From Sphingobacteriales bacterium (GTDB lineage Bacteria > Bacteroidota > Bacteroidia > Chitinophagales > Chitinophagaceae), in contig REAR01000095.1 of NCBI GenBank assembly GCA_004295245.1, positions 1-58,271 of the forward strand: 58,271 bases of DNA, read 5' to 3'. This document shows positions 1-58,271 of the stretch, piece after piece (the first letter of the stretch is position 1; each line of letters starts with the position of its first letter). The position numbers and the translations under genes were made by a program. The notes beneath the pieces are model-generated. The model was not told where the DNA came from. It made no database searches and was given only the letters and a program-made list of their open reading frames with translations.

Positions 1-53
1 AGTGTGTGAGAGCCAATAAAGCCGCAGCCACCGGTAACCAAAATTTTTTTCAT
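1..53 (-). CDS. rfbB: NAD-dependent sugar epimerase/dehydratase, probably dTDP-glucose 4,6-dehydratase (5' end only)
   Basis: Only the first 17 codons are inside the window. They read MKKILVTGGCGFIGSHT, the Rossmann start (TGGxGFIGS) of short-chain-dehydrogenase-type nucleotide-sugar enzymes. The gene lies 45 bp downstream of rfbA on the same strand, and rfbA-rfbB adjacency is usual for dTDP-L-rhamnose synthesis. The dehydratase would convert dTDP-glucose to dTDP-4-keto-6-deoxyglucose. Another epimerase of the same fold cannot be excluded from so short a fragment. Confidence 0.6.
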   Translation of the reverse strand, partial: MKKILVTGGCGFIGSHT

Positions 54-98
54 TGCTAATTTTTTGCAGGTTAGTTTGTAGATGATTCAGGCAAAAAC

Positions 99-962
99 TT
101 AATCTTCCAACAGGTTCATTAAATATTGTCCGTAACCACTTTTTAATAATGGTTGCGCTAATTTAAGTAATTGCTCTTTTGAAATAAACCCTTTGCGCCA
201 GGCAATTTCTTCAATACAAGCAATTTTAATACCCTGGCGTTGTTCTATTACCTGTACAAATTGTGAGGCTTGCATCAGAGAGTCAAACGTACCGGTGTCT
301 AACCAGGCAGTACCTCTATCTAATATGGATACTTTAAGTGTGCCGCGGCGCAGGTATTCTTTATTTACATCAGTAATTTCATATTCGCCGCGTGGGCTGG
401 GTTTTAAATTTTTTGCTATAGCCACCACCTCGTTATCGTAAAAATATAAACCCGGCACGGCATAATTGCTTTTGGGTGTTGTGGGTTTTTCTTCAATTGA
501 AATGGCTTTCATATTGCCATCAAACTCAACGACGCCATAGCGTTCGGGGTCGCTTACATGGTAGGCATATACAATGCCTCCATTAGGTTTTGTATTGGCG
601 GCAAGTGTTTGGCCTAAACCAGAGCCGTAAAAAATATTATCGCCTAAAACAAGGGCTACTTCATCTTTGCCAATAAACTCCTCACCAATTACAAAAGCCT
701 GAGCCAGGCCGTTGGGCAAAGGTTGTTCTGCATAGGTAAACTTTAACCCCAGGCTGCTACCATCACCAAACAGTTTTTTAAACAAGGGTAAATCGTGCGG
801 GGTTGAAATGATGAGTATTTCATTAATACCAGCCATCATAAGGGTAGAAAGCGGGTAATAAATCATGGGTTTATCATAAACAGGCATTATCTGTTTACTG
901 ATGGCATAGGTAATAGGGTGGAGCCGGGTGCCGGATCCACCGGCCAAAATAATTCCTTTCAT
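99..962 (-). CDS. rfbA: Glucose-1-phosphate thymidylyltransferase RfbA
   Basis: This cytoplasmic enzyme joins dTTP and glucose-1-phosphate to give dTDP-glucose, the first step of dTDP-rhamnose synthesis. The 287 residues match the family length. The nucleotide-binding loop GGSGTRLHP is at 8-16 and is followed by the PVYDKPM segment (27-33). The metal-site LGDNIFYG is at 106-113, and LDTGT at 221-225 carries the second conserved Asp. The start is the only ATG that precedes the GGSGTRL loop correctly. A possible -7 element TAAATTTG lies at 1013-1020 on the minus strand. It is followed by the rfbB-like gene, so the two probably form an operon. Confidence 0.95.
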
Positions 963-1365
963 TGCAATAGGTTTATTCCTTTTTTGGTATAAAACAAATA
1001 ACAGATTTCCTTCAAATTTATTGTAAAGTATTAAAAATGAGAGCGAAGAATTAATAGTACTGTGGCTATTTAAATAAAAACCTGTAGCTGAAGATTCAAT
1101 ATAACGTCATAACCGTACGTATTTTGACCTTAATTTTATTTTTAACAGGTAGCACAGCCAACCAGACAGCTTGCTAGCACGTAAATACCATCTAACAAAG
1201 TAGTCTTATCTATAGAATTAATTCATTAAAACATGCTCTTGCAGATGTATTGGTTTAAGAGCATGCTGGTGTAATTAGGTATTTTCAACAAATTTATTAA
1301 CCCTTTTTTTGACATCTGATGCAGCACAGGGTATCTGAAATTGTCTTAACTTACATGGTTACTAT
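963..1365. other. Intergenic region between divergent genes, with an inverted repeat
   Basis: This 403-bp AT-rich gap separates rfbA (minus strand) from the ECF sigma gene (plus strand), so it should hold both promoters. I see a candidate -7 box for rfbA at 1013-1020. A 9-bp inverted repeat, CATGCTCTT (1232-1240) and AAGAGCATG (1257-1265), has a 16-nt loop and no T tract, so it looks more like an operator or RNA hairpin than a terminator. I see no convincing gene here. Confidence 0.5.
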
Positions 1366-1953
1366 ATGTCTGGAATGACGGAAGAAACCATATTACAAGG
1401 CTGTTTGCAAAACAATGCCAATGCCCAACGGGAGCTGTACAACAGATACAGCCCTAAAATGCTGGCAGTGTGTTATCGTTTTGCGCATAGCAGAGAAGAT
1501 GCAGAAGATATGCTGCAGGAAGGCTTTATAAAAGTCTTTACGCAAATACATACTTTTCGCAGCCAAGGGGCTTTTGAAGGATGGATAAGAAGAATAATAG
1601 TGCACACGTGTATCAATCACTTAAAAAAGAACAAGCGGTTTAATGAGAGTGTTGATTTGATACATGCCACCAGTTTGCAAGTGAGAGAAGACAGTGTTCC
1701 TTCCATCGTTCAGGCCAAGCAAATTTCAGAATGCATACGGTTATTGCCTATTGGATACAGAACAGTTTTAAATCTTTACGCCATTGAAGGTTATAACCAT
1801 AAAGAAATAGCAGGTATGCTGGATATTGAAGAAAGCACTAGCCGTTCTCAATACACCAGAGCAAAGCAAATGCTGGAGGATATTTTAATAAGAAAGAAAA
1901 TTTTACAACGGCCAGTTAAAAAATTCCCTTTCTTAAGTGCTTTTGGGCAATAA
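1366..1953 (+). CDS. ECF-type RNA polymerase sigma factor
   Basis: A 195-residue sigma-70 family protein of the extracytoplasmic-function class. Region 2 spans about residues 24-88, with the core-binding segment around AHSREDAEDMLQEGF. Region 4 spans about 121-173 and includes the helix-turn-helix YNHKEIAGMLDIEESTSRSQ. There is no sigma region 1 or 3. The last 15 residues form a basic and aromatic tail. The gene directly downstream, 58 bp away, codes for a membrane protein with a short cytoplasmic head, which may be its regulator. An in-frame ATG three codons later is an alternative start. Target promoters are unknown. Confidence 0.9.
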   Translation: MSGMTEETILQGCLQNNANAQRELYNRYSPKMLAVCYRFAHSREDAEDMLQEGFIKVFTQIHTFRSQGAFEGWIRRIIVHTCINHLKKNKRFNESVDLIHATSLQVREDSVPSIVQAKQISECIRLLPIGYRTVLNLYAIEGYNHKEIAGMLDIEESTSRSQYTRAKQMLEDILIRKKILQRPVKKFPFLSAFGQ

Positions 1954-2011
1954 TTGATTCGGATATGAAAACATGTTTCTTTATAAGTCCGTGCTAACTT
2001 AAAACCAGGTA

Positions 2012-3409
2012 ATGGAGCGTAATTTTTACAATGAGGATTTTGAGCAGTATTTAAAACAACATGCCGACCAACATAAAATGTATCCGTCTGACCGTGTGTG
2101 GGATAATATTAATACTACCCTTCACCCACGAAAAAGATGGATTACCTTTGGCCTTTTGTTTTTACTGATTCCCGCTGCCCTGTTTATTGGCAGAGAAGCC
2201 GCTTTAAATAATTACAGAAAAGCGGTTGCCAACATCAACAAAGATTTACCCATTATTTCAAATGAAACTGTTACAAGCGATCATACATTAAATCCTGTTG
2301 TCATTGAATCTGCTCCAGTAAATCAGCCTTCAACACAAGCCCAACCATTAGCTATTGTTCATAGCATTTACAGACAAGAAAATACTATGCCTGAGAAACA
2401 GGTAAACAACAATATTTTGCCTTACAACAATTCGGCAATAAGTTTAGAAAACATCGGTTTAACTTATTCAAACGAACCTGATATACAACCTGCCGGCAGT
2501 TTACTAAAAAGCCGTGCATCGTCTGTTATCAATAGTACCAAAACAGATAAAGACATTTCTGCTACATCAGATAAAATGCTTTCTCTTAAAGAAATGTTGC
2601 TTGTGGCACATAAAACACAACGGAAGCCGGTGCTGCAAAACCAAAATGCTGTAATTACTATTACAAAAAAGCAACCATCAAAATGGAGCTTGCAATTATA
2701 TGCAGGACCTGTAGTTACTTTCAGAAAATTAAGCAATGCTCTTAATCAGGATGAGTTTGCACCAGTTGCAATTACCTATGCAGGAGGAAATTTAGATGCA
2801 TTTGTAGATCATAAACCCGCTATTGGCTATGAGTTTGGTGCCAAGGCGCAGTATAGACTGGCACCCGGCATAAAATTGCAGACCGGATTACAGCTAAATT
2901 ACTCCCGTTATGCCATTGGAGCTTATAACTACTCTCCAGAAAAGGCAACTATTGCATTAAGCCGTTTCCCCAATGCACCTTCCAGAGTTTCTGATTATAC
3001 ATCCATCAGGAATTTTGAGGGCTATTTTCCGGAAAACATTTACAATCGCTATGTTCAGTTAGCGGTTCCTATCGGCGCTGAAATATCTTTATTGAACAGA
3101 AGAAAAATACAAGTAGGTATTGCTGGAACGGTGCAACCTGCATACATGCTTAATACAAGTGCTTTTCTTATATCAGAAGATTACAGAAATTATTTATACA
3201 ATCCCGATCTTGTACGCAAATGGAATGTACACACCAGCTTTGAAGCTTTTGTTGCCTATCAGGGTAAGAACCTGAAATATCAACTAGGCCCGCAGTTTCG
3301 TAAGCAATTAATGAGTAGTTATACAGATAAATATCCAATCAAAGAATTTCTTACAGAGTATGGAGTACGCCTTTCTATATCTCGCCCCTTTGGTGGCAAA
3401 CACAAATAA
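2012..3409 (+). CDS. Predicted envelope protein: cytoplasmic head, one TM helix, long linker and C-terminal beta-barrel
   Basis: The 465 residues fall into four parts. Residues 1-42 are a hydrophilic, basic-ended head containing MYPSDRVWDNI. Residues 43-60 (about WITFGLLFLLIPAALFIG) form one hydrophobic helix with no signal-peptidase site after it. Residues 61-223 are a polar linker. Residues 224-465 alternate like outer-membrane beta-strands, resembling the PorT-like/outer_membrane_beta-barrel families. Similar proteins follow ECF sigma genes in Chitinophagaceae, which is from memory and not checked. By position it may regulate the sigma factor 58 bp upstream. Whether the C-terminal part really inserts in the outer membrane is inference. 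Confidence 0.6.
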   Translation: MERNFYNEDFEQYLKQHADQHKMYPSDRVWDNINTTLHPRKRWITFGLLFLLIPAALFIGREAALNNYRKAVANINKDLPIISNETVTSDHTLNPVVIESAPVNQPSTQAQPLAIVHSIYRQENTMPEKQVNNNILPYNNSAISLENIGLTYSNEPDIQPAGSLLKSRASSVINSTKTDKDISATSDKMLSLKEMLLVAHKTQRKPVLQNQNAVITITKKQPSKWSLQLYAGPVVTFRKLSNALNQDEFAPVAITYAGGNLDAFVDHKPAIGYEFGAKAQYRLAPGIKLQTGLQLNYSRYAIGAYNYSPEKATIALSRFPNAPSRVSDYTSIRNFEGYFPENIYNRYVQLAVPIGAEISLLNRRKIQVGIAGTVQPAYMLNTSAFLISEDYRNYLYNPDLVRKWNVHTSFEAFVAYQGKNLKYQLGPQFRKQLMSSYTDKYPIKEFLTEYGVRLSISRPFGGKHK

Positions 3410-3436
3410 TTAAAGCGCTCATACAAACGAAATATT

Positions 3437-3472
3437 AAAAGCTGTTAGCAATAACAGCTTTTTTATTTATTA
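3437..3472 (+). terminator. Rho-independent terminator after the sigma/barrel gene pair
   Basis: A perfect 11-bp stem, AAAAGCTGTTA (3437-3447) and TAACAGCTTTT (3452-3462), closes on a GCAA tetraloop and runs into a T-rich tract. It lies 28 bp after the stop of the barrel gene and before the lipoprotein gene. Confidence 0.85.
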
Positions 3473-3498
3473 CTTACTTTGTGGCGTAATTTTGATAT

Positions 3499-4095
3499 AT
3501 GAAAAAAATGCTCTTCTATGCCATTGCCATTGGTTTATTTGCATGTAACCAACCCGGCAACAATAAACAAACCACAGAAAATAATGAGTTGGCCGATACA
3601 AATACACATAATTTTTTTCCGGTAGCCAATTATATTGCCGGACAAATAAAAGTAATTGACTCTTTACAATTACCCATTAGTAAAAAAATTACAGTTGGAA
3701 AATCTGAATCCATTATGGCTGCAGATATCAAAGACCTGATTGAACAGGCTAACCAATTTCAAAACCCCGACTTTACCCAGCCGGGCATTCGGGAGCGTTA
3801 TAAAGAAACCAGTTTTGCAGATCAAAGCATTCCCTCAGTTACATTTAACTATACCACCACAGACACAGCCGCAGCATTTCAAAGGGTAGACGTAATAATC
3901 AGCCCCGATCCGGTTAAAGCAGATAAGGTGCGCAGCATTTATATGGAAAAGTATTTTTTTTTGGCAGATACCAGCATACAACAAAAACTATTTTGGAAAG
4001 CAGATAAGCACCTTTTGGTAATAACTGAAAAAAAAATAGCTGGTCAAATATTACCAGTACAACAGCTTAAATTAACCTGGGATCCTACAGAATAA
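3499..4095 (+). CDS. Hypothetical lipoprotein
   Basis: A 198-residue protein with a lipoprotein signal peptide: MKK, a hydrophobic stretch, then the lipobox LFAC with Cys16 as the predicted lipidated residue. The mature part is polar, and I recognise no family. A hydrophilic stretch follows the Cys, then a mixed alpha/beta domain. It starts after an intrinsic terminator and ends 27 bp before uvrC, so the two may be co-transcribed. It is probably attached to the inner or outer membrane facing the periplasm. No function is assigned. Confidence 0.75.
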   Translation: MKKMLFYAIAIGLFACNQPGNNKQTTENNELADTNTHNFFPVANYIAGQIKVIDSLQLPISKKITVGKSESIMAADIKDLIEQANQFQNPDFTQPGIRERYKETSFADQSIPSVTFNYTTTDTAAAFQRVDVIISPDPVKADKVRSIYMEKYFFLADTSIQQKLFWKADKHLLVITEKKIAGQILPVQQLKLTWDPTE

Positions 4096-4122
4096 GTTTT
4101 ATACCGAAATTACCCAGCACAG

Positions 4123-5934
4123 ATGACAGCCGAAAATTTCAGAAACATTGCGCATAAAATTCCATCCAGCCCTGGCATTTATAAATATTATAATAGCCAA
4201 GATGATTTGTTATACGTAGGCAAAGCTAAAAACTTACGAAAAAGAGTCAGTTCTTATTTTAATAAAACGCAAGTAAGTTATAAAACGATAGAGCTGGTAA
4301 AAAGAATTGAGCGCATAGAATTTACTATTACTTCTACAGAACAGGATGCGCTCTTTCTTGAAAACTCTCTCATAAAAGAGTTCCAGCCCAAGTATAATAT
4401 TGACTTGAAAGATGATAAAAGCTTCCCTTTTATTGTCATTAAAAAAGAACCGTTCCCCCGTGTATTTCTCACCCGCAAAAAAATTAATGATGGATCAGAA
4501 TACCTGGGGCCTTTTACATCCGTTGGCCGGGTAAGAGAATTACTGAATTTTATTAAACAAAACATTCAGCTAAGAACGTGCAAACTTAATCTGAATGATA
4601 ACAACATTCAAAAAGGCAAATTCAAAGTTTGTCTTGAATACCACCTGGGCAATTGCAAAGGGCCTTGCGAGGGGCTGCAAACAAAAGAAGACTACAATGA
4701 AGGGTTGCAACAACTAAAGCACTTGCTAAAAGGCAACCACAACCCGGTGTTGCAGCATTTTAAAATAGAGATGAAGGCTTTTGCTGAAAACCTGCAGTTT
4801 GAAAAAGCAGAAATGGTTAGAAAAAAAATTGAACATCTTGAAACCTACCAGGCAAAATCAGTTATTGTTAGCAAACATATAGGCAATGCAGATGTGTTTA
4901 CCATTTTAAGAGAAGATGCCACTGCCTATGTTAATTACTTAATGGTGCAAAACGGTACCATTGTGCAAACACATACCGTACAATTAAAACCACATCTTGA
5001 TGAAGATGATGCAGAAGTATTAAGTTTTGCTATTGCCAACATAAGAAGCAATTTCAATAGCCGGGCAACAGAATTAATACTGCCTTTTGAAATTGAATAC
5101 CCAGAGCCCGGCATTACCATTACCTTACCAAAGGCCGGCGATAAAAAGAAGCTGTTAGAGCTATCGCTTGAAAACGTTAACTACTTTAAACAGGAAGCCC
5201 GTAAAAAAAATAGCTTGCAGCTTGAAGGAAAAAGCGACTGGCAGTATAAAGAAATTGTCTATCAACTGCAGCAAGATTTACAGTTAACCGTTGCTCCCAT
5301 ACATATTGAATGCTTTGATAACTCAAACTTTCAGGGCAGTTATCCGGTATCTGCCATGGTTTGTTTTAAAGATGGTATGCCCAGTAAAAAAGACTACCGC
5401 CACTTTAATGTAAAAACAGTAAAAGGCATTAATGACTTTGCCACTATGCAAGAGGCCGTTTACAGACGTTATAAGCGGTTAAAAGAAGAAAATCAGCCGT
5501 TTCCTGAACTGGTAATTATAGATGGCGGAAAGGGCCAATTAAGTGCCGCATTGCAAGCTATTGCCAATTTAGACTTAAACGGTACAATGACATTGGTAGG
5601 CTTGGCCAAAAACGAAGAAGAAATATTTTTTGCTGGAGATAAGCAATCGGTAAAACTGCCTTACAACAGCGAAAGTCTTAAACTCATTCGCCGCATCAGA
5701 GATGAGGTACACCGCTTTGGTATAACCTTCCACAGAAACCAACGCAGCAAAGGCACTTTTAAAAACGAGCTGGAAAACATTGAAGGTATTGGCAAAGCAA
5801 CAGCAGATGTTTTGTTGCAACATTTCAGATCTGTTGCCAATATTAAAAAGGCAAATCTTGCCGATTTAACTGCTCATGTTGGTGCCGCTAAAGCAACACT
5901 TATTCAAAATTATTTCGCTGCTTCAGCTTCTTAA
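4123..5934 (+). CDS. uvrC: Excinuclease ABC subunit C (UvrC)
   Basis: UvrC makes the two incisions around a DNA lesion in nucleotide-excision repair, working with UvrA and UvrB. The 603-residue protein has the GIY-YIG nuclease domain at the N-terminus (GIY at 18-20, YVG at 31-33, then KAKNLRKR). A UVR-type UvrB-binding segment lies near residues 205-240. The RNase-H-like endonuclease domain contains IECFDNSN at 395-402, with the catalytic Asp399. A helix-hairpin-helix pair begins near residue 550 (IEGIGKATADVLL). Length and domain order are normal for Bacteroidota. Confidence 0.97.
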   Translation: MTAENFRNIAHKIPSSPGIYKYYNSQDDLLYVGKAKNLRKRVSSYFNKTQVSYKTIELVKRIERIEFTITSTEQDALFLENSLIKEFQPKYNIDLKDDKSFPFIVIKKEPFPRVFLTRKKINDGSEYLGPFTSVGRVRELLNFIKQNIQLRTCKLNLNDNNIQKGKFKVCLEYHLGNCKGPCEGLQTKEDYNEGLQQLKHLLKGNHNPVLQHFKIEMKAFAENLQFEKAEMVRKKIEHLETYQAKSVIVSKHIGNADVFTILREDATAYVNYLMVQNGTIVQTHTVQLKPHLDEDDAEVLSFAIANIRSNFNSRATELILPFEIEYPEPGITITLPKAGDKKKLLELSLENVNYFKQEARKKNSLQLEGKSDWQYKEIVYQLQQDLQLTVAPIHIECFDNSNFQGSYPVSAMVCFKDGMPSKKDYRHFNVKTVKGINDFATMQEAVYRRYKRLKEENQPFPELVIIDGGKGQLSAALQAIANLDLNGTMTLVGLAKNEEEIFFAGDKQSVKLPYNSESLKLIRRIRDEVHRFGITFHRNQRSKGTFKNELENIEGIGKATADVLLQHFRSVANIKKANLADLTAHVGAAKATLIQNYFAASAS

Positions 5935-5952
5935 AATAATAGTATTTATTAT

Positions 5953-6116
5953 GCTGCCAGCTATAGAATAAACATGTAGCATCGTTGCTACGCTCAGTTC
6001 ATCTTTTAGTATACTATTTAGCTATAAAGAAAAAGGAGAAAGTAAAAAAGTGGAGTATTGATATGCAGTACAAGTGTGCGACGCAACAACTGTTGCACAA
6101 AGGGTTGCAGTTGACT
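5953..6116. repeat. Dispersed palindromic element, copy 1 (degenerate)
   Basis: The right core is intact, AAGTGTGCGACGCAAC at 6072-6087. The left core is degraded (GCATCGTTGCTACGC at about 5979-5993), and the left terminus has drifted to GCTGCCAGC. It starts 18 bp after the uvrC stop, between convergent genes. The outer right boundary is uncertain. Confidence 0.6.
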
Positions 6117-6127
6117 AAAAAAATAAA

Positions 6128-6158
6128 GGGGCCAGGATAGAAATCCAGCCCCGTTTTT
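6128..6158 (+). terminator. Possible terminator for uvrC
   Basis: An imperfect stem, GGGGC..GGAT (6128-6138) with ATCC.GCCCC (6143-6152), is followed by TTTTT on the plus strand. It lies almost 200 bp after the uvrC stop, beyond the repeat element. Confidence 0.5.
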
Positions 6159-6272
6159 AAAATCCAATATCCTATGAAAAACCGAGGTAAAAATAGGAAA
6201 CAAAATGCATAATACAATGCATGTTGATGGGTATTTTTTTATTGTGTGATCCTATAAAAATCATTTGGTTAT

Positions 6273-6314
6273 AAAGCAAAATGGCATCGTAAAAATACGA
6301 TGCCATTTTGCTTT
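6273..6314 (-). terminator. Strong, possibly bidirectional terminator hairpin after gldN
   Basis: A perfect 19-bp stem with an AAAA loop (arms 6273-6291 and 6296-6314) has A/T runs on both sides. It lies 17 bp downstream of the gldN stop on the minus strand. It could also stop plus-strand transcription from uvrC. Confidence 0.85.
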
Positions 6315-6331
6315 TAGTTATTCTTTGTCTT

Positions 6332-7360
6332 TTAGTACGACCAAAGGTCTTGCTCGTAGTTAAAGATTTTCTCTTTCATATTTTCACCTTCTAACAAACG
6401 TAAGATGGGGTCTTTAACATAACCCTCAATATACAAATCGTTAGGGTTTTCTATGGTAGACTTAATAATGCGGCTGGCAAACATGCGGCTTTCAAAAAGC
6501 TCTTCCCAGCTCATACGGGCACCATAGTTTTTACCATTGTATGCTTCAAATCGGGCCAGCAAAGGACGCAAGTCAGGATAGTAAATCCAGAATAAAGGTG
6601 TTACTGCTCTAAATGATCCATCTGGGTTTTCGATGGTTTGCATAGGAGCAATTCCTAAAATGCGGGTGTATAATCTTGAAGATTCTTTATCAAATACCAC
6701 ATCTTCTTTCACCCAAAATTTTTGAATTTTATTGGGGTCAAATTCGTTTACAATGATAGAATCTTTCAAGATTCCTTTTGAACCATCCGGATCTTTAGTC
6801 CAATCCGGTACTTGAATGATAGTTGGTTCTCCAACTAACTTCTTGGTAATATCCTTATAAGGCAAAGGAGTGGTAAACCGATCATCTACTGTAGAGAACG
6901 CTGTTACTTCGCCGCTTTTAATAGCATTTAATAAGATAATTACAAAACGTTGGTTACCGTTATCATCTTCTGCTTTGTAAACAAAGGGCAGGTTCATTTT
7001 TTCACGAACATCAATTTCTCTCCAAATACGCTGGCGGTAAACCGCATCATCTTCACGGATGTGTTCGTAATTTAATGGAGTACGTTCCTTTACCAGATTT
7101 CTTTCAATGGCATTGTCATTACGCAAGCTTTTGCGAATGGTGCCTAAATCTAATTCTGGCTCAGGTATAACCGGTTTAACGGTGTCCTTAGCAGGTGCTG
7201 CAATGGTAGCAGCAGCATCGCTGGTGTTGTTTTTATTAGTAGTTGTTTTTTTGGTGGTGGTTTTTTTCTTTGCAGTACGCTTTGCCTGTGCCTGCACATC
7301 AGTACCGGCCACTGCTAACACAGCCACTAATAAACAAAACTGGATGATTCGGTTTCTCAT
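6332..7360 (-). CDS. gldN: Gliding motility / type IX secretion protein GldN
   Basis: GldN (PorN) is a periplasmic protein that binds the lipoprotein GldK to form the ring-shaped core of the type IX secretion system. The 342 residues begin with a signal peptide (about 1-24, VQAQ cleavage region). A Lys/Thr-rich low-complexity linker covers about 26-46, and the conserved GldN domain runs through the C-terminal 250 residues (for example YKAEDDNGNQRF, FWIYYPDLRPLLARFE, ARMSWEELFESRMF). It is the last gene of the gldKLMN operon, 19 bp after gldM, and is followed by a strong terminator. Confidence 0.93.
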   Translation of the reverse strand: MRNRIIQFCLLVAVLAVAGTDVQAQAKRTAKKKTTTKKTTTNKNNTSDAAATIAAPAKDTVKPVIPEPELDLGTIRKSLRNDNAIERNLVKERTPLNYEHIREDDAVYRQRIWREIDVREKMNLPFVYKAEDDNGNQRFVIILLNAIKSGEVTAFSTVDDRFTTPLPYKDITKKLVGEPTIIQVPDWTKDPDGSKGILKDSIIVNEFDPNKIQKFWVKEDVVFDKESSRLYTRILGIAPMQTIENPDGSFRAVTPLFWIYYPDLRPLLARFEAYNGKNYGARMSWEELFESRMFASRIIKSTIENPNDLYIEGYVKDPILRLLEGENMKEKIFNYEQDLWSY

Positions 7361-7379
7361 TGTTTTCTTATTTATGCTA

Positions 7380-8957
7380 TTACTTTAACGTAAAGAAGGT
7401 ACCGGGAATTGAACGAACTTTTCCATCTGGTCCTTTTACACGAATATTATCAAAAAATACTTGTGAGCCTGGTTTTGCTGAACCAATCAGGTTGTTAGCA
7501 GCAGTCCAACGAGGACCATCAACAGCCGCTTCCTGGTAAATACCATTTACGTAGCCGCCAACTTTATATCCTACAACCTGAAACGCAGCATCAAAATCAG
7601 AATCTTTTAATTTAGCCAACATACCACCCATTGCTTTAAATTGGGCAGAAGGTATTGGGCCACTTTCTACACCACCCACCGATACAACCGGATTAGGCAG
7701 CATTTTACAACGCAATTCAAATTTGTATTGAGTGCCATCTGCATTTACTGTAACGGTGCCGGGGCCAACAGAACTTGGAACAATTACATAATCATCCTTT
7801 CCTGCTTTGGTAATAGAACCGTTGGTAAAGCTTACTTTAACTTTCTCACTACCCACACTACCACCAGAAATAGTAACAGGGTTGTCAACGCCTAAGTAAA
7901 CCACATTCATTTTCTTTAAGAAGATAGAAGCTCCGGAAGCAACACCTACAGTGTATTTTACTTCCTTAGTAACACGTTCAGGTGTTCCGTCAGGTTTAAT
8001 AAATTCAATTACCACATTTACACTTTTAGCGCCTGTACCACTAGCTGTTGATTTATATATTGCAGTACCTTCTGCAGTAAGTGGCATAGTTTGTCCACCA
8101 ATAGTAATTTTAGGTTTTGCAGCATCGCTAAAAGCTCCTACGCCTGCAGTTATTTCAATGTCATCACCTGGCATAGCATACGTTGTATTAGAGGTTGCTA
8201 TAGCCTGAAATTTGTTATAAACCAGTTTTACAGCACCAATCTGCTCATGGCAATAATCTACAATCTGAGATTCTGAGTTTCTAACATCGTTTTGAAATTT
8301 ACTCAGTATTGTAAGTGCAGCAATGGTTGGTGTCATATGAAAATAGTTCTGAGTCCATCCGCTGGCATCATTACTATATTCTTTACCACCTTGACCTTTG
8401 GGTACATCTACATTAATTGGAATTGATTTTTGAAAATCTTCAATATCCTTAATTAATTGCTTTTGAAAAGTAGGATTATCAGCAAATTCATTTGGCTTTA
8501 AAACACCTATTAATTGCGTTTTAAACGCAGCAAGTTTGTTATATAACTCTTTGCCCTTTCCCTTTTCGTCCATTAAACGAATAGCAGCATCAAGGTTATC
8601 TTCTTTAAACTCCTCTTCACCTTTATCGTTTACCCTTAAGTCAGATTCTTTTTTAAGTTCTGTCTTAACGCTTTCTATATAGTTATATAAGTCAGTTGAT
8701 ATTTTTTTTACTTCATCAGCTTTAGGCTTCCAAACTTGCGCTTTAGCCTTAGTCTGCTCATCATTTAATTTTTGTTCAAATGATGCATATGTAACATCAT
8801 TCTTATCGCTAATGATTTTATTTGAAGTAGCGATGCTATTATTAACGGTTTTGAAGGCATTCAGAATTTCAGAAGACACGTTCAATGCTAACAAAGCTGT
8901 TAACACCAAATACATCATATTGATCATCTTTTGCCTGGGCTCTTTAGGTAAAGCCAT
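7380..8957 (-). CDS. gldM: Type IX secretion / gliding motor protein GldM
   Basis: GldM (PorM) has one inner-membrane helix and a long periplasmic arm. With GldL it forms the proton-driven motor that powers type IX secretion and gliding. The 525 residues start MALPKEPRQKMINMMYLV, typical of the family. The single TM helix spans about residues 12-29, followed by a helical periplasmic segment with many Asp/Glu/Lys residues and then the beta-rich D2-D4 type domains. It lies between gldL (106 bp upstream) and gldN (19 bp downstream). Confidence 0.95.
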   Translation of the reverse strand: MALPKEPRQKMINMMYLVLTALLALNVSSEILNAFKTVNNSIATSNKIISDKNDVTYASFEQKLNDEQTKAKAQVWKPKADEVKKISTDLYNYIESVKTELKKESDLRVNDKGEEEFKEDNLDAAIRLMDEKGKGKELYNKLAAFKTQLIGVLKPNEFADNPTFQKQLIKDIEDFQKSIPINVDVPKGQGGKEYSNDASGWTQNYFHMTPTIAALTILSKFQNDVRNSESQIVDYCHEQIGAVKLVYNKFQAIATSNTTYAMPGDDIEITAGVGAFSDAAKPKITIGGQTMPLTAEGTAIYKSTASGTGAKSVNVVIEFIKPDGTPERVTKEVKYTVGVASGASIFLKKMNVVYLGVDNPVTISGGSVGSEKVKVSFTNGSITKAGKDDYVIVPSSVGPGTVTVNADGTQYKFELRCKMLPNPVVSVGGVESGPIPSAQFKAMGGMLAKLKDSDFDAAFQVVGYKVGGYVNGIYQEAAVDGPRWTAANNLIGSAKPGSQVFFDNIRVKGPDGKVRSIPGTFFTLK

Positions 8958-9063
8958 GGGTGAAGTATTTATTAATTAGTAATCAGGTTTTCCATTTTCA
9001 TTTGGGTACAGGATAAAGGATTGTGAACTATAGCTAGTAAATTCTCTTTTATTCCCGTTTAAA

Positions 9064-9822
9064 TTATCTACCCTGCATAGCACTTAGCATATTGCCATAA
9101 ATGCCATTCAAGCTGCTTAAGTTTTTAGCCAGAATTGCAATTTGATCTTGCGTTTTCTTAGCATCATCTACGCTACCCTGCATTGCTTGTGAAGCCTGTG
9201 CCAGGTTGCTATAGAAATTATTCATTGCTTTCAGGTGGTTATTGGTATCCTGTAACTCTAATTCATAAATAGTATTTAAACTAGATAAATTTTTAGTTAA
9301 TACCTGTACCTGACCATGAAACTGCTTGGTAGATTCAGATGCATCGTTAAAAGATTGCATGGTTGCAGCAGATTTAGTATAGGCATCTTTCATAGCGCCT
9401 AAAGCACCTGCAGCTTCTTTTGTTTTTGCTGTAAAATCGTTTGTAGAAGAAACTACATCCGTAGCATCTTTAATCTGACTTACAGTAGAACCAAATTTTT
9501 GAAAACCTTCACTTAATTTTTTTAGATTGGCTGGAGTAATATCTGCTTCCTGCATCATCTTATCCAAAGAATTTAAAGCAGGGTTGCCCGCATTACCCAT
9601 TTTAGGTAGGGCTTCTGCAATAGCAGCCATTTCACCTCCGGGAGGCGGTAAGAATGCATATACTAAGAATATAGCAGCCTCGGTTAATAATCCTATTGTT
9701 AACATCCAGTCTGCAAATGGTTTGTGCAAAATTTTTGCCCATGCCCCAAAGATTACGACAGCGGCACCCACGCACACTATCACGTTTACTAATTTTTCGG
9801 TTGATTTACTTGTTCCAGCCAT
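9064..9822 (-). CDS. gldL: Type IX secretion / gliding motor protein GldL
   Basis: GldL (PorL) is the inner-membrane partner of GldM in the proton-driven motor. The 252 residues have two TM helices (about 11-31 and 40-59) and a long cytoplasmic, Gln/Ala/Ser-rich helical tail. Glu48 sits within the second helix (GLLTEAAIF), in the place of the conserved motor glutamate known as Glu49 in Flavobacterium johnsoniae GldL. The Pro-Pro-Pro-Gly turn after helix 2 is also typical. Gene order K-L-M-N confirms identity. Confidence 0.95.
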   Translation of the reverse strand: MAGTSKSTEKLVNVIVCVGAAVVIFGAWAKILHKPFADWMLTIGLLTEAAIFLVYAFLPPPGGEMAAIAEALPKMGNAGNPALNSLDKMMQEADITPANLKKLSEGFQKFGSTVSQIKDATDVVSSTNDFTAKTKEAAGALGAMKDAYTKSAATMQSFNDASESTKQFHGQVQVLTKNLSSLNTIYELELQDTNNHLKAMNNFYSNLAQASQAMQGSVDDAKKTQDQIAILAKNLSSLNGIYGNMLSAMQGR

Positions 9823-9941
9823 AGTTTTCGTTTTTAAGAGTTTTTAAACGGGTTTAGAGAATAAGTATCTGATTTGATTTTTTTAAATCAATGAATTGAA
9901 CGAACCTATTTTTAAAAAATTTTGTTCAAAATGTTAAATTA

Positions 9942-11222
9942 TCAACGGCGGCCTTGCATAGCAGGCAAGTCAATCACACAACGGAATCCGATATATGATT
10001 TACAAGTGTCCTGGTATTCGTAGGTGCGGGTTCCTGTCTGAAGGAAGTAACCAACATCTTTCCAGCTACCGCCACGCAATACTTTCCGCTTCATCCTTGG
10101 AGGATCGGAATCTTTTGCATTGTAGCGAATATCAGGGTTCATATCGTGTTGGAAATTGTAGCCACCTTCATAGTATAAAGAAGAAGTCCATTCTGCAACA
10201 TTACCAGCCATACAGTACAAGCCAAAATCATTAGGCCAGTAACCATCAGCTCTAACTGTATAGAAACCTCCATCTTCAGGATAGTTGCCACGGCCTGGCT
10301 TAAAGTTAGCCAATAAACAGCCTTTCTTATTTCTCAGGTAATAATTACCCCAAGGAAACATAGATTGAGAACGACCGCCTCTTGAAGCATATTCCCACTC
10401 AGCTTCTGTAGGTAAGCGGAAATCCGATTCCTGTGCTCTTTTTTTAGATTCCAGGAAAGAGTTCAGATAATGTGTTCTCCACTCACAAAATGCTGTAGCC
10501 TGGCTCCAATTCACACCCACAACAGGATAATTACCAAATGATGGATGTGAAAAATATCGCTTCGTCATAGGCTCATTGTATGAGTAAGAGAAGTCGCGAA
10601 TCCAAACTAATGTATCGGGATAAATGCGTACATCTTTTTTGATGATGAAGTTAGAACGAGCTTTACCGGCATTTTCTCTGCGGGCAGCTTCTTTAGTATC
10701 AAAGGTCTCTGAATGATACACTAACTTATTAGGATCAATTTCTTTTTTTCCAAAAATTCTGTTTTCAGGAGTAACTATTAGTTGATCTATTTTTTCAGTG
10801 GTAGCTTTATCACCCCACTTAATAGTTTGTGCTTTTTTCCAATCTACCAAATCAACACCATCAACACTTTTAACATAACCCATCAGCTTAGCGGCTGTTG
10901 AATCACGTACCCAGTTTACAAACTGGCGATATTCGTTGTTGGTAATTTCAGTGGCATCCATCCAAAAGCCATTGATAGAAACTTGCTTATTACGGGCTGT
11001 ATAAGCATAATTCACATCCTCATCGCTGGGGCCCATGTGAAAGGTGCCTGGTGGAATGTATACCATACCAGGAGGTTTGGGTAGAGAGTAACGACCGCCA
11101 GGTGTAACACCGTGTAACTGACCGTCGTTGGCTAATCCTTTTGAGGACTTACCTAACTTACCACAGCTTACCAGAAACACACTGGCAACTGCTACTAGCA
11201 AAGACAGGTTTTTCATTTTCAT
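9942..11222 (-). CDS. gldK: Gliding motility lipoprotein GldK (formylglycine-enzyme-like fold)
   Basis: GldK (PorK) is an outer-membrane lipoprotein that forms the periplasmic ring of the type IX system with GldN. I chose the start at 11222, giving 426 residues, because the protein then begins MKMKNLSLL with lipobox FLVSC (Cys20). A -7 promoter box at 11242-11249 lies just upstream, and an earlier ATG at 11264 would lie before that box. The SUMF1/FGE-like domain has MVYIPPGTFHMG, MDATEITNNEYRQFV, GVNWSQATAFCEWR, RLPTEAEWEYASRGG and IGFRCV. It opens the gldKLMN operon. Confidence 0.93.
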   Translation of the reverse strand: MKMKNLSLLVAVASVFLVSCGKLGKSSKGLANDGQLHGVTPGGRYSLPKPPGMVYIPPGTFHMGPSDEDVNYAYTARNKQVSINGFWMDATEITNNEYRQFVNWVRDSTAAKLMGYVKSVDGVDLVDWKKAQTIKWGDKATTEKIDQLIVTPENRIFGKKEIDPNKLVYHSETFDTKEAARRENAGKARSNFIIKKDVRIYPDTLVWIRDFSYSYNEPMTKRYFSHPSFGNYPVVGVNWSQATAFCEWRTHYLNSFLESKKRAQESDFRLPTEAEWEYASRGGRSQSMFPWGNYYLRNKKGCLLANFKPGRGNYPEDGGFYTVRADGYWPNDFGLYCMAGNVAEWTSSLYYEGGYNFQHDMNPDIRYNAKDSDPPRMKRKVLRGGSWKDVGYFLQTGTRTYEYQDTCKSYIGFRCVIDLPAMQGRR

Positions 11223-11241
11223 AATATTAAAGGGTATTCGG

Positions 11242-11273
11242 CAAATATAATGTTTTGACAACATTGACTACAA
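11242..11273 (-). promoter_or_regulatory. Predicted promoter of the gldKLMN operon
   Basis: On the minus strand TATATTTG (11242-11249) fits the Bacteroidota -7 consensus TAnnTTTG. A TTG at 11271-11273 lies 21 bp further upstream, in the -33 position. The gldK start codon is 19 bp downstream of the -7 box. Confidence 0.6.
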
Positions 11274-11387
11274 GTTTAAAAATTAATTTTGGGTGTTCAA
11301 ATAGTAAATTCCCCGTTTAACAGAAACGTGTTTTAAGTTTAGTTTATTGTTTTAGGGGGAAACTTAATACCAATTTTTCACTTTTCT

Positions 11388-13430
11388 TTAGTTCTCAAGT
11401 TGTTGGACTAATTCCTGGAGGGTATTTACGGGAGTAATACAATGTGAATTTTCGCATAAATAAATCAGTGGCGCTTCTTCAATTGTCTTGCCCGCAAGTA
11501 AGGGAAAACCATTATCAATAAGGGTAGCGGATTGAAGTATTTTGTTGGGCATGAAGATATATAAAATACCTTTCAGCAATTCGTTAAAATTTCTACCGCT
11601 GATCACAATTTCCTTCCAACCCTTTGCTTCCAGCATCATATTATTTGCCCAAACTCCAAAAGATACAGGGTACCTCGATACCGGCCCCTCAACACTTTGC
11701 ATCATTTTTAAAGCTCGTTGTTTCCACGCTACTTTATCAAATACGTGGCCCAAATAGTTTAGGTTTCCTGCCATTACCGCATTACCAGAAGGCATGGCCC
11801 CATCATAAACCTCTTTTTTTCTAAAAATTACATCCAATTGTTCCTTAGAAGTATAAAAAAAGAACCCCGTTTCTGCTTCTGAAAAATGCAACACTACATA
11901 TTCTGCCAACTCTTTTGCCTGGTACAAATAACTGCCGTCTCCGGTTATTTCCTGCAAATGAATGCATGCCTGAATCAGCAACGCATAATCGTCTAAAAAA
12001 GCCAGCGACTTACCTTCGTTATTTTTATACGAATGATAAAAAGATGCCCCATTTTTACTTTTAAAATGACTTAATAAATATCGCATATTTCTTATAGCCA
12101 ATTCTCGGTAAAACTCGTTTTGGGTGGCTGCAAAAGCTTTGCTGAGCGCTGTATTCATCAAAGCATTCCATCCTAAAATAAGTTTGTCATCTAAACCTGG
12201 CTTAACTCTTTTTTCTCTTGCCTGCAGTAATATTTTTTTGGCCTCCGCAATCCGTTCTTCCAGCACACCAACCGTAATACCAAGTTCAGCTGCAATAACA
12301 GTTTCGTTACTCAACTTATTTAAAATAGATACACCCTCCCAATTACCGTTTAATGTAACATCAAATAATTGGCAAAACCATTCAGCATTTTGTCTAAGTA
12401 GCTTTTCAATTTCGGTTTTAGTCCAAACATAATAACGCCCTTCCTCGCCTTCGCTGTCTGCATCAATTGCTGCATAAAAACCACCCTCAGCATTTGTAAG
12501 TTCTCTTAATAAAAAGTCAATTGTAGCAATAATTCCTTCTTTATACTTTATGTGGCCGGTTACCTGGTATGCTTCACTCAATATTGTTACAAACAATGCA
12601 TTATCATAAAGCATTTTTTCAAAATGAGGTACCAGCCATTCATTATCGGTTGCATACCGGGCCAACCCGCCACCAACCTGATCGTAAATGCCACCAAATA
12701 ACATTTTATCAATACTTAAAGTAGCCTGTTGCAGTGCGGCCTCATTCTTATAAAAATGATAATACCGCAATAAAAACTGAATGGTAAATGTTTGAGGAAA
12801 TTTTGGGGCATGTCCAAAGCCTCCTTCCGTTGTATCAGCAGCCTTTATAATATTGTCAAAGGCCCGGTGTATCAATTCTTCTCTGTTTTCAGTTGCAGTA
12901 TTTTTTGTATGGATGCCGAAATTATTGGCATTAACCAGGTGTTGTGTTAAGCTTTCTGCCTGTGCATTAATATCATCTCTTTTATTTAAAAAAGCATGGC
13001 TAACCCCTTCCAACACTTCTTTCCACGATGGACGGTTATGCACCCGTTGTGGCGGAAAATAGGTGCCTCCATAAAATGGTTTTTTATCGGGTGTTAAAAA
13101 AACATTCAATGGCCAGCCACCCTGCCCAGACATTGCCTGCAGGGCATCCATGTATATATGATCCAGATCGGGCCGTTCCTCTCTATCTATTTTAATATTT
13201 ATGAAATTTTCATTCATAATAGCTGCTGTAGCGGCGTCTTCAAAACTTTCCCGCTCCATTACATGGCACCAATGGCAAGCCGAGTAACCAATACTTACCA
13301 ATATCACTTTATCCTTATCCTTTGCTAGTGTTAATGCCTCCTCTCCCCAAGGATGCCATTGCACGGGGTTATATGCATGTTGCAAAAGATAGGGGCTTGT
13401 TTCATTTATTAGTTTATTGGGTTGGCTCAT
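11388..13430 (-). CDS. Thioredoxin-domain protein of the YyaL/DUF255 family
   Basis: A 680-residue protein with an N-terminal thioredoxin-like domain ([14 protein letters not shown], then the CHWC redox motif at 52-55 and [12 protein letters not shown]). A long alpha/alpha-barrel region follows, like the N-acylglucosamine-2-epimerase/six-hairpin glycosidase fold. This is the YyaL/SPATA20 architecture, whose biochemical role is poorly known. I start at ATG 13430 ([19 protein letters not shown]) because that is where family homology begins. The open frame continues 31 codons further upstream, but that extension is translated repeat DNA. It is cytoplasmic by lack of a signal peptide. Confidence 0.9.
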
Positions 13431-13443
13431 GGTAGTTTTTTGT

Positions 13444-13646
13444 GTAGCCGGCGGTAGTGCAGTGGTCAGCAGTTGTTGCGTCGCACACTGCAACGGCAGT
13501 AATGCTGTTAAACAAAAATACAACTGCCAGCTGCTTTGGCTACTGCTAAATTAGTGGAAGCAAATTATATTAATTGCTGCTACCTGCACTGCAGATGAAG
13601 TGATTGCGACGCAACGATACTGCCATGAAAAACCATGGCTGGTAAT
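13444..13646. repeat. Dispersed palindromic element, copy 2
   Basis: Termini are GTAGCCGGC (13444-13452) and GCTGGTAAT (13638-13646). The left core is GTTGCGTCGCACACT (13475-13489). The right core, TGCGACGCAAC (13605-13615), is preceded by GATGAAGTGAT instead of AAGTG, a variant shared with the copy near 46070. The right arm carries TGCCATGAAAAACCATGGCTGG. It ends 6 bp from the hemD stop codon. Confidence 0.85.
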
Positions 13647-13652
13647 ATGCCA

Positions 13653-14444
13653 TTATTTCTTTGAGAGATCGCTTAAAAATTTATCTAACGCTGCCACCAT
13701 AGAAGGAGCTTGTGGCAGGGGAGCTTTAATTTCTAATTGCAGACCGGCTTCTTCAATGGCCTTAGATGTATTGTTACCAAATGCGCCAATAAAAGTGCCG
13801 TTTTGTTTAAAATCTGGCAGGTTATCAAAAAGGCTTTTTACACCGCTGGGTGTAAAAAAACAAATTACATCAAAAACTGTTTTTTGCAGCACATCTTTAA
13901 CATCGCTGCTAATGGTTTTGTACATGAACGGGGTGGCAAACTCGCAATTATTTGCTTTAAGCCAATTAATGATTTCATTGTCCTGCTGATTTTCTGAGCA
14001 GGGGTATAGAAATTTTTCGTTTTCCTTATGTTTATTTATTACATCAAACATACTTTTATTGGTGCCATTGGCGCCATAAAACACTTTGCGTTTGCGGTAA
14101 AGAATAAATTTTTGAAGGTATAAAGCCACGGCTTCTGTAATACAGAAATACTTGGTATCCTGAGAAATATTTACTTTCATTTCTTCGCAGGTGCGAAAGA
14201 AATGATCAATTGCATTACGGCTGGTAAAAATGACGCCGGTAAAAGCGGCTATATCAATTTTTTGCCTGCGAAAATCTTTAGAAGGTATAGCATCTAATTT
14301 GATAAAAGGATGGAACTCCAGCGTAACATCGTATCTTCTGGCCAGTTCAAAATAAGGAGACTTATCAGAATCTGGTCTTGGCTGGGTAATAAGGATCGTT
14401 TTCACACTTTTACCGGATGCAGGTTTAGCGCCGTTCTTCACCAT
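13653..14444 (-). CDS. hemD: Uroporphyrinogen-III synthase (HemD)
   Basis: HemD cyclises hydroxymethylbilane to uroporphyrinogen III in tetrapyrrole (heme, B12) synthesis. The family is poorly conserved in sequence. The call rests on the N-terminal segment KTILITQPRPDSDKSPYFELA, the GVIFTSRNAIDHFF motif near residues 90-103, and the later VICFFTPSGVKSLFDNLPDF and GTFIGAFGNNTSKAIEEAGL segments, which match the two-domain HemD fold. The length of 263 is normal. The DUF4271 gene lies just upstream, an arrangement common in Bacteroidota. Confidence 0.88.
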   Translation of the reverse strand: MVKNGAKPASGKSVKTILITQPRPDSDKSPYFELARRYDVTLEFHPFIKLDAIPSKDFRRQKIDIAAFTGVIFTSRNAIDHFFRTCEEMKVNISQDTKYFCITEAVALYLQKFILYRKRKVFYGANGTNKSMFDVINKHKENEKFLYPCSENQQDNEIINWLKANNCEFATPFMYKTISSDVKDVLQKTVFDVICFFTPSGVKSLFDNLPDFKQNGTFIGAFGNNTSKAIEEAGLQLEIKAPLPQAPSMVAALDKFLSDLSKK

Positions 14445-14480
14445 GTTAAATACAAATATGGATTCGCAATAAAAAATTGT

Positions 14481-15443
14481 TTACAAAAAACGTTGCAGCA
14501 CCTTATACATCAACAAAAGGGGTGCTATTTCAAAGGCGCAAAGGTATATAAAAAAGTGAAACTGACTAACTTTTACTTCTCTGCGCACGGGGGCAAAAGA
14601 CACCAGGTAGCGATACACAAAGAAAAGCAGCACTATTGCAAAGCCTGCGGTTATTAATGGGGGCTTCCACAAAGCTGGCGCAAAAGCCAACATGGCCAGC
14701 ACTGGCAATAAAAAAATGCCCATCAGTTTATTTACCAGGTATACTATAAAAATATAAGTTGCTGCCGCTTCTTTCATATTAAACACCCAACCGGTAAATC
14801 TTAAAACCAGATATTTTACCAGGTATGTTATAGCTACCACGCCACAGCTGTATAGCAATAACCACCAAAAAGAAAACTGTTGTAACAAGCTATAATGCTG
14901 CAATACAAAAAAAACAAACAGCCCGCCCGAAAGCACAAATAAAATATTAAGTAACAAAGAAGGCAGGGCAGCTTGTAATAACTGTTCTCGTATTTGCTTT
15001 TGTTTTAAAGAGGCCCGAAAAACGAGTGAAAATATATTTTCAAAATAGCGGGGAAAACTTGTTTTTATAATACCCAAAAAAAAGAAAAGACCTGCAAGCA
15101 GGTAAAAAAAATGGTCTTCATCTGCATGTAGATGCTCCGACTCTATGCGGGGTACCGGCCTGCCTAAAAAATTAAACCAGGGGTGTAGTTTTAAAACACT
15201 GCTATAACTTATTCTTCCGGTAAAGTTGGTTTGTTTTGAGGGCAACTGACTGCTATCAACTTTTATTGCCAGCGAGTCAATAATCTGTTTTGCGGGTAAA
15301 GAATCGGTAACAACAGCAGCGCTAACGCTTCTTTTTATGCTATCTCTGTTAACATACAGGCTACCGGTTTGCTGGGCATTGGCGCCTTTGATGCTGGCAA
15401 GCACCACCCCTAGCAACCATATAATTTTAAAACACCATTTCAT
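14481..15443 (-). CDS. DUF4271 membrane protein
   Basis: A 320-residue protein with an N-terminal signal-like helix (about 1-23), a polar region to about 105, and then about seven hydrophobic segments, for example LLAGLFFFLGIIKTSF, FWWLLLYSCGVVAITYLV and LITAGFAIVLLFFVYRYLV. It matches what I know of DUF4271, a Bacteroidota family usually found beside hemD as here. The gap to hemD is 36 bp. No biochemical role is established. It ends in a Tyr/Leu-rich C-terminus in the membrane. Confidence 0.8.
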   Translation of the reverse strand: MKWCFKIIWLLGVVLASIKGANAQQTGSLYVNRDSIKRSVSAAVVTDSLPAKQIIDSLAIKVDSSQLPSKQTNFTGRISYSSVLKLHPWFNFLGRPVPRIESEHLHADEDHFFYLLAGLFFFLGIIKTSFPRYFENIFSLVFRASLKQKQIREQLLQAALPSLLLNILFVLSGGLFVFFVLQHYSLLQQFSFWWLLLYSCGVVAITYLVKYLVLRFTGWVFNMKEAAATYIFIVYLVNKLMGIFLLPVLAMLAFAPALWKPPLITAGFAIVLLFFVYRYLVSFAPVRREVKVSQFHFFIYLCAFEIAPLLLMYKVLQRFL

Positions 15444-15477
15444 TTAAGCATGCAAAAATAATAGTATGCGGCTTTAA

Positions 15478-17292
15478 TTAAAAATAACTTACAAATCCAA
15501 GATGAATTTTGGACTGTCGCAGATCAAACTTCACATCGTTGCGCTTGCCGGTGGCGTAAGATATATTAAAAATACCTGCTTTTGTTTCGAAAGATAAACC
15601 CAACCCTGCACCAATAAAACTATTTTCTTGCTTTAGGTTAACACTGTTGTTTTTTGCCCAGGCGCCATCTGTAAAAACAAAAAAGTATGAATTGGTGCCC
15701 ACCAAATAGCGATACTCTGCGGTTACTACCGTGTACGCCGATGCAAAAATGCTTTCCTCATCAAAGCCTCGTAATAATTTATAGCCTCCAATCTGAAACA
15801 ACTCATTTCTGAAAATAGTGGGGCTTTGTATCCAACCTACAGTAACAGCAGTTTTTAAAACAGATTGCCTGGTTAAAGAAAAATACCGGGCCAATACGGC
15901 CTTCAACTTAAACTGATAGGTATTTAGTTTTATTGAATCGTATAAAGAAGCATATTGAAACCCGGGGTCTTTCAGATTTACAATCACATTGTTCTTTCTT
16001 ATTTTTCTTAACCCAGTAGCCGTATTAATATAAAACTCAAACCCTTTACGAGGGTTTAGCCGGTAATTTGTTTTGTTTAATTCATACTCAATACCAATAT
16101 TAGAAGCACTTACATCAATTTCGTTAGGTAATCTTTTAAGCAACCGCAAACTGGCCGTATCTACACTTAAAAGATTGGTGCGTGCCGCCTGAAAATAAAT
16201 TTTACCGGTTTGATTAACAGATAATGCATATAAAGCACCTAGTGTAAAATTCAGGTTTAAAAAAGAAGAGTCCTTTCTGAATAAATCAAAGGTGGTATTA
16301 ATACCAAAAGGAGTGCCGGCAATATACGGTTGCTGGTATTGCAGGTTTAGCCTTGGCGACTTTGGCTGTATCTGCTGCCAGTTCAATGCCATCAACTCTC
16401 CGTTACCTAAAACATTGCGTAGGTTAATATTCGCCTCGCCGGTAAACATCAATTTGGTACGCACATTTTCATAGCCGTTATTAGCAAACTGGTTAGCTGG
16501 TAAAAAGCCTAACAATACATTTACCTGGCTGCTCTTTTTGGGCTGCAGGTACAGGTTCACCAGCGACCCCGTGCCCAGCATGGTTAAATCCCAGGGCTGT
16601 TGCTGCTGCACATAACTAAGTTCTGCAATACGCTTATTAATATTCTGTAGTTTCGATTTTTGATAGATTGCTCCGTTTTTAATATCCAGGTAGCGCTGCA
16701 TAAACAGGTTATTAATAACAGCTGCACCAAAAATGCGGATGCTATCAATTTTATACAATCGCCCCCTGTTTACATGTAAAAGTGCCGAAAAGCTGCCATC
16801 GTTTAATTGAATGCTATCTAACTGCAAGGCCGCAAACGGATACCCATTGTCTTCAAAATAGTTCAGCAGGTTTTGCTGCAATTGCTGCAGTTGCGCCAAC
16901 TGCAGGGGTTTGTTTAAAAGTGCCTTTGTATTCCAACCGGCTTGCTGCAAAACAGCTTCATCTTGTTTATTGGTGTAAATAGCTGCTAATTGATATTGCT
17001 GCCCCACAAAAAGGTCAATATGTGCTGTTGCAGAATCATAATACAAACTATCTATAGATGCTGCAGCAAAGCCCTTCAATTGTAATTGCGTACGCAAATT
17101 GTTAATATAGGTAAAACATGCTTCTCTTGAGGTAAAAGAGGTTTGCAACTGTAATTCTTTTTTTATAAAAGCCGTATCTCTGTCAACCGGCAAAACCTGC
17201 AAGCGGTATTGCGCTTGCACGCAATAATTGCCCAGTAATAAACCAGTGCAAATACACCACTTAATAAAAACAGATACTATTACCTTTGGCAT
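15478..17292 (-). CDS. BamA/TamA-like outer-membrane protein (POTRA plus 16-strand barrel)
   Basis: A 604-residue protein with a signal peptide (about 1-28). POTRA-like repeats cover about residues 30-230 (one contains INKRIAELSYVQQQQPW), and the C-terminal barrel resembles the surface-antigen (D15) family. The barrel segment GGYKLLRGFDEESIFASAY carries the conserved L/RGF loop motif of Omp85 proteins, and the chain ends in Phe (GFVSYF), as outer-membrane insertion signals do. Its gene lies 34 bp upstream of the DUF4271 gene on the same strand. It is likely an Omp85-type insertase or translocase rather than the main BamA, because the POTRA region is short. Confidence 0.85.
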   Translation of the reverse strand: MPKVIVSVFIKWCICTGLLLGNYCVQAQYRLQVLPVDRDTAFIKKELQLQTSFTSREACFTYINNLRTQLQLKGFAAASIDSLYYDSATAHIDLFVGQQYQLAAIYTNKQDEAVLQQAGWNTKALLNKPLQLAQLQQLQQNLLNYFEDNGYPFAALQLDSIQLNDGSFSALLHVNRGRLYKIDSIRIFGAAVINNLFMQRYLDIKNGAIYQKSKLQNINKRIAELSYVQQQQPWDLTMLGTGSLVNLYLQPKKSSQVNVLLGFLPANQFANNGYENVRTKLMFTGEANINLRNVLGNGELMALNWQQIQPKSPRLNLQYQQPYIAGTPFGINTTFDLFRKDSSFLNLNFTLGALYALSVNQTGKIYFQAARTNLLSVDTASLRLLKRLPNEIDVSASNIGIEYELNKTNYRLNPRKGFEFYINTATGLRKIRKNNVIVNLKDPGFQYASLYDSIKLNTYQFKLKAVLARYFSLTRQSVLKTAVTVGWIQSPTIFRNELFQIGGYKLLRGFDEESIFASAYTVVTAEYRYLVGTNSYFFVFTDGAWAKNNSVNLKQENSFIGAGLGLSFETKAGIFNISYATGKRNDVKFDLRQSKIHLGFVSYF

Positions 17293-17324
17293 AAATTTTA
17301 AAGGGCCTAATTAATTACAAATGT

Positions 17325-18465
17325 ATGGCGGGCATTTATCTACACATTCCTTTTTGCAAAAAAGCCTGTCACTACTGCAATTTTCATTTTTCTACCAGCC
17401 TTGGTTTAAAAAACGATTTAATAGCGGCTTTATTGAAAGAAATACCCCTGCAAAAAGATTATTTACAAGGCCAGCCCATTAACACCATTTATTTTGGCGG
17501 CGGCACCCCTTCAATTTTAGAAGCCCCGGAGCTGGAAGCTTTGCTAAATGAATTAAACAAGTATTATACTATTAACAGCCTTGCGGAAATAACCCTTGAA
17601 GCCAACCCAGATGATATTACAGAAACAAAACTGTATAACTGGAAGACCTTGGGCATAAACCGCCTAAGCATCGGCATTCAATCTTTTTTTGAGGAAGACT
17701 TGCTTTGGATGAACCGGGCACACAATGCTGCGGAAGCCCGCAACTGCCTGGCAACTGCCACCCGCTATTTTCAAAATATTACCATCGATCTTATTTATGG
17801 TTCTCCACTACTTACTAATGAACAGTGGCTGCAAAACCTTAGCATTGCCAACAGTTATAACATACCACATCTTTCCTGCTACGCACTTACGGTAGAGCCT
17901 GATACTGCCTTACAAAAAATGATTGCCCTGCAAAAAAAAGAAGCGGTTGACAGAAAAAGAAGCGGTTGACAGTGATAAACAAGCCCGGCAATTTTTACAA
18001 TTAATGGATTGGGCCAGCCAGCACCAATACGAGCACTACGAAATTTCAAACTTTGCAAAAACTGGTTACCACAGCAAACACAATAGTGCTTACTGGCAAG
18101 GCGTGCACTACCTTGGCCTGGGGCCATCGGCCCATTCTTACAATGGCAACAGCAGGCAATGGAATATTGCACATACCCCGCAATACATAAAAGCCCTGCA
18201 GCAAAACAACCTGCTTACAGAAACAGAACAGCTAACCGCAGCACAGCAACTGAACGAAACCATTATGATTGGCCTGAGAACAAAAGAAGGTATTAACCTT
18301 TTGCAGATTGCTACACAATTTGGACCACAAGCTGCGCAGCAAATACAAACCGCCGCTGCAAAACATTTGCAGCTATTGCATTTACAGCAAAACAACCATC
18401 AATTACAGTTAACCCAAAACGGAAAATTGTTTGCCGATGCTATTGCGGCCGATTTATTTGTGTAA
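17325..18465 (+). pseudogene. hemW: HemW-type radical SAM protein (heme chaperone), frameshifted by a 19-bp tandem duplication
   Basis: The N-terminal part (17325-17969) has the radical SAM motif CKKACHYCNFHF, GGGTPSIL and NRLSIGIQSF. The C-terminal part continues in another frame to 18465 (SNFAKTGYHSKHNSAYW, LGLGPSAHSY). The two frames meet in an exact 19-bp direct duplication (17935-17953 and 17954-17972). Removing one copy restores a single 373-codon frame reading IALQKKEAVDSDKQAR, the usual HemW length. The product would be a heme chaperone related to coproporphyrinogen dehydrogenase HemN. Either the gene is inactive in this isolate, or the duplication is reversible or an assembly error. 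The TAA stop overlaps the end of a palindromic element. Confidence 0.9.
17935..17972 (+). repeat. 19-bp exact tandem duplication inside hemW
   Basis: The unit AAAAAGAAGCGGTTGACAG occurs twice, at 17935-17953 and 17954-17972. Because 19 is not a multiple of three, it shifts the frame and creates a TGA stop at 17967-17969. Confidence 0.97.
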
Positions 18466-18592
18466 CCAGCAGTAGTATTCCATAGCTGCATCGTTGCGTC
18501 GCACACTTCAGCTAAAGAATATATGATCATACATTTCAACTGCACAAGTGTGCGACGCAACGGATGCTGATTAGTGATATGAAGCTGGCAAC
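18462..18592. repeat. Dispersed palindromic element, copy 3
   Basis: The left terminus GTAACCAGC (18462-18470) includes the hemW TAA stop. Cores are GTTGCGTCGCACACTT (18493-18508) and its exact reverse complement (18546-18561). The right terminus GCTGGCAAC is at 18584-18592. It lies between convergent genes, 6 bp from the XRE regulator stop. The right arm beyond the core has diverged from the other copies. Confidence 0.92.
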
Positions 18593-18598
18593 AAACTA

Positions 18599-18970
18599 TT
18601 ATTGCACATTACCCATAGTATTATCTACTGCTTGCAGCAAAGACATAATTACCGGATAGAACTCGTGTTTCTGCGGATGTTTAGCAGCAAGGTTACTGCG
18701 TAGACGATCAAAAGTCTCTAACAGATTTTCTTTTGAAACACTTTCTAATTGCAATACGCCGGCCTTGTGTATTTCAAAATCGTCTTTTAATAAATCAATA
18801 ATAGAAACTTCTAAAATTGCAGATAATAGTTTTACATGGTGCACAGTAAGTTGTGTAATATTATTCTCTATTTTACTATAAGCATTTTGAGAAATACTCA
18901 TTTTCTTAGCCACATAATCCTGCGAGTAATTTCTCATCTCTCTGTATCTGCGTATTACACTACCTGGCAT
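18599..18970 (-). CDS. XRE-family helix-turn-helix regulator
   Basis: A 123-residue protein with an N-terminal Cro/C1-type helix-turn-helix at about residues 4-60 (IRRYREMRNYSQDYVAKKM, then SISQNAYSKIENNITQLTV). The C-terminal half is helical and has no known domain. The gene stands alone, convergent with hemW across a palindromic element. Small single-domain XRE proteins of this kind occur widely in Bacteroidota, and the target is not evident here. The -7 region upstream is not clear. Confidence 0.88.
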   Translation of the reverse strand: MPGSVIRRYREMRNYSQDYVAKKMSISQNAYSKIENNITQLTVHHVKLLSAILEVSIIDLLKDDFEIHKAGVLQLESVSKENLLETFDRLRSNLAAKHPQKHEFYPVIMSLLQAVDNTMGNVQ

Positions 18971-19031
18971 AACATTAAGTTTGAGTAAATAACAGTAAAA
19001 AAAATGAAAGTTTTGTAGCTAATATTATAAA

Positions 19032-19069
19032 TGGCCGTATGCCAATAGCATCGGCTTAATGCATGCGGC
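19032..19069. other. Imperfect GC-rich hairpin upstream of the XRE gene
   Basis: GGCCGTATGC and GCATGCGGCC pair over ten positions with one G-T wobble and an 18-nt loop. It overlaps the end of the small ORF on the minus strand and could be its terminator or a structured RNA. Confidence 0.45.
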
Positions 19070-19166
19070 CCTGCCTAATGAGATACCCCACCAACTTAGC
19101 TATACAAACTATAGCTAATAATACGAGGAGTGTGGTGGAACTAAAACCTGTAAATGATACTGGCAT
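19056..19166 (-). CDS. Possible small single-pass membrane protein (36 residues)
   Basis: An ATG-initiated frame encodes MPVSFTGFSSTT, then a hydrophobic segment LLVLLAIVCIAKLVGYLI and the basic tail RQGRMH. This is a sensible single transmembrane helix with a positive C-terminal end. It sits in a 250-bp gap between gpsA and the XRE regulator that is otherwise unexplained. It is too short for reliable coding statistics, and I recognise no family. It could also be chance. Confidence 0.4.
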   Translation of the reverse strand: MPVSFTGFSSTTLLVLLAIVCIAKLVGYLIRQGRMH

Positions 19167-19221
19167 AGTTGTGTGCTTCTTTATTTTTAGATGTACAGAA
19201 GCACAATAAAGTTACAAAACT

Positions 19222-20262
19222 TTACATCAAATTTGCTTCTATTACGTTAAAACCGCTACGCGGGGGCAACCCTTGCCACAAAATTTTATAAATGGTGGCG
19301 GCAATGGGCATATCGGCTTCAATTTCTTTATTTATAAGGTACATGCATTTGCTTGCATTGTAGCCTTCTGCCACCATATTCATTTCTAATTGGGCCGCTT
19401 TTACTGAGTAGCCCTTACCAATCATAGTACCAAAGGTTCTGTTGCGGCTATAAGGGCTGTAACAGGTTACTAATAAATCTCCCAAATAAACGGAGGCTGC
19501 ATAGTTTGCTTGTTTTTGGTGCGATACCGGATCTTCTTCCTGGTGCACCCCAACCTCTATATTGCGGATGCCTACTTTTCTTAAAAAGCCCGCCATTTCA
19601 TCGGCAGTATTGGCAATTAAAACGCTTAAAAAATTATCTCCATAATCAAGCCCATGCGCTATGCCTGCGCCCACCGCATAAATGTTTTTTAAAATTGCTG
19701 CATATTGCACACCATACACATCCAGATTTACAACCGTGTTTATATACTCTGTTTTAAAATGCTTTGCCAAAAAAGCAGTCTCTGTAGTGGTGGCACCAGA
19801 AAATGTGAGGTAAGATAGTTTTTCTGCCGCTACTTCTTCTGCATGGCAAGGCCCCATAATAGTATAGTAATCAGACAAAGGATGATTGTAATGCTGCAGC
19901 AAATAATCGTTTAACAACAAATTTTGTTCTGGTAAAATGCCTTTTACAGCAGATATAATTTGTTTGTTTTGCAACGCCCCTTGAGGCAATATTTTTAAAG
20001 TATCTGCAACATATGCAGAAGGTACTGCTATAATTAAATGTGTACTGCCGGCCACCACTTCTTCTATATTGCAACTGGTATTTACAAAAGCTGTATCAAA
20101 ATATGCTGAGCTGAGGTAATTAGGGTTATGGTGTCTTTTCTGAATGTGCTGTGCAATGGTTTCATTTCTTACCCACCAGTTAACAGCATGGCTGTTGTCT
20201 GTTAAAATTTTTGCCAATGCTGTTGCCCAGCTGCCACTACCTATAACACCAAATTTAAACAT
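19222..20262 (-). CDS. gpsA: Glycerol-3-phosphate dehydrogenase [NAD(P)+] (GpsA)
   Basis: GpsA reduces dihydroxyacetone phosphate to sn-glycerol-3-phosphate for phospholipid synthesis in the cytoplasm. The 346 residues start with the Rossmann motif VIGSGSWATALA (6-17). They then show the substrate-side GPCHAEEVA and the catalytic lysine in AILKNIYAVGAGIAHGLDYGDN. The C-terminal helical domain ends normally. The gene is set off from the upstream adaptor gene by a strong terminator. Confidence 0.96.
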   Translation of the reverse strand: MFKFGVIGSGSWATALAKILTDNSHAVNWWVRNETIAQHIQKRHHNPNYLSSAYFDTAFVNTSCNIEEVVAGSTHLIIAVPSAYVADTLKILPQGALQNKQIISAVKGILPEQNLLLNDYLLQHYNHPLSDYYTIMGPCHAEEVAAEKLSYLTFSGATTTETAFLAKHFKTEYINTVVNLDVYGVQYAAILKNIYAVGAGIAHGLDYGDNFLSVLIANTADEMAGFLRKVGIRNIEVGVHQEEDPVSHQKQANYAASVYLGDLLVTCYSPYSRNRTFGTMIGKGYSVKAAQLEMNMVAEGYNASKCMYLINKEIEADMPIAATIYKILWQGLPPRSGFNVIEANLM

Positions 20263-20283
20263 AGCAGTTCTGTTTATAAAAGA

Positions 20284-20321
20284 AAAGCGTTTGAGGAACT
20301 AAGGTAATCCTCAAACGCTTT
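20284..20321 (-). terminator. Terminator of the TolC/adaptor operon
   Basis: A perfect 14-bp stem, AAAGCGTTTGAGGA (20284-20297) and its complement (20308-20321), has a 10-nt loop. On the minus strand it is followed by a T-rich tract (CTTTTATAAA). It lies 27 bp past the adaptor stop and before gpsA. Confidence 0.85.
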
Positions 20322-20347
20322 CTGCGTAAATATTTTATAGCTAAACT

Positions 20348-21736
20348 TTAGTTTTTACTGTTGCCCGTATCAAACAGTTTATCTTTCTCCACCACTTTTA
20401 CTTTCATATCATTCTTTAAAATTTTACTTACCGTTCCGTAAGGGCCGGTAATTACGGTTTCATCTCCTTTTAAGCCGCCAATTATTTCTATGTGGTTAAT
20501 ATCTTGTATGTCTGTTTTAACAACTACCTTTTTAACTTTACTGTCTTTATCTAAAATAAATACCACTTCTTCCAAATCGTCTGAAGCAGCTTTATTTTCA
20601 TCACCCTCACCCTCGTTACCATCTGCAGGTTTATCTTTTGGTTTTTCTCCAGTAGGTTTATCAGTGCCTTTTTCTCGGGTAGTAACGGCGTTAAATGGAA
20701 CCGACAGCACGTTTTCGTGGCGTTTGGTTTGTATATCGGCACTTGCACTCATACCCGGCCGGAAAGGGAAATTTTTTGGCTTTGCCGGGTCAATAAGGTC
20801 TTTATATGAATCGGGCAGAATACGAATTCTTACTTCGTAATTGGTAACATCTGTAGACCCTGCTGAGGCAGATAGCGATGCTGCACCTTTATTACTGCTG
20901 GCAATTTGTGTTACAATACCTTTAAACTTTCTTTTATTATACGCATCTACTTCTATAATAGCAGAATCGCCTAAATGCACTTTTGGTATATCATTTTCAC
21001 CCACATCCACACGTACTTCTATTTTACTCATATCTGCCACTCGCATCATTTCTGTACCTACATTAAAACTGTTACCAGCTACCCGTTCCCCTTTCTTTAC
21101 ACTTAATAAAGAAATTACGCCATCCATTGGTGCGGTAATTACAGTGCGGCCCAAATCTTTTTGGGCACGGGTTAAACTGGCACGGGCACTTTGCACACTG
21201 GCCTGGCCGCCAACTATATTTTGCTTGGCAGCATTTAAACTAGCCTGCGCCGTACGGTAGGTATTCTCCGCCTGCTCAAACTCTGCCCTGGAAATAACTT
21301 TATCATCTAATAATTTCTTTTGCCGATTGTATTGGTTTTGTGCCTGCTCTAAAGTTGCCTGCAAACCTTCTAACTGCGCTGCTGTATTAGAAACAGAAGC
21401 TGCCTGTTGATTTACTGCTGCCGCCGCCTGGTCTTTTTGAGTGGCTAATAAATCTGCAAAAATTTTAGCCAGTACCTGCCCCCTTCTTACACTATCGCCT
21501 TCCTGTACCATCAGTTCTGTAATTTCTCCAGAAATATCAGGGCTTACTTTTACTTCTATTTCCGGATATACTTTTCCGCTGGCTGTTACTGTTTCAATAA
21601 TGGTTCTTTTAGCCACTTTTTCTGCGGTTACCTTGGTGCCCTCGTCTTTACCTAATGCACCAGATTTTTGTAATGCAACCAAGGCTATCAGTAATACGCC
21701 TACTCCAATTAATATCCATTTTAATTTCTTGTTCAT
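20348..21736 (-). CDS. RND/MacA-type efflux periplasmic adaptor protein
   Basis: A 462-residue membrane-fusion protein that links an inner-membrane pump to a TolC channel. I start at ATG 21736 (MNKKLKWILIGVGVLLIALVAL), which places an N-terminal membrane anchor directly at the start. An in-frame upstream ATG at 21790 would lie inside the end of the tolC gene. The lipoyl-type half reads YPEIEVKVSPDISGEITEL and GDSVRRGQVL. An Ala/Gln-rich coiled-coil hairpin follows, then beta-barrel segments. A Lys/Glu/Asp/Gly-rich insert of about 30 residues sits in the last third. A TolC partner precedes it; no pump permease gene is in the window. Confidence 0.9.
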   Translation of the reverse strand: MNKKLKWILIGVGVLLIALVALQKSGALGKDEGTKVTAEKVAKRTIIETVTASGKVYPEIEVKVSPDISGEITELMVQEGDSVRRGQVLAKIFADLLATQKDQAAAAVNQQAASVSNTAAQLEGLQATLEQAQNQYNRQKKLLDDKVISRAEFEQAENTYRTAQASLNAAKQNIVGGQASVQSARASLTRAQKDLGRTVITAPMDGVISLLSVKKGERVAGNSFNVGTEMMRVADMSKIEVRVDVGENDIPKVHLGDSAIIEVDAYNKRKFKGIVTQIASSNKGAASLSASAGSTDVTNYEVRIRILPDSYKDLIDPAKPKNFPFRPGMSASADIQTKRHENVLSVPFNAVTTREKGTDKPTGEKPKDKPADGNEGEGDENKAASDDLEEVVFILDKDSKVKKVVVKTDIQDINHIEIIGGLKGDETVITGPYGTVSKILKNDMKVKVVEKDKLFDTGNSKN

Positions 21737-21770
21737 AATATGTAGTGTTCTGCTATAAAAAAATTTGTTG

Positions 21771-23219
21771 TTATTGTAATTTAATACCAAGCCCTTTGTA
21801 AAACTCCAGCACTTTCATTCTAAACACATAATCAACCTGGCTTGACAATACATCGTATTTAGCCCGGGTTAAATTATTTTGGCTGGTAAGATAATCAATG
21901 GTTGAAAGTAACCCTACATCATATCTCTTCTGCGAAAACTCAAATGTTTTTTCTGAAGTTGAAAGGGTTTTTAAGCTGGCATTATATTTTTGCAAAGCTG
22001 TTAAGGCATTGGTATACGCCAGGTAAATATCTTGTTTTAGTTTTTGGTTGTCCTGGTCTTGCTGCAATTGTGTATTAAGAAGGTTTAGTTTGCTCCGCTC
22101 CCAACCAATGCGGTTAACGCCCCCATTAAAAATGGGCACATTTAAACTAAAGCCCACGTTCTGCCTGAAGTTTTCACTCAATTGTTTACCAAACCCATCC
22201 CGGCGGGTGGTAACAGATGTGTTAAACAACGGCGCCTGTACCGAATAATCTGTACCGCCTACATTTACTTTAGCACCTGTGTTTACAAAGTTTCCGGTAG
22301 GGGTTTGAGATACAACGGGTATTTTATTATTAGCATAGTTAGATGCAAGGCTGCCAAAAAGCGATACTGATGGATACAATCCGCCCCGTGCAGCGGCCAC
22401 ATATTTTTCGCTGGCTTTTATTTTTAAATCGTTTACTTTTTGCAATGGCATATTAGCTAGTGCTAAAGCGTAAACCGCATCTGGCTGTAACTCGCCAATT
22501 TTTTCTACCGGTATTTTATCAAGTGGGGGCATTACCACATCAAAACTGGTGGCTGCATCTAAGTTCATTACTGCTTTTAATTGCAGTTTATTTTGTTCTA
22601 AACTGGCCCTGGCAGTTACAAGTGCTGCACTGTCTCTTGCCAGTTGGGCTTCAACATCTAACGCATTCAGTTCTGGCAGGGTACCAGCATCTACTCTTTT
22701 GCGGGTGTTATATAAATTGTCTTGAGATTGCTTTACTGCCACGCCTGAAATTCTAACCTGCTCATTACTGGTAAGTACTAATAAATAGGCGGTAGCCACA
22801 TTCAGCGCAATATCATTTTTAAGTTTATCTACATTGGCTTCTGCTGCTTTTAAATCTAACTCGTTCCCAGCAATGGTGTTTTTAAGGCTAAACCAATTAA
22901 ACACATTCATATTGGTGTTTAGGTTATACCCAGAGAATAAAAGCTGCTGCGTGGTAAACTGGTTGGAGGTGGGGTCAATAGAACGGCCATTATTTACCCC
23001 AAAATTGGTGGAAAAGTTGGCGGTTGGGTATTGCGATAGCTTGTTTTGCTTGAGTGTTAATGCGGATAGCCTTGCCTGAACATCGGCCTGCTTTACAGAT
23101 ACATTATTAGTAAGTGCATAATTCACACATTTCAGCAAATCCCATTGTTCTTGTGCTGTGGTGCGGGTGCCGGCTACCAATAATAGTAATAGTAACGGCA
23201 CGCAAAATTTTTGGTTCAT
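21771..23219 (-). CDS. TolC-family outer-membrane efflux protein
   Basis: A 482-residue outer-membrane channel protein with a signal peptide (about 1-22, LLLLLLVAGTRTTAQ). Two OEP repeats of long helices alternate with short strands (for example KLKNDIALNVATAYLLVLTSNEQVR and QLQQDQDNQKLKQDIYLAY, given here only as landmarks). It precedes the adaptor by 34 bp and forms an export pair with it. A -7-like TAAATTTG at 23224-23231 lies only 4 bp before the start codon, which would give a leaderless or nearly leaderless mRNA. Confidence 0.9.
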   Translation of the reverse strand: MNQKFCVPLLLLLLVAGTRTTAQEQWDLLKCVNYALTNNVSVKQADVQARLSALTLKQNKLSQYPTANFSTNFGVNNGRSIDPTSNQFTTQQLLFSGYNLNTNMNVFNWFSLKNTIAGNELDLKAAEANVDKLKNDIALNVATAYLLVLTSNEQVRISGVAVKQSQDNLYNTRKRVDAGTLPELNALDVEAQLARDSAALVTARASLEQNKLQLKAVMNLDAATSFDVVMPPLDKIPVEKIGELQPDAVYALALANMPLQKVNDLKIKASEKYVAAARGGLYPSVSLFGSLASNYANNKIPVVSQTPTGNFVNTGAKVNVGGTDYSVQAPLFNTSVTTRRDGFGKQLSENFRQNVGFSLNVPIFNGGVNRIGWERSKLNLLNTQLQQDQDNQKLKQDIYLAYTNALTALQKYNASLKTLSTSEKTFEFSQKRYDVGLLSTIDYLTSQNNLTRAKYDVLSSQVDYVFRMKVLEFYKGLGIKLQ

Positions 23220-23550
23220 GCAACAAATTTATGTGGTAGCTAAGGTTGTTTTACTTTTTTGTGACAAACGGACTTAATTTCTTTTACAGGGCAATAAAAA
23301 TAAGGCATTTATTTAATTACCTGTTGATAGTTGCACTACCGCCGAAGGGTGCGACGCAACGGCTGCCCGGTTATGAACAGCCGTTGGTTAACTTTAAAAA
23401 ATGCCACATGCTTAGACGTGGTATTAATATAGAAGGTTACCAGCTACAAAACTTTTTGGGGTCTTGGTTGCGTCGCACCCTTCAACGGCAACAATAACTT
23501 CAACTGTTTGACGCATGAACCTGCCATTTATTACCAACGCTATTAAAGAT
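23220..23550. other. Intergenic region with a repeat variant, no gene seen
   Basis: This 331-bp gap between tolC and the APC permease is largely the inverted-core variant of the palindromic element (23344-23483). An 83-codon frame on the plus strand runs through both repeat arms and is not credible as a gene. Confidence 0.7.
23344..23483. repeat. Dispersed palindromic element, variant with cores in reversed order (copy 4)
   Basis: Perfect 17-bp inverted repeats, GAAGGGTGCGACGCAAC (23344-23360) and its complement (23467-23483), bracket a 106-bp spacer. The same GCGACGCAAC core is used, but the two arms appear in the opposite order to other copies, and GGG replaces GTG. The spacer holds GTTACCAGCTAC and a palindrome ACGGCTG...CAGCCGT. 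Confidence 0.8.
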
Positions 23551-24936
23551 TTACTGCCGTTTGGATTTTATGCTGGCATAATTAATTAGAAAATAAAGTG
23601 CTATAAAAACAGCCAGCACGGTTAAGCCAATAAGAGCCGCATAATTATTTTGTTTATAATCTAACGCAATACTGATAGCAACAAAAATATAGGCAATTAT
23701 AAAAATTAATGGCAGTACCGGATAAAGCTTCATACTATAAATGCCAGTGCCATTAAGATGTTTGGTTTTTTTTCGCAAAATAAAAATGGTGCCGGCCGAC
23801 AATGCCATGCCAAAGCAATCTAAAAAAATAGTGAAGCTTAAAATAGTATCAAACTCTTTTGCCCAAAAAACAATGATTACACAAATAGCGGCAAAAACAG
23901 ATAGGGATACCGTTAATACATCGGTTTTAGAATTTCGTTGTTTAAATACTGGCGGCAAAATTTTATCCTCACTCATGGCATACATTACCCGCGGGTTACT
24001 CATAAGCAATACATTTACATATGCCAGCACACTTAAAAATAAAAAGCCAGATAAAATACGCTCAGCATTTACCCCAAATATTTTAGAGGCCATAATGGCT
24101 GCAATATTCTTACTGTCTTTTAATGTTTCAAACCCAATTACTTTAATATATGCGTAGTTAATACTTAAATAAAGTAATATAATGATAGCTATGCCCAAAA
24201 ATATGCCACGGGGAATATTTCGGGCAGGTTCTTTTACTTCTGCACCAAAGTTGATGGTTTGCTGGTAGCCGCCATACGTAAAACTTACCGCCACCAAGCC
24301 AATGCCAAATGCTTTAATATATTCATTAAATGTAGCTTTTGCAGTGGAGGCTGTATTAAGAACAGGCGTTGCACCACTATCAAAAAACAACGGTGCAATA
24401 AGCAAAAGAATTAAAACAATTTTTATTATGGTAAGTACATTTTGAGTGCGGGCACTCATTTTTAAACCCAATAAATTAACTCCATAAAAAAGCACAATAG
24501 CGCTGATAGCAATAACTATTTGTATAGTTTGTAAATAGCTGGCATTGGCCGCTACTTTTACCCAGTCTGCATTTTTTGACAGCGGAATGGCGATGCCTGT
24601 TATATATTCTCCGCCCACCAATGCCACTGCCGCTAATGATGCTGCATTTGATACCAGTATCATACAGTTAATACCAAATGCTATTGAAGGATGATAAGCA
24701 TATGAAAAAACTTTATAATACCCACCGGTTACTGGTAAGCGGCTGCCAATTTCTGCATAGGTTAATGCCCCACATAAAGCTACCAGCCCTCCGGCTATCC
24801 ATGCACCAAAAAATAAAAAGGTGTCGGGGGCTACTTTTGCTACATTTAATGGAGTTCTGAAAATACCCATGCCTATTACAAGGCTTACCACTATCATGGT
24901 AAAATCAAACAAGTTTAGTTGGCGCTTTTCTGTCAT
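23551..24936 (-). CDS. APC-superfamily amino acid permease
   Basis: A 461-residue inner-membrane transporter with about twelve hydrophobic segments. TM1 contains the GMGIF substrate-binding break (residues 23-27). A second conserved segment reads GGYYKVFSYAYHPSIAF, and TM6 has FTYGGYQQTINFGAEVKEP. This fits the LAT/APA branch of amino acid-polyamine-organocation carriers. The substrate cannot be told. It is divergent from the TonB receptor at 24993, with only 56 bp between the two start codons, so their promoters must overlap. Confidence 0.88.
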   Translation of the reverse strand: MTEKRQLNLFDFTMIVVSLVIGMGIFRTPLNVAKVAPDTFLFFGAWIAGGLVALCGALTYAEIGSRLPVTGGYYKVFSYAYHPSIAFGINCMILVSNAASLAAVALVGGEYITGIAIPLSKNADWVKVAANASYLQTIQIVIAISAIVLFYGVNLLGLKMSARTQNVLTIIKIVLILLLIAPLFFDSGATPVLNTASTAKATFNEYIKAFGIGLVAVSFTYGGYQQTINFGAEVKEPARNIPRGIFLGIAIIILLYLSINYAYIKVIGFETLKDSKNIAAIMASKIFGVNAERILSGFLFLSVLAYVNVLLMSNPRVMYAMSEDKILPPVFKQRNSKTDVLTVSLSVFAAICVIIVFWAKEFDTILSFTIFLDCFGMALSAGTIFILRKKTKHLNGTGIYSMKLYPVLPLIFIIAYIFVAISIALDYKQNNYAALIGLTVLAVFIALYFLINYASIKSKRQ

Positions 24937-24962
24937 GCAATGAAGATAATGAAATAACGTTT

Positions 24963-24970
24963 TACCTTTG
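24963..24970 (+). promoter_or_regulatory. -7 element upstream of the TonB receptor gene
   Basis: TACCTTTG is an excellent match to the Bacteroidota -7 consensus TAnnTTTG. It lies 22 bp before the ATG at 24993. No strong -33 TTG could be assigned at the standard distance. Confidence 0.6.
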
Positions 24971-24992
24971 CTTTTAAAACAACCCTGTTTCT

Positions 24993-27059
24993 ATGATCAA
25001 AACCTGCTGCTTTTTATCCATTCTATTTCTCATTTCAAGTACTGCATTTACCCAAAAACCTGTTACAGATAGCAGTAAATTTTTAGACGAAGTAACAATT
25101 ACTGCATTTGGGCAAAACAAAACAATTAATAATAGCAGTGTGGCAGTAAGAGTGCTACAGTCTAACAATGCAGACCGCGTAAACAAAACCTCGTTGGTAA
25201 ATGGCTTTAATAGTATTGCCGGCGTACGCATGGAAGAACGCAGCCCCGGCAGTTACCGCATTAATATTCGTGGTAGTTCTTTACGTTCTCCGTTTGGCGT
25301 ACGCAATGTAAAAGTGTATTGGAACGATATTCCGTTTACAGACCCCGGCGGTAATACTTATTTTAACCAGATTGCTTTTAATAATTTTAACAACATCGAA
25401 ATTTTTAAAGGCCCAGCCGGCAGTATGTATGGTGCAGGCACCGGTGGCTTATTAATTATTAACAGCTTTGGCAATAGCTGGCACCCTAAAACCACAGAAG
25501 AATTGGTTGTAGGCAGTAATAACCTGGTAAATGCTTTGGCAACTATTCAATTTGGCAACAGCAATAATAAAAACAGTATTGCTATTTCTACTACCCGTAG
25601 TAATGGATACCGCGATAATAGTGCTATGGAACGCAAAAATATTTTATGGAACAGCCAACTGAAAATTTCTGAACGGCAAACCATTACCACCCTACTTAAT
25701 TATACCAACCTATATTATCAAACACCCGGCGGATTAAATGCCACAGAGTTTGCTGCCAACCCCAAACAGGCTAGGCCTGCTGCTGGTGGTTTTCCCAGCG
25801 CTGCAGTAGCAAAAGCTGCTATCTATCAAAAAAATTTATTGGTTGGCATTACCAGCACCTACCAATTTAATACTGCTTTTAAAAACACCACAGCTGTATA
25901 TGCAGCATACGCCCAAATAAAAAACCCCACCTTCCGTAATTATGAACGCCGCAGCGAACCACATTATGGTGGCAGAAGCAGTTTTAGCTACACCAAAAAA
26001 ACAAAACAAACCACTGTAACTATTATTACAGGCATTGAGTGGCAGCAGGGGTACTTTAATACACAGGTTTCAAAAAATAAAAATGGCAACCCCGATACAT
26101 TACAAACCAACGATGATATTAACAGCAATGTTGTAACCGGTTTTATACAAACCGATATCAATATAGGCGACTCCTGGTTATTAAATGCCGGGGCCAGTAT
26201 TAATAAATCGTCTATTGAAATTACACGCCTTAACAAATACCCAGTAGTAGCACAAAAAAGAACCTATCAAAACGAATGGGCGCCAAGAATTTCTATGGTT
26301 AAAAAATTTACCAGTGAGTTAGATGTATTTGCATCCGTTGCAAAAGGCTTCTCGCCACCCACTATTGCAGAAGTGTTGCCCTCAACAGGTGTTATCAGTA
26401 CTTTTTTAGAAGCCGAGTATGGCATTAATTACGAAACGGGATTACGTAAAAGTTTTTTTAATAAACAATTGCGTATAGAAGCCACCGCTTACTACTTTAA
26501 AATAAAAAATGCGTTAGTGCTGCGTAAAGACAATACCAATGCCGACTATTTTGCAAATGCCGGCAATACCAACCAAAAAGGTTTTGAATTGAGTGTTGAT
26601 TATTTTAAAGCATTGCACAGTGCTATCATAAAAAATATAGTTATACGTGGCGCCTACACGTATAACTATTTTATCTATGGCGATTATCAGAAAGACAATA
26701 CCAGTTTTAAAAACAAATTATTGCCTGGCGTACCAAAAAACACCATAAGCCTGCTGGCAGATATAGATTTTGCAAAAGATTTTTATGCAAACACTACTTA
26801 TTACTATGCCAGCAGCAATTGGTTGAACGATGCAAACACCGCCAGTGCCAAAGCTTATCATTTAATGGCGGCTCGTATTGGCTGGCAACATCGTTTTAAA
26901 AAATGGCAATTAAATTTATATACCGGTGCTGATAATATTTTTAATGAAACCTATAGCCTTGGCAACGATATTAATGCTGCTGGTGGCCGGTATTATAATG
27001 CAGCGCCTAAAAGAAATTATTACGCCGGCATACAATTGCAGCAGTACTATAAAAAATAA
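24993..27059 (+). CDS. TonB-dependent outer-membrane receptor
   Basis: A 688-residue receptor with a signal peptide (about 1-20, ISSTAFTQ), a short N-terminal stretch and the TonB-box-like EVTITAFGQ. The plug domain follows (GVRMEERSPGSYRINIRGS, VYWNDIPFTDPGGNTYF), then a beta-barrel that ends with an aromatic strand. It lacks the CarboxypepD-like domain of SusC proteins, so it is of the siderophore/vitamin-receptor type. Its substrate is unknown. It is divergent from the APC permease and is followed by a palindromic element. Confidence 0.92.
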   Translation: MIKTCCFLSILFLISSTAFTQKPVTDSSKFLDEVTITAFGQNKTINNSSVAVRVLQSNNADRVNKTSLVNGFNSIAGVRMEERSPGSYRINIRGSSLRSPFGVRNVKVYWNDIPFTDPGGNTYFNQIAFNNFNNIEIFKGPAGSMYGAGTGGLLIINSFGNSWHPKTTEELVVGSNNLVNALATIQFGNSNNKNSIAISTTRSNGYRDNSAMERKNILWNSQLKISERQTITTLLNYTNLYYQTPGGLNATEFAANPKQARPAAGGFPSAAVAKAAIYQKNLLVGITSTYQFNTAFKNTTAVYAAYAQIKNPTFRNYERRSEPHYGGRSSFSYTKKTKQTTVTIITGIEWQQGYFNTQVSKNKNGNPDTLQTNDDINSNVVTGFIQTDINIGDSWLLNAGASINKSSIEITRLNKYPVVAQKRTYQNEWAPRISMVKKFTSELDVFASVAKGFSPPTIAEVLPSTGVISTFLEAEYGINYETGLRKSFFNKQLRIEATAYYFKIKNALVLRKDNTNADYFANAGNTNQKGFELSVDYFKALHSAIIKNIVIRGAYTYNYFIYGDYQKDNTSFKNKLLPGVPKNTISLLADIDFAKDFYANTTYYYASSNWLNDANTASAKAYHLMAARIGWQHRFKKWQLNLYTGADNIFNETYSLGNDINAAGGRYYNAAPKRNYYAGIQLQQYYKK

Positions 27060-27068
27060 AAAGATGGT

Positions 27069-27242
27069 GTAGCCAGCAGTAGTAATACTGCGCAGCATTG
27101 TTGCGTCGCACACTTCAGCTATGGTAAAGTGTGTGTGGCAAAAGGTTTAAGGCCTTAAACCCTACACCTTTTAGATTATACCTATTCTTATGTTAAAGTG
27201 TGCGACGCAACGATGATGCCATGAAAAACAATTGCTGGTAAC
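27069..27242. repeat. Dispersed palindromic element, copy 5
   Basis: Termini are GTAGCCAGC (27069-27077) and GCTGGTAAC (27234-27242). Cores are GTTGCGTCGCACACTT (27100-27115) and its exact complement (27196-27211). The longer loop holds an 18-bp perfect palindrome (27144-27161, GGTTTAAGG and its complement). It starts 9 bp after the receptor stop, between convergent genes. The right arm carries GATGCCATGAAAAACAATTG. Confidence 0.92.
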
Positions 27243-27280
27243 AAAAAAAAGGTTGGCCAACCCATGTTGTCACCAACCTT
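27243..27280 (-). terminator. Terminator of the pirin-like gene pair
   Basis: An 8-bp stem, AAGGTTGG (27249-27256) and CCAACCTT (27273-27280), is followed on the minus strand by a run of eight T. It lies about 22 bp downstream of the stop at 27303. Confidence 0.8.
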
Positions 27281-27302
27281 CTATCCGGGGATTTACAACT
27301 AT

Positions 27303-27998
27303 TTAATCCGCATTGTGCAGCGGGGTTTCAATTAATAAAATAATAGCATCATTACTCAGCGCTTCCATTTCAATGCAATCAGTTTGATATAATGCAAGCG
27401 CATCGCCAGCATGCAACAAACGGCCTTCTGCTTCAAACGCACCTACCAGCACAAATAAAAAAGTGCCTGTGTTTTCTTTTGTTGGAGTGTGCACCGTTTC
27501 TGCCCTGCCATTGAACTTGGCAATAAAAAAATGATTATCGCCTTGTGGTGGCGCAACCGCAACAAGCGTATTGATATAAGCATTCACATCGTTATACGTT
27601 TGTACATTAAAAAAAGGTGCTGTAGTAGCACTTAACCGCAGTTGTATAAAACTTACAACCGTATCTGCAAAGGGATTTTTAATACAAATGCTATTGGGTT
27701 GTGTAGCGCTCATTTGTAAGCATTGGCCAGCTGCCAAAAGCGTAGTATTATTAAAAAGATCTGTGTATTCTATGGCGCCAGATACTGGCAGCAGTAACAA
27801 TGTTTCTGCAGCATTTACTTTCAAAATCATTTGGTGTGCCGGGGCCAGCCAATGTTCATTAAACAGGTACAGGTCTCCAACAGATTTTGATGTACTGTTT
27901 TCATTTGTGGTGAGCGTATGCCAGCTGCGGATGCCGGGTATATCTGTCTGCATCCGATTATCGGCCAGCAAAATTTGAGCCTTTGATTGCTTAATCAT
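27303..27998 (-). CDS. Pirin-like bicupin protein
   Basis: A 231-residue protein resembling pirin/quercetinase-like cupins. The stretch GDLYLFNEHWLAPAHQMILKV and the later VSGAIEYTD, AAGQCLQMS, VSFIQLRLSA and GRLLHAGDALAL segments follow the cupin beta-strand pattern. The HxxH(x)n-E metal site of true pirins is not clear. The call is by overall pattern and rests on weak motifs. It overlaps the end of the upstream gene by 8 bp (translational coupling). A role in redox or quercetin-type chemistry is only a family inference. Confidence 0.5.
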   Translation of the reverse strand: MIKQSKAQILLADNRMQTDIPGIRSWHTLTTNENSTSKSVGDLYLFNEHWLAPAHQMILKVNAAETLLLLPVSGAIEYTDLFNNTTLLAAGQCLQMSATQPNSICIKNPFADTVVSFIQLRLSATTAPFFNVQTYNDVNAYINTLVAVAPPQGDNHFFIAKFNGRAETVHTPTKENTGTFLFVLVGAFEAEGRLLHAGDALALYQTDCIEMEALSNDAIILLIETPLHNAD

Positions 27999-28503
27999 TT
28001 TGTTCTTCTTTTAAAGAATAAATACTTAGAAAAGGTTGTAACTGTAATAAGTGCGTAAGCATTCCGTCTGCTGTTGTTGCTGCTGTTACCGGGGTTAGTA
28101 AAAGATAAGGGCTTATAGTATCCAACCAATAATAGGCATCTGTAAAAAATTGTATTGCAATTTTAAATCTTGCTTTATCTTTTATATCAGCATCAATTAT
28201 TTCAAACTGAAACTGCTTGAATGTAAGAAAACGTTTGCCTAAATTATCGGCAATATCAGGCAGCTTACCTTCTAATTGTTTTAAGTAGCCTACCACTGCT
28301 GTGCTTACAAGGCCATGCAATTTTTCTGCACCACTAACATGTTGCAGCAGCTGTTGAAAGCTGGTATATTTTTTTTCCTGATTATAAAACTGCGATTGCA
28401 TTAAAAATTCAGCATACGCACTTTCAAACACCAGTTGATCCCAAGGTTGTACAGCGCTTGCATCAATTATTTTACGATAGGAAAGTCGTATTATTTTTTT
28501 CAT
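27991..28503 (-). CDS. Hypothetical protein
   Basis: A 170-residue, largely helical protein with no signal peptide and no family I recognise. It is rich in Leu, Gln and Phe and has aromatic clusters (FLMQSQFYNQEKKYTSFQQL). Its stop overlaps the start of the pirin-like gene by 8 bp, so the two are probably co-translated. The overlap with the neighbour and normal codon use support a real gene. Function unknown. Confidence 0.75.
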   Translation of the reverse strand: MKKIIRLSYRKIIDASAVQPWDQLVFESAYAEFLMQSQFYNQEKKYTSFQQLLQHVSGAEKLHGLVSTAVVGYLKQLEGKLPDIADNLGKRFLTFKQFQFEIIDADIKDKARFKIAIQFFTDAYYWLDTISPYLLLTPVTAATTADGMLTHLLQLQPFLSIYSLKEEQND

Positions 28504-28572
28504 ACTTAAATTTGGGGAAGCCGCTGTATTTAAAGCAAAAACTACTTCCCCGGTTTTACAACTATCTTTTTA

Positions 28573-29310
28573 CTACGCAGCTACATAAATAGTATGTGTT
28601 AAAACATAACCGGCCGCTAAACTACCTGTTACTGTTGCAAGTTCTGCACCGGTGCTATCATCACTAAACACATTATCACTTGCATTGTTGGTATAGCCAC
28701 TCATGCCTTTGGTATACCCATATGCTGCACCACTGGTATTTACTGTGGTAACGGCACTTGTGCTACCTTCTGGAAAAGCTATTTGAGTTACCAGCAAGGA
28801 AGTGCCTGCTGCAGTATAAATATGCACATGTATATGTGTGGCGCGGCTTTGATACCAACCCGGGAAAATGGATTTAAATGTAACCAGGCCATTTGTATCG
28901 GTGGTTTGTCTGCCCCTTAAAAAATGTACAGCAGTAAAATCGATGGTTTGCATTGAAGTGCCCCCATACTCAGAATAATAACCATCTTTATCGCAATGCC
29001 ATATATCTACAATAGCGCCAGCTAATACTGCACAGCTATTATTTTTATTTTTTATAGTAATGTTAGCAGTAAAAACCACTCCCGTTCTATCGTCTTTAAT
29101 ATCTGAACGTACCAGTGTTGTGGGTGTTTTGGTTGGAAAAGGACCTGCTGTTTCTGTAGGGGAAACTGTGCAAGAGCCGCCGCCAGAACCGGAGCCTGAT
29201 CCGGAGTCTGAACCTGTACCGCTATCTTTTTTGCAGGCTGATAATATTAAGGGTACTGACGAAGCACCTATAAACATATTTCGTAAAAAAATTTTTCTTG
29301 ATGTGTCCAT
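28573..29310 (-). CDS. Intradiol ring-cleavage dioxygenase-like lipoprotein
   Basis: A 245-residue exported protein. A lipobox, SAC with Cys26, is followed by a Gly/Ser-rich linker (residues 31-46). The dioxygenase_C fold follows, with AIVDIWHCDKDGYYSEY, HFLRGRQTTDTNG and FPGWYQSRATHIHVHI. These carry the Tyr, Tyr, His, His iron ligands of protocatechuate/catechol dioxygenases. The family member is anchored by a lipid rather than being cytoplasmic, so its substrate outside the cytoplasm is unclear. It stands alone, 69 bp from the next gene on the same strand. Confidence 0.88.
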   Translation of the reverse strand: MDTSRKIFLRNMFIGASSVPLILSACKKDSGTGSDSGSGSGSGGGSCTVSPTETAGPFPTKTPTTLVRSDIKDDRTGVVFTANITIKNKNNSCAVLAGAIVDIWHCDKDGYYSEYGGTSMQTIDFTAVHFLRGRQTTDTNGLVTFKSIFPGWYQSRATHIHVHIYTAAGTSLLVTQIAFPEGSTSAVTTVNTSGAAYGYTKGMSGYTNNASDNVFSDDSTGAELATVTGSLAAGYVLTHTIYVAA

Positions 29311-29541
29311 AACAATTGATTTAGTTGGTTAAAAATGGATTTAATTCTTGTTGTATGCAATTAAAATAGACAAAGCAATAGTTTGTGCCGATAAAGCCTG
29401 TTAAGCACTTGTTAAGCAACACTTGCCTTGCTTATTTTAATGAACATTGCAAAAGAACTTTCTTTAATAAATGGACTTGGATAATAAAAACGGGTTAAAA
29501 ATGTGCCGCCAAATACAAGGGTTGTACCGATGAATAAGAAC

Positions 29542-30291
29542 TTACTGTTTAATAATCGGGCAAGCCATTGTATTCTTCTTACCTAAACGGTAAATAAGTC
29601 CGATAGTGGTACTGTGATAATGATCGTTTTTAGCAGGGTTTACAGATTGACTGAAACCATCCAGATAGTCTGTAAAGCTTAAGCGATAAGCAGATTCGGC
29701 TGTTACTGCAAACCGAGCGGATAGATTATACCGCACACCTACCCCAATGGGCAACACGGGTATCAGTCTGGGTAATTGCTGTTGCTGATCTTGCAATAGA
29801 CCTTGAGCCACCGGAGATTCGCTATTGAAATATTCAGTATTCATGTTACTCCAATCTGGTTTAATATTTAAGTAGCTAAACCCCGCCCCTGCAAAAATGT
29901 AAGGAGAAAGCCCACGGTCTGCATAGTTGCGTGCCAATGGATTCCATACTAATTGGGTGCTAAGTTCAATAACCGGCGTAGTAAAACTAAAGCTCCGCTC
30001 CTGCCGGTATTCCGGATGAGTGTATAAGGCTTCATTACCTCTTAGTTTTGAAAAAAACAAATTACCCCGCACTAAAAAAGAAGCATTTAAAATTTTGCTT
30101 CCGTTAATACCTATACTATTTTTTAAGGTTTTGAAAGAACCCAGTGCTGATGGCGTTAAATCTCCCTGATAAATAAAAGGACCGGTTTGTATACCAATTT
30201 CATATTGCTGCTGATTGACTTGTGCCTGTACTGACTGGGTTATGCTGCTGCAGATAACCCAACCAATAAAATAATGGATGGTTATTTTCAT
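29542..30291 (-). CDS. Outer-membrane beta-barrel protein (DUF6089-like)
   Basis: A 249-residue exported protein. I start at MKITIHYF (30291) because it leads straight into a signal peptide (to about VQAQ), although an ATG five codons upstream is in frame. The mature part has strongly alternating barrel strands, for example YEIGIQTGPFIYQGDL, PYIFAGAGFSYLNI and FAVTAESAYRLSFTDYLDGF, typical of small Bacteroidota barrels. Its neighbours do not reveal a function. Confidence 0.75.
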   Translation of the reverse strand: MKITIHYFIGWVICSSITQSVQAQVNQQQYEIGIQTGPFIYQGDLTPSALGSFKTLKNSIGINGSKILNASFLVRGNLFFSKLRGNEALYTHPEYRQERSFSFTTPVIELSTQLVWNPLARNYADRGLSPYIFAGAGFSYLNIKPDWSNMNTEYFNSESPVAQGLLQDQQQQLPRLIPVLPIGVGVRYNLSARFAVTAESAYRLSFTDYLDGFSQSVNPAKNDHYHSTTIGLIYRLGKKNTMACPIIKQ

Positions 30292-30400
30292 AATAAAATT
30301 TTGCAAGTGTTGTTATTAACACCCGGATGAGTAAATGCTGCAGTAGTATTTGGAAGCTGGGATAAGGAGAAAAGGTTAAAAGGCGGGTACAAATAAAGCA

Positions 30401-30745
30401 TCAGTTATTAGAAGCGCCATTATCAATCCAACAAAGTATAGTGTTTTTTTGTGCCGTTGTTAATGTACTGTTTTGTGGCATACTGCCATTAGTTACAGCA
30501 GATCTGATAAGTGTTCTGGCATTAAACACTTGGTTATAGGTAATCAGTTCACCGGGGCCACGGCTACTGCCACTGCCATGACAACCTGCATTTGCATTGC
30601 AACTGGTTTGCAGCAATGGGCTTAGATCAGTTGCAAACGATTTTGATGTATCACTGCAATCTGTTGTTATAATAGTATTGCTGTTTTTACTGCAGGCTGT
30701 TAATGCAATTAATAACATTGCTAAAGAAAAACTGTGTCTTCTCAT
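30401..30745 (-). CDS. Small lipoprotein with a cytochrome-c-like motif (CxxxxxCH)
   Basis: A 114-residue protein with lipobox LTAC (Cys18). It has a CNANAGCH motif with five residues between the cysteines, and a later MPQNS methionine that could be an axial ligand. The sequence resembles small Bacteroidota c-type cytochrome domains, but the usual heme motif is CxxCH, or CxxxxCH in some relatives. Heme binding is therefore uncertain. It stands alone upstream of the DUF6089-like gene on the same strand. Confidence 0.65.
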   Translation of the reverse strand: MRRHSFSLAMLLIALTACSKNSNTIITTDCSDTSKSFATDLSPLLQTSCNANAGCHGSGSSRGPGELITYNQVFNARTLIRSAVTNGSMPQNSTLTTAQKNTILCWIDNGASNN

Positions 30746-30953
30746 AATTTGGTATTTTTAAATCAGAAATTAATTGTTAAAGTAAGAGAACCCGTGAGTG
30801 GGTGCGTATAAATAAAAAAGTATGGAACCAAAAAGCAGGATTTAGAATTGTACCATAGGCTAATATGCGTGTATTGACTGGCTAAACACCACAAAGTTTA
30901 GTAGTGCAAATAATGTACCGGTCAATACCCCACATGTATCGGTAAAAGAAGAT

Positions 30954-31652
30954 TTAACCTTTTTTCCAATTTTTAATAAAGCTGCTATAGGTTTCGCTTA
31001 CCGGTAATTCTGTGCCTGAAGAAAGTTTTACTTTTCTGTTGTGAATAGATTTTACTTTATTGTTAGCTACAATATAACTTCTGTGGATGCGGCTGAATCG
31101 GGCATTTGGAAGTTTTTCCAATACTCCTTTCAATGTCATCAGGGTTAAAATGGGTTTACTTTGCTGCAGGTGTATTTTTATATAATCTTCCAGACTTTCT
31201 ATATAATCAATTTCTGAAAGCATGATTTTAAGCATGCGATACTCAGCATATACAAAGAGGCATTCTTCACCAGCAACTTCTTGCTTATTTTTATACATAT
31301 AATAATCGGCTGCTTTGGCAACAGCTTTTGAAAACCGGTCAAAGCTGATTGGCTTTAACAGATAATCCACCGCATCCAGCTCAAATCCATCGAAAGCATA
31401 ATTCTTATACGCTGTTGTAAAAATAATCATAGGTTGTACTGTAAGAGAACGCACAAGGTCAAGCCCTGTTATGTCGGGCATATTAATATCAATAAACAAC
31501 AGGTCTATCGGATTCTTACGCAGGTATGCAGCGCCTGCAATTGCATCTTCAAAAGTATGAACAAGCTGTAATTGCGCACATTGACTGATGTATTCTTTTA
31601 CAAGTGCCAATGCCAGCGGTTCATCATCTATTGCAATACATTTTATAGGCAT
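30954..31652 (-). CDS. LytTR-family response regulator
   Basis: A 232-residue two-domain regulator. The receiver domain spans about 1-120, with Asp55 in LLFIDINMPD and the Thr/Lys switch in ...LLKPISF. The DNA-binding LytTR domain covers about 130-230, with EYRMLKIMLSEIDYIESLEDY and RIHRSYIVANNKV. It lies 9 bp downstream of its sensor kinase. Family members control cell-wall, extracellular polysaccharide or quorum genes. Its targets are not shown here. Confidence 0.93.
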   Translation of the reverse strand: MPIKCIAIDDEPLALALVKEYISQCAQLQLVHTFEDAIAGAAYLRKNPIDLLFIDINMPDITGLDLVRSLTVQPMIIFTTAYKNYAFDGFELDAVDYLLKPISFDRFSKAVAKAADYYMYKNKQEVAGEECLFVYAEYRMLKIMLSEIDYIESLEDYIKIHLQQSKPILTLMTLKGVLEKLPNARFSRIHRSYIVANNKVKSIHNRKVKLSSGTELPVSETYSSFIKNWKKG

Positions 31653-31661
31653 GCCTGTTTT

Positions 31662-32738
31662 TTAAGTCTGTAAAGTTAACTGAACTGTAAAGAAACCATT
31701 TCCAGAATTAATATCCAGCAGGTACTTATTAGCATATAAATATTGCAACCGCTGGCGGGCATTTTCTATACCAGTTCCTGTTCTTTCGATCATTTTTTTA
31801 GATTCAAACAATCGATTCTTACAGTAAAACGTAGTAGTAAATTCATCTACAAATAGCTTAATAACGATGGTAGCATCTTCATGATTGCTGGTTCCGTATT
31901 TAAACGCATTTTCTATAAAGGTCATTAATAACAAAGGCGCAATTTTTTTATTCACGGTTTCGCCAGCTAATTCAAATATAACAGTTGTCTTTTCTCCCAA
32001 ACGCAGTTTCTGCAAATCGATATAGTCGTTCAAACAACTGATTTCGCTTTCAAGTGCTACAAAATCCGCTTTCACTTCATCAGTTATATACCGCATGATA
32101 TTAGACAATTTGAGTATGCCCTCTGCGGCCTGCTCATTACGAGTTATTACCAATGAGTAAATATTATTAAGGGTATTAAATAAAAAGTGAGGGTTTACTT
32201 GTGCTTTTAAAAAAGAAAGCTCTGCATTTGCCTTATCTGCTTCTGCCTGTATCGCCTTTTTTTCTGTTACCCGCCATTGCCGGGCAAGCGTCATAGCAGT
32301 ACTTAACGACCATGCCGTTACAAATAAAACAATACTTACAATATCCATTTGCCTTGGTCTTAGCGGCTGCGTTCGATCTGGCGGAGGTGGCGCATCCATA
32401 AATGGTGGAGGTGGTGGTGCGTCATTGGGCACTAAGCCATTGGTATGGCCCACCAGATTATCAAAAGGCTTTAAATAAAATACAATGACCAAAAACGCCA
32501 GTATTGTAATTGCATACACCAATAATTTACCCTTAAAATATAAAGTAGGTATCAGCACATGAATGTTAAAGTAAAAAACAAAAAGGTATACAAAGCAGAA
32601 AAAAAGAAAGGGCATTGAAAATAACAGACGCATCGCTTCTTTCCAATCTGCCGGTGTATGTATAAAACTAAACACCAGGCTAAAGAAAAAAAGCCAACCG
32701 GTTACATGGGCCAATATTATTAACAGCCTGTTTCGCAT
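31662..32738 (-). CDS. LytS-type sensor histidine kinase
   Basis: A 358-residue membrane kinase with four N-terminal membrane segments (about 5-25, 41-63, 72-88 and 133-150). A proline-rich loop (about 107-122) lies before the last one. The His_kinase domain has phospho-acceptor His184 in QVNPHFLFNTLNNI. The N-box-like LLMTFIENAFKYG and a GTGIENAR segment form the ATP-binding region. It pairs with the LytTR regulator 9 bp downstream. The Pro-rich loop has no known family function. Confidence 0.92.
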   Translation of the reverse strand: MRNRLLIILAHVTGWLFFFSLVFSFIHTPADWKEAMRLLFSMPFLFFCFVYLFVFYFNIHVLIPTLYFKGKLLVYAITILAFLVIVFYLKPFDNLVGHTNGLVPNDAPPPPPFMDAPPPPDRTQPLRPRQMDIVSIVLFVTAWSLSTAMTLARQWRVTEKKAIQAEADKANAELSFLKAQVNPHFLFNTLNNIYSLVITRNEQAAEGILKLSNIMRYITDEVKADFVALESEISCLNDYIDLQKLRLGEKTTVIFELAGETVNKKIAPLLLMTFIENAFKYGTSNHEDATIVIKLFVDEFTTTFYCKNRLFESKKMIERTGTGIENARQRLQYLYANKYLLDINSGNGFFTVQLTLQT

Positions 32739-32869
32739 AAATAGTACAAAGGAATATCATTAAAGATAAATTAATACCATTACCCGATGAAAGCCATCAT
32801 TGTATGGATGAACCAGTAGTTATCTCCCCATCTGTTGAAAACTCTTGCGGCAGCTTAGAACCATTTAAT

Positions 32870-32877
32870 TACATTTG
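32870..32877 (+). promoter_or_regulatory. -7 promoter element of the cobalamin operon
   Basis: TACATTTG fits the Bacteroidota -7 consensus TAnnTTTG and lies immediately before the riboswitch, so transcription should start near 32883. A TTG at 32844-32846 is a possible -33 element, slightly farther away than usual. Confidence 0.6.
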
Positions 32878-32886
32878 CCCCGAATT

Positions 32887-33060
32887 CGGTTCCCGCACTT
32901 GCGGGATTAAAAGGGAAGCCGGTGTAAGTCCGGCGCTATCCCCGTAGCTGTAATTCCGCTGCAAACGCACACTTTTGAACAACTGCATCCACTGTCGGTA
33001 TTCTTAATACAAACGATGGGAAGGAGGTTCAAAAGGCGGAAAAGCCAGAAGACCTGCCAG
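32887..33060 (+). promoter_or_regulatory. Cobalamin (B12) riboswitch
   Basis: The leader contains the characteristic blocks GGGAAGCCGGTGTAAGTCCG and GCTATCCCCGTAGCTGTAA. CCACTGTCGG and GATGGGAAGG follow. The conserved B12 box, AGCCAGAAGACCTGCC, is at 33043-33058. It ends about 122 bp upstream of the btuB-like start codon and would repress the operon when cobalamin is bound. The exact ends are approximate. Confidence 0.95.
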
Positions 33061-33181
33061 TTCACAGTTAACATTCATTTTGCTTTCGGGTGAAAGGCAG
33101 GAGATGTATCAGCTTGATCGCTTTTATATTTCTATTTCTTTTATTTTCCTGGAAGCAGTCACCAAAAAACTTTTCATTAAT

Positions 33182-35065
33182 ATGAAAAAATTATTTTTTG
33201 TTGTGGCTGCCGTTTCTATCAGCAGCGCACTATCGGCCCAAAAAGACAGCAGTTTTAAAACCCTAGAAGATGTGGTTATTACAGCCACCAAGTTTCCCAA
33301 AAAACAAAGTGAAACTGGTAAGGTGCTAACCGTAATCAGTCGTCAGCAATTAGAAAGAAGCAGTGGTAAAGACCTGTCTCAATTATTAAATGAGCAGACA
33401 GGAATTATTATTAATGGCGCTACCAGTAATCCGGGCAAAGACAAATCGGTATTTTTAAGAGGCGCCAAATCTGAGTATACAGTCATTCTAATTGATGGAG
33501 TTCCGGTAACGGATCCGTCTGGTGTAGGTGGGGCTTTTGATTTACGCCTGCTTCCAATAGATCAGATAGAACGTATTGAAATTTTAAAAGGAAGCCAGTC
33601 TACCCTATACGGCAGCGATGCCATTGCTGGTGTTATTAATATTATAACCAAAAAAGCTGGCGCCAAAAAAATTGGCACCAATGGTATGCTTTCATATGGC
33701 AGTATGCATACCGTTAAAGCAACTGCTTCAGTAAATGGTGCTACCAGTGTATTAGATTACAATATTGGATACACCTATTTTAACACTAAAGGCATTAGTG
33801 AAGCCACTGATAAAACAGGCAATGGCAATTTTGATAAAGACGGTTACAAACAAAATGCGGTTAACATTAACCTCGGCATTAAAGCCACCAGTAAATTAAA
33901 AATAAGCCCCTATCTGCGTACGGCAGATTATAAAGGCAATTACGATGCGGATGCTTTTACCGATGGCAATGGAAAATATGAGTCTGACTTTTTAAACACC
34001 GGAGTAAACACACAATACCAATTGGCAAAAGGCAGTATTAGTGCCATGTATGGCTACTCAAAAACCAATCGTGTGTTTAAAACTGGTTTCGGAGATTTTG
34101 ACTATAAAGGTCGTTTCAATAACGCTGAAGTGTTTTTTAATTACGATTTACACAAACACCTGCAACTCCTTACCGGCATCAACTACCAGCAACTAAAAAT
34201 GCTGGATACCAACGCCGTTCCCAAAAATCCAGCAGTAAACTTTGTAAGCCCCTATGTTTCTTTATATCTCAGAAACCTGCAAGGCTTTAATCTAGAACTG
34301 GGTGGTCGTTACAACAGCCATTCAAAATATGGTAACACATTTACGTATAGTTTTAACCCTTCTTACCTTCTTAACAAAAACACGAAATTGTTTTTTAATT
34401 ACTCCACTGGTTTTAAAGCTCCCACCCTTTCACAACTGTATGGCCAATGGGGCAGTAACGCTAACCTGAAACCAGAAAAAAGCAACAGCGTAGAAGGAGG
34501 CATACAGGCAGATCTTGCAAAAGATAAATTAAGCCTGCGTGTGGTGGCATTTAACCGCACTATTAAAGATGCTATTACTTATGGCCAAGGATTTAGTTAT
34601 ATCAATCAGGATAAACAACACGATAAAGGTTTTGAAATAGAACCTTCCTTTATTGTAAATAATAAAATTACGGTACGCACCAGCTATGCTTTTGTTGATG
34701 GAGAAATTACTACAAAGAACAGTGGTAAGGATACTACTTATTACAATCTTATCCGTCGCCCCAAGCACAGTTTTGGAATTAATATAGCTATACAAGCAAC
34801 AGATAAACTATTCATCAGCACCAACCTCAAAACATTCAGCAAGCGTAAAGACTTATTTTATAACCCTGCCAACTTTTATGCAGCAGAAGAAGTAAGCCTG
34901 AAAGCGTATGCCTTATGGGATGTATATGCTGAATACGCTGCATATAAAAAGAAGCTGATTGTTTTTGCCGATGCAAAGAATATTACCAACAGCAAATTTA
35001 CTGAGGTGTATGGATACAACACATTAGGTTTTACAATTAATACGGGTATACGTTTTAAACTTTAA
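33182..35065 (+). CDS. btuB: Cobalamin TonB-dependent receptor (BtuB-like)
   Basis: A 627-residue receptor. I start at ATG 33182 because it begins the signal peptide MKKLFFVVAAVSISSALSAQ, whereas an in-frame ATG at 33080 would add residues with no signal peptide. A TonB-box-like DVVITATKF, a plug domain (LLNEQTGIIIN, FLRGAKSEYTVILIDGVPV) and a long beta-barrel follow. Vitamin B12 import is inferred from the riboswitch directly upstream and the cobalamin genes downstream. It is the first gene of the salvage locus. Confidence 0.92.
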   Translation: MKKLFFVVAAVSISSALSAQKDSSFKTLEDVVITATKFPKKQSETGKVLTVISRQQLERSSGKDLSQLLNEQTGIIINGATSNPGKDKSVFLRGAKSEYTVILIDGVPVTDPSGVGGAFDLRLLPIDQIERIEILKGSQSTLYGSDAIAGVINIITKKAGAKKIGTNGMLSYGSMHTVKATASVNGATSVLDYNIGYTYFNTKGISEATDKTGNGNFDKDGYKQNAVNINLGIKATSKLKISPYLRTADYKGNYDADAFTDGNGKYESDFLNTGVNTQYQLAKGSISAMYGYSKTNRVFKTGFGDFDYKGRFNNAEVFFNYDLHKHLQLLTGINYQQLKMLDTNAVPKNPAVNFVSPYVSLYLRNLQGFNLELGGRYNSHSKYGNTFTYSFNPSYLLNKNTKLFFNYSTGFKAPTLSQLYGQWGSNANLKPEKSNSVEGGIQADLAKDKLSLRVVAFNRTIKDAITYGQGFSYINQDKQHDKGFEIEPSFIVNNKITVRTSYAFVDGEITTKNSGKDTTYYNLIRRPKHSFGINIAIQATDKLFISTNLKTFSKRKDLFYNPANFYAAEEVSLKAYALWDVYAEYAAYKKKLIVFADAKNITNSKFTEVYGYNTLGFTINTGIRFKL

Positions 35066-35086
35066 TTCATTTACAAAACAAACAAT

Positions 35087-35683
35087 ATGAGCTTGCAAAA
35101 AATAAACCCCCGCTTTGCTGTACTGGCCATTATTATGATAGTAGTGGCCGCCATGCGCATACCCAATGCCGCTGCATTAACACCCTGGAGCAATTTTACA
35201 CCCATTGGTGCTATGGGCATTTTTGGTGGTGCTTATTTTTCAAACAAATGGAAAGCATTTGCTTTTCCGTTGATCACTTTATTGTTAAGCGATCTGGTAA
35301 TTAATATTTTTGTGTACAATGGCCAATATGGTGTAATGTACAACAGCTGGTATTGGGTATATGGTGGCTTTGTTGCCATTGTTATACTAGGCCGTTTACT
35401 ACTTAAAAAAATAAAACCACTTACGCTTTTATTAACAGGCGCCACCGCCACATTAGCATATTGGTTAATTGTAGACTTTGGCACCTTCCTGGTGGGTTGC
35501 ACTAATATAATTACGGGAGAGCAGATGGATCATAGTTTCAGCAGCCTGGTAAAATGTTATGCACAAGGCGCACCTTATATGAAAAATTTTTTCTTAGGCA
35601 CACTGGTTTACAGCGCAATCATGTTTGGTGCTTTTGAGTGGATGAAAACAAAATACACCAGCCTGCAGTTAAAAGCGGTTTAA
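35087..35683 (+). CDS. DUF6580-type membrane protein, candidate corrinoid-related transporter
   Basis: A 198-residue integral membrane protein with about five or six TM segments (for example FAVLAIIMIVVAAMRI, GFVAIVILGRLLL, LLLTGATATLAYWLIVD). The motif NFTPIGAMGIFGGAYF resembles ECF-transporter S components and the DUF6580 family. It lies 21 bp after the btuB-like gene, in the cobalamin regulon. A role in bringing a cobalamin precursor across the inner membrane is inference from position only. A palindromic element follows it. Confidence 0.65.
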   Translation: MSLQKINPRFAVLAIIMIVVAAMRIPNAAALTPWSNFTPIGAMGIFGGAYFSNKWKAFAFPLITLLLSDLVINIFVYNGQYGVMYNSWYWVYGGFVAIVILGRLLLKKIKPLTLLLTGATATLAYWLIVDFGTFLVGCTNIITGEQMDHSFSSLVKCYAQGAPYMKNFFLGTLVYSAIMFGAFEWMKTKYTSLQLKAV

Positions 35684-35690
35684 TTATTTT

Positions 35691-35796
35691 GTAACCAGCA
35701 GCCGTACGCTGCTCAGCTTTTGTTGCGTCGCACACTTGTACATTTGAAATACTATGGCCCAAAGTGTGCGACGCAACAATGCTTAACCGGAGTTAC
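35691..35796. repeat. Dispersed palindromic element, copy 6
   Basis: The left terminus GTAACCAGC (35691-35699) starts 7 bp after the stop of the DUF6580 gene. Cores are GTTGCGTCGCACACTT (35722-35737) and its exact complement (35762-35777). The right terminus is degenerate (CCGGAGTTAC, ending 35796). Confidence 0.9.
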
Positions 35797-35843
35797 TACA
35801 GCAGGCTATATAGCTTACCTGTTAATTATAAAACGTTGTTATT

Positions 35844-36065
35844 ATGAAACACGAAACAAAAGCCTGCAGCCGATGCAACGCAACGTTTGAATGCAAAGTG
35901 GGCGATATTGCCAATTGCCAATGCTACGGCATTGAACTGAGCGTAGGCGAAGAAGCGTTTATACAATCTAATTACACAGATTGTTTATGCCGGGCCTGCT
36001 TGCAGCAGTTAAAACAGCGCTACACATTATTTGTAGCACAAAAAGTATTGTATGCAAACCGATAG
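35844..36065 (+). CDS. Small cysteine-rich CWC-family protein
   Basis: A 73-residue protein with nine cysteines in paired arrangement (CSRCNATFEC, NCQCYG, DCLCRACLQQL). It matches the Cysteine-rich_CWC family, thought to bind metal such as zinc. Its 3' end overlaps cobU by 14 bp, so the two are translationally coupled. It is small, soluble and has no signal peptide. Its link to B12 metabolism is suggested only by position. Confidence 0.8.
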   Translation: MKHETKACSRCNATFECKVGDIANCQCYGIELSVGEEAFIQSNYTDCLCRACLQQLKQRYTLFVAQKVLYANR

Positions 36066-36576
36066 CAGCAATATAATATTAATTACCGGTGGTGCCCGCA
36101 GTGGTAAAAGCAGGTATGCGCAAGAGCTGGCATTAGCCCTTTGCCCCAACCCCGGTTATATTGCCACCGCTAAAATTTGGGATGAAGATTTTAAACAACG
36201 GGTTAACCGCCATCAGAACGAAAGAGATGAACGGTGGAGTAATTATGAAGAACAAAGAAATGTGGCAGCACTTACTGTAACCAATAAAGTTTGTGTGGTG
36301 GATTGTGTTACCCTTTGGCTGACTAATTTTTTTGTGGATACTAAAAATGATGTGCAGCAATCGCTGCAATTAATAAAAGCACAAACAGATGCACTGTTAC
36401 TGCAACCTTGCACTTATATCATCATCAGTAACGAGCTGGGCATGGGTATGCACGCAGAAACAGACATTGGCAGAAAGTTTACCGACCTGCAAGGTTGGGC
36501 CAACCAATATATTGCTGCCAAAGCTGGTAAAGTAATTTTTATGGTTAGCGGCCTGCCTTTAATTATAAAACAATAA
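36052..36576 (+). CDS. cobU: Adenosylcobinamide kinase / cobinamide-phosphate guanylyltransferase (CobU)
   Basis: CobU phosphorylates adenosylcobinamide and attaches GMP to make adenosylcobinamide-GDP in nucleotide-loop assembly. The 174 residues have a P-loop GGARSGKS (13-20), YIATAKIWDEDFKQRV and RHQNERDERW, whose His is the guanylylation residue in the family. DCVTLWLTNFF and ISNELGMGMHAETDIGRKF also match. It overlaps the CWC gene and precedes the DUF71 gene by 4 bp. Confidence 0.95.
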   Translation: MQTDSSNIILITGGARSGKSRYAQELALALCPNPGYIATAKIWDEDFKQRVNRHQNERDERWSNYEEQRNVAALTVTNKVCVVDCVTLWLTNFFVDTKNDVQQSLQLIKAQTDALLLQPCTYIIISNELGMGMHAETDIGRKFTDLQGWANQYIAAKAGKVIFMVSGLPLIIKQ

Positions 36577-36580
36577 ACCT

Positions 36581-37330
36581 TTGAACACTGTTAGCAATAA
36601 TAAACCCATACCGGCCGTATTTTGCTGGAGCGGTGGCAAAGACAGTTCTTATGCCCTGCACAAAGTAATTACAGAAGGCGTGTATGAAGTTAAATACCTG
36701 CTTAGCACATTTAATGGCGTGTACAACCGGCTGTCTATGCATGGCGTAAGAGAAGAACTGATAGCAGCACAGGCAAAAAGTATTGGCCTGCCTTTATTAA
36801 AAGTGTATGTGTATGAGGCCGACAATGCTGAATACGAGCAACAGATGAATGCCACCCTGCAATTAATAAAAGAGCAGGGCATTAACACTGTTATTTACGG
36901 CGATATTTTTTTAGAAGACCTGCGCCAGTACCGTGAAAATAAAATGGCAGCAATTGAAATGCAATGTGTATTTCCTATCTGGCAGGTAAACACGGCATGG
37001 ATGATGAATGATTTTGTGCAGCAAGGTTTTCAATCGGTTATTTGCTGTATTAACGATGGCTATTTAGATGCTAGTTGGGCAGGTAGAATTATTAACACCG
37101 CTTTTATTGCCGATTTACCAACTACCGTTGACCCTTGTGGGGAAAACGGCGAGTTTCATTCGTTTTGTTTTGATGGCCCCGTTTTTAAAACACCCATACC
37201 TATAACCATTGGAGAAAAAACGTATAAACCGTTACTTATTAAAACCACCAACCACCCTACCCCTATTAAAGATGTGGGCACCAAAGGTTTTTGGTTTTGC
37301 GATGTATTACCAGATAACAACAACTTATAA
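36581..37330 (+). CDS. DUF71/Dph6-like PP-loop ATP-dependent ligase
   Basis: A 249-residue cytosolic protein with the PP-loop ATP pyrophosphatase motif CWSGGKDSSYAL near residues 15-26. The conserved MHGVREELI, NTVIYGDIFLEDLRQYRE, CCINDGYLDASWAGR and DPCGENGEFHSF segments of the DUF71 (COG2102) family follow. It uses a TTG start 4 bp after cobU; no ATG precedes the PP-loop in this frame. One DUF71 subgroup has been predicted from gene context to act in B12 salvage, consistent with its place between cobU and cobT. Diphthamide synthesis is the other family role and does not apply in bacteria. Confidence 0.9.
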   Translation: MNTVSNNKPIPAVFCWSGGKDSSYALHKVITEGVYEVKYLLSTFNGVYNRLSMHGVREELIAAQAKSIGLPLLKVYVYEADNAEYEQQMNATLQLIKEQGINTVIYGDIFLEDLRQYRENKMAAIEMQCVFPIWQVNTAWMMNDFVQQGFQSVICCINDGYLDASWAGRIINTAFIADLPTTVDPCGENGEFHSFCFDGPVFKTPIPITIGEKTYKPLLIKTTNHPTPIKDVGTKGFWFCDVLPDNNNL

Positions 37331-37332
37331 CC

Positions 37333-38370
37333 ATGCACCTTCAACAACAACTACAGCAAAAAATTAATAACAAAACAAAGCCCCCCGGTGCATTAGGTTT
37401 GTTAGAAACTATTGCACTGCAAACAGGTTTAATACAACAAACGCTTACACCCCAAATTAAAAAACCAACTATTGTTGTTTTTGCTGCCGACCATGGCATT
37501 GCTGCCGATGGAAAAGTAAACCCCTACCCACAAGCAGTAACGGCACAAATGGTTTTAAACTTTGTGCAGGGTGGCGCCGCTATCAATGTTTTTTGCAAAC
37601 AAAATAATATTGAGCTGCTGGTAGCAGATGCCGGTGTAAATATTGTTTTTAATAGCGGCACCCCCATTACGCATGCAAAAGTTGCCATGGGCACGGCCGA
37701 CTATAGCAAGCAACCTGCTATGACTTTAGAACAAACTGCACAAGCTATTGAAAAAGGTGCCGCCATAGTAGAAGCAATTTTTAACAGTGGTTGCAATTGC
37801 ATTGGGTTTGGAGAAATGGGCATTGGCAACACATCATCTGCAGCATTGATTATGCATTACTATACACAACTGCCATTGGCGCAATGTGTGGGCAGGGGCA
37901 CCGGTGCCAACGATGCGCAACTAGCCAATAAATTACAAGTATTAGAACAAGCAGCAACGCTGCACCAGTTAATTAATAATAATTACAGCGCAGAAACAGT
38001 GTTAAGCAAAATTGGTGGATTTGAAATTGCCATGATGGCGGGTGCTTTTGTAAAAGCATGGCAATTGAATATGATACTGGTGGTGGATGGTTTTATTACC
38101 ACAGCGGCTTTATTAAATGCAAAACAGTTATTGCAACAACAGCAAGCCGATGCCAATATTTTAACCCATTGCATTTTTGCACACTGCAGCGGAGAGCAGG
38201 GGCATGAAAAAATGTTGCAACACCTGCAGGCTACACCTTTATTACAATTAGGGTTGCGCCTGGGCGAAGGAACGGGTGCAGCACTGGCTATGCCATTATT
38301 GCAAGCTGCTACTGCCTTTTTAAATGAAATGGCCAGTTTTGAAAGCGCCGGTATAAGTAACAAAGAGTAG
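37333..38370 (+). CDS. cobT: Nicotinate-nucleotide:dimethylbenzimidazole phosphoribosyltransferase (CobT)
   Basis: CobT activates dimethylbenzimidazole to alpha-ribazole-5'-phosphate, the lower-ligand precursor of cobalamin. The 345 residues contain VVFAADHGIAADGKV, VQGGAAINVF, FGEMGIGNTSSAAL, and the C-terminal LRLGEGTGAALAM whose Glu312 is the catalytic base in the family. It starts 2 bp after the DUF71 stop. Length and motif order are normal. Confidence 0.96.
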   Translation: MHLQQQLQQKINNKTKPPGALGLLETIALQTGLIQQTLTPQIKKPTIVVFAADHGIAADGKVNPYPQAVTAQMVLNFVQGGAAINVFCKQNNIELLVADAGVNIVFNSGTPITHAKVAMGTADYSKQPAMTLEQTAQAIEKGAAIVEAIFNSGCNCIGFGEMGIGNTSSAALIMHYYTQLPLAQCVGRGTGANDAQLANKLQVLEQAATLHQLINNNYSAETVLSKIGGFEIAMMAGAFVKAWQLNMILVVDGFITTAALLNAKQLLQQQQADANILTHCIFAHCSGEQGHEKMLQHLQATPLLQLGLRLGEGTGAALAMPLLQAATAFLNEMASFESAGISNKE

Positions 38371-38376
38371 TATTGC

Positions 38377-38476
38377 GATGCCAGCGGTAGTGCTACTATC
38401 ATCATCGTTGCGTCGCACACTTGTGCTGAAGTGTGCTGACGCAACGATGATGCCATAAAAAATAAATGCCGGTTAC
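38377..38476. repeat. Dispersed palindromic element, copy 7
   Basis: The left terminus is GATGCCAGC (38377-38385) and the right is GCCGGTTAC (38468-38476). Cores are GTTGCGTCGCACACTT (38407-38422) and a one-base-inserted AAGTGTGCTGACGCAAC (38429-38445), with only a 6-nt loop. It starts 6 bp after the cobT stop and ends just before cobS. The right arm GATGATGCCATAAAAAATAA is like the other copies. Confidence 0.88.
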
Positions 38477-38481
38477 ATAAA

Positions 38482-39243
38482 ATGAAAAAACAACTACATA
38501 TTTTTTTTACAGCTGTTATGTTTTACACCCGCATACCCTGCCCGGCATGGGTTAACCACGATGCGGAGTATTTAAATAAAGCCACACGGTATTTTCCGTT
38601 AATTGGCTGGCTGGTGGGTGGCGCAGCCGCTGTACTTTTTATTTTATGCAATTACCTGTTTACAACACCTGTGGCTATTTTAATTTCTATGGTAGGTACT
38701 ATTTTAATGACAGGTGCTTTTCATGAAGATGGCTTTGCAGATGTATGTGATGGCTTTGGCGGCGGATGGACCAAAGAAAAGATTTTACTGATAATGAAAG
38801 ACAGCCGCGTAGGTGCCTATGGCGTTATTGGCACCGTACTGTTGCTGTTATTAAAATTTACCAGTCTTACTGCAATAGATACTGCAATGCTGTGGAAAGT
38901 ATTGATTGCTGCACATAGTTTTTCAAGGCTATGCTCCGTGTTAATGATTGCTACCAGCCAATATGTAAGAGAAAATGAAGATGCCAAAGCAAAGCCATTG
39001 GCAAAGTCTATTACTGCAAAAGAAATTGTTCCGGCATTGGTATTTGGTATTACACCGTTGGCATTACTGGGCTCTTTTAATGTTTTAATAATTATTATTG
39101 CGCCACTCATCGGCACGTGGTGGTTGCGCCACTATTTTCATAAATGGATTGGTGGTTATACCGGCGATTGTTTGGGCAGTATACAACAGGTAACAGAACT
39201 ATTATTTTATTTAAGCACAATAGCTGTATGGAAATTTATTTAG
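38482..39243 (+). CDS. cobS: Adenosylcobinamide-GDP ribazoletransferase (CobS)
   Basis: CobS is an integral membrane enzyme that joins adenosylcobinamide-GDP to alpha-ribazole (phosphate) to give cobalamin (phosphate). The 253 residues have many membrane helices. The conserved MFYTRIPCPAW at the N-terminus, HEDGFADVCDGFGGGWTKE and MKDSRVGAYGVIG match. Its last 16 bp overlap the start of cobC. Confidence 0.95.
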   Translation: MKKQLHIFFTAVMFYTRIPCPAWVNHDAEYLNKATRYFPLIGWLVGGAAAVLFILCNYLFTTPVAILISMVGTILMTGAFHEDGFADVCDGFGGGWTKEKILLIMKDSRVGAYGVIGTVLLLLLKFTSLTAIDTAMLWKVLIAAHSFSRLCSVLMIATSQYVRENEDAKAKPLAKSITAKEIVPALVFGITPLALLGSFNVLIIIIAPLIGTWWLRHYFHKWIGGYTGDCLGSIQQVTELLFYLSTIAVWKFI

Positions 39244-39718
39244 TACGACATACCACTCCGCTAATAGAAAAAGGTATTTGCTATGGCCAGACCGATTTAG
39301 ATGTTACTGCCAGCTTTATACAAGAAGCTGTATTTATTAAAAAACAAATACCAGTAGCAGCTTACACTTTTTACAGTAGCCCTTTGCAGCGTTGCAGCAA
39401 ACTGGCAAACTATTTAGCGGGCAATACACCAGTAACGTATCACGATGATTTGAAAGAGCTGAACTGCGGCCAGTGGGAGCTGCAACCATGGGATGATATA
39501 CCCCGCCACGAAATTGACCATGCTTTAGTGCCATTGCAACCCAACAGCAACCAGCAGTTATTGTAACCCACGGTGGCGTTATCAGAAGCATTCTTTCTTT
39601 TATAACCAATACACAGCTGGCAGATTCTTTTAAAGTATTTAAGCTGCATTATGGCAGCTACAACGCCTTATACGCACCATATTATTGCCAATATTGCCAG
39701 CGCCACAGAAACACATAA
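39228..39718 (+). pseudogene. cobC: Alpha-ribazole phosphatase (CobC, histidine phosphatase), internally deleted and frameshifted
   Basis: The N-terminal half (39228-39566) has MEIYLVRHTTPL with the catalytic His and SSPLQRCSKLA. ELNCGQWE marks the family's central region. It stops early after NSNQQLL at 39566. A second frame continues to 39718 as QQQPAVIVTHGGVIRSIL, with the second conserved His. Compared with CobC/phosphoglycerate-mutase proteins, about 30 residues between the acidic region and the THGG strand are missing, so the change looks like a deletion that also shifts frame. The start overlaps cobS by 16 bp. The protein is unlikely to be active. Confidence 0.85.
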
Positions 39719-39756
39719 GCCCAGTTATTTTTAATTTTCTATTAAAGCGCAACGGC

Positions 39757-39764
39757 TACCTTTG
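39757..39764 (+). promoter_or_regulatory. -7 promoter element of the MarC gene
   Basis: TACCTTTG is a textbook Bacteroidota -7 box. It lies 14 bp before the ATG at 39779, so the mRNA leader is very short. Confidence 0.65.
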
Positions 39765-39778
39765 TTAAAACCCCTTTT

Positions 39779-40357
39779 ATGAATTGGGAACTAAAGGATC
39801 TTTTAACCGTTACATTTACCTTGTTTGCTGTAATAGATATTATTGGCTCTATACCATTACTCATTTCTTTAAAAGAAAAAACAGGTGGCATACGTGAAGT
39901 ACGGGCAACACTTATTTCCGGCGGGTTAATGATTTTATTTTTGTTTGTAGGCGAATCGTTTTTAAATATACTGGGGGTAGATGTAAAGTCGTTTGCTGTA
40001 GGCGGCTCAATAGTAATTTTTATTTTAGGTTTAGAAATGGTTTTGGGCATAGAATTTTTTAAACCCGATGCCGACCCCAAAAGCAGCACAGTGGTACCTA
40101 TTGCTTTTCCGCTAATTGCCGGTTCGGGTACCTTAACCACCATCATTTCTTTAAGAGCCAATTATTCTGAAATACCTGTACTGATAGCCATACTGGTAAA
40201 CCTGGTGGTGGTTTATATTGTATTAAAACTTTTAAACCCTTTAGCAAAAATACTAGGCCCGGCAGGGCTTACCGCAGTACGCAAATTTTTTGGCGTTATT
40301 TTACTAGCCATTGCCGTAAAAATATTTGCCACCAACGCCAGCGGGCTTATTAAATAA
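39779..40357 (+). CDS. MarC-family membrane protein
   Basis: A 192-residue inner-membrane protein with six hydrophobic segments. Family signatures include FAVIDIIGSIPLLISL, FPLIAGSGTLTTII and the C-terminal LGPAGLTAVRKFFGVILLAIAV. Members of this family were once linked to multiple antibiotic resistance, but transport has not been shown, and some relatives are placed among neutral amino acid transporters. It has its own promoter and does not appear to belong to the cobalamin operon. Confidence 0.9.
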   Translation: MNWELKDLLTVTFTLFAVIDIIGSIPLLISLKEKTGGIREVRATLISGGLMILFLFVGESFLNILGVDVKSFAVGGSIVIFILGLEMVLGIEFFKPDADPKSSTVVPIAFPLIAGSGTLTTIISLRANYSEIPVLIAILVNLVVVYIVLKLLNPLAKILGPAGLTAVRKFFGVILLAIAVKIFATNASGLIK

Positions 40358-40423
40358 AAATTGCTGCAATAAAGTTTTCGTTTTACACCTGCAATTGTTG
40401 ATATTTGCCCACTGAATTTTACC

Positions 40424-40495
40424 GGCCTCGTAGTACAATGGATAGTATAAGGGTTTCCGAAGCCCCAGATCCAAGTTCGATTCTTGGCGAGGCCA
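40424..40495 (+). tRNA. tRNA-Arg(CCG)
   Basis: The sequence folds into a cloverleaf. The acceptor stem is GGCCTCG / CGAGGCC, the D-stem GTAC / GTAT, and the T-stem CCAAG / CTTGG with TTCGATT loop. The anticodon loop TTCCGAA gives anticodon CCG. The anticodon stem has an A-C mismatch at its outer pair. The 3' discriminator is A (40495), and CCA is not encoded. Confidence 0.95.
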
Positions 40496-40496
40496 C

Positions 40497-40530
40497 AAAA
40501 AAAATCATGATCTTATCATGATTTTTTTTA
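40497..40530 (+). terminator. Terminator after tRNA-Arg
   Basis: The perfect palindromic stem ATCATGAT (40504-40511) / ATCATGAT (40515-40522) has a CTT loop. It is extended by A-T pairs and followed by a T run. Confidence 0.85.
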
Positions 40531-40626
40531 TTTTCATACCGCTCCACTGAAATTGCATAAATAACACCCCGTAATAATCTGCCCCTTTTCTGCTACGCAT
40601 TTATTTTTTAACCATAAAAACCAACT

Positions 40627-41211
40627 ATGCGCAAGTATCTTTTTTTTGCCGCAGCATTTATGTTACCTGCTGCAATTTTAAATTCCTGTAATAGCACCCC
40701 ACCTGCCAGTACCATCGGCACTGCCACTACCACACCAGAAGACCTGGTGAAAAGAGGCGAGTATTTAATAACTACTATGGGCTGCAACGATTGCCACTCA
40801 CCCAAACGAATGGGCGCAAACGGACCGGAGCTGGTGCCAGAATTATTACTCTCTGGCTACCAGGCAGAAAGCCCGGTACCTAAACCAGATTTAACCAGTG
40901 TAAAAAACGGCTACCTCGTTATGTCTCCAGATTTAACAGCAGCATACGGCCCCTGGGGCACCAGTTATGCTGCCAACCTTACCAGCGACTCTACGGGTAT
41001 TGGCTTATGGACCGAAGCACAATTTGCCATCGCACTTAAAAAAGGAAAAGCAAAAGGTTTAGATAGTAACCGCATGCTATTACCACCCATGCCATGGACA
41101 AATTTCGTAAACATAAAAGACGAAGATTTAAAAGCCATGTTTGCTTACTTAAAAGCAACAAAGCCGGTTAAAAATTTAGTGCCGCCGCCAGTTCCACCCA
41201 CACAACCTTAA
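40627..41211 (+). CDS. Lipid-anchored c-type cytochrome
   Basis: A 194-residue exported lipoprotein with lipobox LNSC (Cys21), a Thr/Ser-rich linker and a class I heme motif CNDCH (Cys53, Cys56, His57). LLPPMPW supplies a likely distal Met ligand. The protein is a single-heme cytochrome domain of about 150 residues, ending in a Pro-rich tail. It would sit in the periplasm and pass electrons. It is followed by an intrinsic terminator. Confidence 0.9.
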   Translation: MRKYLFFAAAFMLPAAILNSCNSTPPASTIGTATTTPEDLVKRGEYLITTMGCNDCHSPKRMGANGPELVPELLLSGYQAESPVPKPDLTSVKNGYLVMSPDLTAAYGPWGTSYAANLTSDSTGIGLWTEAQFAIALKKGKAKGLDSNRMLLPPMPWTNFVNIKDEDLKAMFAYLKATKPVKNLVPPPVPPTQP

Positions 41212-41217
41212 TAAAAT

Positions 41218-41248
41218 AATAAGCCCCGCAACTGCGGGGTTTTATTTT
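41218..41248 (+). terminator. Terminator of the cytochrome gene
   Basis: A CCCCGC / GCGGGG 6-bp stem (41224-41229 and 41234-41239) with an AACT loop is followed by TTTTATTTT. It comes just after the stop at 41211. Confidence 0.85.
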
Positions 41249-41355
41249 GTAACCAGCATTGGTAATACTAATCAGCAGCTGTTGCGTCGCACACTTGTAC
41301 TGAAGTTGCAGTGTGCGACGCAACGATGATGCCATGAAAAACCATTGCTGGCTAC
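41249..41355. repeat. Dispersed palindromic element, copy 8
   Basis: The termini GTAACCAGC (41249-41257) and GCTGGCTAC (41347-41355) flank cores GTTGCGTCGCACACTT (41281-41296) and GTGTGCGACGCAAC (41311-41324). The right end abuts the crtY stop codon, whose last base is the first base of the element. The right arm contains GATGCCATGAAAAACCATTG. It lies between convergent genes. Confidence 0.93.
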
Positions 41356-42509
41356 TAAAATAATTGTTTTATTGCGGCTTTAGAAAATGGCAAAAAAGGC
41401 AGGCTGCTTATTAATAACAGGTCTTCTGCAAAAGAAGTTTCATTATCAAGAAACTTAAAAATTGCTGTTGCATCATTCTTTTGAAATAGCTTGGTAAAAA
41501 TAGTAACCCCTTCCAGTTTATTATGTGCCAATAAATGCAGCAGCACACTATCGTAAAACTGAAAGCGCTTTGCAGTTAACGCTTTATTGGTAAAAGGCTT
41601 TCCTGTTTGTATAATAGCAGCAGCAATGGCAGCCGTTCTTTTTTGTATAAACTGAAAAGTATACCCACTGCTACCCTTTGTTTGGCCACCAATGGTACCA
41701 ATATAAATAACATTACCATTATAGGGTTTAAACTTATAATTGGTCATGGGTATAATACCAAACTCTTGTTCTTTAATAGTATAGTCTTTGGTAAAATGTG
41801 CTTGTATATAGGTGTGTAGTGCCGCATTGTATGCTTCTGGTGGCAACAACTGCTTTGTAAAAAGAGTGTACTCAATTAAAGCTTTGTTATTGGCAAAAGG
41901 CATGGTATAAACAAATGTAGTGCCGTGCTGTTGGCTTACTCTAAAATCCATAAAGCTGGCCTTGTTACTATCAAAGCAGGGCACCGTTGTTTCAATAGTC
42001 CACCCTTTAAAATGCTGTAACAGGTAGTGTTCATTGGGCGTTTTTAAAGAAGGGCTATTAAACACAATACTGCTGAAAACATAGTTGGCTGTAAAAACAG
42101 CATTGGCAGTGGTAACGGTAGCACCATTGTGCAGGGTATTAATTGCAGTAACTGCATCATAAATAACTGTAATGGCAGTTTCTTTTTTTATTGCTTCAAA
42201 ACAATAATTATAAAAATCAATGCCGTGTATCATTTTATACTGGTACGGGTTTATGGCATAGGTTTTAGAAAAGCCGGGGGCCATAAATTCTATCTGGTTC
42301 CAGCGGTTATGCACCAACGGTTCAAATAAACCTGTACCAGCCTCCCAAAAACACCAGGTACGGTCGTTGTGTTGTTTAGGTGCTTTATCAATTAATAAAA
42401 TAGAAGTATGCTGGTGAATACCGGCAGCCATTAGCCGCATTAACAAACTAAGGCCTGCAGCGCCAGCGCCTGCAATAATAAAATCGTAATGTTTTTTTTG
42501 TGCTGACAT
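41355..42509 (-). CDS. crtY: Lycopene beta-cyclase (CrtY-type)
   Basis: A 384-residue cyclase that converts lycopene to beta-carotene. An FAD/NAD-binding Rossmann motif FIIAGAGAAGLSL is near residues 10-22, followed by NDRTWCFWEAGTG, IEFMAPGF and a C-terminal domain with GQTKGSSGYTFQFIQ, as in CrtY/CrtL proteins. It is the last gene of the cluster and lies 55 bp after crtZ, separated by a hairpin terminator, so its expression may differ from crtZ. Confidence 0.9.
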   Translation of the reverse strand: MSAQKKHYDFIIAGAGAAGLSLLMRLMAAGIHQHTSILLIDKAPKQHNDRTWCFWEAGTGLFEPLVHNRWNQIEFMAPGFSKTYAINPYQYKMIHGIDFYNYCFEAIKKETAITVIYDAVTAINTLHNGATVTTANAVFTANYVFSSIVFNSPSLKTPNEHYLLQHFKGWTIETTVPCFDSNKASFMDFRVSQQHGTTFVYTMPFANNKALIEYTLFTKQLLPPEAYNAALHTYIQAHFTKDYTIKEQEFGIIPMTNYKFKPYNGNVIYIGTIGGQTKGSSGYTFQFIQKRTAAIAAAIIQTGKPFTNKALTAKRFQFYDSVLLHLLAHNKLEGVTIFTKLFQKNDATAIFKFLDNETSFAEDLLLISSLPFLPFSKAAIKQLF

Positions 42510-42516
42510 TTAATTA

Positions 42517-42545
42517 AAAACGTGTACGGTTTGCGTACACGTTTT
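42517..42545 (-). terminator. Hairpin terminator/attenuator between crtZ and crtY
   Basis: A 12-bp stem, AAAACGTGTACG and CGTACACGTTTT (42517-42528 and 42534-42545), with a 5-nt loop is followed on the minus strand by a T-rich tract. It lies 19 bp after the crtZ stop. It should reduce read-through into crtY. Confidence 0.7.
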
Positions 42546-42564
42546 ATAGCGTTCTAGCTGTTTA

Positions 42565-43050
42565 TTATTTTGATTGTTGAGCAGCAAACTCACGATCTCT
42601 TTTTACTTTTTGCCAATATTTTTTTGCGGCATACAACATGCCAAAAGATTCTCCATCTTCTTTTTCTAAATGTTTGTGGTGCATTTTATGGGCCCACCGA
42701 ATGGTTTTTACATAAGGTGTGTTCCAGCGGGTAAACCATTTAAACCGCTGATGAATAATTACATCGTGCACCATAAAATAAGCAAAGCCATAAGCCATAA
42801 TACCAAACCCAATAGCTTGCAGCCAGTATACTTCATTAAGTGTTCCAAATAGAATACATAAGAAACTGGGTACGGCAAAAATGACAAAAAAGGCATCGTT
42901 TTTTTCAAAAAAACCAGGGCCTTTTTTATGATGGTCTTCATGCAAGTACCACAAAAACCCATGCATTACATATTTGTGTGTAAACCATGTGATACCCTCC
43001 ATTATAAAAAATACGCCTGTAACAATTGCGGTGTATGCTAACCAATGCAT
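42565..43050 (-). CDS. crtZ: Beta-carotene hydroxylase (CrtZ)
   Basis: A 161-residue membrane di-iron hydroxylase that converts beta-carotene to zeaxanthin. The conserved histidine boxes are all present: HKYVMH, HEDHH, HDVIIH and HKMHHKH. Four hydrophobic segments fit the fatty-acid-hydroxylase-like topology. The gene is 11 bp after idi, so the two are likely co-transcribed. Confidence 0.93.
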   Translation of the reverse strand: MHWLAYTAIVTGVFFIMEGITWFTHKYVMHGFLWYLHEDHHKKGPGFFEKNDAFFVIFAVPSFLCILFGTLNEVYWLQAIGFGIMAYGFAYFMVHDVIIHQRFKWFTRWNTPYVKTIRWAHKMHHKHLEKEDGESFGMLYAAKKYWQKVKRDREFAAQQSK

Positions 43051-43061
43051 TTTAAAAATAT

Positions 43062-43601
43062 TTAAGCAATTTCATTAATCATGTTTTCCTGCCACCATTT
43101 CTCAATTAGCGGAAACGCTATATGAAACCATGCTGTATATTTTGATGGGTGTGATGCCAGTGATTCTTTAATATCCTGCATGGATTTATAACAATAATCG
43201 TGTACTTCATCTGTATTTGAAACAATGGTATTTTCATAGATACCTGTAAATACATGATCAAACTCAAATTCAGTCAGTCCGTTATCAAATTCTTTTTTAT
43301 ATGTAAAATCAAAAACTTTTGTCAAGCTGGTGGTAAAGCCCATTTCTTCTTGCAAGCGGCGGTTGGCAGCATCAATGGTTGCTTCTTCGGGTCTGGGGTG
43401 GCTGCAACAGGTATTGGTCCATAGCCCTCCGCTATGATATTTGTTAAGAGCCCGTTGTTGCAGTAATAATTCTCCCTTGCTATTAAACACAAAAACACTA
43501 AATGCCCGGTGCAATACGCCTTTTCTATGCACTTCCATCTTTTCCATGGTGCCTACCGGTTCATCCTGCTCATTTACTAAAATTATTTCTTCTGTATTCA
43601 T
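43062..43601 (-). CDS. idi: Isopentenyl-diphosphate delta-isomerase (type I)
   Basis: Idi interconverts IPP and DMAPP, the isoprenoid precursors for carotenoids. The 179-residue protein contains the type I Nudix-like motifs GGLWTNTCCSHPRP, with the catalytic Cys, and RRLQEEMGF. I start at ATG 43601 (MNTEEIIL). A -7 box, TACATTTG (43617-43624), lies 15 bp upstream, so the ATG at 43619, inside that box, and the one between them are unlikely to be used. It lies between crtB and crtZ. Confidence 0.92.
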   Translation of the reverse strand: MNTEEIILVNEQDEPVGTMEKMEVHRKGVLHRAFSVFVFNSKGELLLQQRALNKYHSGGLWTNTCCSHPRPEEATIDAANRRLQEEMGFTTSLTKVFDFTYKKEFDNGLTEFEFDHVFTGIYENTIVSNTDEVHDYCYKSMQDIKESLASHPSKYTAWFHIAFPLIEKWWQENMINEIA

Positions 43602-43616
43602 TGCTTGCATGCGGCA

Positions 43617-43624
43617 CAAATGTA
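43617..43624 (-). promoter_or_regulatory. Internal promoter (-7 box) before idi
   Basis: On the minus strand TACATTTG matches TAnnTTTG, between the crtB stop (43634) and the idi start. It would make idi-crtZ partly independent of the upstream crt genes. A -33 element was not identified. Confidence 0.5.
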
Positions 43625-43633
43625 ACCAGTAAT

Positions 43634-44470
43634 TTAAATAAGATTTAATTGATTTTTTAACCCTGCTCTTAGTACAATTAAGGCCTTGCTATAGTTGGGA
43701 ATGCGGATTCTTTCCTCAAGAATACGGGATGGCTGTGTTTTCTTTATACGCTTAAATAATGATAAGTAGTATTTATAAGCCACATACACTCCAAATCTGG
43801 CCTTCATGGGTAATTGCATAATGCCTGCGTAAGCATCATTAAAGTCTTGTTGTATATCCTGTTCTATGCGGCATTTTTCCTCGTAGGTAAAATTATTAAA
43901 ATCGCAGCCAGGGAAATAAACACGATCCATTCCATTATAATCTGCCTTCAGGTCTCTTAAGAAATTTACTTTTTGAAAAGCAGCCCCTAAAGACCGTGCG
44001 GGTGTTTTTAAATTATTGTAGTCGTCTTTATTTCCTTCACAGAAAATGTATAAACACATTAAGCCTACTACTTCTGCAGAGCCATAGATATAGTCTTTAT
44101 AAGCCTTGCAATCATATGCTTTTTTTGAAAGATCCATTTCCATACTATGAAAAAAAGCTTCAATCAGATTGCGATCGATATTATACTCATTAACGGTTCT
44201 TTGAAAACTGTGAAGTATCGGGTTAAGGCTAATGCCCCTATCCAATGCCTCGTATGTTTCCTTTTTAAATTGTTGTAACAAATAGTCCTTATCAAAGTCA
44301 TGAAAAGTATCTACTATTTCATCTGCAAAACGGACAAAGCCATATATATTAAATACAGGCTGCCGCAACTCCTGGTGCAGTAGTTTAATAGCAGAAGAAA
44401 AAGAGGTACTGTATTCCTCTGTAGTGGTGCGGCTGCATAGCTCGCTTACTTTATGAAATAATTGTATCAT
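43634..44470 (-). CDS. crtB: Phytoene synthase (CrtB)
   Basis: CrtB condenses two GGPP to phytoene. The 278 residues have both aspartate-rich motifs of squalene/phytoene synthases: DEIVD near 49-53 and DLKADYNGMDRVYFPG near 170-185. RSLGAAFQKVNFLRD is adjacent. The size is normal for the bacterial family. It lies 79 bp after crtI, with two inverted repeats in the gap. Confidence 0.95.
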   Translation of the reverse strand: MIQLFHKVSELCSRTTTEEYSTSFSSAIKLLHQELRQPVFNIYGFVRFADEIVDTFHDFDKDYLLQQFKKETYEALDRGISLNPILHSFQRTVNEYNIDRNLIEAFFHSMEMDLSKKAYDCKAYKDYIYGSAEVVGLMCLYIFCEGNKDDYNNLKTPARSLGAAFQKVNFLRDLKADYNGMDRVYFPGCDFNNFTYEEKCRIEQDIQQDFNDAYAGIMQLPMKARFGVYVAYKYYLSLFKRIKKTQPSRILEERIRIPNYSKALIVLRAGLKNQLNLI

Positions 44471-44497
44471 GCTTGTACAAGTTACTTAATTGCCTTA

Positions 44498-44543
44498 AAA
44501 ACAAGATATCTTGTTTTACAATCTTACGTTCAACTATGAACGT
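44498..44543. repeat. Two inverted repeats in the crtI-crtB gap
   Basis: A perfect 20-bp palindrome (44498-44517, AAAACAAGAT with its complement) is followed by ACGTTC / GAACGT (44526-44531 and 44538-44543). Neither is followed by a clear T tract. They could be operator sites or an mRNA processing hairpin between crtI and crtB. Confidence 0.6.
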
Positions 44544-44549
44544 TTGGAT

Positions 44550-46025
44550 TTAGCTACCAAAATGTTTCACAACTTCATTTGCCACTACTTCTCCGCTTAT
44601 GAGGCTGGGCGGCACCCCTGGCCCCGGCACGGTTAATTGCCCTGTATAAAAAAGGTTGTTTACTTTTTTACTTCTGCAGGATGGTTTTAAAACAGCAGTT
44701 TGCATTAAGGTATTTGCTAAGCCGTATGCATTCCCTTTAAAACTATTGTAAGCACTTACAAAATCGCTGTGGGCAAAAGATTTTTTATATACCACAGCAC
44801 TCTTTATTTCCTGGCCTGTAATTTTCTCCATTCTGGTTATGATCTTATCAAAATAAAAATCTCTGAGTGCTTCCGTATCTCCGCTAAGCCCTGCTGCTAC
44901 GGGTATTAAAAGAAAAAGATTTTCGCATCCGCCTGGTGCTACCGTATCATCAGTAACGGATGGAGTGCTTACATAAAATAAAGGATTTTTGGGCCAATCT
45001 TTTGTAGTATAAATTTCTGTTGCATGGGGCTCAAAGGGCACATCAAAGAAAAGTGAATGATGCAGGATGTTTTTTAGTTTTTTGTTTAGGCCCACATAGT
45101 ATAAAATGCAGGAAGGAGCCATTACCCTTTTATCCCAGTATGCTGCTGAGTATGACTGGTGTGAAGCCGGGAGTAATGCAGATTCTATAAAATGATAATC
45201 AGCGCCGCCTATTACCACATCTGCCTGCCATTCTTTAGTAGTTGTAGTTACTTTTTGGGCAATATTATTTTCTACTGTTATGGCTTTTACGTTCTCATTA
45301 AATAGAAAGGTAACGCCTAATTCTACCGCTAGTTTATGCATAGCATCTACAATGCTAAACATACCTTTTTCGGGGTACCAGGTGCCACCCACGATGTCTG
45401 CATAATTCATTAGACTATACAATGCCGGTGTATTTTCTGGTAAAGCCCCTAAAAAAAGCACCGGAAACTCTAAAATCTGACGGATTTTTGCAGCTTTGAA
45501 ATACTTATGGACATGTGTTTTCATTGAAGTAAACACATCCAGTTTGAAAACGCCTTTAATAACCTGCCAGTCTAAAAACTCTGTAAGCGACTGACCGGGT
45601 TTAAACACCAGTTTTTGTATACCTACTTTATATTTATAAGCTGCTTCTTCCAAAAATTTTTCTAGTTGCAATGCAGCACCAGGTTCGATATTTTCAAAAA
45701 GCAATTTTAGTTGCTGCAGGTCTGATGGTATATCCATAGGTCCATCTGGCCAATAAATTCTGTAAGAAGGTGTAAGGCGGGTGAGTGAATAATAATCGGC
45801 TGTTACTTTGCCAAATTGCTGAAAATACCGATCAAACACATCGGGCATCCAATACCAACTGGGGCCCATGTCAAATGTATATCCTGCTTCTTTTAACTGG
45901 CGGGCTCTGCCGCCGGGGCTAGCATTTTTTTCTAATACTGTTACCAGCCAACCAGCTTTTGCTAAGAAAGATGCTGCAGAAAGACCCGCAAACCCGCTAC
46001 CTATTACTATGGCTTTTTTTTTCAA
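44550..46025 (-). CDS. crtI: Phytoene desaturase (CrtI-type)
   Basis: A 491-residue FAD-dependent desaturase that converts phytoene to lycopene. The dinucleotide-binding motif VIGSGFAGLSAASFLA is at about 7-22 and is followed by GGRARQLKEAGYTFDMGPSWYWMPDVFD, where GPSWYWMP is typical of CrtI. The C-terminal NLFYTGQLTVPGPGVPPSL matches the bacterial CrtI signature. It is the first carotenoid gene of the cluster downstream of the sigma factor. Confidence 0.95.
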   Translation of the reverse strand: MKKKAIVIGSGFAGLSAASFLAKAGWLVTVLEKNASPGGRARQLKEAGYTFDMGPSWYWMPDVFDRYFQQFGKVTADYYSLTRLTPSYRIYWPDGPMDIPSDLQQLKLLFENIEPGAALQLEKFLEEAAYKYKVGIQKLVFKPGQSLTEFLDWQVIKGVFKLDVFTSMKTHVHKYFKAAKIRQILEFPVLFLGALPENTPALYSLMNYADIVGGTWYPEKGMFSIVDAMHKLAVELGVTFLFNENVKAITVENNIAQKVTTTTKEWQADVVIGGADYHFIESALLPASHQSYSAAYWDKRVMAPSCILYYVGLNKKLKNILHHSLFFDVPFEPHATEIYTTKDWPKNPLFYVSTPSVTDDTVAPGGCENLFLLIPVAAGLSGDTEALRDFYFDKIITRMEKITGQEIKSAVVYKKSFAHSDFVSAYNSFKGNAYGLANTLMQTAVLKPSCRSKKVNNLFYTGQLTVPGPGVPPSLISGEVVANEVVKHFGS

Positions 46026-46119
46026 GTAACTATTAATTTATAATGCTTTGTTGCCACTTCATTTACCGATGAAGTGATTGCGACGCAACGATGATACCAG
46101 TGGCACTACAGCTGGTATT
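46026..46119. repeat. Dispersed palindromic element, copy 9 (degenerate)
   Basis: The right core TGCGACGCAAC is at 46079-46089, preceded by GATGAAGTGAT as in the copy near 13600. The left half forms CACTTCAT / ATGAAGTG (46055-46062 and 46069-46076). The right terminus is GCTGGTATT (46111-46119). It lies between the sigma-factor stop and crtI and may affect read-through. Confidence 0.65.
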
Positions 46120-46145
46120 ATTATTTGATAAGATAAGAAAGTTTT

Positions 46146-46646
46146 TTAGAAGCGCTGTATTTGTTCTTTTAGCAATTTGCGTGCAAAATGGATACGGCTT
46201 TTAATGGTACCTAATGGCTCGTTTAAAACATGTGCAATCTCGTGGTATTTATACCCATCAAAATATAACAAAAAGGGATTTCTGAAAATTTCGGGCAGTT
46301 GCTGTACTGCTTTCTGAATTTCTTTGAGTTTGATGGCTGCTTCTGCACCATTAGCAACAGCAGGCTGATTTTGATTTAAAAAATACTCATTTGGGGTACT
46401 ATCAATAATGGTGTTTTGCTTTGCCTTTCTACGATAATTATTAATAAAAATATTACGCATGATAGTGTAGAGCCAGGCTTTTATATTGGTGCCTACATTG
46501 TATTTTTCTTTATTTGCCAAGGCACGATACAATGTTTCCTGGTAGAGATCTTGCGCAGTGTCATTGTCTCTTGTAAGAGTAACTGCAAAAGGTTTTAAAA
46601 ATTCTGCATTGTTTACCAATAACTGGTTGAACTCGATCGTTGACAT
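46146..46646 (-). CDS. ECF-type sigma factor of the carotenoid cluster
   Basis: A 166-residue sigma factor. Region 2 spans about 12-76 (LKPFAVTLTRDNDTAQDLYQETLYRAL, then WLYTIMRNIFINNYRRK), and region 4 about 110-160 (LPEIFRNPFLLYFDGYKYHEIAHVL, PLGTIKSRIHFARKLL). The start is placed at ATG 46646 (MSTIEFNQLL) because 18 further codons have no conserved content and would overlap the promoter. It is located between the MerR regulator and crtI. Expression is likely repressed through the two inverted repeats upstream. Confidence 0.9.
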   Translation of the reverse strand: MSTIEFNQLLVNNAEFLKPFAVTLTRDNDTAQDLYQETLYRALANKEKYNVGTNIKAWLYTIMRNIFINNYRRKAKQNTIIDSTPNEYFLNQNQPAVANGAEAAIKLKEIQKAVQQLPEIFRNPFLLYFDGYKYHEIAHVLNEPLGTIKSRIHFARKLLKEQIQRF

Positions 46647-46652
46647 AATATT

Positions 46653-46740
46653 CTGTTTAATAATTACAAGTGCAAATTTAAACAGATTTTTTGAAGGCAA
46701 CCAAATTTTTGTTTAATTATTTATTAAATCTATTAAACAA
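46653..46740 (-). promoter_or_regulatory. Sigma-factor promoter region with two TTGTTTAA-type inverted repeats
   Basis: On the minus strand a -7 box TAAATTTG is at 46673-46680, and TTTG-like bases at 46702-46705 sit at -33 distance. CTGTTTAAT (46653-46661) with TTTAAACAG (46677-46685) overlaps the -7 box. TTGTTTAAT (46709-46717) with ATTAAACAA (46732-46740), spacer 14 bp, lies just upstream of the -33 region. These are candidate MerR/CarH-like operator sites. Confidence 0.6.
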
Positions 46741-46759
46741 AAAATAACTGAGGGCTATT

Positions 46760-47638
46760 TTATAAAGTAGCTACATATTCAGTTACTTCTGAGAGTGCCC
46801 TTTTAAAATTGACGTTGGCGGGGACCTTTTTTTTGTAGTGCTGGGTAATCTGACCAGATACAACTAATTTAAAATCATTCAGTTTTATCTGTACCTGCGT
46901 TAAAAATCGCTCAAAATTGAAATTAGCTGCTACTGCTGTTAGGTGGCTGTACAAGTAGTCTGGTTTTTTTAATCGGGCAACAAACTCTATATCAGAAACA
47001 GGCACATTTGCACCAAGATATAATGTTTTTACCCCCCGGGCTTTTAACATATAATACATGTATAATAACCCTAGTTCATGATGTTCTCCTTCTGGTAAAA
47101 AAAGTAAAACAGTTTTGTTTGACTGCAAATGTGTAAAAGCCCCTTCGATACCTACGATGAGTTTTTGCCTGATTATATTGGTAACAAGATGCTCCTGAGC
47201 AGGATTAACATGATTGGTAAGCCACAAAATACCGATGCGCTCTAAGAAGGGGAATATAACCTGTGTGATTGTACGGTCGATCCCTTTTGAATTGATATGA
47301 TTATCCAACACCTGCTCAAACTGCTCCATATCCAAGTCAATCATATGTTGAATGAGGGTGTTTACAATACGCTCTTGCTGCGCCTGCATACTTGAAAGCG
47401 AGAGTAATTTTTCCTTTATCTCACCCTCAGACATCTTGTCTATATGAGAAATTTTATACCCATATTTATTAAGGAGAGAAATGTTCAATATAATTTTCAG
47501 CTCATCATTACTGTAAAACCGAATATTGGTTTCAGTTCTGTTGGGTTTAATAAATGAGTAGCGCTGTTCCCATATTCTTATGGTATGCGCCTTGATACCC
47601 GACAGGTTTTCCAGATCTTTTATTGTAAACGCATTCAT
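46760..47638 (-). CDS. MerR-family regulator with CarH/LitR-like B12-binding domain
   Basis: A 292-residue regulator. An N-terminal MerR helix-turn-helix (ENLSGIKAHTIRIWEQRY, residues 10-27) is followed by a helical bundle and a cobalamin-binding-like fold. Trp139 is nine residues from Glu149-His150, matching the CarH W-x9-EH adenosyl-capping motif. His187 in EHHELG is the expected lower axial ligand, and the SHL motif (231-233) also fits. The residue after the Trp is Leu140, where Thermus CarH has the His that caps cobalt after light exposure. It should repress in the dark with adenosylcobalamin and release on light. It is upstream of the ECF sigma gene and the crt genes. Confidence 0.9.
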   Translation of the reverse strand: MNAFTIKDLENLSGIKAHTIRIWEQRYSFIKPNRTETNIRFYSNDELKIILNISLLNKYGYKISHIDKMSEGEIKEKLLSLSSMQAQQERIVNTLIQHMIDLDMEQFEQVLDNHINSKGIDRTITQVIFPFLERIGILWLTNHVNPAQEHLVTNIIRQKLIVGIEGAFTHLQSNKTVLLFLPEGEHHELGLLYMYYMLKARGVKTLYLGANVPVSDIEFVARLKKPDYLYSHLTAVAANFNFERFLTQVQIKLNDFKLVVSGQITQHYKKKVPANVNFKRALSEVTEYVATL

Positions 47639-47665
47639 ACCATATATTACAATATCAGTTTTAAA

Positions 47666-47697
47666 TTGTTTAAAATCAAAACTAAAATATTAAACAA
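47666..47697 (-). promoter_or_regulatory. merR promoter with a TTGTTTAA-type inverted repeat
   Basis: The arms TTGTTTAAA (47666-47674) and ATTAAACAA (47689-47697), with a 14-bp spacer, have the same spacing as the site upstream of the sigma gene. The minus-strand -7 box TAGTTTTG (47677-47684) lies inside the spacer, 38 bp from the start codon. The pattern suggests autorepression by the MerR-type regulator. Confidence 0.6.
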
Positions 47698-47802
47698 TAC
47701 GATTTTGTTAACCGAACTTTCTAAAATCAATTTCATTAATTAAACAACTAGTAGCGCTTAAATAAGCCTAGCGCTTTTCAATTAGTGATAAAAAAGATGG
47801 AA

Positions 47803-49005
47803 TTAGCCTTTGAGGGTACCTAAAAGGCTTGTTAGCAGCTGCTGTACTTGCTGCAATTGTGTAGTTATATTGTGATGAGACTGCACAAATTGCACCCCAT
47901 GGGCTCCTAAGTTTTGTGCGTAAGAAGTATTGTTAAGTATTGATTCTATGTGTGAAGTGGCCATTAGGATGTCGCCCGGGTCATAAATCAACCCGGTATT
48001 GGCATGTTGCACTATCTCTTTTACTGCACCCACATTGGCGCTGATGACGGGTTTGCCCGCTGCCTGTGCCTCCAGCAAAGAAACCGGAGTTCCTTCGTTG
48101 CTGGAAGTAAGCACAACCATATCCAACCCATTCATAACTTCTGGCATATTATTTTGCCAGGATGTAAATGTTACAAATGCCTTTTGAGGGTTTTTAGGAA
48201 AGTAGGTATAGGGAATAGACAAATTGTTCAGTTGCTTTTGCAACTGCAACCTTAGCTGAAGACCGTCGCCCACAATAAAAAAACGAAGTGGTTTTGAAGG
48301 GTAGTGCTTTAATGCTGCAATTAATCGGATAAAGAATTCGTGATTTTTAATTGGTGCAATTCTGCCTACAATGCCAATGGCAACTTCATCATCTGCAACA
48401 AAATACTTTTGCCTGAATTGTTGGCGTAAACTACCATCAGCATCTGCAAATACGCTGGGCTTAATACCAATGGGTATATGCACTAATTTATGCAGTGGCG
48501 CTATTTTGTAAATAGCTGCCAGCTCTTGCTGTTGCTTTTTACTTACCGCAATAATGCAGGTAGTTTTAGTAGCCACATACCGTTCTAGTTGCATTACAAC
48601 ACTTGAAACTATCTTGTTGAAATATCCGGCAAAAACATCGCCATGATAAGCATGTATAATTACAGGAACTCTTTTTTTTGCAGCAGCCAACCTACCAAGA
48701 AAGCCCGGCTTTGCCCCAATAGTATAAATAATAGCGGGTTGGTATTGGCCAATTAAATGCTTTATTGCCGCATATGCTTTATAATCGTTTGGCAGATTAA
48801 TACTGCGCTGTAATAAAGGCAGCTGAATATGAGTAATGCCGTCTAAATAATCCTCGTAATTTTCTACAAGTGCTTCATCGGCTTCTTTCTTACCGGTTAA
48901 CAATACAACTTTATACTGTTGCTTAAGCGATTGCAGCAATAGCAGTGTATTCATGGCAGTGCCACCAATAACCAACCGGTTTAATATAAAAAAAATAACA
49001 GGCAC
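47803..49005 (-). CDS. Glycosyltransferase family 4 protein
   Basis: A 400-residue GT-B-fold sugar transferase for polysaccharide assembly. The N-terminal acceptor domain begins VIFFILNRLVIGGTAMN. The C-terminal donor domain carries FFIVGDGLQLRLQLQ and the family E-x7-E pattern in SNEGTPVSLLEAQAAGKPVI. It is the last gene of the minus-strand polysaccharide operon, 8 bp after the phosphatase gene. Sugar donor and acceptor are not known. Confidence 0.9.
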   Translation of the reverse strand: MPVIFFILNRLVIGGTAMNTLLLLQSLKQQYKVVLLTGKKEADEALVENYEDYLDGITHIQLPLLQRSINLPNDYKAYAAIKHLIGQYQPAIIYTIGAKPGFLGRLAAAKKRVPVIIHAYHGDVFAGYFNKIVSSVVMQLERYVATKTTCIIAVSKKQQQELAAIYKIAPLHKLVHIPIGIKPSVFADADGSLRQQFRQKYFVADDEVAIGIVGRIAPIKNHEFFIRLIAALKHYPSKPLRFFIVGDGLQLRLQLQKQLNNLSIPYTYFPKNPQKAFVTFTSWQNNMPEVMNGLDMVVLTSSNEGTPVSLLEAQAAGKPVISANVGAVKEIVQHANTGLIYDPGDILMATSHIESILNNTSYAQNLGAHGVQFVQSHHNITTQLQQVQQLLTSLLGTLKG

Positions 49006-49013
49006 AACTAAAA

Positions 49014-49751
49014 TTAAGCGGAAAGTGCAGGGTTTTGTAATAACCCTGAATCGAGTAAGACATGAAGCGGTCGCATAATTGCCGTACTATAGCGCAATGC
49101 ATCTAAGTGGCGTTGATGATGTAAATCGGTACCCACCAGATTTATCATTTTCTGTTCTATCATCCACAACGCCAAATCAGCAGAAATTTTACCGTAATAC
49201 CCGCTGAGCGACAAAAGATTTAACTGGAACAAGCAACCCATATCTTTTAATTCGTGATATATCTTTTTTTGTGTGGCAAAAAACTGGTAGCGCTCCGGAT
49301 GTGCTAATATGGGTGTATACCCTTTAATCTGCAGGTTAAATATTTTTTCTTTCAGGTTTAGTGGTGGAGACACAAATGAAAACTCAACCAACACCATCTT
49401 ACCAGTAATTGTAAGTAAGGATTGCTCTTGCTGCAACATTTCATCAAAATGATCATCCAAAAAATATTCTGAAGCAGCTCTGACAGGCACTTCTTTTAAA
49501 TGGCTTTTTAAAATTTCATGTGCTGTGCTAATTGTTGCAGGCGTGTTTTTATACATATCCCACATGGTATGCGGGGTTGTAATAAATTGCTGAAAACCTA
49601 ACTGCTGCAAACCATTAATCAGTTGCAGGCTATCGTTTATAGTTTCTGCACCATCATCAATGCCGGGTAATAAATGAGAGTGCATGTCTGTTTTTACAGC
49701 ACTAAAATCTATTGGTGTGGCGGGTAATTTTTTTTTAAATATGCTAAACAT
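49014..49751 (-). CDS. CpsB/CapC-type PHP-domain tyrosine-protein phosphatase
   Basis: A 245-residue protein with the PHP metal-binding motif DMHSHLLPGIDDGAET (His24 and His26 with the IDDG loop), FITTPHTMW, LAHPERYQF and NLVGTDLHH. In Gram-positive capsule loci such proteins dephosphorylate the chain-length tyrosine kinase. In Bacteroidota the same family occurs in exopolysaccharide operons, but the kinase partner is not in this window. The gene lies between fcl and a GT4 gene. Confidence 0.88.
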   Translation of the reverse strand: MFSIFKKKLPATPIDFSAVKTDMHSHLLPGIDDGAETINDSLQLINGLQQLGFQQFITTPHTMWDMYKNTPATISTAHEILKSHLKEVPVRAASEYFLDDHFDEMLQQEQSLLTITGKMVLVEFSFVSPPLNLKEKIFNLQIKGYTPILAHPERYQFFATQKKIYHELKDMGCLFQLNLLSLSGYYGKISADLALWMIEQKMINLVGTDLHHQRHLDALRYSTAIMRPLHVLLDSGLLQNPALSA

Positions 49752-49759
49752 GCTTAAAA

Positions 49760-50719
49760 CTACAGCTGTGCTGTTTCTTTACTGTTAAGTGCGGGGTAAA
49801 TATTTTTAAATTCTTCGTACGTTTTCCGGATGCCGGTTTCCAAATCAATCACGGGTTTCCAACCCAATGCAAAAAGAGTAGTGCTATCCATTAATTTACG
49901 GGGCGTTCCATCCGGCTTGGTAGTATCCTGCACCAGCTTACCGCTATACCCTACAATTTTACTAATCATCAAAGCAAGGTCTTTAATAGACAAGTCTTCC
50001 CCATAGCCAACATTAATAAAACCGGGAGCATTATAATGCTGCATTAAAAAATAAGAAGCCGCTGCCAAATCATCTGCATGTAAAAATTCACGCAGCGGCG
50101 TGCCACTGCCCCATAATACTACTTCAGCACTGTCCGCCAGTTTTGCCTCGTGAAATTTTCTGATGAGTGCTGGCAATACATGCGATGTTTCTAAATTATA
50201 ATTATCATTGGTGCCATATAAATTAGTAGGCATAGCTGATATAAAATTACAGCCATACTGACTCCGATAAGCATCGCACATTTTAATGCCTGCAATTTTT
50301 GCAATGGCATACGGTTCATTAGTGGGCTCTAATTCTCCTGTTAGCAAGTATGTTTCTTTAAGTGGTTGCGGCGCCAGCTTAGGGTAAATGCAAGAAGAAC
50401 CGAGAAATAATAATTTTTCAACCCCATTTTCATACGATGCGTGAATGATATTATTTTGTATCATCAGGTTATCGTATAAAAAAGTAGCCCGGTATGTATT
50501 ATTAGCAACAATACCCCCCACTTTTGCCGCTGCTACAAAAACAAACTGTGGCTTTTCTTCTTTAAAAAAATTTGTTACCGCATGTTGGTTGCGTAAATCT
50601 AACTGGGCAGAACTACGACAAACAATGTTTCGGTATCCTTCTTGTTGCAGCTTTCTAAGAATAGCAGACCCCACCATGCCGTTATGACCCGCTATATATA
50701 TTTTATCAGAAACATTCAT
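49760..50719 (-). CDS. fcl: GDP-L-fucose synthase (Fcl/WcaG)
   Basis: This 319-residue epimerase-reductase converts GDP-4-keto-6-deoxymannose to GDP-L-fucose. The Rossmann motif is GHNGMVGSA (11-19). [15 protein letters not shown] and the active-site [12 protein letters not shown] carry the conserved Ser, Tyr and Lys. The [15 protein letters not shown] segment is also typical of the family. It is in the same operon as gmd, separated by 129 bp that contain a palindromic element. Confidence 0.95.
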
Positions 50720-50733
50720 TCAGTAATTTTTTT

Positions 50734-50852
50734 GTTACCAGCTGTATCACTTTATGCAGCTCCGGTTGCGTCGCACACTTCAGCTTTTTGAAATACTACT
50801 GTTGCAGTGAGTGACACAACGATGCTGCCATGAAAAACAAAGGCTGGTTTAC
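50734..50852. repeat. Dispersed palindromic element, copy 10
   Basis: Termini are GTTACCAGC (50734-50742) and GCTGGTTTAC (50843-50852). The left core GTTGCGTCGCACACTT is at 50765-50780. The right core has decayed to CAGTGAGTGACACAAC (ends 50820). The right arm has GATGCTGCCATGAAAAACAA. The TAA stop codon of gmd lies inside the right terminus. Confidence 0.85.
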
Positions 50853-51964
50853 TCAAATTGATTTTTAATAGTATAACCAGATTGTTTTAGTAAACGCTCT
50901 TTGGCAAATAATTCCACATCTGCCGCCACCATTTCTTCAATCAGCATATCTAAACTGTAACGGGGTTTCCAGCCTAATTGTGTATTTGCTTTTGTAGGGT
51001 CTCCAATCAGCAAATCAACCTCTGTTGGGCGGTAATATGCTGGGTCAATTTCTAATACAACTTTATCTTTTGCTATTTGGTATTGTGGATTGGTGCAATT
51101 TTGTACCACCCCTTTCTCATTAATACCATTACCGGTAAATGTAATACTGATGCCTACCTGCGCAAATGCTTTTACCACAAAATCTCTGACCGTAGTTGTA
51201 ACACCGGTGGCAATTACATAATCTTCTGGCTGTGGTTGTTGCAAAATAAGATACATGGCTTCTACATAATCTTTGGCGTGGCCCCAGTCTCGTTTAGCAT
51301 CCAGGTTTCCTAAAAATAATTTATCCTGCAAACCCAATGCAATTTTTGCTACCGCCCGGGTAATTTTTCTTGATACAAAAGTTTCTCCCCGCAGCGGCGA
51401 CTCATGATTGAACAGGATGCCGTTTACTGCGTACATGTTATAGGCCTCGCGGTAGTTAACGGTTATCCAATATGCATATAATTTAGCCACCCCGTACGGA
51501 GAGCGTGGATAGAACGGCGTTTTTTCTGATTGCGGCACTTCCTGCACTTTTCCATACAACTCAGAGGTAGAAGCCTGGTATATTTTTGTTTTTTGTGTTA
51601 GCCCCAACAAGCGAACGGCTTCTAAAATTCTTAAGGTACCCAGGGCATCGCTGTTAGCCGTGTACTCCGGAATTTCAAAACTTACCTTAACATGGCTTTG
51701 TGCGCCCAGGTTATAAATTTCATCTGGCTGCACTTCTTGTATAATTCGAATGAGGTTGGTGGCATCGGTTAAATCGCCGTAATGCAATATAAAATTACGG
51801 TTGCTTACATGCGGATCCTGGTATAAGGCATCAATTCGCTCTGTATTAAACAAAGAGCTTCTGCGCTTAATACCATGAACAATGTATCCTTTCTTCAGCA
51901 AAAAATCGCTGAGGTAGGCACCGTCTTGTCCGGTTACGCCGGTTATTAAAGCAACTTTTGACAT
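50849..51964 (-). CDS. gmd: GDP-mannose 4,6-dehydratase (Gmd)
   Basis: Gmd converts GDP-mannose to GDP-4-keto-6-deoxymannose, the first step towards GDP-L-fucose. The 371 residues have the nucleotide motif [10 protein letters not shown] (9-18). The catalytic region [14 protein letters not shown] and [10 protein letters not shown] carry the Ser/Thr, Tyr and Lys triad. [14 protein letters not shown] is also diagnostic for the family. It is part of the fucose operon, 6 bp after a GT4 gene. Confidence 0.97.
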
Positions 51965-51970
51965 AGTAAA

Positions 51971-53143
51971 CTAATTAGGTAAATAAGATCTGATAGAATG
52001 AGCCAACGCCTGGGTTATATTGGTTCTTTTAAACTGATCAATAAACTGATTTCGTTCTTCCAGATGATATTGATATTGCTGCAGCAAACTTACAGCTTGT
52101 TGGCTATTGCAGGGTTCAAATAAAATAGCATTGGGTATGTATTGTTGTACAAATGAGGCGGCATAACCACCCACCCCTGCAATAACAGGTATATTGGTTG
52201 CACCATACTCAAACAATTTAGAAGGCAATACTTTTTTAAAGGCTTCAAAATCGTTCAGGTGTAAAAACAAAAAATGTGCATGACTGTACTCATCCAACAA
52301 CGCATCCCGTTTTACCGGGTTATGCAATTCCACATTTTGCAGATCTAATGCCTCCAGGCGGCTTAATAACTTATTTTTTGTTCCTCCATCTCCAAAAATT
52401 TTTATCCGGTATCCGCTGCCCATTGCCTCTGCCAATTCGGGTATTATTTTCTCCAGCCCCTGCCCTTCTCCAATATTTCCTGCATATAAAATTGTTTTAG
52501 GAGAAACAGCAATATCCGGAGCTTGCTTTAAAGAAAGAAATACATCATCAATGCCATTGGGGTAATAAGAATACACCGCTTGTTTATAAGCGGTAAAATT
52601 TTCTTTAAAGCCTTCAGAAACCAGATTAATATGATTGGCTCTTGAAAAAGCCAGGCGTTCAATGATTTTTAAAAAAATATTCAGCGGGTACTTTATTACC
52701 GGGCGCCGAATCAGTTCCTTCATATTGTCAACAAACAAATCCCGTATATCCAGATACAGCGGGCATTTATTTTTATTAGCTACAATTCTTCCGATATAAG
52801 AAGAAAACAGTCTTGATGAGGAAACAAAAACAAGATCGTATTTTTTATTTCGGGTAATTTTTTGGATGCCTTTGAAATAAGCCCGGTAAGAATAGAGCTG
52901 ATCCAGCAAACCGCTTTTATGATCGGGCACTTCTAAACGGTCTATAATTAAATTTTCGTGCTCCTCATGTGCCGTTGCTTTTTCTTTAAAGCTTTTATAG
53001 CGGTTGGGTTGGGTGGTAATTACATGCACATTGGCCTGGCCCTTTAACTGGCCGGCCAGTTCTTTAGACAATGCCGTATTACGAAATGAGCCGGCGCTTA
53101 AGTCGGGTTCAAAATAAAAACTCAGGTAAAGAATATTCTTCAT
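51971..53143 (-). CDS. Glycosyltransferase family 4 (WbuB-like)
   Basis: A 390-residue GT-B-fold glycosyltransferase. It opens ILYLSFYFEPDLSAGSFRN and has the donor-site segments ILYAGNIGEGQGLEKI and PSKLFEYGATNIPVIAG. These resemble the WbuB group that transfers aminosugars in O-antigen or exopolysaccharide synthesis. Its stop is 6 bp before gmd, and its start overlaps the heparinase-like gene by 4 bp (ATGA). Confidence 0.9.
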   Translation of the reverse strand: MKNILYLSFYFEPDLSAGSFRNTALSKELAGQLKGQANVHVITTQPNRYKSFKEKATAHEEHENLIIDRLEVPDHKSGLLDQLYSYRAYFKGIQKITRNKKYDLVFVSSSRLFSSYIGRIVANKNKCPLYLDIRDLFVDNMKELIRRPVIKYPLNIFLKIIERLAFSRANHINLVSEGFKENFTAYKQAVYSYYPNGIDDVFLSLKQAPDIAVSPKTILYAGNIGEGQGLEKIIPELAEAMGSGYRIKIFGDGGTKNKLLSRLEALDLQNVELHNPVKRDALLDEYSHAHFLFLHLNDFEAFKKVLPSKLFEYGATNIPVIAGVGGYAASFVQQYIPNAILFEPCNSQQAVSLLQQYQYHLEERNQFIDQFKRTNITQALAHSIRSYLPN

Positions 53144-54720
53144 GCCGCTTCAAATTGGGTTATAAGTTGCTGGTTAAACCGTACCACCAGTTTATAACTT
53201 TCTACTCTTTTATTAAAACCAAGTGCTTGTTGATAGGAAAATAATTCTATTGACTGATGCCCGCTAAACAAAACAGCAACTCCTTTATTGGTGTTAACCA
53301 TATTAGTGTTTACAACCGGTTTTACAGAATGATCAAAATGAAAATGCGCCTCTGCGGTTAAATTTGCTTTACTGCCCCTTAAAATATCTATTATTTCAAA
53401 CCTGTTTTCTGCAATATGAATACTCCTTTCATGTACTACACCTTTGTACAGGTACCCATTATGAGCAGCTTTGCACTGTTTCATAGAAGACGCAACGCTT
53501 AGTATTTTTGCACGTCTTGCAACACGAAAGCTGCTCCATACCGCAGATTGATTGTTGTTATTTATAGTTACTGTGTTGTGCGCACTGGTGCTTCTTTCCT
53601 GCAGGCGCAGAGTATTGGCTTCATAGGTACTGGTGCCGCGGTCTACTAAAAATGGTTGGTCATTTATGTTTATTACCACTTGCAGCATATCACTATGAGC
53701 ATGCCCCGGTTGATAAGCAGGTATAATATCACCGGCATCAAACAGCACATCAAATTTTGTATTACTCAAACGCCGGTAGCCTGAAGCGCTGAGGCTTACT
53801 GCAGCAACCGGAATTTTCATAGCTGCCGCCACGTTAAAGAGTGTTGGGGTATCAATAACAATTCCTTCGGTGGCATCGTTACAGTGTGCCCAGCTTTTAT
53901 TATTAAAACAGAAGGCTTGTAACCATCCCAACATTTTAGCAGCTATATTTTCCAGCATTTCAATTTCAAAAAAGCTGTATTTATTGTTCTTCAAAATATC
54001 CAGCAATAATAGCAAGCGGCTTAAAATAATACTATGATACATGGGACTGCACTCATAATGTGCCCCATCATTCAATACCTGTTCTTGTAATTGTTTTTGC
54101 AAACCCAGCCAAGCTTTCTTAGTCAATTTAGCATCCTGCAAGTATAGCGCCGCAACCGAAAGCGAAAAATAGTTTTCCAATAAGTGATTGGCTTGTATAT
54201 GATGCTCAAGATTATTCTCTAAATAATGTACCTGCAATTTCAGCGCTTTCTCAACTACGGGGTTACTAAGCCCGGATTGAGACGTATAAATAATCCAGTT
54301 CATTAACCGCAGCGAAACCGGATACGGCTCTGGTTTTACTTTATTCTGTAATAGTTGGGTTGCAAAGTCAATAATAAGTTGCTGCTTTATTGGTTCATTC
54401 AACAATGGCTCAAATAAATAATCAAAATACTGCAGGTTATAATTCCACAATTTTCCATTTCCATTAAAATTCCAATCCACTGTCTGTTCAAAAACATGTG
54501 TACTGTTTAAAAAATTAAAGCTTTTGCCATTGCTGCATGTACCGTGGCTAATTAAAAGCTGCTGTTGTGTAGTATGCAATGGCATTACCGGGTGCTTACT
54601 ATATAAGCCGTACCTGTTAATATTTAAAAATTTAGTTTTTACCCGATACCATAATTGGTACACTACCTGTATTAGTTTCAGGTGACGGAGGGTTTGCAGT
54701 ATGCGTACTAATTTTTTCAA
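53140..54720 (-). CDS. Heparinase II/III-family protein (alginate-lyase-like)
   Basis: A 526-residue protein of the heparinase II/III fold. The N-terminal half is an alpha-toroid (for example LRLMNWIIYTSQSG, HLLENYFSLSVAALYL). The C-terminal beta-domain carries AYQPGHAHSDMLQVV and DRGTSTYEANTLR, which resemble the polysaccharide lyase active-site region. No signal peptide is seen. Members inside exopolysaccharide operons are common and may trim or modify the polymer. It overlaps the GT4 gene by 4 bp and starts 7 bp after the wecB stop. Confidence 0.85.
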   Translation of the reverse strand: MKKLVRILQTLRHLKLIQVVYQLWYRVKTKFLNINRYGLYSKHPVMPLHTTQQQLLISHGTCSNGKSFNFLNSTHVFEQTVDWNFNGNGKLWNYNLQYFDYLFEPLLNEPIKQQLIIDFATQLLQNKVKPEPYPVSLRLMNWIIYTSQSGLSNPVVEKALKLQVHYLENNLEHHIQANHLLENYFSLSVAALYLQDAKLTKKAWLGLQKQLQEQVLNDGAHYECSPMYHSIILSRLLLLLDILKNNKYSFFEIEMLENIAAKMLGWLQAFCFNNKSWAHCNDATEGIVIDTPTLFNVAAAMKIPVAAVSLSASGYRRLSNTKFDVLFDAGDIIPAYQPGHAHSDMLQVVININDQPFLVDRGTSTYEANTLRLQERSTSAHNTVTINNNNQSAVWSSFRVARRAKILSVASSMKQCKAAHNGYLYKGVVHERSIHIAENRFEIIDILRGSKANLTAEAHFHFDHSVKPVVNTNMVNTNKGVAVLFSGHQSIELFSYQQALGFNKRVESYKLVVRFNQQLITQFEAA

Positions 54721-54727
54721 AAAAAAA

Positions 54728-55819
54728 TTAAGGATATAAATTAGTTAATACGCCAACAATTCTTTCGGCAGTTTTTCCGTCCCACATTTCTGGTATGGCT
54801 CCTTTCTTCCACTGGTTTGCAAATATTTTTTGCATATGAGGTGCCAGCGCTTCCGGGTTGGTGCCAATCAATTCATTCGTTCCAATGGTTACAGTTTCTG
54901 GTCGCTCTGTACTGTTACGTAAAGTAATGCAAGGCACCCCCATCACTGTGGTCTCTTCTGTAATACCCCCGCTATCTGTTATCACAGCCTTAGCGTGTTT
55001 TACCAGGTAATTAAATTGTAAATAACTCAATGGTTCAATCATGTGTAGGTTGGGTGCTGCTATTCCTTGTCCTTGTAAATTTTTAGCGGTTCTTGGGTGC
55101 ACCGGAAATATAACGGGCAATCCATTGGCACAACGGATTATTTCGTTTATCAGTATTTTTAATTTGTATTCACCATCTACATTAGCAGGACGGTGCAATG
55201 TAATAACAAAATACTGCTGTGGTTGCAGCCCCAAATTAGCAGTCACTGCCGGCGGTTGTAATCTTGGCATTTGTTTTAGCAGGGTGTCAATCATGGTATT
55301 GCCCACAAAATGAATTTTTGCAGGTGCCACTCCTGCTTGCAATAAATTATTATTAGCCACATCAGAAGTGGTAAAAAAAAGATCTGTAATGGAATCTGTA
55401 ACCATGCGGTTAATTTCTTCGGGCATTGTTATATCGCCGCTGCGAATGCCGGCTTCTACATGCGCCACATCAATACATAATTTTTTAGCAGCAATAGAAC
55501 AGGCCATTGTAGACGTTACATCACCTACAACTAAAACAAGGTTGGTAGGGTTATCCAACAATTCCTTTTCAAACCGCACCATAATATTAGCCGCCTGTTC
55601 TGCCTGCGTGCCGCCCCCGCATTCTAAATTAACATCTGGCTCCGGAATGCCCAGCTCCTCAAAAAAACTGTCACTCATATTTTTATCGTAATGCTGACCG
55701 GTATGCACCAACCGATATGCTATATTTTTTCCTTGTTGCTTTGCGGCAACAACCGCATCAATGATGGGGGCAATTTTCATAAAGTTTGGTCGGGCTCCGG
55801 CCACAAGCGTAACAAGCAT
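54728..55819 (-). CDS. wecB: UDP-N-acetylglucosamine 2-epimerase, non-hydrolysing (WecB)
   Basis: WecB interconverts UDP-GlcNAc and UDP-ManNAc for envelope polysaccharide. The 363 residues contain AGARPNFMKIAPI, HTGQHYDKNMS, HVEAGIRSGD and the C-terminal SGGITEETTVMGVPCITLR and ERPETVTIGTN, all conserved in the family. It is the second gene of the operon, starting 8 bp after the beta-helix gene stop. Confidence 0.97.
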   Translation of the reverse strand: MLVTLVAGARPNFMKIAPIIDAVVAAKQQGKNIAYRLVHTGQHYDKNMSDSFFEELGIPEPDVNLECGGGTQAEQAANIMVRFEKELLDNPTNLVLVVGDVTSTMACSIAAKKLCIDVAHVEAGIRSGDITMPEEINRMVTDSITDLFFTTSDVANNNLLQAGVAPAKIHFVGNTMIDTLLKQMPRLQPPAVTANLGLQPQQYFVITLHRPANVDGEYKLKILINEIIRCANGLPVIFPVHPRTAKNLQGQGIAAPNLHMIEPLSYLQFNYLVKHAKAVITDSGGITEETTVMGVPCITLRNSTERPETVTIGTNELIGTNPEALAPHMQKIFANQWKKGAIPEMWDGKTAERIVGVLTNLYP

Positions 55820-55827
55820 AGATGGGA

Positions 55828-58084
55828 TTATTTTACAAGTTGAAAACTGATATTGGTTGAAAAACCAGAGATAAACACCCGGTGCAATTGCAATAAAGAG
55901 TTTGTGGCATTTACAGCAACAGGAGAAATTGGCTGCACACTGCGAAGGTCTTTTAAAAATACAGCGGTCTGCATATCGGTTTTTCCTTCGTTAGGGTGTA
56001 TCTCGCTGCCATGGCGCTGAAACCGGCTTTGCGCCACCCGGTAATTGGGCGATTTCTTTTTATCGGCTATAATACCGTTTTCACCATTATCTATTGTACA
56101 CCCCAATAAAAAAAGATTGGCGGTAAATGCATTACCAAACTCTATTTTATTACCCGGCAGCCGCATAATGGTTTGTGTAATTACTATATTTCCGGTAGTA
56201 GAACCAATTGTAAACGGCTGTTCCTTTGCTGCTTTTTTTGATACTGCAATGATAGATCCATTCAGCGTAAAGTTGGCATTGCCTTCTGTACGCAAAAAAT
56301 GCAACGATTCTGAATCCTCGTACCAGCAATCCAGCACTGCCATGTTAGCATTGTTAGCTAACCAATAAGAAGGTTTATTGGCTGTTGAAGCACCGCCATA
56401 TATAATTACATTGGGCGTTGTGGCCATTTTAGTGCTGCCCTTCACATACACAGAAGTAGCATTAGGCCCGTGGTACAAAGACTGAAAAAAGAATTTTGTA
56501 TTTAAAAACCCTTCTATTTTTATACTACTTCCTGTAGCATTATTACTGCCTACCTGGCTGGCATAAAAAACATTTCCTGCTTTATCATCGTCATCTACTA
56601 ATAAACCTATCTGCTTAGTATCGCCCCGTATTTGTAGCCGCGAAAAATGTAAACAAGTTTGTTTTGCAATTTTTATTGCCGCAGTAGTAGTTTTAAAAAC
56701 CACCACTGTATTTTGCAATCCATCGCCTTGTATACGCACATCATTCCCAGCAGGAAAACTCCATCCCTCATTTAAAATATATTCTCCTTTTGCAAAATGT
56801 ACTACCGGTTTTTTTCCGTTCAAAGCAATGGCCTTATTAATCACTTCTGTTATGGCTGCCGTTTTCATTTTATCGTTCACCTCAAAAACAATAGCTTCTC
56901 TTTTCAAAGCAAATGGAGCAGGTTTTACCACCGGCTCTTTCAATGTAGTTTGTAAAAAGGCCGATTCCTGTTCAATAATTCGTGCAGTAGATTTTATCAA
57001 TTTAGCAGTGCTGGTCTTATTACCCACCAAGGTAATATCGGGCAGTCCATTACCCCAGGGAGATTCCATATAAACCGGTGCTGCTTTATTTCCGGTGGCA
57101 GCAATAAAACTATTATCCAGTGCCAAAACATTTCCTTTGGTATACAAAACTATTGCTAAAGAATCTTTCGTTTTCCAGATGATATTTTTTTGAAGCGTAA
57201 TTAAAGCACCATTGGTGTTGGCACCCCTGCTTACTTGTAAAAAACGCCTGCTATCTTTTGATACATTGTAGCGAAACGAAAAATAGTTAGTAACGCCAAT
57301 CTTAATATCGGTTTCTTTTGAGCGTAAGAATACTGAGCGATACACATGAAAATTTCCGGCGCCACCATCACCCGCATCATTGGTGGCCCCAATACCGCAA
57401 TCTTCAAACCAGCAGTCCCATAAAAACCAATCCAGGTCATTCCAATCGGCAATGGCAAAACCGGCATTGCTGCAATTAATAAACCGGCAGCGCATTACCG
57501 TACACTCAGCATCCTGTCCGTATTTACCGTTGGGGTACATGCCACCGGTACGTATGCCATACTCACAATTTCTAAAAATTTCATCCGCATGTTCAGAGGC
57601 TGTATTGGCAAAGCGTACTGTTTTCTTAATATCAAATTCATGCAATACGGCAGTCTCAGCCACACCATTGCCCTCCCAGGTAATGCGGCCGTATTGAGAA
57701 TACGCAGCTCCATCAATCAGCAACATCGTTCCGCCTTTAGCACCCGCCCAAGTAATAATTACTTTTTCCGGGTCTTCACCAAAAATGCTTACGTCCATTT
57801 TAGAACGCAACACCAGGGTGCTGGTAATTTTATAAACACCTGCGGGCAGGTACAGCACATTGCTCTTTCCATTCTCACTCAATTCATCCAACGCCTGTTG
57901 CAAAGCACGGGTATCATCTGCTTTACCATCGCCTTTAGCATTGTAAGCCGTTTTCAAATTGGTCCAGCTGGCAAAAGGGCCTACAAACTCATCCGGCAAA
58001 AGGGCCTACAAACTCATCCAACTGTGCAGTAGCCACACCGGTAATCAGCAGTGTTACTAATAAAATAAATGTGTTTCTATACAT
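55828..58084 (-). pseudogene. Right-handed beta-helix (pectate-lyase-superfamily-like) exported protein, frameshifted near the signal peptide
   Basis: The main reading frame (TTG 57999 to 55828, 723 residues) starts EFVGPFASWTNLKTAYNAKG, the pectate lyase superfamily start, followed by ADDTRALQQALDEL and long beta-helix repeats. A separate 31-codon frame from ATG 58084 gives the signal peptide MYRNTFILLVTLLITGVATA. An exact 25-bp tandem duplication (57970-57994 and 57995-58019) divides them. Removing one copy joins signal and body in one 743-codon frame. It stands first in the operon and would act on or bind exopolysaccharide outside the cell. With the duplication it would not be exported. 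Confidence 0.88.
57970..58019 (-). repeat. 25-bp exact tandem duplication in the beta-helix gene
   Basis: The unit (GGCAAAAGGGCC then TACAAACTCATCC on the plus strand) occurs at 57970-57994 and 57995-58019 without a mismatch. The shift of 25 bp breaks the frame after the signal peptide. Confidence 0.97.
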
Positions 58085-58097
58085 GTTGTTTTTTTGT

Positions 58098-58196
58098 GGA
58101 GCCAGCAATAGCGCTTTTCTCAGCATCCTTGCTCGTTGAAAACCCCGATTGGGTTTGAGCTAAGCTATCGGGGCACACTTGTACTTTGTTTGGTTA
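58098..58196. repeat. Dispersed palindromic element, copy 11 (core replaced)
   Basis: The left terminus GGAGCCAGC (58098-58106) and GCATCCTTGC (58123-58132) resemble the family, and GGGCACACTTGTAC (58171-58184) resembles the right side of the left core. Between them about 41 bp of unrelated sequence replace the core, with its own inverted repeat CCCCGAT (58143-58149) / ATCGGGG (58167-58173). It may be a damaged copy. Confidence 0.5.
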
Positions 58197-58271
58197 ATGG
58201 GCCATGGATTATTTTCAATGATCTTGCTATGAACTAGTAACTATTGACCATGTATATTTTGCTGCACAAGA

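Follow-up and report, generated by a model that had tools for sequence, protein, structure and literature searches.

In the LitR/LitS system of Streptomyces coelicolor, a light-regulated MerR-B12 gene adjoins an ECF sigma gene and crt genes. In T. thermophilus CarH (TtCarH), His132 forms the bis-His adduct of the light state. The known CarH operators are composed of three or four tandem 11-bp direct repeats (PMC8156234, PMC9304148), and the CarH subsite has been defined as nnnnTnnACAn (PMC9304148). For Bacteroidota, no description of a CarH/LitR operator, or of the operator sequence treated below, was found in the literature searched, which leaves out most subscription journals. A Chryseobacterium with light-induced carotenoids has been reported for which no regulator was recognised (PMC7064467), and light-induced pigment regulation in Bacteroidota is a question left open by papers such as this one.

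A locus that bears on this question lies in a 58,271-nucleotide stretch of DNA from a Sphingobacteriales bacterium of the Chitinophagaceae (assembly GCA_004295245.1, contig REAR01000095.1), the whole of which is referred to here as the window. As in the LitR/LitS system, a gene of the MerR-B12 type adjoins an ECF sigma gene and crt genes, and three inverted repeats (dyads) are placed around it. Judged from the sequence, these very probably serve as operators for the MerR protein whose gene they surround, and this protein would be a LitR/CarH-family AdoCbl photoreceptor-repressor of Bacteroidota. The dyad suggests that a known B12-photoreceptor family has an operator of a design not yet described, and a single pattern gives access to the way in which light may turn on carotenoids and DNA repair throughout the phylum.

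A carotenoid locus with three dyads

The regulator gene merR (46760-47638, minus strand; 292 aa; Pfam MerR_1, B12-binding_2 and B12-binding) is directly followed by the gene for a 166-aa ECF-type sigma factor (46146-46646, minus strand). The latter matches Sigma70_r2 and Sigma70_r4_2 as well as, above cut-off, TIGR02937 (sigma70-ECF), and is assigned to the ECF group by the presence of regions 2 and 4 only and by the ECF profile. Then, likewise on the minus strand, follow genes for a crtI-type phytoene desaturase (CrtID, 44550-46025; NF058655 above cut-off), the crtB phytoene synthase (43634-44470; PF00494), an idi-type NUDIX isomerase (43062-43604; PF00293), a crtZ-like hydroxylase of 161 aa (42565-43050) and a crtY-type lycopene cyclase (41355-42509; PF05834). 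The crtZ-like gene gave no Pfam or NCBIfam match despite its clear crt neighbours, and its name is taken from its position and from His-rich motifs.

Since the interval between the sigma and crtI genes does not exceed 30 bp in 80 of 118 loci, the two genes probably form one operon, transcribed from the promoter that carries the dyads O1 and O2 (see below), and are probably repressed together. The window's own gap measures 120 bp (46026-46145), and crtI could have its own promoter. This gap is longer than that of most relatives and contains the hairpin CACTTCATCGGTAAATGAAGTG; a start signal of crtI or a terminator may lie here. Reading by eye of 24 longer sigma-crtI or sigma-idi gaps revealed no shared element that would represent an ECF-specific promoter before crtI.

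The dyads, to which no strand is assigned, are candidate operators upstream of the sigma gene and of merR. O1 (46653-46685; CTGTTTAA-N17-TTAAACAG) lies over the -7 box of the sigma gene, O2 (46709-46740; TTGTTTAA-N16-TTAAACAA) just upstream of its -33 box, and OmerR (47666-47697; again TTGTTTAA-N16-TTAAACAA) 28-59 bases before the merR ATG. O2 and OmerR are perfect dyads of the same geometry, with 8-base arms and 16 bases between the arms. This bears out the sequence-only reading of the locus, which had described two inverted repeats of identical spacing at these positions and had written their centre as (A/T)-N14-(A), equivalent to the N16 used here. The related site that it had placed over the sigma -7 box is also borne out, as the left arm of O1, read on the strand of the sigma gene, runs into TAAATTTG. 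Counted between 7-base arms, the gap is 17 in O1 and 16 in both O2 and OmerR, and the centres of O1 and O2 are 55.5 bp apart. Further upstream of merR, a single extra half-site (TTAAACAA on the plus strand, 47740-47747) has no partner in register. A CRP/FNR-type site was rejected for the dyads, whose total length of 30-31 bp and gap do not fit the features of such sites.

The 8-base-arm pattern with a gap of 14-16 occurs twice in the window and in none of 100 dinucleotide shuffles. Throughout the 3.37-Mb genome, the exact 7-base-arm dyad has three copies, namely O1, O2 and OmerR, and the reversed pattern, used as a control, has none. With 8-base arms, no copy with one mismatch exists in the genome, all other copies having two, and with 7-base arms and a gap of 16 there is no further copy with one mismatch or fewer. 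For a gap of 17, 46653-46685 is the sole exact copy; there are five one-mismatch copies, four of which fall inside ORFs, the fifth being upstream of no gene. No exact or one-mismatch dyad was found before other genes of this genome, including the surroundings of its nine fasciclin-domain matches, and the dyad is thus confined to the merR-sigma locus. A genome search of this kind had been proposed in the earlier reading, with many unrelated copies as the outcome that would speak against an operator, and this outcome did not occur.

The -7 consensus of Bacteroidota is TAnnTTTG (PMC7366714). With a TTTG as -33 box (46702-46705, minus strand), a spacer of 21 bases and a perfect -7 box TAAATTTG (46673-46680, minus strand), the predicted promoter of the sigma gene is of the textbook Bacteroidota type. 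O1 begins in the -7 box and extends downstream, and O2 stops just short of the -33 box, which therefore lies between the two dyads. Within OmerR, the putative -7-like box of merR, TAGTTTTG, is found (47677-47684, minus strand); a -33 box was looked for upstream of merR and none was seen. That this dyad lies inside the merR promoter, as had been proposed, is hence likely, given that it covers the -7-like box, but less certain than the corresponding assignment for the sigma gene.

Conservation of the dyads and their partner genes

Among 149 genomes of the same family, 94 contain a homologue of the regulator, and 64 relatives' loci in which merR is followed by the sigma gene served as the main promoter set. 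O1 is present close before the sigma ATG and over the -7 box in 61 of these 64 loci (shuffle rate 0.2%) and O2 in 42 (shuffle rate 0.8%), and in the 41 promoters with both, the centre-to-centre distance is 55-57 bp in 38. The arms are near-invariant, with nearly full information, and the spacer and flanks are variable. In an unbiased count of inverted 7-mer pairs, TGTTTAA-N17-TTAAACA ranks first (48/64 promoters). The same promoters contain no conserved direct 7-mer pair and no excess of TnnACA at 11 bp; tandem 11-bp CarH repeats were rejected, none being conserved in this set. Inside merR coding sequence, no exact dyad was found. The TA of the left O1 arm is that of the -7 box, TAnnTTT is kept in 51 of 63 relatives with O1, and a TTTG at a spacer of 20-21 is seen in 22 of the 63 (background 0.005 per position). 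By these sequence features, O1 contains an ordinary primary-sigma -7 box.

The arms are AT-rich, as is intergenic DNA, which could invite the view that the dyads are chance palindromes or terminator-like hairpins. The probability of this is practically nil, as neither the window shuffles nor the reversed-pattern control in this genome yielded a copy, and the fixed position and gap of O1 in nearly all of the relatives already exclude chance.

The dyad accompanies the regulator. Within the family it occurs in 67 of 76 genomes with the regulator versus 8 of 55 without it, and in 296 Bacteroidota genomes the exact 7-base-arm dyad occurs in 52 of 58 with the regulator versus 20 of 238 without it, counts that ignore the relatedness of the genomes, so that Fisher p-values overstate the association. 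Genomes without the regulator do not differ from the reversed-pattern background (0.10 versus 0.105 dyads per genome). Moreover, the dyad is carried by 79 of 86 crt-linked MerRs versus 3 of 34 non-crt paralogues. This link to the regulator, together with the overlap with the -7 box among the relatives and a half-site that fits the CarH subsite, strongly supports the repressor-operator arrangement that the sequence-only reading had put forward. Within the family, a number of sites resemble chance occurrences, such as one inside a coding sequence and one before the gene for ribosomal protein S10.

Both O1 and O2 precede the sigma gene, and at four loci the dyad stays with this gene where merR lies elsewhere in the genome. 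The dyads might hence belong to the ECF sigma factor, as an autoregulated promoter or as the site of a sigma-linked regulator. This is very improbable, since the dyad is kept at five loci with merR directly before crtI and no sigma gene at all, which dissociates the dyad from the sigma factor and connects it with the regulator. Families without the sigma gene retain the dyad immediately upstream of crtI. In one of them, probably Flavobacteriaceae, merR is followed at once by crtI, crtB and crtZ, and several genomes have the dyad in front of merR or in the merR-crtI interval. In addition, OmerR precedes merR, sigma promoters are not palindromic in form, and the -7 box in O1 is of the primary-sigma kind.

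With the dyads assigned to the regulator, control of its own gene may be considered, as had also been suggested. Of 90 loci, only 25 have a dyad upstream of merR (0.5 expected from shuffles), although a single TTAAACAA often persists there, in 24 of 70 (expectation 0.6); conservation of O2 and OmerR is lower than that of O1. Autoregulation is plausible in the window's genome, where a perfect dyad covers the -7-like box. A role of the sigma factor in driving the crt genes, which the sequence-only reading had taken for granted, is hypothetical.

In several genomes, dyads are also found beside other genes. They occur next to fasciclin-domain genes at seven loci (six genomes, two families), which from this placement look like members of the regulon, at TetR_C_23 genes and an SDR epimerase (five loci), at a GTP cyclohydrolase I gene (one locus), and at photolyase, SOUL and PTPS genes (two loci). 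In genomes of one genus, dyads are located upstream of a photolyase operon, in the interval that separates PTPS from SOUL-photolyase genes, and at a merR-crtI locus without sigma gene. In the probable Flavobacteriaceae family, TetR_C_23 regulators, some divergent from the DUF1731 SDR epimerase, share the dyad, which might represent a second regulator layer. At two loci from two genera (L131, 2990-3020; L132, 3041-3070), a START_2 gene and a primary-type sigma-70 gene flank the dyad, which could be chance or a real target. Of the dyad-linked genes, those for photolyase, GTP cyclohydrolase I and SDR have counterparts in the Pseudomonas LitR regulon (PMC9758184), and the photo-oxidative set of Rhodobacter lists a fasciclin protein, folE2 and an SDR (PMC7074977). 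The target sets thus agree with a light response.

The regulator and a possible light switch

The regulator has an N-terminal winged-helix MerR DNA-binding domain (PF13411, E 6e-13, above cut-off), followed by B12-binding_2 above cut-off and by B12-binding at 27 bits, below the cut-off of 32.1. Its nearest solved relative by PDB sequence match is T. thermophilus CarH (E 4e-21). In an AlphaFold model (pLDDT 89.7), the C-terminus is a four-helix bundle plus a Rossmann B12-binding domain that matches the CarH fold; superposition on the CarH cobalamin domain gave a Z of 17.2 and an rmsd of 3.1 A over 193 residues at about 20-22% identity. With the CarH equivalog (NCBIfam NF052513), the score is 109.5 bits, far below the curated cut-off of 400, and by sequence the protein is hence placed in the LitR/CarH family, not as CarH itself. 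The W-x9-EH motif around the Ado group and the ExHxxG motif with the lower-ligand His are present. W139, E149, H150 and H187 align with W131, E141, H142 and H177 of TtCarH, each being kept in 81-82 of 82 dyad-linked relatives. His132 of TtCarH is replaced by Leu in the window's protein and is His in 3 of the 82. The DNA-binding wing reads NIR in 79 of the 82 dyad carriers, and all 11 NHR proteins are without dyad. The window's genome encodes a second MerR-B12 paralogue (C84:10154-10936; 38% identity), which is not crt-linked, lacks a dyad and belongs to the NHR-wing class.

On the plus strand of the window (32869-39566), a cobalamin riboswitch, for which the genome search gave no second copy, is followed by genes for a BtuB-like receptor, cobU, cobT, cobS and a cobC-like protein. 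This B12 uptake and assembly operon is separated by ~2 kb from crtY and by 7 kb from the gene of the B12-type regulator. An adenosyltransferase gene is located elsewhere in the genome. By this gene content, B12 is available to the host of the regulator.

The missing His132 and the nearby riboswitch operon raise an alternative in which the MerR protein does bind the dyads, as a B12- or light-independent repressor similar to CarA or in response to another signal such as B12 supply or redox. Precedents are M. xanthus CarA, which binds B12 without needing it (PMC8156234), and class II LitRs, which rely on a partner LOV protein (PMC9758184). This alternative is unlikely, though to be taken seriously: the lower-ligand His is kept in essentially all dyad-linked members, as are the Ado-pocket Trp and Glu-His, and the linked genes are a typical light-induced set.

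Activation in place of repression, by MerR-type promoter remodelling or from the upstream O2, is improbable. Many MerR proteins are activators, and O2 has an activator-like position upstream of the -33 box, but the best-conserved dyad is O1, which covers the -7 box and start region, where a bound protein would block the polymerase. Furthermore, the characterised LitR/CarH proteins repress (PMC8156234, PMC9758184).

For the favoured AdoCbl photoreceptor-repressor, we infer binding, its stoichiometry, dependence on AdoCbl and light, and repression rather than activation from the features above, and release in the light from what is described for the LitR/CarH family. In the dark, the AdoCbl-loaded protein would sit on O1, over the -7 box and start region, and on O2, immediately before the -33 box, perhaps as one symmetric dimer per dyad that reads two inverted TTAAACA (TnnACA) half-sites 24 bp apart; a symmetric dimer bridging both arms is the simplest guess. 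As a pair, O1 and O2 would shut the promoter of the sigma-crtI operon, O2 possibly adding cooperativity or blocking upstream polymerase contacts. OmerR could be occupied by the same protein, which would cover the -7-like box of its own gene. Then, light would break the Co-C bond and release the protein, so that the sigma factor and crt genes are transcribed.

These proteins may represent a B12 photoreceptor-repressor class of the Bacteroidota's own, a reading that is somewhat favoured. Such a class would be characterised by the lack of His132, by strict dyads of inverted subsites 24 bp apart, by a double lock of two dyads 55-57 bp apart on a primary-sigma promoter, and by a phylum-wide photo-oxidative-stress regulon. 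The latter would comprise crt, ECF sigma, photolyase, GTP cyclohydrolase I, SDR, TetR and fasciclin genes and could be read from genomes by one pattern. If this holds, the light-state chemistry must differ from that of TtCarH.

Relation to described CarH and LitR systems

The closest likeness in protein architecture is to the CarH proteins of T. thermophilus and Bacillus megaterium, which share the MerR domain, the four-helix bundle with the Rossmann B12 domain, the W-x9-EH motif and the lower-ligand His. The half-site TTAAACA contains TAAACA, an instance of TnnACA with near-invariant columns, and thus fits the subsite of these proteins, whose operator likewise overlaps a carotenoid-gene promoter. 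In contrast, tandem 11-bp direct repeats there are replaced by inverted half-sites 24 bp apart here, and His132 of TtCarH is absent. If true, this would add a symmetric operator with wide spacing to those that CarH-type proteins can recognise, and members lacking His132 would be numerous; both points bear on the mechanism and on the use of these proteins as optogenetic switches.

The class II LitR proteins of Pseudomonas (PmlR2/PplR1) likewise use two sites per promoter, built from separated half-sites (TGTACA-N12-TGTACA); one site is on the -35, and the other falls between the transcription start and the ATG (PMC9758184). They differ in this half-site and gap from TGTTTAA-N16/17-TTAAACA, and they lack a complete B12 domain, answering to a LOV partner instead (PMC9758184).

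In operator layout, CarA/CarH of Myxococcus xanthus at Pcrt is similar: of two proposed inverted repeats, the first precedes the -35 and the second is on the promoter, and two dimers bind cooperatively to this segment of ~55 bp (PMC9304148). The CarQ sigma factor of M. xanthus is part of a separate CarR/CarS pathway and thus differs from the sigma factor encoded here. Also, the inverted repeats at Pcrt decay even within the suborder, and the segment has been read as 11-bp repeats as well (PMC9304148), whereas the dyads described here, 30-31 bp each with centres 55-57 bp apart, are near-invariant across the phylum.
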